From a virus: a stretch of DNA of 22,993 bases. The stretch spans positions 1 to 22,993 of the IMG/VR virus record IMGVR_UViG_3300008450_000489; one strand, given 5' to 3'. A program made the position numbers and the translations under genes. This document shows, one piece after another, positions 1 to 22,993 of the stretch (positions are counted from its first letter, which is position 1; each line of letters opens with the position of its first letter). The notes beneath the pieces were generated by a model. That model saw only the letters and a program-made list of their open reading frames with translations. It had not been told where the DNA came from and made no database searches.

Positions 1-1
1 A

Positions 2-355
2 TACGCTCCGGTCTACTCGACCGGAACCGAAGGCTCCGTCATCCGGATATTCGGGAGACTCGTCACGAAACGAGGATTCGTGCAGCCGTCCTCGCAGTCC
101 GAGCCTTTCGCGCAGGGACGGCAGGAGGGAAGGACTATCGTTCAGATATTTTTTCCCGCTGGAACATCGGTAGCGATCGACTCTGAGATTTATGACGGCG
201 ATCTTCCAGCACAGGTACCTACTAGAAAATGGCGAGTCATCGGCTCGACGAATCCGGGCGAGTTGCAGCAGACGCTTGCGGCTCCGCATCTCAGCATGAC
301 GGTCGTCGATGCCGTCGAGGTTGAGCCAGAGGTCGCGCCGGAGATCGGCCTATGA
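2..355 (+). CDS. Head closure / head-tail joining protein, 5' partial
   Basis: The frame is open from base 2 with no stop upstream, so the N-terminus lies outside the window and the GTG at 80 is probably internal. 117 residues are visible. A small beta-rich protein with a pattern such as IDSEIYDGDLPAQ followed by RKWRVIGSTNPGEL resembles head-closure or head-tail joining proteins, which sit between connector and tail. The call rests mainly on position: directly upstream of an HK97 gp10-like gene and a tail terminator, the canonical siphovirus neck order. Its stop overlaps the next ATG (ATGA at 352-355), implying coupled translation. The role is inferred from gene order more than from motifs. 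Confidence 0.6.
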   Translation, partial: YAPVYSTGTEGSVIRIFGRLVTKRGFVQPSSQSEPFAQGRQEGRTIVQIFFPAGTSVAIDSEIYDGDLPAQVPTRKWRVIGSTNPGELQQTLAAPHLSMTVVDAVEVEPEVAPEIGL

Positions 356-840
356 GCGGCGCGAAGTTCCGGAAGGACGCGATCGAGGCGACGATCCGGC
401 TCGGCGTCGTCAAGGGACTCGGATCGACACAGATCGCGGCGAGCAGAATCATTCGCGGAACGCTTTCGCGTCCCGGAACAGGAACGCTCTATCGCGTCTC
501 GCAGGGAAACGCGAAGGGACGAAACCTCCGCGCTCGCGGATATCATCGCGCATCGCTTCCGGGAAACCCGCCAGCCGTGAATACAAACCGCCTGCGTGCG
601 TCGTGGAGCGTCGAGCGCGTCTGGGGAGGCGGAGGCGACTCGATCTCTCAGGTCTACACGCAGTCCGGAGTGTCGATTCTCCGCTTCGGATCGAACGTTC
701 CTTATGCTCGGCTCCTCGAGTTCGGGACGCGACGGATGAAGAAGCGACCATACCTCAAGCCATCGCTCAAGCCGATCGCCGACGTCTCGATCAAACTGAT
801 CGCCGTTCAGATCAAGGCCGCGCTCCGGGAGGCGAAATGA
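352..840 (+). CDS. HK97 gp10-like neck / tail-completion protein
   Basis: A 162-residue protein. The C-terminal half carries the signature of the HK97 gp10 family: FGSNVPYARLLEFGTRRM followed by KKRPYLKPSL, matching the family pattern of a VPYA, EFGT, then R-P-hydrophobic-x-P block. The basic N-terminal part contains GNPPAVNTNRLRASW, also typical. These proteins act at the head-tail interface during joining of capsid and tail. ATGA overlaps link it to both neighbours, so it belongs to one translationally coupled neck operon. Family assignment is good; its exact place in the neck is known only from relatives. Confidence 0.85.
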   Translation: MSGAKFRKDAIEATIRLGVVKGLGSTQIAASRIIRGTLSRPGTGTLYRVSQGNAKGRNLRARGYHRASLPGNPPAVNTNRLRASWSVERVWGGGGDSISQVYTQSGVSILRFGSNVPYARLLEFGTRRMKKRPYLKPSLKPIADVSIKLIAVQIKAALREAK

Positions 841-1232
841 GCAAGGCGATCCTCGACGCGATGAAGACGCGACTCTACGCGACGGCAAGCCTCACGGATC
901 TCGTCGGGCAGAAGATATACCTCAACTCCGCGCCGGCGAACCAGACGCTCCCGCTGCTGATCTTCGCGGCGACCGAGGTGCGGACGACGCCGTTCTTCGG
1001 CGGACTGACGAAGCACGAACTCGACGTCGAGTTCCAGATTCAGTACGCGACGCCTTCGCCTCTCGACGCTTACAACGTCGCCGACGCGATCTCGACGGCG
1101 CTCGCTACGCCGATCTCCGTGACCGGATTCGACGCGGCTCGAGCGACGCGCGTCGCTCGCGGTGTACCCTCATTCAACGACGACGGGTGGACGATGATCG
1201 AACGGTGGCGCGTCGTCGCCCACGACATCTAA
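837..1232 (+). CDS. Tail terminator / tail completion protein (DUF3168-like)
   Basis: A 131-residue protein starting at the ATG of the ATGA overlap at 837-840; the longer frame from 309 only shadows upstream genes. The sequence runs from an N-terminal helix (ILDAMKTRLYATASLTDLVG) through IYLNSAPANQTLPLLIF and LDVEFQIQYATPS to a C-terminal strand ending WTMIERWRVVAHDI. This order (helix, Y-x-x-x-P-x-x-x-x-P-x-hydrophobic segment, strand pairs) is typical of DUF3168-type tail completion proteins that cap the tail tube. It sits just before the tail tube gene, as expected. Confidence 0.75.
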   Translation: MSKAILDAMKTRLYATASLTDLVGQKIYLNSAPANQTLPLLIFAATEVRTTPFFGGLTKHELDVEFQIQYATPSPLDAYNVADAISTALATPISVTGFDAARATRVARGVPSFNDDGWTMIERWRVVAHDI

Positions 1233-1242
1233 GGAGCCAAAC

Positions 1243-1707
1243 ATGGCAATCGACCGCTATCTCATCGGCAGCGACGGAAACGTCTCCTATACGATCAACG
1301 GGTCTGCTCAGAGTCTTTTCAAGGTCACATCTTACGCGGCGACGCTCTCGCGTTTCGCGGCGGACCATACCTCCTTCGGCGACACCGGAAAGCGAATGCG
1401 GCTCGGACTGCTCGACCTCCAAGGAACGCTGAACTGCGTCATCGGAGTCAACACGGCTGGACCCGGAACCTCAAGCACGGTCACGACCGCGACTTCTTTG
1501 TTTTCATCGTCGCAAGAAGGAACGAATCGTCCACAGTTGACTCTTGCGCTGTATGACGCTGCAGGCACGAACGACGCGAAGATCGTAAGCAACTCGGCCT
1601 TCTCGTCGTTTGCGTTCAACTCGAACGCTTCTGGAGAGGCTACTTGCACGGTCAACTTCATGAACGCGGACGGCGCTGCACCCGTCATCACTTGGCTGGT
1701 TGAATGA
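1243..1707 (+). CDS. Major tail (tail tube) protein
   Basis: A 154-residue, Ser/Thr/Ala-rich, beta-type protein without membrane segments. It is preceded by a strong Shine-Dalgarno AAGGAG and one of the few real gaps in this operon, as expected for a protein made in many copies. Position (after the terminator, before chaperones and tape measure) and composition fit a tail tube subunit, the protein that stacks as hexameric rings around the tape measure. At 154 residues it is at the short end for the family. It resembles single-domain tube proteins more than those with Ig-like additions. The call is from context plus composition. Confidence 0.7.
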   Translation: MAIDRYLIGSDGNVSYTINGSAQSLFKVTSYAATLSRFAADHTSFGDTGKRMRLGLLDLQGTLNCVIGVNTAGPGTSSTVTTATSLFSSSQEGTNRPQLTLALYDAAGTNDAKIVSNSAFSSFAFNSNASGEATCTVNFMNADGAAPVITWLVE

Positions 1708-1964
1708 GCGCAGACACGATCGCTCTCTTCTCTCCCGGCTCCTCCGACTGGATCGTCACGCTCCAGACGAAGGACGGCCGTCGAATCACTCGGCGGATCT
1801 CGCCGGGAAAGATCGACGAGGAGACTGCGGTGAAGTGCGCTCTCAACTCGAGCGAGGTCACGCTCGCGAATCTTGATTTCTACATGGCGCGACGTGCCGA
1901 CGACCGATCTCTCGTCGCGAACGGCGAGGAGTTCCTCGCGGCACTTCGCGCGAAGCGGAGATAG
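1704..1964 (+). CDS. Small protein between tail tube and chaperone genes
   Basis: An 86-residue protein that I do not recognise. It starts at an ATGA overlap with the tail tube stop. The N-terminal half looks like short beta strands (WIVTLQTKDGRRITRRI); the C-terminal half is helical and basic, ending in EEFLAALRAKRR. Its place, between the tail tube and the frameshifted chaperones, suggests a tail assembly role. Codon use matches the neighbouring structural genes, so it is very likely a real gene. Confidence 0.6.
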   Translation: MSADTIALFSPGSSDWIVTLQTKDGRRITRRISPGKIDEETAVKCALNSSEVTLANLDFYMARRADDRSLVANGEEFLAALRAKRR

Positions 1965-1968
1965 AAGA

Positions 1969-2346
1969 ATGGCAGTACATCCGATCAACGTGACGCTCCC
2001 GGACGGGCGCGTCGTCACCGCTCGCCCGTTGACCGTCCGCCAGCGCATCGCGCTCACGGCGGATCTCGCCGATGAGCGGTCTAGGATCGCTCGCAAGAAC
2101 GCCGAGATCGCAGGCGAGCCGAACGTCCTCGCCGCGGTCGAGAAGGCCCGGAGGGAGGCTCTGGTGGCTTCTGCGCTTGTCCTCGACTGCTACACGCTCG
2201 CCGGCGCGATGCGCGTCATCGAGGCAGGCTCCGAGTTCGCTGACGCGATCGGCGACGCGCTCGAGCCGAAGGCGCTGACGGAACTCTCGCTCCGGCTCCT
2301 CGGCTTCGGACGCGAGGACGAGCGCGAGGCTCCTGCGGGAAAATGA
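1969..2346 (+). CDS. Tail assembly chaperone G (upstream product of frameshift pair)
   Basis: A 125-residue protein starting at ATG 1969 after a GAAGA purine stretch; the in-frame start at 1873 lies inside the previous gene. It opens with a short beta part (INVTLPDGRVVTARPLTV) followed by a helical domain with acidic and basic residues, and ends in REDEREAPAGK. Genes at this position in siphoviruses encode gpG-type chaperones that coat the tape measure before tube polymerisation. The last two sense codons (GGA AAA) lie in a perfect slippery heptamer, so a minority of ribosomes should shift -1 and add the downstream 72 codons, giving a 197-residue G-T fusion. Confidence 0.8.
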   Translation: MAVHPINVTLPDGRVVTARPLTVRQRIALTADLADERSRIARKNAEIAGEPNVLAAVEKARREALVASALVLDCYTLAGAMRVIEAGSEFADAIGDALEPKALTELSLRLLGFGREDEREAPAGK

Positions 2347-2377
2347 CCGCTCCCGCGGCACCGCCGAGGCCGCGGGA
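2337..2377 (+). promoter_or_regulatory. Programmed -1 frameshift signal (slippery heptamer plus stem-loop)
   Basis: GGGAAAA at 2337-2343 is read as G GGA AAA in the chaperone G frame, exactly the X XXY YYZ arrangement, and the zero-frame stop TGA follows at once (2344-2346). After a 7-nt spacer there is a perfect 8-bp GC-rich stem, TCCCGCGG at 2351-2358 with CCGCGGGA at 2370-2377, and an 11-nt loop. A -1 slip places ribosomes on codon 2343, the start of the next open frame. Lambda G/GT uses the closely related heptamer GGGAAAG. Register, spacing and stem are seen directly; use in vivo is inferred. Confidence 0.85.
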
Positions 2378-2561
2378 CTGGCTCGCCGAGGCGCACTTGA
2401 TCGCGAGGTCCGCACCCGGACTCGGGAATCCGCTCGACCTGACGTGCGCGGAGTTCGATGCACATCTCCTATTCGCGGCGAAGGGCTACGAGTCCAGCGA
2501 CGCGCGGCCGTCTGATTCTCAGGCGTGGGCGCGTCGATATGTGGAGCAGAGCATCCGATGA
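2343..2561 (+). CDS. Tail assembly chaperone T extension (frameshift product)
   Basis: 72 codons, in the -1 frame relative to chaperone G. In lambda-like phages the T part is made only as a G-T fusion and binds tail tube subunits. The same should hold here because the frame connects without a stop through the slippery site at 2337-2343. An ATGA overlap (2343-2346) also allows independent re-initiation, so a free 72-residue protein cannot be excluded. The sequence is Pro-rich at the start (APPRPRDWLAEAH) and helical afterwards (TCAEFDAHLLFAAKGYE, WARRYVEQSIR). It overlaps the tape measure start by four bases. Confidence 0.75.
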   Translation: MTAPAAPPRPRDWLAEAHLIARSAPGLGNPLDLTCAEFDAHLLFAAKGYESSDARPSDSQAWARRYVEQSIR

Positions 2562-3643
2562 ACGCTGGCGAAATCACGATCTCAGTCAAGGCCGACTACT
2601 CCGCGATGGAGAAGTCACTTGTCGACGCGGAGCAGAAGGCCGCAGCATCGGCCGAGAGCGCTGCGAAGACGTATGACTCGAAGTTCGGCGGATGGCTCGA
2701 GCGCTCGCGCGGGTCGATCCTCAAGAAGTTTGAAGGCTTCATCAACCCCGTACAGTTGCTCGATCGCGTCGCGGACTTCGCCGAGACGGCCGGAGAAGAA
2801 GGACTCGGAACGGCGCTTGAGAATCTCGTGAAGTCCACGCCGATCATCGGCGCGGCATATCGACTCGGTACCTCGATCGGCTCGGCGCTTGTGAATGCGT
2901 TCGGTGGAGAGACTGCCGACCAGATGGAGAAGCGTCTTGCCGAGGAGATCGAGGCAGCGTCGAAGGCGCGAGAAGGCATCCTCCGCGTCGCAGGAGTGAA
3001 GGAGCAGGAGGCTCGGGACGCGGCGAAGACAGCGCAGGAGGCTGCGGACATCGAGTTTGAGATCACGATGCGCCGTCTCGAAAGAGAAGGCGACGCGAAG
3101 AAGGCGATCTTTGAGCGCGGCTTGCGCGACGAGCAGCGGCTCGAACTTGAACTCGCAAACAAACTTGCCGATGCGAACTCCGAAGCACAGAAGGACGCGC
3201 TCCGACGCGAGTACGAGGCTCGCATCCAGTTGAACGCGGACGAGACGCGCGACAAGGTGACGAAGCAGGAAGATGCCGACGCGAAGGTCATCGCCGATCG
3301 CATGGCGAAAGAGGAGAAGGCGATCGCGGACGCGGCCGAGAAGGAGCGCAAGGAAGCCGAGGCGCTCGCGAAGGAGAAGAAGAAGGCCGAGGATGACGCG
3401 GCGAAAGCCGCAGAGAAGGCCGCGGAGGATCGAAAGAAGGCGCTCGAGGACGCATACAACGAGGCGACTCGTCTCGAGGAGGAGCGCGTCACGTCGCAGG
3501 CCGCAGGCATCCAAGGCGTAGGGACCGCGCTCGGGACGTTCAAGTTCGACTCGTATCCCGACTCCGACAAGAAGAGAAACGATGAAAGAATGGTTCGAGC
3601 GCTTGAGTCGCTGGTATCAACCGGCGGCGGAGGTTTCGCCTAA
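2558..3643 (+). CDS. Tail tape measure protein (short)
   Basis: 361 residues from the ATG of the ATGA overlap; a GTG 33 bases upstream is less likely. The opening GEITISVKADYSAMEKSL is typical of tape measure proteins. Residues about 60-120 hold a Gly/Ala-rich, mildly hydrophobic stretch (PIIGAAYRLGTSIGSALVNAF). Residues about 125-320 form a highly charged Ala/Glu/Lys/Arg coiled coil (for example KERKEAEALAKEKKKAEDD). The C-terminus is a Gly-rich tail. Tape measure length sets tail length, roughly 1.5 angstrom per residue in known siphoviruses, so a short tail of about 50-55 nm would be expected. No peptidase or lysozyme domain is visible. Confidence 0.75.
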   Translation: MNAGEITISVKADYSAMEKSLVDAEQKAAASAESAAKTYDSKFGGWLERSRGSILKKFEGFINPVQLLDRVADFAETAGEEGLGTALENLVKSTPIIGAAYRLGTSIGSALVNAFGGETADQMEKRLAEEIEAASKAREGILRVAGVKEQEARDAAKTAQEAADIEFEITMRRLEREGDAKKAIFERGLRDEQRLELELANKLADANSEAQKDALRREYEARIQLNADETRDKVTKQEDADAKVIADRMAKEEKAIADAAEKERKEAEALAKEKKKAEDDAAKAAEKAAEDRKKALEDAYNEATRLEEERVTSQAAGIQGVGTALGTFKFDSYPDSDKKRNDERMVRALESLVSTGGGGFA

Positions 3644-4446
3644 TGGCCGTCGAGTACATCGAGTTGCAGGAGACGCGAGCCTACTCCGAGAGTGGAGGAC
3701 GCGTCACGGCATCGCGCAAGTTCCGTATCTGGGATGACGCAGCGACGATCACGACTCCGAAGGGAGTTCGCGCCACGTTCGGCTCGACGCTTCCCGACGT
3801 CGGCGAACTCTTCCCGGAAGAGAAGGTCATCTACTGCACCGCGTACAACATCCGCAGCGTTCCCGATACGCTCGGCGTTTGGGAAGTCGACTTCACGTAT
3901 GAGAATGCGGAACCCGGCGACAAGTTGCCGCAGGAGGAAGGGTACGTTCAGGTCACGATCGACTACGCGGCCGAGTTCCGCGATGCGTTCCGAAGCGGCG
4001 TGACGATCCCGACGAACGGAACTGCAACGGGCGTCGACTGCGGAGGCACCAAGATCGACAAGGCCGGAGTCCCGCTCTCCGTTCTCGTCCGGATGAGCGA
4101 CGTGACGATCGTTGAGACTGTTTCGGCCGCGTCTTTCCCGACGAGAAGCCAGAACATCCGGCTCGCTCGAGGTCGGCGAAATCTCGTCTCGTTCCAAGGC
4201 GCTCCGATCGGACAGGTTCTCTACACGGGCGCGACGGCAACGCGGATCGGGATTGAGAAGTTCCAGATCACGCACCGCTTCAGACAGGACGAGGACTGCC
4301 ACATGATTCAGAGTGCGCGGAGGAATCAACTCGGACAAGTGCAGACGAACGCAGACGCGCAAGGAGTCTTCCGAGCCGAGTTTGTCGATCTCGTCCAGCC
4401 TTTCCCCGGCTTCGCAAACTTCAACCTCCTCTCGGAGAACTTCTGA
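3643..4446 (+). CDS. Tail or baseplate protein following the tape measure
   Basis: 267 residues, starting at a TAATG overlap with the tape measure stop. Largely beta, with no membrane segment and no signal peptide. Position immediately after the tape measure suggests a distal tail or baseplate component. The N-terminal half contains LGVWEVDFTYENAEPGD and GYVQVTIDYAAEFRDAFR, which read like a small structural domain. The middle includes one isolated Cys in GVDCGGTKIDKAG. The C-terminal third (QITHRFRQDEDCHMIQSARR) is helical and ends in an aromatic FPGFANFNLLSENF segment. I do not recognise a named family, so the role comes from context. Confidence 0.6.
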   Translation: MAVEYIELQETRAYSESGGRVTASRKFRIWDDAATITTPKGVRATFGSTLPDVGELFPEEKVIYCTAYNIRSVPDTLGVWEVDFTYENAEPGDKLPQEEGYVQVTIDYAAEFRDAFRSGVTIPTNGTATGVDCGGTKIDKAGVPLSVLVRMSDVTIVETVSAASFPTRSQNIRLARGRRNLVSFQGAPIGQVLYTGATATRIGIEKFQITHRFRQDEDCHMIQSARRNQLGQVQTNADAQGVFRAEFVDLVQPFPGFANFNLLSENF

Positions 4447-4808
4447 TGGCGAACGAAATCACGCTCAACCTCAAGATGCAGGTCGAGAAGTCCTTTCTCT
4501 CTCACTCTGAGAATCCCGGCGTCCTGACGGTTGACATGAGCGGAAGCAACGCGACCGGAGGAGTGCAGGCGATCGGCACGTCTGGCGAGACGTTGAGCGT
4601 GACGGATGTCACGACTCCGGGATATGCGTACTTCCGCAACCTCGGCCCGACGAACTTCGTCGAACTCGGAACCGGGACAACGACGTTCGTACCATTCGCG
4701 AAGTTGAAGGCCGGAGAGGCCGCGATCCTGCGGCTTGGCACGACGGCTCCGACCGCTCGAGCGAATACCGCCGCGATCAACCTCCAGTACTACATCCTCG
4801 CCGACTGA
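4446..4808 (+). CDS. Small beta-rich virion protein
   Basis: 120 residues starting at a TGATG overlap. The protein looks like a single beta-sandwich: alternating hydrophobic strands such as ITLNLKMQVEKSFLSH, GYAYFRNLGPTNFVELG and GEAAILRLGTTAPTARA, ending INLQYYILAD. It has no Cys and no membrane segment. Its place in the tail gene run suggests a structural, decoration or baseplate-associated protein. Pattern and length resemble the 120-residue protein at 5526-5888 in the same operon, but without an alignment I cannot say they are related. Confidence 0.55.
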   Translation: MANEITLNLKMQVEKSFLSHSENPGVLTVDMSGSNATGGVQAIGTSGETLSVTDVTTPGYAYFRNLGPTNFVELGTGTTTFVPFAKLKAGEAAILRLGTTAPTARANTAAINLQYYILAD

Positions 4809-4812
4809 ACCG

Positions 4813-5529
4813 ATGACGCTACCGCGCTTCACATCCGGCAAGGTGGGGAAACTCGAGTTCCACCATCTCAACGAAGCCTTCGATCGGATCGAGAACGTCG
4901 ATCCGTCGATGCCGTCCGCGCGTCAGCAGATCCTCGGCCGCGTCATCCTCGCGCGAGTGACTGGAACTTCGGGGAGCGGCAACGCGAGAAAGGGAAGTTT
5001 TCAAGAAGTCGCGGTCACAAGTCCGGGCACCGACTCCTACAACGCCGTGACTGGCGGCGTCTCATCGACGATCGGCGGCGACAACTTCGGCGCTCCGATC
5101 GTATTTCCCGTGTCGGCGGTCGGCTCGATCGTTCCCGTGCTCGGTCACGTCGCGGCAGACGGGAAACTCTACTTCCGCGAGTGCTCGGCAGCGTCAGCAA
5201 GTGCTTCGGTCCGAGCCGGACGGATTACGCAGACGACGCAGATCACCGCGAATACAAAGTGGCTCTACACGCTGAACGACGTCCAGATCCAGACGCTTGC
5301 GACCGCGCAGTATCAGGCGACTGGAGTCGGATCTTTTCAAGCGCTGAACGGATGCGAGGAAGCGGTCGATGTCCCTGCGAACCGGAACATCGGCGTCGGC
5401 ACCGTTCACGTCGCAGGATCGACCGCGACGCGACAGGCAATCAAGGTGGACACGATCGTTGTCTGCATTCCCACGGCAAACGGATACGTCTTCTCTGTCC
5501 CGAATGGATACTCCTTCGCCTGCACATGA
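4813..5529 (+). CDS. Predicted virion structural protein
   Basis: 238 residues from ATG 4813, four bases after the previous stop. The N-terminal helix (KLEFHHLNEAFDRIENV) is followed by a long Ser/Thr/Gly/Val-rich beta region, suggesting a short helical anchor plus an extended beta domain, as in tail spike or baseplate attachment proteins. The C-terminal part has VPANRNIGVGTVHVAGS and IPTANGYVFSVPNGYSFACT. I see no enzymatic motif. An ATGA overlap couples it to the next gene. Confidence 0.55.
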   Translation: MTLPRFTSGKVGKLEFHHLNEAFDRIENVDPSMPSARQQILGRVILARVTGTSGSGNARKGSFQEVAVTSPGTDSYNAVTGGVSSTIGGDNFGAPIVFPVSAVGSIVPVLGHVAADGKLYFRECSAASASASVRAGRITQTTQITANTKWLYTLNDVQIQTLATAQYQATGVGSFQALNGCEEAVDVPANRNIGVGTVHVAGSTATRQAIKVDTIVVCIPTANGYVFSVPNGYSFACT

Positions 5530-5888
5530 GCGCGATCTCCTCAGACATCAACCGTCTCGACCGATACCGTCCTCGCCGGCGTATCGTCGCGGTCATCGCT
5601 CGAACGACAGCCGTCTCGGTCTATGAGGTGCCGAGCGGACGAACGCTGCGGATCGAGTCGATCTCAGTCTGCAACGTCGGCACGACGACGGCGACGTTCC
5701 GACTTCACGTCCTCGCTCCCGGTGAGTCGATCGCGACCTCGAACGCGGTCTACTACGACAACCCGCTGCGAGGGAACGCGACGCTCCTCGACGACTCGCC
5801 GCGCTATCTCACCGGAGGAGATCGCATCGCGCTTCGATCGGACACGGCGAGCGCGATCGCGGTGCAGATTCACGGAGTCGAGGAGTGA
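5526..5888 (+). CDS. Small beta-sandwich virion protein
   Basis: 120 residues beginning at the ATGA overlap; the open frame from 5181 upstream is a shadow. After a basic N-terminus (DINRLDRYRPRRR) the sequence alternates strands: VAVIARTTAVSVYEVP, TLRIESISVCNVGTTTATF, RIALRSDTASAIAVQIHGVEE. This looks like a jelly-roll or Ig-like domain of the kind often used as decoration or receptor-contact modules. No named family is recognised. Its stop overlaps the GTG start of the cysteine-rich gene that follows. Confidence 0.55.
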   Translation: MSAISSDINRLDRYRPRRRIVAVIARTTAVSVYEVPSGRTLRIESISVCNVGTTTATFRLHVLAPGESIATSNAVYYDNPLRGNATLLDDSPRYLTGGDRIALRSDTASAIAVQIHGVEE

Positions 5889-6898
5889 GCGTCGATGCGG
5901 CTTGTACTGCCTGCTGCTGCGACGTACCTCCTCCGGTCTGCTGCTTTCCGGATCTCTCGAAGCCGTTTGAGTTGAACTGCGTCTCGAGGACGTCGGTCTA
6001 CGCTGGAACTACCGAGGTCATCCGGACGCTTGTCTCCGCTCAGATCATCACGACACTCGTTCGATCAGGTAGTGCGGCCGCTGGGTACATCATGCAGTCG
6101 AGCGGTGGAACGGCTGCTCTTCGATACGAGACGTTTGCGAAGGCATCAAAGGCATCCTACAACGGCGATTCGTGTCCTGGCTTCCCAAACAACTATCAAT
6201 GTCCTCCGTGCAACGAGTTCGTCGATTGTCAGTCCTTTGAGTGGGTGTATAGCGGAGGACTTCCGACGAACTCGCTCGCGATCAGATGCGTCGATCCTTG
6301 CAATCCATTCAACGGAACCCGCAAGACGTTCGGCGTCTTCTTTGCTCCGCAGTCCGGTCAGATCATCGGAACCGGAACTACGCGCACGGGAAACAACGAA
6401 CCCGACGTCGTGGCGTTCTGCGGTTCTCCGTTCGTCGACGCGCAGCCGATGGATATCCAGACTCTCGGCGTGACCATCCTCCCTCCGATCTGGGGCCGCG
6501 AAGGCTGTCTCGGATCGTCGACGTTCTCCGGATGTCACGTCGTGGGAGATCCGACCGGACTCCCCGCGGACGGATGGAGTGGCCCCTGCTCTCCGAACGC
6601 GACCTACTCGGCCGCGATCAACTGCACGCAATGGCAAACCAATCCGGCCTACGTCATCCCGGCTCGCATGGGATACGCGGCTTCAGGATGCCCGGTCCTG
6701 CGGTGCAATCCGTTCAACTCGAACGCTGCGAACTCTGGATCTCCGATGGAGTGCATCCTCTTTGACTGCTTCGGGAACGTCATCTCTTACGCCGTCTCCG
6801 GCTGCGATACGATCTTCCCCGGCAACGGACAGGGAACCGGATGCGAAATATCCGTCCGGGGAGAAGTTTCTCTTTCCGCATCTATCGTCTATGGCTGA
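5885..6898 (+). CDS. Cysteine-rich predicted virion protein
   Basis: 337 residues from the GTG of a GTGA overlap. It contains 24 cysteines (about 7 percent), many in CxxC, CC or CPPC groups: ACTACCCDVPPPVCCF near residue 7, CPGFPNNYQCPPC near 107, and regular pairs to the end. The rest is Gly/Ser/Thr/Asn/Pro-rich with almost no charged helices, so an extended, surface-exposed beta or loop protein is likely. The cysteines could form disulfides once outside the cell or bind metal. Position within the tail module suggests a fibre or adhesin. Phage proteins with this cysteine density are uncommon. No family is recognised. Confidence 0.6.
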   Translation: MSVDAACTACCCDVPPPVCCFPDLSKPFELNCVSRTSVYAGTTEVIRTLVSAQIITTLVRSGSAAAGYIMQSSGGTAALRYETFAKASKASYNGDSCPGFPNNYQCPPCNEFVDCQSFEWVYSGGLPTNSLAIRCVDPCNPFNGTRKTFGVFFAPQSGQIIGTGTTRTGNNEPDVVAFCGSPFVDAQPMDIQTLGVTILPPIWGREGCLGSSTFSGCHVVGDPTGLPADGWSGPCSPNATYSAAINCTQWQTNPAYVIPARMGYAASGCPVLRCNPFNSNAANSGSPMECILFDCFGNVISYAVSGCDTIFPGNGQGTGCEISVRGEVSLSASIVYG

Positions 6899-7163
6899 AC
6901 ATTGCGTCTTTCTCCGCATCGACGGCACGAAGTGCGAGCATCCGGTGCTCGCCGGAGACACTTCGCCGGAGCGCTGCGCGAGTTGCACTTCGTATCGCGG
7001 GAGGCCGCGAGGACTCGGCGACGTCGTTCACACGATCACACACGCGACCGGAATCGCGCAGGCCGTCGACATGATGACTGGAAAGCCGTGCGGAGGGTGC
7101 GCCGCGCGTCGAGCCGCGCTCAACGCGGCCGTCCCGTTCTCCGATGAACCGAAGAAGGGCTAA
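6891..7163 (+). CDS. Small six-cysteine (zinc-ribbon-like) protein
   Basis: 90 residues from ATG 6891, overlapping the previous gene by eight bases. Cysteines at 5, 15, 29, 32, 67 and 70 include two CxxC knuckles (CASC and CGGC), the layout of a zinc-ribbon or treble-clef fold. The C-terminal GKPCGGCAARRAALN is a compact CxxC-basic-helix motif that I recognise as recurring in small phage proteins, without knowing its function. A structural zinc protein or assembly chaperone for the neighbouring Cys-rich protein is possible but speculative. Confidence 0.6.
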   Translation: MAEHCVFLRIDGTKCEHPVLAGDTSPERCASCTSYRGRPRGLGDVVHTITHATGIAQAVDMMTGKPCGGCAARRAALNAAVPFSDEPKKG

Positions 7164-7165
7164 CG

Positions 7166-8554
7166 ATGGCACTCACCTACACCGGAACTGGCGGACTCTT
7201 CACGCGACTCGGCGCTCTGGTCTACATGATGGATCAGGTGAGGACGCACCAGAACAACCTCAAGACGCTCCTCGCGAACGTGCAAGCCGAGTACTCCTCG
7301 AGCGATGCTTGGATGATCGACGTGCTTTCCGGTGGCATCGAGGGACGGATCGCCGAGGCGGGAAACGTGCTGAACGACGTCCGAGCCGCGGCCGAGCGCA
7401 CGATCCTCGAGATGTGCTTCGCCGAGGCGATCGCATCCGGTGCGACGAACACGATGGTCCGAAAGGAGATCCGCGAGGCGCTGATCTGGCTCATCCGCCA
7501 GATGGACGCGGACACGAAGACCGTCGACGGAACGACGATCACAAAGTCGAGTCTCGCGGTCGGAGCGAGCAACAACGGCAACGGGAAGTTCTACTACTAC
7601 TTCGAGGCTCCGCACATCCTGCTCGGCTCGACGGCCGACTGGCCGAACATCCGCACGGAAGTCCTCGAAGCGCGATGCGTTCAAGACGGCGTGTCCGGCG
7701 CGATCTCGCGCGGCTCGGAGATCTTCGAGATCCGCGGCCAGCCTGCGTACCAAGGACTCGACTATCGCTTCCCCGGCGGAAGCGGAACGTTGATGCGCTT
7801 GGTGACGTGCTGCGCGAGCGTCGACAACGGCATCCCCGGACAGAACATCCTCCACAACTCCGACCTCGAGGACCAGACCTCAAACCTACCGGATCGCTTC
7901 ACGCTCTCGAGCGGAACGGCTGGCACGGAGTTCCTAACCGAGACGACGGCGGCGAATGTCTTCCGCGGCTCGAAGTCTCTGAAACTTGCCGTGACTGGAA
8001 ACGTCTTCAAGATCCGCCAGCGGCTCGCGGACTTCGACGGGACGCTCGGCCGGCTCACGCCGGATCGGCCGTACCTCATCGCGGTCGCGATCAAGAAGGA
8101 CACGACGGCGACTGGAACGCTTCGGATCAGCGTGCAGGACTCGAGCGGCACGATCATCGGCACATCAAACGAGTTCTTCCTCTCGCAGTCGATCGCGGCG
8201 ACGACGACTTCGTTCCTCATCTACTCGGCGACGGTGCGCTCTCCGCGAGTCATTCCATCCGAGGTGTATCTCGTCGTTGAGACGACTTCGGCGATCGCGA
8301 CCGATTCGGTCTACATCGACGAGATCATCGTCGCGGAGATGATGCCGATCGCGGCTGGCGGTCCTGCGCTCGCGATCGTCGCAGGATCGACGGACTGGAG
8401 CGCGGACGACAACGCTCGGTACACGTTCACGAACAACAACGAGGGCGCATTCGTACGGGCCTTCGATCGCTTGTTCGATATGTACGGCAAGGGACTTAGC
8501 CTTCCGCAGGACTACTCCGGCACCGAGAACATCGACGACGCTCTGATCGCTTGA
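7166..8554 (+). CDS. Large virion protein with carbohydrate-binding-like domain
   Basis: 462 residues, preceded by AGAAGGG and a two-base gap. Residues 1-120 are helical and open with YTGTGGLFTRLGALVY, an N-terminus I associate with phage structural proteins. Residues about 120-220 are beta-rich. Residues about 228-395 read as a galactose-binding or CBM-like sandwich: it starts NILHNSDLEDQTSNLPDRF, has a GSKSLKLAV strand and DRPYLIAVAIKKDT, and closes with TDSVYIDEIIVAEM, the usual order in CBM4/9-like folds. As the last gene of the late tail operon it is a candidate receptor-contact protein. The extreme 3' end overlaps a minus-strand gene by 59 bases. Confidence 0.65.
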   Translation: MALTYTGTGGLFTRLGALVYMMDQVRTHQNNLKTLLANVQAEYSSSDAWMIDVLSGGIEGRIAEAGNVLNDVRAAAERTILEMCFAEAIASGATNTMVRKEIREALIWLIRQMDADTKTVDGTTITKSSLAVGASNNGNGKFYYYFEAPHILLGSTADWPNIRTEVLEARCVQDGVSGAISRGSEIFEIRGQPAYQGLDYRFPGGSGTLMRLVTCCASVDNGIPGQNILHNSDLEDQTSNLPDRFTLSSGTAGTEFLTETTAANVFRGSKSLKLAVTGNVFKIRQRLADFDGTLGRLTPDRPYLIAVAIKKDTTATGTLRISVQDSSGTIIGTSNEFFLSQSIAATTTSFLIYSATVRSPRVIPSEVYLVVETTSAIATDSVYIDEIIVAEMMPIAAGGPALAIVAGSTDWSADDNARYTFTNNNEGAFVRAFDRLFDMYGKGLSLPQDYSGTENIDDALIA

Positions 8555-8801
8555 TGAGTTCCGCGAGGATCGCGGCTCGCGCTTGCCCGACGAGAAATCG
8601 AAGATCGTCCTCCTCGGCGAGATCGAAAGCCAGCGTGTACAGGTCAAGCGACTGCCACGAGACGGCGAGGAAGTTCGCGCAGCGCGTCGCGCTCCGCTCG
8701 GATGTCTCGAGGATGCAGGCTGACTCGAGGACGGCGGCGACGTGGACGCGAACGCGCCGCGCTTCGAGTTTCTGAAGATTCCGAGGATTTTCTATAGACA
8801 C
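8496..8801 (-). CDS. Minus-strand small protein, divergent from the early operon
   Basis: The only credible minus-strand gene in the window: 101 residues from GTG at 8801 (AGAGG lies upstream). The strongest evidence is codon use. Apart from its first 14 codons and its last 15 or so, the minus frame shows the CTC, GTC, GAG, TTC and ATC preference of the phage, whereas the plus frame across 8551-8775 would give an unnatural Ser/Arg-rich peptide. The protein is helical (HVAAVLESACILETSE, RFLVGQARAAILAELIK) with a basic CSRC tail. It has no clear HTH. Its divergent placement across an operator-like palindrome suggests a control function, but that is inference. The upstream start at 8867 is possible. 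Confidence 0.5.
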   Translation of the reverse strand: MSIENPRNLQKLEARRVRVHVAAVLESACILETSERSATRCANFLAVSWQSLDLYTLAFDLAEEDDLRFLVGQARAAILAELIKRSERRRCSRCRSSPAEG

Positions 8802-8824
8802 GGAGGAGCCTCTTCCGATAGGAT
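8795..8824 (+). promoter_or_regulatory. Candidate early promoter upstream of the RecT-like gene
   Basis: TAGACA at 8795-8800 (one mismatch to TTGACA), an 18-base spacer, then TAGGAT at 8819-8824 as -10. Transcription would start near 8831, at the 5' foot of the leader hairpin. TAGGAT also appears as a -10 candidate before the 11208 gene, and TACGAT before the 13365 gene. Confidence 0.45.
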
Positions 8825-8839
8825 GTCCGCTAGCGGACA
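8824..8839. promoter_or_regulatory. 16-bp perfect palindrome, probable operator
   Basis: TGTCCGCTAGCGGACA is its own reverse complement. It begins at the last base of the candidate -10 box and covers the expected transcription start, the classical place for a repressor site. It lies in the 64-bp gap between the divergent minus-strand gene and the early operon, so one protein bound here could affect both. Candidate binders encoded nearby are the HTH proteins at 13562, 13867 and 9777. Confidence 0.6.
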
Positions 8840-8849
8840 CGGAGTCCGC
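8833..8849 (+). promoter_or_regulatory. Start-associated leader hairpin 1
   Basis: GCGGAC (8833-8838), loop ACGGA, GTCCGC (8844-8849): a 6-bp stem whose 3' end is 16 bases before ATG 8866. The tail holds AAGGAG and GAGACA. The 5' arm is shared with the palindrome at 8824-8839, so the two structures are mutually exclusive in a transcript that contains both. It belongs to the same family as the hairpins at 10365, 11175 and 11482. Confidence 0.6.
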
Positions 8850-8865
8850 AGAAGGAGACATCATC

Positions 8866-9780
8866 ATGTCTATCGTATCTCACGGGATCGCGTCGTCCGC
8901 GATCGAAACCTCCTCGCTCGCTCAAGCCGGAACGAAGGCGCTCGAGGCGTACATCGCTGCGGGTGACATCGGCCGACTCGATCCGAGTCAGCGGATCGCC
9001 TTGTACAAAGCGGTCTGCGACTCGCTCGGCCTCAACCCGCTGACGCAGCCGTTCGAGTACCTCACGCTCAACGGCAAGGTCCAGTTGTACGCGAAGAAGT
9101 CCGCGACCGAGCAGTTGCGGCAGATTCACGGCGTGTCGGTCCTCGCGCTCGAGCAGGAGATGCGAGGAGACATCCTCTGCATGACCGCGCGGGTGCGCGA
9201 CCGATCCGGCCGCGAGGACATCGCGACTGGAGCCGTCAACCTCAAGGGCTTGGCAGGCGAGAACCTTGCCAACGCCTACATGAAGTGCGAGACGAAATCC
9301 AAGCGCCGCGCAACGCTCTCGATCTGCGGCCTTGCGATGCTGGACGAGACGGAGATCGACTCGATCCAAGGGGCGAAGCCCGTCGCGGTCGAGGACTTCC
9401 ATGCTCCGGCCGCGAAGCCAGAACCGAAGCAGATGAAGACGATGACGCGCGAGGAGCGCCGGAAGGACACCGAGGACTTGCTCTCGCCGGTCCCGGTCGC
9501 GTCGGCTCCCGTCGTCGAGACGACGGCGGTCCCGGTCACGCCGGACGCTGAGCGGGTCATCCTCGCTCGCTCGCCGATCTCGGTGGTCGAGGGCAAGTCC
9601 GGCCGTCGCGTCTGGCGCATCGACCAAGAAGACGAGGCTCGGCCGTTCGCCGTCCTCGATGAGCGCGTCGCGTCGATCCTCGAGGCGCAGCAGGCGTTCT
9701 CCCGCAACTCTCTCGTCCGGGTGCGTCAGCGCTCGAACGGCACCCTCGAGATCCTCGAGGTCATCGGAGACGCGAAGTGA
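8866..9780 (+). CDS. RecT-like single-strand annealing protein (putative)
   Basis: 304 residues; AAGGAG eight bases before ATG fixes the start. The N-terminal part (about 30-165) carries the conserved pattern of a phage recombination family: LGLNPLTQPFEYLTLNGK, then QLYAKKSATEQLRQ, then AYMKCETKSKRRATLSICGL followed by LDETEI. I know this block as RecT-like or single-strand annealing protein in phages; it would pair complementary ssDNA during recombination or recombination-driven replication. Residues about 175-225 are a Pro/Ala/Val-rich linker. About 226-304 form a second small domain (RRVWRIDQEDEARPFAVLD, VRVRQRSNGTLEILEV) that I do not recognise. First gene of the early operon behind a strong control region. 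Confidence 0.7.
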   Translation: MSIVSHGIASSAIETSSLAQAGTKALEAYIAAGDIGRLDPSQRIALYKAVCDSLGLNPLTQPFEYLTLNGKVQLYAKKSATEQLRQIHGVSVLALEQEMRGDILCMTARVRDRSGREDIATGAVNLKGLAGENLANAYMKCETKSKRRATLSICGLAMLDETEIDSIQGAKPVAVEDFHAPAAKPEPKQMKTMTREERRKDTEDLLSPVPVASAPVVETTAVPVTPDAERVILARSPISVVEGKSGRRVWRIDQEDEARPFAVLDERVASILEAQQAFSRNSLVRVRQRSNGTLEILEVIGDAK

Positions 9781-10139
9781 AGCGCGTCGAGATTCCCGGC
9801 GCGGTGTCGATCCGCTCGCAGGTCGGAATCCGGCCGGAAGATCCTCGGGTCTTCCGGCCGATCCGGCTCGCCGAGGCGCTGCGGGTGGCGCGGCTGATCC
9901 GGGCCGACGAGTCGATCCCGGAGGAGATCCGGGCGCTGGTCGAGGTGGGCATCCCTCTCGACCTCATGCCTGGACACGTCACCCCGGCGAAGACGGCGCT
10001 CGCCGAGGCGCTTCGCGTCTCGGTGCGGACGATCCGCCGGCGAGAGTTGGCGTGGGAACTTGCGGACCAGCGAGTCCGATTCGATCTTGTCCATCGGGCC
10101 GCGAGGCTGGTGTTCGCTGAGCGAGGCTCAAAGGCATGA
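9777..10139 (+). CDS. Small protein with possible helix-turn-helix
   Basis: 120 residues from the ATG of an ATGA overlap. The N-terminal half (EIPGAVSIRSQVGIRPEDP) is irregular; the centre is helical (LAEALRVARLIRADESI). Residues about 68-90, AKTALAEALRVSVRTIRRRE, read like a helix-turn-helix with a recognition helix SVRTIRRRE. It is the second and last gene before a strong terminator and so shares a transcript with the annealing protein. It could be an accessory regulator or DNA-binding partner. No family is recognised. Confidence 0.55.
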   Translation: MKRVEIPGAVSIRSQVGIRPEDPRVFRPIRLAEALRVARLIRADESIPEEIRALVEVGIPLDLMPGHVTPAKTALAEALRVSVRTIRRRELAWELADQRVRFDLVHRAARLVFAERGSKA

Positions 10140-10145
10140 CGACGC

Positions 10146-10173
10146 GAGCCGGGGAAACCCGGCTCACGTTTTT
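10146..10173 (+). terminator. Rho-independent terminator after the annealing operon
   Basis: GAGCCGGG (10146-10153), GAAA tetraloop, CCCGGCTC (10158-10165), then ACG and five T (10169-10173). The 8-bp perfect GC stem with GNRA loop and T run is a textbook intrinsic terminator seven bases after the stop of the 120-residue gene. Confidence 0.85.
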
Positions 10174-10211
10174 CCGAAATCTGCAAACTTTCCCTCTTTA
10201 CAAGTGCGACT

Positions 10212-10233
10212 CCCTCCCCCCTAATAACCCCCC
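10212..10233 (-). other. C-tract / G-rich minus strand in intergenic gap
   Basis: In the noncoding 10174-10364 stretch the plus strand has CCC, C6 and C6 (10212-10214, 10216-10221, 10228-10233) separated by T and TAATAA, so the minus strand reads G6, six bases, G6, A, G3. That could fold into a G-quadruplex if the six-G runs contribute two tracts. The surrounding 10180-10320 bases are pyrimidine-rich, unlike the coding DNA. I see no gene in this gap. Confidence 0.4.
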
Positions 10234-10320
10234 ACCAGGGACAGATGAGACAACTACGCGTCTCGTGTTCCGGCTCCTGACTCCAAACGTCTTTCGCCTT
10301 CTCTCTCTTCTTCTGGAGAG

Positions 10321-10342
10321 GAGTACGTCGAACGTAGTACTC
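10321..10342. promoter_or_regulatory. Nested inverted repeat with candidate -10, possible operator-promoter
   Basis: GAGTAC (10321-10326) pairs with GTACTC (10337-10342), and inside them TACGT, CGA, ACGTA (10324-10336) forms a second, overlapping inverted repeat. TAGTAC at 10335-10340 could serve as a -10 box for the operon starting at 10395, although no convincing -35 hexamer is visible. The site lies 23 bases before leader hairpin 2. Confidence 0.4.
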
Positions 10343-10364
10343 ACGAGGCGCGATCGCGCGAACC

Positions 10365-10379
10365 CCGGCAGGATGCCGG
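10365..10379 (+). promoter_or_regulatory. Start-associated leader hairpin 2
   Basis: CCGGC (10365-10369), loop AGGAT, GCCGG (10375-10379): a 5-bp stem ending 15 bases before ATG 10395. The tail is a pure purine repeat (AGAGAGAGAG) then ACAGA, containing GAGACA. It has no canonical Shine-Dalgarno downstream of the hairpin; the only AGGA is in the loop. Confidence 0.6.
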
Positions 10380-10394
10380 AGAGAGAGAGACAGA

Positions 10395-11015
10395 ATGACC
10401 AGCGAATCGAAGAAGCCCGGCATGACGCGCGACGAACTCGCGGCCTTCACCGCTCGAGCGAATCGGTATTTCCGCGGCGAGACGGATCGCGAGTTGTGGG
10501 CGCTTGCGCTTCCGCGCATCGCCGAGATGGAGTCGAGCGACGCTCTCGCCGGACTCGAGAACTACGCGATCAACTGGGCCGGACCTCGCGCGAGGTTCAT
10601 CCCGGCGAAGTTCTTCGAGTACGTCGCCGACGTGAGGACTCGGCGTTCCGAGATCGCGCAGCGCGACGCTCGCGTCCGCGAGTCCGATCGCCGGCGGATC
10701 GCATCGAGCCGAGACGCGATGATCTGCGAGGCCGACTGGGCGAGCCTTCGCCGCGAGATCGAGGTCGCGAATCCTCTGCACGTCGGAGAGGCGATCGACG
10801 CGCTCCGCTCGGTCGGATGGGGATCTCCTCCTGCCGCGTTCTCCGACTGGCCGCGACGCTGGATCGTCGCCGTCGCGGATGTCGTCTCCGGTCGGACGTG
10901 CCGAGCCTATAACCCGGACACCGGGAACTTCGACCGGGACGTGCCTGCGCTCGACTTCTACCGGATGGCCGGAAAGCCGCCGTCCGTCGCCGTAGGGGCG
11001 CTTGGGCCGTTCTGA
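10395..11015 (+). CDS. Putative replication accessory protein (helicase-loader-like)
   Basis: 206 residues. The N-terminal 70 residues have a helical repeat, ELAAFTARANRYFRG, ELWALALPRIAEMESSDAL, then LENYAINWAGPRARFIPAKF. This resembles phage replisome organiser or helicase-loader N-domains, where a short helical bundle ends in a segment like FIP or FPP. This is a weak, pattern-level similarity. The middle is Arg-rich and the C-terminus is irregular (YNPDTGNFDRDVPALDFY). It has its own leader hairpin and probably its own promoter. If the loader idea is right, it would bring a host helicase to the phage origin, for which the adjacent 10174-10394 gap is a candidate. Confidence 0.5.
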   Translation: MTSESKKPGMTRDELAAFTARANRYFRGETDRELWALALPRIAEMESSDALAGLENYAINWAGPRARFIPAKFFEYVADVRTRRSEIAQRDARVRESDRRRIASSRDAMICEADWASLRREIEVANPLHVGEAIDALRSVGWGSPPAAFSDWPRRWIVAVADVVSGRTCRAYNPDTGNFDRDVPALDFYRMAGKPPSVAVGALGPF

Positions 11016-11034
11016 GGGCGTCCGGGCCGTCCAG

Positions 11035-11049
11035 AGCGCCGAGGGCGCT
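11035..11049 (+). terminator. Hairpin after the 206-residue gene (weak terminator candidate)
   Basis: AGCGCC (11035-11040), GAG loop, GGCGCT (11044-11049): a 6-bp perfect GC stem 19 bases after the stop. Only a short TTT follows, seven bases later, so an intrinsic terminator is possible but weak. Confidence 0.35.
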
Positions 11050-11068
11050 ACGGGGCATTTCCGGAGGT

Positions 11069-11080
11069 CTGTATATACAG
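11069..11080. promoter_or_regulatory. 12-bp palindrome CTGTATATACAG
   Basis: A perfect 12-bp palindrome, AT-centred in a GC-rich genome and inside the noncoding 11016-11207 stretch. It could be an operator or, through TATATA, part of a promoter. It is not a standard E. coli LexA box, which needs CTG and CAG ten bases apart rather than six. Confidence 0.4.
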
Positions 11081-11093
11081 CGTCCCGATAACA

Positions 11094-11124
11094 GAGAATC
11101 TTGAGAACTTTCGACGGATTCTCA
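11094..11124. promoter_or_regulatory. Overlapping inverted repeats upstream of the 11208 promoter
   Basis: GAGAATC (11094-11100) is the inverse of GATTCTC (11117-11123). A second pair, TGAGAA (11102-11107) and TTCTCA (11119-11124), uses almost the same right arm. Thus two GAGAA half-sites share one TTCTC partner. The element lies about 45-75 bases upstream of the expected transcription start, where an activator or distal operator would sit. Confidence 0.4.
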
Positions 11125-11133
11125 GGCAATCCG

Positions 11134-11162
11134 CTTCCCTCGGCCGATGGAGCGGCTAGGAT
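11134..11162 (+). promoter_or_regulatory. Candidate promoter for the 11208 gene
   Basis: CTTCCC (11134-11139), 17-base spacer, TAGGAT (11157-11162). The -10 is identical to that proposed before the annealing protein gene. Transcription would start near A11169, six bases before leader hairpin 3. The -35 match is weak (CTT of CTTGAC only). Confidence 0.4.
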
Positions 11163-11168
11163 GATCCC

Positions 11169-11231
11169 ATCAACGCCGGCAGGAGCCGGCAGAAAGCGAG
11201 ACAGACAATGAACAATCAGATCGACATCATC
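11169..11231 (+). repeat. Leader-plus-start direct repeat, copy 1
   Basis: This segment and 11475-11537 share ATCAAC, the leader hairpin, AGAAAGCGAGACA, ATGAACAA and GACATCATC in the same order and at equal total length. The duplication covers the untranslated leader and about the first eight codons, then the sequences diverge completely. Confidence 0.8.
11175..11190 (+). promoter_or_regulatory. Start-associated leader hairpin 3
   Basis: GCCGGC (11175-11180), loop AGGA, GCCGGC (11185-11190): a 6-bp stem with a tetraloop that is the Shine-Dalgarno-like AGGA. The stem ends 17 bases before ATG 11208. The tail is AGAAAGCGAGACAGACA. Confidence 0.65.
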
Positions 11232-11417
11232 GCGACCGCCGAAGGACAGAACTTCCGACTCACCCCGATCTCGAAGTTTGCTCGCGAGTACTTCGGCCTC
11301 AAGTTTGGCGGAAGCGCAGAGATGACGGTCGAATCCGTCGAGGTCGACTCGATCCAACTCGGTCGACTCCTCCGTTGGTGCGATCAGGCTCGCGCCGTCG
11401 TCATGATGGTCGATTGA
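11208..11417 (+). CDS. Small early protein (unknown)
   Basis: 69 residues. The first codons (MNNQIDII) resemble those of the 11514 gene (MNNRTDII) because the leader and start are duplicated; the rest of the protein is unrelated at sight. It is mildly acidic with a strand-like SAEMTVESVEVDSIQL segment and a final helix (LGRLLRWCDQARAVVMMVD). It stands alone between a promoter plus leader and a strong hairpin, a layout typical of highly expressed small phage proteins that bind host factors. No family is recognised. Confidence 0.65.
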   Translation: MNNQIDIIATAEGQNFRLTPISKFAREYFGLKFGGSAEMTVESVEVDSIQLGRLLRWCDQARAVVMMVD

Positions 11418-11431
11418 GACGACTCGGAACG

Positions 11432-11455
11432 GGGGAGCCTCGCGAGAGGCTCCCC
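11432..11455 (+). terminator. 10-bp hairpin with GCGA tetraloop
   Basis: GGGGAGCCTC (11432-11441), GCGA, GAGGCTCCCC (11446-11455): a perfect 10-bp stem with a GNRA loop, 14 bases after the stop of the 69-residue gene. No T run follows, so it may be an attenuator, an RNA-stabilising 3' end or a processing site rather than a full intrinsic terminator. Confidence 0.55.
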
Positions 11456-11474
11456 GACTCCGCGCCGTCGCGGA

Positions 11475-11537
11475 ATCAACATCCGGCAAGGAGCCGGAAG
11501 AAAGCGAGACACAATGAACAACCGAACCGACATCATC
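11475..11537 (+). repeat. Leader-plus-start direct repeat, copy 2
   Basis: Second copy of the 63-bp leader repeat (first at 11169-11231). Differences between the stems are compensated: TCCGGC faces GCCGGA here while GCCGGC faces GCCGGC in copy 1. No TAGGAT-type -10 box accompanies this copy, so it is probably expressed by read-through past the 11432 hairpin. Confidence 0.8.
11482..11498 (+). promoter_or_regulatory. Start-associated leader hairpin 4
   Basis: TCCGGC (11482-11487), loop AAGGA, GCCGGA (11493-11498): a 6-bp stem ending 15 bases before ATG 11514. The AAGGAG sequence lies in the loop and first stem base, 22 bases upstream of the ATG, too far for normal initiation; the tail AGAAAGCGAGACACA holds only a weak GAG. 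Confidence 0.65.
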
Positions 11538-11789
11538 ACATTCGCCGACTACGAGGCGACCGCGCTTCGCTTCATCGCGAACGCATTCGAGGCACTCGAG
11601 ACGGAAACCGCGCTCGGGCGCGAGCAAGCCAGACTCTTCAGCGATCGAGCGCTTGAGGTGTTCAAGATGCAACCGAAACTCAACGTGCGCGGCGGCATCG
11701 TTCGCGAGCGCTGGCTCGATCTTCAGAAGGCTCGATACTCGTTCACGCTTCCGACGATTGACGTCGAGATCGCGAAGGTGGAGCGATGA
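11514..11789 (+). CDS. Small early protein (unknown)
   Basis: 91 residues, mostly helical: DYEATALRFIANAFEALETE, then REQARLFSDRALEVFKM, then a basic RGGIVRERWLDLQKA and a strand-like final PTIDVEIAKVER. The start is fixed by the leader hairpin and by similarity of its first eight codons to the 11208 gene. It heads a tightly overlapping operon (ATGA with the next gene) that runs through the lysozyme-like gene and Gp157-like gene. No family is recognised. Confidence 0.65.
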   Translation: MNNRTDIITFADYEATALRFIANAFEALETETALGREQARLFSDRALEVFKMQPKLNVRGGIVRERWLDLQKARYSFTLPTIDVEIAKVER

Positions 11790-11911
11790 GCGAACTCCTC
11801 GGATGTCTCGGGCTTCTATGGGCCGCCGCGATAGTCGTCGGAATCATCATGATCGAATGGAGACTCTCGCGAATCATGCGAGCGCTTGAACGGAAGGAGG
11901 CGAAGCGATGA
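11786..11911 (+). CDS. Small single-pass membrane protein
   Basis: 41 residues, with ATGA overlaps at both ends (11786-11789 and 11908-11911). Residues about 4-23 (LLGCLGLLWAAAIVVGIIMI) form one hydrophobic helix, followed by a basic tail (EWRLSRIMRALERKEAKR). The topology suggests a short N-out, C-in membrane protein. Placement directly before a secreted lysozyme-like enzyme suggests a role in lysis or superinfection control, but this is only context. Confidence 0.6.
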   Translation: MSELLGCLGLLWAAAIVVGIIMIEWRLSRIMRALERKEAKR

Positions 11912-12315
11912 CGATCCTCATCCTCTCCTCTCTCCTCGCGATCGCTCCGCCAGCCGGCACGGACACGCGAGCGATCCTGGACGCGATTCGCACCGTCGAG
12001 ACGGGCGGCGAGCGCGATCCAGACAACGCGATCGGAGACGGCGGCGACGCGCTGGGCGCGTACCAAATCCATCGCTCGTACTGGCTCGATGCCACCGAGA
12101 AAGATCCAGCGCTTCGATCGCTCGGATACGAGTCGGTGACGGATCGCGCCATCGCCGAGCGCGTCGTCCTCGCGTACCTCACGCGATACTCGCCGAACTG
12201 GAAACTCGACACCGTCTCGCGAATCCACAACGGAGGGCCGCGAGGCCATCTCAAGAACAGCACGAAGGCATACGCGGCGAAGGCCGCGAAGGCCGCGAAG
12301 GAGGCACGACAATGA
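11908..12315 (+). CDS. Secreted lysozyme / transglycosylase-like enzyme
   Basis: 135 residues. A signal-peptide-like N-terminus (ILILSSLLAIAPPAG) with a possible cleavage near residue 16 is followed by a lysozyme-like core: ILDAIRTVETGGERDP, with E31 in the position of a catalytic glutamate, then DALGAYQIHRSYW, the G-x-YQI element shared by goose-type and SLT-type muramidases, and near residue 110 SRIHNGGP. It should cleave peptidoglycan glycan strands. The C-terminus is a Lys/Ala repeat (AKAAKAAKEARQ) that could bind anionic wall polymers. It lies in the early cluster, well away from the holin genes at 16728-17718. Confidence 0.75.
   Translation: MTILILSSLLAIAPPAGTDTRAILDAIRTVETGGERDPDNAIGDGGDALGAYQIHRSYWLDATEKDPALRSLGYESVTDRAIAERVVLAYLTRYSPNWKLDTVSRIHNGGPRGHLKNSTKAYAAKAAKAAKEARQ
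12277..12302 (+). repeat. 9-bp tandem repeat in the lysozyme tail
   Basis: Unit GCGAAGGCC, almost three copies (12277, 12286 and a partial at 12295), encoding the AAK-type C-terminal repeat of the lysozyme-like protein. The number of units could vary by slippage. Confidence 0.7.
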
Positions 12316-12605
12316 GAGAGGACAATCGAACCGAGGGCGACATCTGGATCAGGCTCGAGCGCGACGACCTCGAGGTCGGCAAGGAGGCAGTCGACTTGAT
12401 CGCGTGGGTCGAGGGACTTTCGCTCGGAAGCGAGGACGAACCAACCGTGACGTTCCTCGCGCACAAGGTCGGCGAGGAACTCGGGTCGAGTGAGAACATC
12501 TGGAACATCTCGGTCAAGCGGCTTCGCGCTCTCTGCGACGCAGCAGAGGCCATGCACAAGGTCGGCGTCCAGCAGTTCGACGCGCACGAAGGGAGCGCCA
12601 AGTGA
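12312..12605 (+). CDS. Acidic hypothetical protein
   Basis: 97 residues from the ATG of an ATGA overlap. It is acidic and helical: IWIRLERDDLEVGKEAVDLI, then TFLAHKVGEELGSSENIWN, then SVKRLRALCDAAEAMHKVGV. No enzyme motif or membrane segment. The strict overlaps with the lysozyme-like gene and the Gp157-like gene show a single coupled operon. The function is unknown. Confidence 0.6.
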   Translation: MREDNRTEGDIWIRLERDDLEVGKEAVDLIAWVEGLSLGSEDEPTVTFLAHKVGEELGSSENIWNISVKRLRALCDAAEAMHKVGVQQFDAHEGSAK

Positions 12606-13126
12606 AACAAACGCTCTACAACATCGCCGACGATCTCCGCGCACTCGAGGCGCTTCTCGTCGAGGCTGGCGGCGACATCTCCTCACCGGAGGCGCTCGCC
12701 GCAGTCGAGGCGTGGGAGGCCGAACTCTCGACCAACCTCTCCGGCAAGATCGACAACTACTGCGGCCTTATCACCGAGATCGAGGTCCGCGCGGCCGCAA
12801 GGCAGGCCGAGTCGGATCGCCTTCGCGATCTTGCTCGCGTCGACGAGAACGCGGCGAAGGCGCTCCGGGAGCGGCTGCTCTTCGTCCTCCAGACGAGGAA
12901 CGTCCCGAAGGTCGACACCGAGCGATTCAGAGTCAGCGTCTCGCGGAACGGCGGCAAGGCTCCACTCGACATCCGTGTTGGTGCCGACGAACTTCCCGCG
13001 TGGGCCGTCAAGCGAAAGACCGTCGTCGAGACGGACAAGGACGCGATCCGCGCTCGGCTTGAATCCGGAGAGGCGCTTCCGTTCGCGTCGCTGATGGAGC
13101 GAGGATCGAGGCTAGTCATCCGATGA
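12602..13126 (+). CDS. Siphovirus Gp157-like protein
   Basis: 174 residues from the GTG of a GTGA overlap. The order of features matches Gp157: an N-terminal helix with acidic residues (LYNIADDLRALEALLVEAGG), a central coiled coil (KIDNYCGLITEIEVRAAARQ to ALRERLLFVLQTRNV), then KVDTERFRVSVSRNGGKAPL and a C-terminal segment with DKDAIRARLESGEALPFASL. Family members are widespread in siphoviruses near recombination genes. Their function is not firmly established (resistance to infection has been suggested for the founding member). The family call is fairly secure. Confidence 0.8.
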   Translation: MKQTLYNIADDLRALEALLVEAGGDISSPEALAAVEAWEAELSTNLSGKIDNYCGLITEIEVRAAARQAESDRLRDLARVDENAAKALRERLLFVLQTRNVPKVDTERFRVSVSRNGGKAPLDIRVGADELPAWAVKRKTVVETDKDAIRARLESGEALPFASLMERGSRLVIR

Positions 13127-13368
13127 ACTCGATCGACACCCGAAGGCCGTATCTCTCAAAGCACGTTCGCGCAGGACTCGGCGAGATCCTCTCTCGGACT
13201 CACGCCGAGACTGACGACGAACTCGACGCGCTGCGATGGCTTCGCCGCACCCTCGACCGTGCTACGATGCTCGCGCCGAAAGCGCACGACGCGCAGTCTC
13301 CCGGTGGGCTGGCTGGGGAGGGAAACCTCCCCGGCCGCTCAGGAGAGGAGACAGAGGAGGCAACATGA
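13123..13368 (+). CDS. Small hypothetical protein overlapping a promoter-leader
   Basis: 81 residues from an ATGA overlap. The N-terminal 50 residues (PYLSKHVRAGLGEILSRTH, DELDALRWLRRTLDRATML) look like a real helical protein. The C-terminal 30 (SPGGLAGEGNLPGRSGEETEEAT) are low-complexity because the DNA there also forms a promoter-like box and an 11-bp hairpin leader for the next gene. The coding sequence may therefore carry two functions at its 3' end. The function is unknown. Confidence 0.5.
   Translation: MNSIDTRRPYLSKHVRAGLGEILSRTHAETDDELDALRWLRRTLDRATMLAPKAHDAQSPGGLAGEGNLPGRSGEETEEAT
13240..13268 (+). promoter_or_regulatory. Candidate internal promoter for the 13365 operon
   Basis: CTTCGC (13240-13245), 17 bases, TACGAT (13263-13268), followed by a 97-base leader. 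The -10 differs by one base from the TAGGAT boxes proposed at 8819 and 11157. It lies inside the 13123 gene. Confidence 0.4.
13311..13336 (+). promoter_or_regulatory. Leader hairpin 5 (divergent) with GAAA tetraloop
   Basis: GGCTGGGGAGG (13311-13321), GAAA (13322-13325), CCTCCCCGGCC (13326-13336): an 11-bp stem with one G-T pair. No T run follows. Downstream, 13341-13359 is purine-rich with several GGA triplets, GAGACA at 13348-13353 and AGGAGG as Shine-Dalgarno for ATG 13365. It shares GAGACA with leaders 1-4 but has a different loop. Confidence 0.5.
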
Positions 13369-13565
13369 AGACACAAGAACCACGAAACCCGCGCTTCGGA
13401 TACGTCGGCCGCAACGTCTTCGAGGGCGATCGCATCTACCTTGAGCGCGATGGAGTCGAACTCGGCTTCATCGACTTCAAGCGCATTCCGCATGACGTTC
13501 GCGTGTCGATCGTCCTCGCATTCGACAAGGACATCCGCATCTCGCGGAGAGAGGAGGAGCGATGA
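13365..13565 (+). CDS. Small hypothetical protein
   Basis: 66 residues. ATG 13365 follows a strong AGGAGG and forms an ATGA overlap with the previous stop; the frame open from 13236 is a shadow. Compact and probably beta-rich: GYVGRNVFEGDRIYLERD, GVELGFIDFKRI, VSIVLAFDKDIRISR. It could be a small SH3-like or OB-like fold, but that is a guess. It is followed at once by an HTH regulator through another ATGA overlap. Confidence 0.6.
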   Translation: MKTQEPRNPRFGYVGRNVFEGDRIYLERDGVELGFIDFKRIPHDVRVSIVLAFDKDIRISRREEER

Positions 13566-13870
13566 ACCGCAGAATCTCGAAGTCGATCGAGAATCCCGTC
13601 GTCCTCTCGACGAAGACGCGAGGAGAAATCGCGGTCCTCGCGTCCTCCGCTTCAAAGATCGTCTCCGCTATCTGCTATTCGGAGGAGGCTCGACGGATGC
13701 ACGGACCGACAGCCGTCAAAATCGCGAAGGGTCGCGGATCTCTCCGCAGTCTCGCGAAACGCTGCGGACTCTCTCCGACCTATCTCTCTCTGATCCAGAA
13801 GAAGAAGACCCTCATCTCTCCGGGAGCGTTCGTCCTTCTGGTTCAGATATGCGCGGAGGTCGAGCGATGA
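13562..13870 (+). CDS. XRE/Cro-type HTH regulator (putative)
   Basis: 102 residues. Residues about 55-95 show a Cro/C1-type helix-turn-helix: RGSLRSLAKRCGLSPTYLS then LIQKKKTLISPGAFVLLVQI, where SLAKRCGLS is helix 2 and SPTYLSLIQKKK the recognition helix. The N-terminal 50 residues are a basic, Ser-rich extension. It is a candidate for binding the palindromes at 8824, 10321 or 11069. No integrase is seen, so it need not be a lysogeny repressor. Confidence 0.7.
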   Translation: MNRRISKSIENPVVLSTKTRGEIAVLASSASKIVSAICYSEEARRMHGPTAVKIAKGRGSLRSLAKRCGLSPTYLSLIQKKKTLISPGAFVLLVQICAEVER

Positions 13871-14208
13871 GCGACAAGGCATACCGACGTCGCGACCTCG
13901 ATCCTCCGCCGCCGAACTCGCTCTTCTCTCTCGTCGATCCTCCGAGATCGACGGCGCAACAGCGGACGAGATGGAACACGCAGGACGCGGCATACGCGAC
14001 GCGCGACGGAACGCAGGCCGCGGCGATCCTCGTCTCGATCCAACAGTCTCCGGCGACGTGCGACGAGATCGAGCAGCGTCTCGAGATGACGCACCAGAGC
14101 GCGAGCGCTGCTATCAATCAACTCATGCGAGCCGGGGCGATCGTCGCGAACGGCTCGAGGAAGACTCGGAGCGGACGATCCGCTCGAGTATGGGAGGCAC
14201 GGCCATGA
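13867..14208 (+). CDS. Winged-HTH DNA-binding protein (MarR-like, putative)
   Basis: 113 residues from an ATGA overlap; the longer frame from 13441 is a shadow. After a Pro/Arg-rich N-terminus (YRRRDLDPPPPNSLFSL), residues about 55-112 form a winged helix: SPATCDEIEQRLEMTHQS is the helix-turn-helix, ASAAINQLMRAGAIVANG the recognition helix and start of wing, and KTRSGRSARVWEA the wing strand. Phage proteins of this form are usually small regulators. It follows the XRE-like gene directly, so two DNA-binding proteins share one transcript. Confidence 0.7.
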   Translation: MSDKAYRRRDLDPPPPNSLFSLVDPPRSTAQQRTRWNTQDAAYATRDGTQAAAILVSIQQSPATCDEIEQRLEMTHQSASAAINQLMRAGAIVANGSRKTRSGRSARVWEARP

Positions 14209-14546
14209 CGACATCATCGGACAGATACAGCGGAGAAACCGGACTCGCTCGAATCAATGGAGTCATCGACTACCTCCTCGAGTTGCAAGGCGAAGTCGAC
14301 AACGACGAAAGACAGCACCTCGAGATCATGATCGCAGACCTACGGCAGGCCGTGATGTGCGTTCGCGCCGCGGAGTATCGCGCGAAGTGCGCTGTCGAGG
14401 AACGCGACGAGGCGAGGCGGTGGCTTTGCCATGTTCTTGCCAAGCCAACCTCGGTGATGGGGCTTGCCGTTCCAGGAAACGGCACGAAGCATGATTTTGC
14501 AAAGGAGCAGGGCTGGGACTGCTTTGAGGAGCCGAAAGCCAAATGA
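14205..14546 (+). CDS. Hypothetical protein with compositionally foreign 3' end
   Basis: 113 residues. The first 75 are helical and acidic (ARINGVIDYLLELQGEVDND, EIMIADLRQAVMCVRAAEYR) with phage-like codons. From about 14410 codon use changes (TTT, TTG, CTT, CCA, GCA) and stays changed through the following methyltransferase gene, suggesting a recombination joint inside this gene. The C-terminal AVPGNGTKHDFAKEQGWDCF looks like a short separate module. No family is recognised. Confidence 0.6.
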   Translation: MTTSSDRYSGETGLARINGVIDYLLELQGEVDNDERQHLEIMIADLRQAVMCVRAAEYRAKCAVEERDEARRWLCHVLAKPTSVMGLAVPGNGTKHDFAKEQGWDCFEEPKAK

Positions 14547-15853
14547 AATACATGAGCGTCTGCTCTGGCATTGAGGCCGCGAGTGTGGCTTGGCATCATC
14601 TCGGCTGGGAACCTGTCGCGTTCAGCGAGATAGAAGCGTTCCCGAGCGCGGTACTCGCGCATAGATTTCCTAACGTTCCTAACTACGGAGACATGACGAA
14701 GTATGCAACTTGGCCCATCAAACCCGGATCGGTTGACCTTCTGGTTGGAGGAACGCCATGTCAATCTTTCTCCGTCGCAGGACTCCGGCAAGGATTGTCC
14801 GACCCACGCGGAGGACTCATGCTCACCTATCTTGAGATCGCTTGTCGTTTACGGCCTAGATGGCTTGTCTGGGAGAACGTCCCCGGCGTCCTGTCATCGG
14901 GGAGCGGACGGGATCTTGGTGCCTTCCTCGGGGCGTTGGGGGAACTGGGGTATGGGTGGGCCTACCGGGTGTTGGACGCTCAATGGGTCAGAACACAACG
15001 GCATCCCCGTGCCGTGCCGCAAAGCCGGCGACGTGTGTTCGTTGTCGGATGTCTTGGAGACGGGGCCGCTGCCGCCGCGGTTCTCTTTGAGCGCGAAAGC
15101 GTGCAGCGGGATTCTGCGCCGCGCCGAGCGCCGAGGCAAGGCGCTCCCGCCGATGCTGAAGCAGGCGTTGGAGCAGGCCGCAGCGTCACAAGCCACGAAG
15201 TAGCGTCGTTCTTGGAAACAACGAGCAATGACTACAGCAGAGCGGATGGCTTCACGATGATCGGTGAGGTGTCTTCGACTATCGCAGCGCGATTCGCAAA
15301 CAGCCGCAACAACCACGAGGAATGTGTGACGCAGCCCGTCGCATCAACCCTCGGCAACCGTGGCCTGCGTTCGCACACGGAACTAGATGGTCACGGGGCG
15401 TACATCCCGCAAGCCGTTGCGCTTGATCTCTACATCGGCGCGATCACGGGCGACGTCGCGGCGACGATGGGAACGCCGGGGGCGAGCGTCAACGCCAGCG
15501 GACCGACCGTGATGCAGGCGCACGGCTTCTACAGCACGGGCGGCACGCACGGCGTGAACCAGCAGCCCGAAGTTTCGCCCCCCGTCAAGGTCGGTAGCGG
15601 CCTTGGCATTCCTTCGCCGCCGGCGGTGGCGCAAGCCATGACCGTGCGCCGCCTCACGCCCCGGGAGTGCGAACGCCTTCAGGGATTCCCCGACGACTGG
15701 ACCCTCATCCCGTGGCGGAAGAAGCCTGCCGACGAGTGTCCGGACGGGCCTAGGTACAAGGCGCTCGGTAATAGCATGGCCGTCAACTGCATGGCGTGGA
15801 TCGGGGAGCGAATCGAACGAACCGATACAGGGAAGCATGAGCAAGACGCATGA
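14543..15853 (+). CDS. DNA C5-cytosine methyltransferase
   Basis: 436 residues with the ordered motifs of C5-MTases: motif I SVCSGIEAA (5-13), motif IV GGTPCQSFSVAG with catalytic C73, motif VI ENVPG (from 111), motif VIII QSRRRVF (160-166), a long variable target-recognition region (about 175-375), motif IX RRLTPRECERLQGFPDDW, and motif X GNSMAVNCM. It would transfer a methyl group from SAM to cytosine, probably to protect phage DNA from restriction. All key residues are present. Codon use is unlike the neighbours (more GGG, TTG, CTT), suggesting recent acquisition. A second open frame (14703-15203) with gene-like codon use lies fully inside it. Confidence 0.92.
   Translation: MKYMSVCSGIEAASVAWHHLGWEPVAFSEIEAFPSAVLAHRFPNVPNYGDMTKYATWPIKPGSVDLLVGGTPCQSFSVAGLRQGLSDPRGGLMLTYLEIACRLRPRWLVWENVPGVLSSGSGRDLGAFLGALGELGYGWAYRVLDAQWVRTQRHPRAVPQSRRRVFVVGCLGDGAAAAAVLFERESVQRDSAPRRAPRQGAPADAEAGVGAGRSVTSHEVASFLETTSNDYSRADGFTMIGEVSSTIAARFANSRNNHEECVTQPVASTLGNRGLRSHTELDGHGAYIPQAVALDLYIGAITGDVAATMGTPGASVNASGPTVMQAHGFYSTGGTHGVNQQPEVSPPVKVGSGLGIPSPPAVAQAMTVRRLTPRECERLQGFPDDWTLIPWRKKPADECPDGPRYKALGNSMAVNCMAWIGERIERTDTGKHEQDA
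14703..15203 (+). CDS. Overlapping alternative-frame gene nested in the C5 methyltransferase
   Basis: 166 codons in a different plus frame, entirely inside the methyltransferase. I recognise the sequence type: FWLEERHVNLSPSQDSGKD, GRTSPASC, VPSSGRWGNWGM, CSLSDVLETG and especially FSLSAKACSGILRRAERRGK resemble conserved hypothetical proteins of phages, often found next to or within dcm-like genes. Visible support: across about 15040-15200 third positions are nearly all G or C in this frame (GTC TTG GAG ACG GGG CCG) but mixed in the methyltransferase frame. The function is unknown. The ATG at 14703 has no clear Shine-Dalgarno, so translation may start elsewhere or depend on coupling. Confidence 0.6.
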   Translation: MQLGPSNPDRLTFWLEERHVNLSPSQDSGKDCPTHAEDSCSPILRSLVVYGLDGLSGRTSPASCHRGADGILVPSSGRWGNWGMGGPTGCWTLNGSEHNGIPVPCRKAGDVCSLSDVLETGPLPPRFSLSAKACSGILRRAERRGKALPPMLKQALEQAAASQATK

Positions 15854-16052
15854 AGACCGCGAAGGACTCATCATCCGCAACGCCGAACTCCGAAGGCAGA
15901 TCGCAGCGGCAACGCGCGACGCAAACGTCCTCCGGCGCGAAGTCCACGCATGGAGATCATGGCGCGAGGGAACGGGATCTCTCGTCCGGCTCCTCGATGC
16001 CAGACGCGATACCGACCGTTCGACTGCGTTCCGGTGTATGGGCGACGATTGA
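15837..16052 (+). CDS. Small coiled-coil protein overlapping methyltransferase and RusA genes
   Basis: 71 residues from ATG 15837, 17 bases before the methyltransferase stop. The middle is a plausible helix or coiled coil (LIIRNAELRRQIAAATRDAN, VLRREVHAWRSW). The C-terminal 18 residues (from about 15997) overlap the RusA start in another frame and look less constrained. It may be a short helper or a remnant. Phage-like codon use returns at the start of this gene, marking the right edge of the foreign block. Confidence 0.5.
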   Translation: MSKTHEDREGLIIRNAELRRQIAAATRDANVLRREVHAWRSWREGTGSLVRLLDARRDTDRSTAFRCMGDD

Positions 16053-16407
16053 CGGCCTTGAGATCGGCGTCGTCCTCCCGCTACCGGATCGACGACTCTC
16101 CCCGAACTCGCGCGTCTGCTGGCAGGCGAAGGCAAGATCGGTCAAGGCGTACCGGGCATTCTCCTTTTCCCTCGCGCAGCGATACCCGAGCCGATGGAAG
16201 GCCGCGAGCGCCGAGGCGACGTTCTACTTTCGCGACAAGCGGCGAAGGGATCGAGACAACCTGCTCGCCTCTCTGAAGGCCGCATTCGACGGCATCGCTG
16301 CGGCTGGCGTCGTCGAGGACGACGCGGACTTGACGCACCTTCCCGTCCGCGTCGAGGTCGATCGGGAGAACCCGCGCGTCGAGATCATCCTCCGGAGGAC
16401 CGAATGA
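15997..16407 (+). CDS. rusA: RusA-like Holliday junction resolvase
   Basis: 136 residues from ATG 15997; an in-frame ATG at 15850 would add a Ser/Arg-rich stretch that is only the shadow of the 15837 gene. The RusA layout is clear: VVLPLPDRRLSPNSRVCW near 25-42 (the P-x-x-x-L-x-x-N segment), SVKAYRAFSFSLAQ, then the acidic core RDRDN (84-88), K94 and VVEDDADL with D108 and D109. These correspond to the family's catalytic aspartates and lysine. The enzyme resolves branched DNA before packaging and fits with the RecT-like protein in a recombination module. Confidence 0.85.
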   Translation: MPDAIPTVRLRSGVWATIDGLEIGVVLPLPDRRLSPNSRVCWQAKARSVKAYRAFSFSLAQRYPSRWKAASAEATFYFRDKRRRDRDNLLASLKAAFDGIAAAGVVEDDADLTHLPVRVEVDRENPRVEIILRRTE

Positions 16408-16547
16408 ACGACGGACTCGACGACTTGCACTCCGACCGCGAAGGTGGAATCCTTCCGACGATCCGCGAGGTCATCGGACTCTTTCTCCTCTGGCTGATCG
16501 TCATGCTCTTCCTTGCGTTCGGCCTTGCCGGATGCTTCTTCTCGTGA
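16404..16547 (+). CDS. Small single-pass membrane protein
   Basis: 47 residues from an ATGA overlap. An acidic N-terminus (NDGLDDLHSDREGG) precedes one strong hydrophobic helix (EVIGLFLLWLIVMLFLAFGL) and a tail ending AGCFFS. The lone Cys near the end may be membrane-proximal. It is the last gene before two terminator-like hairpins. It could be a holin-like or anti-superinfection protein; neither is shown by sequence. Confidence 0.6.
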   Translation: MNDGLDDLHSDREGGILPTIREVIGLFLLWLIVMLFLAFGLAGCFFS

Positions 16548-16560
16548 TCTTTTCTACCCG

Positions 16561-16593
16561 CGCGTCGTCCGGTTGTTCCGGCCGGCGCGTTTT
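16561..16593 (+). terminator. Rho-independent terminator of the early/middle operon
   Basis: CGCGTCGTCCGG (16561-16572) pairs with CCGGCCGGCGCG (16578-16589) through 12 positions with one G-T pair and one mismatch. The loop is TTGTT and TTTT follows (16590-16593). It lies 13 bases after the last stop. Confidence 0.75.
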
Positions 16594-16628
16594 CAAATAC
16601 CATCCGGTCGCCGAGCCGCCTCTCTCGG

Positions 16629-16668
16629 CACCGCGCCTTGGCCCTCGCCGGTCGAGGCGCGTGTTTTT
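16629..16668 (+). terminator. Second terminator-like hairpin
   Basis: CAC-C-GCGCCT (16629-16638, one bulged C) can pair with AGGCGCGTG (16655-16663), followed by TTTTT (16664-16668). An alternative inner stem CCTCG/CGAGG uses part of the same arm. Together with the hairpin at 16561 it makes a tandem stop between the early/middle and lysis-structural units. TACCAT at 16598-16603 between the two might be a weak -10. Otherwise the 16548-16727 gap holds nothing I can identify. Confidence 0.6.
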
Positions 16669-16727
16669 GGTCCGGCAGTAAAAGGAGCGCACCGGATCGG
16701 AACTCGCCCCATGCCGATATTTCGAGC

Positions 16728-16997
16728 ATGGCGGAAGTTCAAAAACGCGGCCTCTCCACGGCGATCGGAATCGGTCAACTCGCAACGATGATCCTCGGCT
16801 TCGGCGCGATGCTATTCTCGATGGGCGCGAAGTCCGAGCAGATCAGCGTCGCCAGGACGGACATCGACAAACTCGCCGCGACGGTGAATGACCTCGCGCG
16901 AGCGCAGGCTTCCGCCGCAGTCACGGACGCAACCCACACCCGCACCCTCGAGGACATCCAACGACGCCTACAGTCGCTCGAGTCCCGAGTCCGTTGA
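16728..16997 (+). CDS. Membrane-anchored coiled-coil protein (lysis cassette)
   Basis: 89 residues from ATG 16728; the in-frame start at 16638 lies in the terminator region. After a short N-terminus there is one transmembrane helix (AIGIGQLATMILGFGAMLFS) and then a long coiled coil (ISVARTDIDKLAATVNDLAR, TRTLEDIQRRLQSLESRVR). The topology, N-in with a periplasmic coiled coil, is that of i-spanins or holin accessory proteins. It precedes a holin by nine bases. Candidate role: inner-membrane lysis component. The ribosome-binding site is weak. Confidence 0.6.
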   Translation: MAEVQKRGLSTAIGIGQLATMILGFGAMLFSMGAKSEQISVARTDIDKLAATVNDLARAQASAAVTDATHTRTLEDIQRRLQSLESRVR

Positions 16998-17006
16998 AAG
17001 GAACCG

Positions 17007-17219
17007 ATGAACATGATCTCGAAAGCATCGTGGCGCACGACGACAACCGGAGTCCTCGCGATTCTCGTCGCCGTCGCCGGAGCGCTCAAGGCTGAACTCG
17101 ACGGCGACGTATCGACCGCGGCCGACTGGGGTGCCGTCGCCGCGGCCGTCATGGCCGGCGTCGGCCTTATCCTCGCGCGAGATGCGAAGGTGTCGAGCCA
17201 GCAGGAAGGTATCCGATGA
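17007..17219 (+). CDS. Holin (putative)
   Basis: 70 residues behind a good GAAAGGA ribosome-binding site. There are two hydrophobic segments: TTTTGVLAILVAVAGALKAEL and WGAVAAAVMAGVGLILARDA. The pattern SWRTTTTGVLAIL and GVGLILARDAKVSSQ is a common phage holin type. Holins form membrane lesions at a set time so that the muralytic enzyme reaches the wall. It is flanked by other membrane-associated small genes. The likely enzyme partner is the lysozyme-like protein at 11908, which is far away, or a gene outside the window. Confidence 0.75.
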   Translation: MNMISKASWRTTTTGVLAILVAVAGALKAELDGDVSTAADWGAVAAAVMAGVGLILARDAKVSSQQEGIR

Positions 17220-17419
17220 CGGTGACGGACGTCGACGTCGCGCTCGACTACCGCCGGCGACTTCTCGCAGCGGACGATCGCGTCGATCGGCTCCGCATCC
17301 TCTCCGACGCTCCGCTCTTTACGTTCTGGCACGACGTCCGCGAGGAGGTCAAGAAGGCCGCGGACGACATCGAGGCGCTTCGCGCTCGCGTCCGTGCGCT
17401 CGAGGGCGAGGATGCCTGA
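17216..17419 (+). CDS. Small helical protein in the lysis cassette
   Basis: 67 residues from an ATGA overlap with the holin. Mostly helical, with a basic first half (DYRRRLLAADDRVDRLRIL) and a coiled-coil second half (EEVKKAADDIEALRARVRAL). It contains an aromatic LFTFWHDV segment. No membrane helix. It may be an antiholin or a structural helper by position only; no family is recognised. Confidence 0.55.
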   Translation: MTVTDVDVALDYRRRLLAADDRVDRLRILSDAPLFTFWHDVREEVKKAADDIEALRARVRALEGEDA

Positions 17420-17579
17420 CTTCCTCGCGCGTATCGTCCTCGGTGTACTCGACTGGCTCGCAGGGCGCGTCGAGGCTGGAAGGAAGGCAACCGATGCAGA
17501 GAAAGATCCGAACCTACTCCGTCGCGCTGGCGCTCGGATTCGCGAGCGGATGCGGTCCTCGAACGATCCTCGTCCCTGA
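17412..17579 (+). CDS. Small amphipathic protein, partner of nested lipoprotein
   Basis: 55 residues from ATG 17412, overlapping the previous gene by eight bases. The first 20 residues (FLARIVLGVLDWLAGRV) form an amphipathic or weakly membrane-inserting helix; the rest is basic (LRRAGARIRERMRSS). A lipoprotein gene starts inside it in the +1 frame at 17494. Such nesting recalls Rz/Rz1 spanin pairs, although this protein is much shorter than lambda Rz and has no clear transmembrane helix. The function is uncertain. Confidence 0.55.
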   Translation: MPDFLARIVLGVLDWLAGRVEAGRKATDAEKDPNLLRRAGARIRERMRSSNDPRP

Positions 17580-17718
17580 GTCCTCGCCGATCCGAGTCGG
17601 TCCCGGCGTTGTCGGTCGCGTCTACGTCCGCGAGGCTGGCGAGTGGACTCTCTCGGCGAACGAAGTCGAGATCCCGGAGGGTACGTTCATCGTGCCGCCG
17701 TCCTATGTCGAGGAGTAG
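17494..17718 (+). CDS. Predicted lipoprotein (o-spanin-like)
   Basis: 74 residues from ATG 17494 behind AAGGAAGG; the longer frame from 17131 is a shadow. The N-terminus is a signal peptide (KIRTYSVALALGFASGC) ending in a lipobox-like ASGC with Cys 20, though -3 is Ala rather than Leu. The mature part is short and beta-like (TILVPESSPIRVGPGVVGRV) and ends PEGTFIVPPSYVEE. Nested by 86 bases in the preceding gene. An outer-membrane spanin partner is the simplest reading and would imply a Gram-negative host. Confidence 0.65.
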   Translation: MQRKIRTYSVALALGFASGCGPRTILVPESSPIRVGPGVVGRVYVREAGEWTLSANEVEIPEGTFIVPPSYVEE

Positions 17719-17956
17719 GGCGAGAAGCAGGATCGGCAAGGTCGACGTCGAAGGAGAACTCGGCGTCCGGTGGCTGACGACGGGGGACGTCGCGAAGCGT
17801 CTCGGCGTCGCAATGCGTACCGTCTCGAAGTGGATCGACGAAGGGCGTCTCGTTGGAATCAAGTTGCCCGGATCGCGCGAGCGCCGCGTCCATCCGTCCG
17901 CGATGGAGGCGTTCGAGCGCGAGTGGGGCTTTGACCGAGCGCGAGGAAAGCGATGA
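17705..17956 (+). CDS. MerR/excisionase-type small HTH protein
   Basis: 83 residues from ATG 17705, overlapping the lipoprotein gene by 14 bases; earlier in-frame starts belong to shadows. A basic N-terminus (SRSRARSRIG) is followed by a winged-helix of the MerR/Xis type: LTTGDVAKRLGVAMRTVSKW, then IDEGRLVGIKLPGSRERRVH (the wing) and PSAMEAFEREWGF. This order of GDVAKRLGV, TVxxW, G-R-L and RRVHP is typical of excisionase/helix-turn-helix_17 domains. It is unusual between lysis and fibre genes; it may regulate the late genes. Confidence 0.8.
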   Translation: MSRSRARSRIGKVDVEGELGVRWLTTGDVAKRLGVAMRTVSKWIDEGRLVGIKLPGSRERRVHPSAMEAFEREWGFDRARGKR

Positions 17957-18657
17957 ACCGAATCGTCCCGGAACCAGTCGATCTCTTCGATCCTCGCCGC
18001 TCGATCTTCCAAGCGTCCGAACTCGCGATGGCCGCGCCGTTCACGACGACGACAAGCGGAACGACCGGAGCCGCCGTATCGTTCACGACGGTCCTCGGTA
18101 CGATCGGTGTCCAGTCGAATCGCTACGGGATCGCGACGCTCGAAACCGGGACGAACTCGACCGGACGCGCGAATATCATCTCTCCCGTTTCGGACCAGAT
18201 CGTTCCGGGCTTCGGGCGTCTATCGTTCACCGCGGTCATCCGAACTCCGTCAAACCTATCCGACGCTACGAACCGCTACGGCATCAAGGTCGGATTCGGA
18301 ACCGTGACGACGGCCGTAACGGACGGAGCAGGCGTTCACTTCCGCTATCGAGACAACATCAACTCCGGCAAGTGGCAGGGGTACACCGTCGACTACACCG
18401 GGTTGCCAACGCAGACGGATCTCGGAATCACCGTCGCGGCGAGCACGTGGTACACGCTCGAGGCGTTCGTGAACGCAGACGCGACGAAGACGGTCTACGT
18501 CATCAATGGAACTCCGGCGGCGACGGTCGATCTCGCGCTCCAAAGCGGCGCGACGGTTTACGCAGGCATGAACGCGATGATCCTCAAGTCGGCAGGGACC
18601 ACGAGTAGATCGATGCACATGGACTACCTCGACTTTCGGCAGGAGGTGACTCGATGA
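17953..18657 (+). CDS. Fibre-like protein with lectin-type beta-sandwich
   Basis: 234 residues from an ATGA overlap. After an N-terminal segment (NRIVPEPVDLFDPRRSIFQA) the sequence is beta-rich with the rhythm of a concanavalin A or LamG-like sandwich: GTIGVQSNRYGIATLETG, FGRLSFTAVIRTPS, NRYGIKVGFG, a central VHFRYRD and TWYTLEAFVN, NADATKTVYVINGTPAATVD, and a closing SMHMDYLDFRQ. It has no cysteine or membrane segment. Such domains often form the receptor-binding part of tail fibres or spikes. The distant location from the tail operon is notable. Confidence 0.6.
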   Translation: MNRIVPEPVDLFDPRRSIFQASELAMAAPFTTTTSGTTGAAVSFTTVLGTIGVQSNRYGIATLETGTNSTGRANIISPVSDQIVPGFGRLSFTAVIRTPSNLSDATNRYGIKVGFGTVTTAVTDGAGVHFRYRDNINSGKWQGYTVDYTGLPTQTDLGITVAASTWYTLEAFVNADATKTVYVINGTPAATVDLALQSGATVYAGMNAMILKSAGTTSRSMHMDYLDFRQEVTR

Positions 18658-19013
18658 AGTGGGCGCGACTCGACTCCTCGAACATCGTGACGGAGATCCT
18701 CGAGGCCGACTCTCGACCGGACGGATGCGTCCGCGACGACGGATTCGCTCGGGTCAACGCGCACTTCGACGGCTGGACGTTCCGGCCGCAGCGCTTCACC
18801 TCCTACCAGTTCCTCGGCCGCTTCACCGAGGCCGAGTTGGAACTCGTCCGGTCCTACTCGGTCCACGACTCGGCCGTCTGGAGACTCCTCTCGTTCGCGC
18901 AGGCCGCGCAGGAGATCGATACCGGAGATCCGGCGACGATCGCCGGCATGGACTACCTTGTAGCCGTCGCCATCTTGACGCAGGCTCGCCGAGATGCGAT
19001 CCTCGCGACATAG
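18654..19013 (+). CDS. Hypothetical protein following the fibre-like gene
   Basis: 119 residues from an ATGA overlap. The N-terminal third reads as a small beta domain (KWARLDSSNIVTEILEADSR, GFARVNAHFDGWTFRPQRF); the C-terminal two thirds are helical (FTEAELELVRSYSVHDSAVW, LLSFAQAAQEIDTGDPATIA, LVAVAILTQARRDAIL). Placement after a fibre-like gene suggests a fibre attachment or assembly protein. I do not recognise a family with confidence. Confidence 0.55.
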   Translation: MKWARLDSSNIVTEILEADSRPDGCVRDDGFARVNAHFDGWTFRPQRFTSYQFLGRFTEAELELVRSYSVHDSAVWRLLSFAQAAQEIDTGDPATIAGMDYLVAVAILTQARRDAILAT

Positions 19014-19023
19014 GAGGCACATC

Positions 19024-19698
19024 ATGGAGAATGAAGAACAGTATCGGTCGCAGGCGATGCAGGATGACTTCGTGTGCAACTGCCTTGACCACAAGCGCGG
19101 AGGCACGTTCGTCGACCTCGGCGCGGGCCACTTCGGTCTAGGATCGAACACATACCGACTCGAGAAAGAACTCGACTGGTTCGGCATCGCTGCGGAGAAG
19201 GAGGAGTCGCTCGCGGTCGAATGGCTTGCAAAGCGCGAGCGCGTTCACTTCTACCGGGACGCATTCGATCCAGCGATCTCTTCTGCGATCCTCCAGTTGT
19301 CCGGCTCGGCTCGAACGATCGACTTCCTCTCGCTCGACCTCGAGCCGCCGGAACTGACGCTCTCGTGTCTCGTCGGTCTGCCGCTCGAACACGTGCGCTT
19401 CGCCGTCATCTGCTGCGAGCATGACATCTATCGGCGCTCCTACGCGATCAAGAACGCGATGCGTGGAGTCCTCGAAGGCTTCGGATACGTGCGCGTCTGC
19501 GAGGACGTTCGCATGGTCGGAATGATCGAGAGAGACGGGAAGCACGAGGCGAATCTCATGCCAGTCGAGGACTGGTGGGTACATCCCGAACTCGTCAACA
19601 TTCGCAAGGCCGCAGCGATCGCCGCGCAGATTCGGATGATTAACGAGAGGATGCAGTCGGACGCGGCCGATCGGATAAACAAGGAGGCCGCGCGATGA
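19024..19698 (+). CDS. FkbM-like SAM-dependent methyltransferase
   Basis: 224 residues behind AGGAGG (19013-19018, six bases before ATG). FkbM-type layout: SQAMQDDFVCNCLDHKRGGT leads into motif I FVDLGAG (29-35), then a conserved acidic tail after the second strand (WFGIAAEKEES, with E58), and at about 100-108 IDFLSLDLE, matching the family DFLSIDVEG element. Relatives O-methylate sugars or other small acceptors. In a phage it might modify virion glycans or host surface sugars. Lys/Asp-rich helices (IAAQIRMINERMQSDAADRI) follow the catalytic domain. Codon use is phage-like. Confidence 0.75.
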   Translation: MENEEQYRSQAMQDDFVCNCLDHKRGGTFVDLGAGHFGLGSNTYRLEKELDWFGIAAEKEESLAVEWLAKRERVHFYRDAFDPAISSAILQLSGSARTIDFLSLDLEPPELTLSCLVGLPLEHVRFAVICCEHDIYRRSYAIKNAMRGVLEGFGYVRVCEDVRMVGMIERDGKHEANLMPVEDWWVHPELVNIRKAAAIAAQIRMINERMQSDAADRINKEAAR

Positions 19699-20897
19699 AC
19701 GTCGAGACTGTCAAGATCGACTCACTCACGTTCGATCCGGCCAACGTGCGAAAGCACGACGAGAAGAACCTCGCGGCGATCAAGGCGAGCCTCAACCGCT
19801 TCGGCCAACAGAAGCCGATCGTCGTCGACGCGAACGGTGTCGTCCGTGCTGGCAACGGAACACTCGCCGCCGCGAAGGCGCTCGGATGGAAAGAGATCCG
19901 CATCGTGCGCTCGGCGCTCACGGGGAGCGAAGCGACGGCCTACGCCATCGCGGACAACCGAAGCGCCGAACTCGCCGAGTGGGACGACGACGCGCTCGCG
20001 CAGACGCTTGCGGCGCTTCAGATCGAGGACGACGCGCTCGCGGAGGCGACTGGCTTCGACTTGAGCGAGATCGAGAAGTTGACGGCTCCGAAGGATGTCG
20101 AGGAGGACGACGTTCCGGAGGCTCCAGTCGATCCGATCACGAAGCCGGGAGACCTTTGGATTCTCGGAGAGCATCGCTTGCTTTGTGGCGACTCGACGAA
20201 GGCAGAGGATGTGGAGCGTCTGATGGCGGGGGCGAAGGCGGATTTGATGCTCACCGATCCGCCGTACAACGTTGCGCTGGGCATGAACGAGACGCCAGAG
20301 CAGGCAAAGAAACGAAACCGCCGGACGGACGGCAAGGTGGTGTCGAACGATCACATGCCGGACGCGGATTTTAGGAAGTTCTTGAACGATTGTTTTTCGA
20401 TCGCGTTCGCGGCTCTCAAGCCCGGCGGTTCGTTCTATGTCTGGCACTCCGACAGCGAAGGTCTTAATTTTCGAGGGGCCGTTGCCGACTGCGGGCAGAA
20501 AACAAGGCAGTGCCTGATATGGAAAAAGTCTTCTTTGATTATGGGGCGACAAGACTATCAGTGGCAGCATGAGCCGTGCCTATATGGCTGGCGCGATGGC
20601 GCTTCGCACGGCTGGTATAGCGACCGTAAGCAAACGACCATTCTGGAATTCGACAAGCCGAGCCGAAGCGAAGACCATCCAACGATGAAGCCCGTGGGGC
20701 TGTTTGCTTACCAGATGGCAAACAGTACCGCTCCGCAAGGGATTTGCTACGACCCATTCCTCGGCTCCGGCACCACGCTCATCGCTGCCGAGCAACTAGG
20801 CCGCAAATGCTACGGCATGGAGATCAGCCCAGCATACTGCGACGTGATCGTCAAGCGATGGGAGAACCTCACAGGAAAGAAGGCGAAACGTGGGTAG
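19695..20897 (+). CDS. ParB-N domain fused to DNA methyltransferase
   Basis: 400 residues. Residues 1-110 are a ParB/Srx-like domain (LTFDPANVRKHDEKNLAAIK, GQQKPIVVDANGVVRAGNG, AYAIADNRSAEL). Residues about 148-400 are a beta-class DNA methyltransferase: motif IV DPPY at 188-191 comes before motif I DPFLGSGTT at 353-361, and HPTMKPVGLF precedes motif I as in N6-adenine/N4-cytosine enzymes. This fusion is common beside phage terminase genes. Codon use shifts near 20160-20220 from the local CTC/GAG pattern to a mixed one (TTT, AAA, TTG), suggesting the catalytic half was acquired separately. Confidence 0.88.
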   Translation: MNVETVKIDSLTFDPANVRKHDEKNLAAIKASLNRFGQQKPIVVDANGVVRAGNGTLAAAKALGWKEIRIVRSALTGSEATAYAIADNRSAELAEWDDDALAQTLAALQIEDDALAEATGFDLSEIEKLTAPKDVEEDDVPEAPVDPITKPGDLWILGEHRLLCGDSTKAEDVERLMAGAKADLMLTDPPYNVALGMNETPEQAKKRNRRTDGKVVSNDHMPDADFRKFLNDCFSIAFAALKPGGSFYVWHSDSEGLNFRGAVADCGQKTRQCLIWKKSSLIMGRQDYQWQHEPCLYGWRDGASHGWYSDRKQTTILEFDKPSRSEDHPTMKPVGLFAYQMANSTAPQGICYDPFLGSGTTLIAAEQLGRKCYGMEISPAYCDVIVKRWENLTGKKAKRG

Positions 20898-21225
20898 ACC
20901 TCGAGTCGAGTTCAATCTCTCTCTCGTGCAGTCTCTCGCGCGAATCGGATGCACGATTCCCGAAATCGCGAAGATCGTCGGAGTTGGCGAGATGACGATC
21001 AAGCGTCGCGCTCGCGCCGAGATCGACAAGGGACACGACGAGATGAGAATGTCGCTTCGCCGATGGCAATACGAGAAGGCGAAGGAAGGCTCCGTCCCGA
21101 TGCTCATTTGGCTCGGCAAGCAGTACCTCGGCCAGCGTGACAAGATCGACGAGACGAGGCGCGAAGAGGTGGTCACGATCGAGCCGTTCGATCTTCCGAA
21201 ACCGCGTCTCGCGGACACCGCTTGA
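20890..21225 (+). CDS. Terminase small subunit (putative)
   Basis: 111 residues from GTG 20890, overlapping the methyltransferase by eight bases. Residues about 12-42 form a helix-turn-helix (SLARIGCTIPEIAKIVGVGE, MTIKRRARAEI). The segment EGSVPMLIWLGKQYLGQRDK matches the conserved G-x-x-x-M-x-x-WLGK-x-x-LGQRD element of small terminase subunits. The protein binds phage DNA at the packaging start and delivers it to the large subunit, whose gene begins at its stop (TTGA overlap). Confidence 0.85.
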   Translation: MGRPRVEFNLSLVQSLARIGCTIPEIAKIVGVGEMTIKRRARAEIDKGHDEMRMSLRRWQYEKAKEGSVPMLIWLGKQYLGQRDKIDETRREEVVTIEPFDLPKPRLADTA

Positions 21226-22400
21226 AGATCAGATTTCCGACCGCAGCGTCCGCGCTTCATGCGTCGCAACTCGACGTCTATCGGAGGCTTCGACGCTTCA
21301 ACGTCCTCGAGATCGGTCGACGCTGGGGAAAGACGAAGTTTGAGGAGTTCATCGTGATGGATGCCGCGATTCGCGGCAAGCGCTGCGCGTGGTTCGCGCC
21401 GTCATACAAGTATCTCGCCGAGCCGACGCGCGACATCGAGCGAGCGCTCGCGCCGATCATCGCGAGGCACGATCGCGTCGAGAAGCGGATGGAGTTCGCG
21501 ACCGGCGGATCACTCGACTTCTGGACGCTCGAGGACGAAGACGCAGGACGCGGCCGCTTCTACGATCTCGCGGCAGTCGACGAGGCTGGCTTCGTCGCGA
21601 ACCTCCTCGGCATCTGGCACGCGGCGATCCGGCCGACGCTCGCCGATCGGAAAGGCGCTGCGATCTTCGCGGGAACGCCAAAGGGAACCGGCGACTTCCA
21701 TCGTCTCTACCTTGAGGCCGAGGGCGACACGAGTGGCGCGTGGGCCGCATTCCGGCTAGGCTCGGGCGCGAATCCGTTCCTCGATCCTGCCGAGGTCGAG
21801 GCGATGCGTAGGAGCCTGCCGAGGGAAGTCGCCGATCAGGAGATCGAGGGAATCCCGGCCGAGGACGGAGGCAACCCGTTCGGCCTGAACGCGATCCGCG
21901 CCTGCATCGCACCGATATCGACTGCCGAGCCGGAATCGTGGGGAGTCGACCTCGCGAAGTCGCAAGACTGGACGGTCGCGATCGGACTCGACGCGGAAGG
22001 CCGGGTGTGTCGTCTTGAGCGATGGCAAGCGCCGTGGAACGTCACGCGCGAAAGGCTCGCGAAGATGATCGGTTCCGCACCGGCGCAGATCGACTCGACC
22101 GGAGTCGGAGATCCGATCGTCGAGGATCTTCGCAAGGTCTGCCGTCGCGTCGAGGGCTTCAAGTTCACAAGCCAGAGCAAGCAGCAACTTATGGAAGGCT
22201 TGCAAATCGCGATCTCGACGAGCGAGATCCGATTCCCCGACGGTTGGCTTCGGAGTGAACTCGAGTCCTTCGGCTTCCGATACTCAGGGAGGACAGTCTC
22301 CTACGAGGCGACGGTCGGTCACGATGACGGTGTGTGCGCGCTCGCGCTCGCGGTCCTCGCGCGTCGCTCGCGTCGTCCTCTCATCCTGAAGGTCATCTGA
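21222..22400 (+). CDS. Terminase large subunit
   Basis: 392 residues from TTG 21222, overlapping the small-subunit stop (TTGA). ATPase: Q16 as an adenine-sensing Q motif, Walker A GRRWGKT (32-38), Walker B FYDLAAVDEAG with D120 and E121, and coupling motif GTPKG (151-155). Nuclease: VDLAKSQDW with D243 as first metal ligand, D-x-x-G around DSTGVGDPIVEDL, and the C-terminal GHDDGVCALAL with D368 and D369. It powers DNA translocation into the procapsid and cuts the concatemer. Length is short for the family but all motifs are present. Confidence 0.93.
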   Translation: MKIRFPTAASALHASQLDVYRRLRRFNVLEIGRRWGKTKFEEFIVMDAAIRGKRCAWFAPSYKYLAEPTRDIERALAPIIARHDRVEKRMEFATGGSLDFWTLEDEDAGRGRFYDLAAVDEAGFVANLLGIWHAAIRPTLADRKGAAIFAGTPKGTGDFHRLYLEAEGDTSGAWAAFRLGSGANPFLDPAEVEAMRRSLPREVADQEIEGIPAEDGGNPFGLNAIRACIAPISTAEPESWGVDLAKSQDWTVAIGLDAEGRVCRLERWQAPWNVTRERLAKMIGSAPAQIDSTGVGDPIVEDLRKVCRRVEGFKFTSQSKQQLMEGLQIAISTSEIRFPDGWLRSELESFGFRYSGRTVSYEATVGHDDGVCALALAVLARRSRRPLILKVI

Positions 22401-22993
22401 ATGAACCTACTCGCACGGATCAAGGCCGCGTTCTCGTCGGAGAAGTACCAGTCCTCCTCGATGGCGATCTTGCGCGGTCAGGACACAAAGCGAGCGTCCT
22501 TCGACAACCGATCCGCAGTCCTCGCGTATCGTTCGTGGATCTTCGCTGCGGCGAATCTCAACGCCGTCGCGGTCGCGTCGCAACCTCTTCGGCTGTACGT
22601 CAAGAACCGAAGCGCCGGCACAAAGGTCTGGCGCACTCGCGCGGCATCTCGTCGAGCGAAGGCATACCTCGGAGGATCGCTCGAGCAACTGCCGAGCCGA
22701 TACGCGATGACGAAGGCCGCGGAGTACGGCGACGATTACGAGGTGGTTGAGGACTCGCACCCGATCCTCACGCTGCTCTCGAAGGTCAACCCGTACCAGA
22801 ACGGATTCGACGCGACCGTGCTTCGCGTCCTCTTCGGCGAGTTGACGGGCAATGCCTACGTGCATCCGGTCCTCGATCATCGACTCAAGATCCCGGTCGA
22901 GTTGTGGACGATGCCGAGCCAGTACGTCGAGATCATGCCAGGGCAGAAGGGCGAAGAGTTCATCAAGGGCTACCGATACGGCGCGACGGAGGA
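22401..22993 (+). CDS. Portal protein, 3' partial
   Basis: ATG immediately after the large terminase stop; open to the window end, about 197 residues visible. Typical HK97-type portal start: a basic N-terminus (NLLARIKAAFSSEKY), AVLAYRSWIFAAANLNAVAV (early helix), VASQPLRLYVKNRSAG, then HPILTLLSKVNPYQNGFDAT, GELTGNAYVHPVLD and VELWTMPSQYVEIMPG. The portal dodecamer forms the DNA gate at one capsid vertex. Position after terminase confirms the call. Confidence 0.88.
   Translation, partial: MNLLARIKAAFSSEKYQSSSMAILRGQDTKRASFDNRSAVLAYRSWIFAAANLNAVAVASQPLRLYVKNRSAGTKVWRTRAASRRAKAYLGGSLEQLPSRYAMTKAAEYGDDYEVVEDSHPILTLLSKVNPYQNGFDATVLRVLFGELTGNAYVHPVLDHRLKIPVELWTMPSQYVEIMPGQKGEEFIKGYRYGATE

Follow-up and report, generated by a model that had tools for sequence, protein, structure and literature searches.

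Several early genes of an uncultured bacterial virus are preceded by hairpin leaders of one family, which is real and occurs above chance, and the virus probably has a private switch of translation. Our main reading, to which we give a probability of roughly 0.68, is that a phage-encoded, divergent Csr system binds A(N)GGA hairpins and controls early translation jointly, most likely by repression. The sequence analyzed, hereafter the window, is positions 1 to 22,993 of IMG/VR record IMGVR_UViG_3300008450_000489 (22,993 nt), and the features described below lie on its + strand.

Results

Hairpin Leaders Precede Four Early Genes

A first-pass annotation had described four leaders, starting at 8833, 10365, 11175, and 11482, in each of which a stem, a loop, and a tail lead up to an ATG. 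On re-reading, this architecture held, with GAGACA in the tails of all four; the stem sequences had also been given correctly, but not their order, leaders 2 and 4 having been swapped. In leader 1, an ACGGA loop sits on a GCGGAC/GTCCGC stem (8833 to 8849), followed by a 16-nt tail with a Shine–Dalgarno (AAGGAGAC, 8850 to 8865) and by the ATG at 8866 of a 304-aa gene (8866 to 9780). We call this gene RecT-like by eye only, and its product has no match in Pfam or PHROGs; the hairpin before it is kept, with stem changes, in relatives. Leader 2 carries an AGGAT loop on CCGGC/GCCGG (10365 to 10379; alternatively, 6 bp with a GGA triloop) and a 15-nt tail (AGAGAGAGAGACAGA, 10380 to 10394), and leads to the ATG at 10395 of a 206-aa gene (10395 to 11015). 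Leader 3, with an AGGA loop on GCCGGC/GCCGGC (11175 to 11190) and a 17-nt tail (AGAAAGCGAGACAGACA, 11191 to 11207), stands before the ATG at 11208 of a 69-aa gene (11208 to 11417), and leader 4, with an AAGGA loop on TCCGGC/GCCGGA (11482 to 11498) and a 15-nt tail (AGAAAGCGAGACACA, 11499 to 11513), before the ATG at 11514 of a 91-aa gene (11514 to 11789). The opening codons of the last two genes are similar (MNNQIDII and MNNRTDII), and since leaders 3 and 4 go back in part to a single duplication, the four leaders are not fully independent.

The + strand of the window holds five AGRA or ANGRA loops on at least 5 Watson–Crick pairs, when compared to one on the − strand and 0.82 in dinucleotide shuffles. 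In three of the five, an ATG follows 11 to 20 nt downstream, against 0.06 per shuffle (no single one of 100 shuffles having more than 1). Leader 2 is not among these five because its AGGAT loop falls outside the loop definition used for this test. Rfam, searched at the gathering score, gave no match, known CsrB-type RNAs included, in the window and four relatives. Within positions 8700 to 13600, its one match was at chance level and away from the leaders (p27_CRE, E 0.48).

Pairing Is Kept Across Relatives While Stem Sequences Vary

With relatives added, the leaders amount to 111 copies, 60 of them distinct, counts that are not independent since many of the contigs are closely related. The list comes from a + strand scan for loops of the forms A(N)GRN, AAGA, AGGA, or AGGT, with a recount in which any loop was accepted. 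We discarded 26 hairpins whose tail had neither GAGA nor GGAG, including RecT-block hairpins of L026, L027, and L029; of the 122 then retained, the 111 have a GAGAC- or GAGAT-type tail. ORFs shorter than 38 codons were left out of the start counts, and RecT-block leaders standing before such short ORFs (e.g., in L010 and L028) are therefore absent from the 111.

A hairpin with one of these loops is present at 51 of the 64 distinct forward starts whose tail is of the GAGAC(1–9)ATG form, compared to 8 of 496 other ATG starts, and 5 of these 8 exceptions are the same leaders viewed from a neighboring or near-match start; the remaining 13 tailed starts have no hairpin with such a loop. On the reverse strand, one of six tailed starts has a hairpin, and this is the true leader of a reversed record (G032). 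When the loop was left free, 55/64 tailed starts had a stem of 5 bp or more, and the longest hairpin had an A(N)GRN-type loop in 42 of the 55. Among 18 distinct 5-bp arm combinations, 90/90 cells are paired, while re-dealing the 3′ arms 2,000 times gave a mean of 52 and a maximum of 70 paired cells. These arms had been preselected for pairing, the unselected test being the hairpin counts at tailed starts. Pair counts were scripted on arms set by the loop because a MAFFT alignment, which covered 44 of the 60 leaders, put some of the four-base loops in the wrong place. Wide pattern scans found a true hairpin only in L187 and L227, both of this phage group, among the 242 matches listed; 16 further listed matches have 4 to 5 weak pairs. 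The argument for RNA structure originally drawn from the four leaders, namely, that stems differ while pairing is retained, thus extends to the family. The same annotation had named relatives without conserved pairing or loop as evidence against its reading; the relatives keep the pairing, an outcome that favors it.

These comparisons also bear on whether the inverted repeats might be DNA operators of a phage repressor, which we consider highly improbable. The idea has its footing in leader 1, overlapped by a 7+2+7 palindrome (TGTCCGC-TA-GCGGACA, 8824 to 8839) that may be an operator or a competing hairpin, lies beside a −10-like box, and is well kept in many relatives. The family, however, keeps pairing over sequence, as the 18 arm combinations show; G–U pairs are tolerated in its stems; elements at tailed starts sit on the strand of the gene; and in L009, the leader 1 palindrome is broken while the hairpin is intact. 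We rejected the operator reading for the family and retain it for leader 1 only. Leader 1 can also form a rival hairpin of equal length (TGTCCG/CGGACA around CTAG), and a competing hairpin is possible for the first leader in many relatives; minimum-energy folds of 8826 to 8868 and of 8815 to 8868 chose the ACGGA hairpin.

Hairpins could, on the other hand, act as passive cis elements (5′ mRNA stabilizers or translation-enhancing stems) that require no protein. Some leaders indeed come just after a −10-like box, which would place the hairpin near the 5′ end: by reading, TAGGAT precedes leader 1 (8819 to 8824) and leader 3 (11157 to 11162), and relatives have TATAGT (in many of them, for the leader 1 box) or TATACT. 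From the box at 8819, a transcript would begin at or within the leader 1 hairpin repeat. Against this, other leaders, again as read from the sequence, come right after a stop codon within an operon (e.g., 10575 and 10809 in L009), and passive stems leave unexplained why the loop is of the A(N)GRN type in 42/55 free-loop hairpins while the stem varies. We regard a purely passive role as improbable.

Leaders End at a Linked Gene Encoding a Candidate Regulator

The leaders are confined to the block running from the RecT-like leader to a gene for a 66-aa protein (13365 to 13565), which we propose, from the likeness of its homolog in L013, to be a CsrA-like binder of the leader hairpins. In loci containing the RecT-like gene (∼180 kb, + strand), none of 95 copies lies farther than 300 bases upstream of its start, and in loci containing the CsrA-like gene (∼97 kb, + strand), none of 82 lies past its start. 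The observation that late structural genes have no leader is true both in the window and in the relatives that cover them. The 66-aa gene is present in 16/16 leader-bearing records reaching its place, the window included, and in 0/2 leaderless relatives of the RecT-like gene. Records L036, L038, and L039, where leaders and gene are likewise both present, were retrieved via the CsrA-like protein and are kept outside the 16; G032 (L070) has two leaders on the reverse strand and its contig stops short of the regulator position.

Immediately before this gene is what had been described as a fifth leader (13311 to 13336). Its 11-bp stem, with one G–U pair, and its GAAA loop are as described, but its membership in the family is not upheld: relatives keep the long stem with non-GGA loops (GAAA, GCAA, TAAC, TAAA, and longer), and we rejected it as a family member. 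It is a separate hairpin that belongs to the candidate regulator gene.

Loop Bases Change in Concert in Some Phages

All four window leaders have what is expected of a Csr/Rsm target: close to the start, a stem is capped directly by an A(N)GGA loop. The rule for RsmE is A(N)GGAX with N free, AAGGA and AGGGA pentaloops being tight binders and the core loop bases not exchangeable (PMC4005645). To judge by their bases, the family loops match this rule; in loops of five bases, position 2 is C, A, T, or (in one case) G. GGA is present in 38 of the 60 distinct leaders and is not invariant; the other 22, with loops such as ACGAA, ATGAA, and ACGGT, speak against a Csr-type reader, given the non-exchangeable core.

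One trans-acting factor reading all the leaders of a phage would be expected to bring about concerted loop change. GA replaces GG in 10 of the 11 leaders of L013, L025, and L028, compared to 3 of 61 distinct leaders of other phages. The exceptions, one GA-type loop each in the otherwise GG-type L007, L008, and L009 and one GG-type loop in L025, weaken a strict per-phage GGA/GAA concordance. It is a tentative proposal, against which we lean, that the virus carries a complete private Csr regulon and that its regulator, in two or more lineages, has come to recognize A(N)GAA instead of A(N)GGA, almost every leader of each such phage having changed accordingly.

These loops might instead be read by CsrA of the host, which would couple early phage translation to host physiology. 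The leader loops do obey the known CsrA/RsmE rule, and a csrA gene on the phage tends to go together with one in the host (PMC8450108). Yet the leaders end at a CsrA-like gene of the phage itself, linked to them in 16/16 records, and the concerted change seen in some phages leads to loops that CsrA, as known, would not be expected to bind; we consider a host reader quite unlikely. As a clue to the host, an alignment of the RecT-like protein was run against 84,980 species genomes, where 292 stretches matched the pattern and 0 were confirmed as relatives.

As for ribosome binding, leaders 2 to 4 have no GGAG in the tail, as had been noticed, but this is not general since GGAG is found in 40 of the 60 distinct tails; a Shine–Dalgarno living only in the loop is ruled out as a rule. 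Conversely, a two-site clamp on the Shine–Dalgarno is not general because 20/60 tails are without GGAG.

The Predicted Fold of a Homolog Is CsrA-Like

The guess that an RNA-binding protein of the CsrA/RsmA kind is involved gains a candidate in the 66-aa gene, right after leader 5. In the L013 homolog, PF02599 (CsrA) matches with E = 0.001 and 19.4 bits, under the curated cut-off of 27 bits; PF02599 matches 2 of 11 homologs, a near-identical pair, both under the cut-off. In the 24 records scanned, the only two CsrA matches are both the 66-aa gene. The window protein itself matches nothing in Pfam (PF02599 included), NCBIfam, or PHROGs.

Structure prediction points the same way. The AlphaFold model of the L013 homolog (pLDDT 82.8), compared by Foldseek to 350,542 PDB chains, has as its top 11 matches only CsrA, RsmA, and RsmE (E 0.19 to 1.2, probability 0.57 to 0.99). 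A second structural comparison lists nine entries, eight from the CsrA family (Z 5.9 to 2.6), and in BFVD, 7 of the best 10 matches are named phage Csr proteins (best E 0.0099, probability 1.00). These comparisons give the L013 homolog a CsrA-like predicted fold, and we infer that the window protein shares it. For the model of the window protein, no CsrA chain is among the best 50 of 324 Foldseek matches, a result that excludes nothing, and in the second comparison RsmN (4krw) ranks fifth (Z 3.4), level with unrelated folds. Neither model has a Foldseek match that reaches E 0.001.

An hhalign comparison to eight CsrA sequences was not decisive: the family gave P 0.042 and L013/L025 gave 0.0064, but a P of 0.003, over 11 columns, was obtained for one of the 18 control families; a comparison to four CsrA sequences yielded nothing. 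A PDB profile search returned no CsrA, and the phage collection searched with the L013 protein, no match. CsrA contacts RNA through arginines R6 and R44. By alignment only, the R6-equivalent arginine is present in 8/8 representatives and the R44 equivalent in 5/8.

The 66-aa protein might be another small beta protein, e.g., an MCE-like one, its linkage to the leaders being mere synteny. In NCBIfam, MCE matches 4 of 11 members at E 6.9e-5, ahead of csrA (0.03, 2/11), and the window model retrieves no CsrA among the matches above. With the L013 model, however, MCE comes 12th after 11 CsrA-family chains, with Z 2.3 against 5.9 for CsrA, and a phage CsrA heads the BFVD matches. We hold this alternative to be unlikely.

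Discussion

In the mechanism we favor, a phage-encoded Csr system, leader hairpins would display an A(N)GGA loop ∼18 to 26 nt upstream of the start codons of several early genes, and the 66-aa protein encoded at 13365, as a divergent member of the CsrA/RsmA type, would bind these loops. Bound beside the ribosome-binding site, it would most likely block 30S loading, the sign of control being presumably repression rather than activation or stabilization. As the regulator accumulates, the RecT-like gene and the small early genes would be turned down jointly.

The proposed system resembles Csr/Rsm (CsrA, RsmA, RsmE) in its loop motif atop a stem near the ribosome-binding site and in its small five-strand protein, to judge by the predicted fold of the L013 homolog. 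In contrast to Csr/Rsm, the candidate regulator is encoded by a phage and has diverged too far to reach the Pfam cut-off; the targets are one near-uniform, start-associated leader family in the early genes of the phage; and the loops are pentaloops or tetraloops instead of the ANGGAX hexaloop, with ANGAA-type loops in some phages. Phages encoding csrA-type genes are known (Bcep22-like JC1, F116, and Vibrio phages), but those genes are found by ordinary searches, unlike the window gene (PMC9144972, PMC7366521, PMC8450108). In four csrA phages that we scanned (F116 over bases 1 to 50000 of 65195), each strand has between 0 and 4 GGA hairpins at a distance of 30 nt or less from an ORF start, with no repeated GAGAC architecture in the sequence covered. 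We found no phage csrA gene tied to phage leaders in the literature.

The start-associated sequences (SAS) of cluster K mycobacteriophages are likewise repeated before nonstructural gene starts and hold AGGA between short complementary ends, but they are a conserved 13-bp sequence typically 3 to 7 bp from the start (PMC3203893), whereas the present leaders vary in sequence, retain pairing, and have their hairpin 12 to 20 nt from the start. The parallel drawn with SAS does not extend to its sequence, GGGATAGGAGCCC, which is absent from the leaders; a search for it gave only two three-mismatch matches, fewer than chance expects, neither at a leader. RegA of phage T4 is also a small protein encoded by a phage and acts at the initiation regions of numerous mRNAs, but its sites are unstructured and A+U rich and it has an alpha-helical core with two beta sheets, not the CsrA fold (PMC3014915).

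Taken together, these findings suggest that this phage applies a divergent Csr protein to its own messages via a dedicated leader family, in contrast to catalogued phage csrA genes, which have been interpreted as moron genes or as tools against host functions (PMC9144972, PMC7366521, PMC8450108). They offer a candidate mechanism, open to experiment, for start-associated elements of phages, the binder of SAS having been left open in 2011 (PMC3203893). If true, the change from GGA to GAA in parallel across loops would amount to a natural re-coding of Csr–RNA recognition. This specificity, which for any one protein is said not to be exchangeable (PMC4005645), could then be examined with natural protein–RNA pairs.

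Leaders before early genes form a structured RNA family

On re-reading the sequence of the window (22,993 bases, from IMG/VR), a virus record, we found all five leaders where the first-pass annotation had placed them. The hairpins lie at 8833, 10365, 11175 and 11482, ahead of genes 8866, 10395, 11208 and 11514 (leaders 1 to 4), and at 13311-13336 (+) for leader 5. AGRA/ANGRA-loop hairpins with at least 5 Watson–Crick pairs number five on the + strand and one on the - strand, versus 0.82 in + strand shuffles; three of the + strand have an ATG 11-20 nt on, versus 0.06 in shuffles. Since most of the tail (the stretch between hairpin and ATG) and the opening codons of the gene behind it are common to leaders 3 and 4, part of their likeness is duplication. 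Gene 11514 has the leader tail and first codons of 11208 (11514-11546 versus 11208-11240), a pair that shows, at the sequence level, how a leader can spread together with a gene start. Between these genes lies a strong GC hairpin, GGGGAGCCTC-GCGA-GAGGCTCCCC (11432-11455, similar in the related locus L007 and others); it has no T-run and is perhaps a terminator or processing site.

The gene 8866 protein (8866-9780) had no match in Pfam or PHROGs and was named RecT-like by eye. A search with it returned 26 related loci, of which 24 (L007-L030) belong to the same phage group as the window and two (L031 and L032) are distant. Ahead of the RecT-like gene, relatives retain the hairpin together with a -10-like box and GGAGAC, and the leader 1 stem GCGGAC/GTCCGC becomes TCGGAC/GTCCGA (L012, L013, L018 and L025), GCGGAC/GTTCGC (L009) or GCGGC/GCCGC (L026-L028). 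In some relatives, a very short ORF (roughly 30-40 codons), which looks hydrophobic by eye, sits behind this leader (L009, about 7974; L010, about 7850-7989; L026-L029, ahead of the RecT-like gene) and abuts or overlaps the RecT-like start, an arrangement that looks as if the two were a translationally coupled pair. Tandem hairpins stand ahead of the RecT block in L026 (about 7864-7920) and L027 (about 7867-7920): GCGGC[AGGA]GCCGC, next a CCTCGC...GCGAGG stem, then AGAAGGAGACATC ATG.

A wide scan found 111 leader copies, 60 of them distinct, in 27 loci (window included). For a less biased count, we started from the tail, GAGAC(1-9)ATG, rather than from the stem. The loop hairpin was present at 51 of 64 distinct forward starts with this tail versus 8 of 496 other ATG starts, 5 of these 8 being the same leaders again; on the reverse strand, it was present at one of six tailed starts, and this one is the genuine leader of G032, a reversed record. 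When any loop was allowed, stems of 5 bp or more were present at 55/64 tailed starts, and in 42 of these 55 the longest hairpin carried an A(N)GRN-type loop. The remaining 13 comprise four unrelated hairpins and nine family leaders, in which the longest stem adds one closing pair or is the first leader's competing hairpin.

The first-pass annotation had read RNA structure from stems that vary but stay paired, and the relatives bear this out. Across the family, the inner 5-bp arms, which had been chosen for pairing, occur in 18 combinations with 90/90 cells paired, versus a mean of 52 and a maximum of 70 when re-dealt, and G-U pairs are present among the stems. When the 34 nt upstream were shuffled and the tail kept, 0.15 of 60 hairpins remained (at most 2). 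Varied paired stems and loss upon shuffling argue for RNA structure rather than conserved DNA sequence, and the leaders are almost certainly a real, conserved RNA family.

Loops of the 60 distinct leaders contain GGA (38), GGT or GGC (10), GAA (9), AGA (2) or another sequence (1), and the second base of five-base loops is variable. The distance to the start codon is 18-26 nt from the loop end and 12-20 nt from the stem end. The Csr/Rsm target is described as A(N)GGAX on a stem, with N of free identity, and AAGGA and AGGGA pentaloops are cited there as tight binders (Duss et al. 2014, PMC4005645).

Leaders are linked to a putative CsrA-like gene

In loci holding the markers, leader territory runs from the RecT-like gene's leader to the small gene 13365-13565, with no copies upstream of that block (0/95) or beyond the small gene (0/82) in loci holding the respective marker. 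Outside it, the window has a cytosine methyltransferase-like gene (14543-15853) and a ParB/methyltransferase-like gene (19695-20897), both named by reading the sequence.

A profile of the 13365 protein matches 20/32 records. The gene lies 3.2-5.8 kb past the RecT-like start in the 14 leader-bearing records reaching its position (window included) and at the opposite record end, as in a permuted genome, in L009 and L026, making 16/16. Nine RecT-like records without a match (L008, L010, L012, L014, L016, L018, L019, L022 and L023) stop 0.9-4.4 kb past the RecT-like start; the longest, L023 (4390 bases), ends just before the offset at which its near relatives carry the gene (4446 and more). The record G032, with two leaders, stops before the gene's position. 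Profile and leader scans found neither tailed leaders nor the CsrA-like gene in L031 and L032.

Homologs of this gene encode about 63-68 aa. Profile searches gave no family match for the window protein, profile comparison with CsrA did not set its family clearly apart from control families, and in NCBIfam, among the homologs, MCE had a better E-value than csrA. The L013 homolog matched PF02599 (CsrA) with E 0.001 over the beta3-beta5 part, under the cut-off, and the only two CsrA matches in 24 records were both this gene. AlphaFold predicted five strands for the window protein (pLDDT 80.9); with this model, Foldseek gave nothing convincing among the best 50 of 324 matches, and the sole CsrA-type match in a second comparison was RsmN (Z 3.4), among ties. 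For the L013 homolog (15 sequences, pLDDT 82.8), the first 11 hits among 350,542 chains were CsrA/RsmA/RsmE (best PDB E 0.19), the CsrA family made up 8/9 entries in the second comparison (best Z 5.9), and named phage Csr proteins were 7 of the 10 best in BFVD (best E 0.0099). These E-values are modest, so the claim depends on how uniform the match lists are; we consider a CsrA-like fold of the linked protein likely.

Loops change in concert in some phages

GA replaces GG in 10/11 leaders of L013, L025 and L028 versus 3/61 distinct leaders of other phages, a comparison that omits L012/L072 (a near copy of L013) and counts one leader common to L018 and L025 with the other phages. The Fisher P of 6e-10 ignores relatedness and is therefore used as description only. 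Such a joint shift of several leaders within one phage would be expected from a single trans-acting reader. In the protein alignment, S at column 38 and R at column 51 are common to these three loci and absent from five others, a pattern representing two lineages at most.

A proposed CsrA-like control of early genes

Most likely, the 13365 protein would bind the leader hairpins and hinder 30S loading at the tail; from sequences and models, we give such binding and control a probability of about 0.68. GGAG, found in 40/60 tails, might be a second contact. Leaders 2-4 of the window, noted in the first-pass annotation as lacking a canonical Shine–Dalgarno sequence after the hairpin, do lack GGAG there, unlike most of the family. 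Because leaders 2-4 have no GGAG, activation or stabilisation is a possible alternative to the hindrance that we favour. Leader 5 had been listed as a fifth leader, with a GAAA loop; we do not place it in the GGA-loop family. This leader of the candidate regulator's own gene combines a long stem and non-GGA loops with a tail that is GGA-rich in the window. Autoregulation through it is a guess.

csrA genes have been reported in 30/2517 phages (PMC7366521), and that of JC1 is described as a moron gene (PMC9144972). Another paper reports them from many phages and viral contigs and proposes that they exploit RsmA repression of CRISPR-Cas (PMC8450108). In the open-access literature searched, no paper connected a phage CsrA with a phage leader family. 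The paper on the start-associated sequences (SAS) of cluster K mycobacteriophages leaves the element's binder open (PMC3203893), and for a comparable 26-bp repeat of phage Mordin no role is known (PMC4611695). Pseudomonas phage F116 (bases 1-50000), which encodes CsrA, has four + strand GGA-loop hairpins, all at most 30 nt before an ORF start and three at annotated gene starts (21016, 33550 and 33981); by sequence, they could be a second, simpler case of such leader control. In the csrA-bearing Vibrio phage 431E48.2, an 8-bp stem with an AGGA loop (25826) is followed by AAGGAG and then by the start codon ATG of gene 25866. T4 RegA is a functional parallel to the control proposed for the 13365 protein (PMC3014915).
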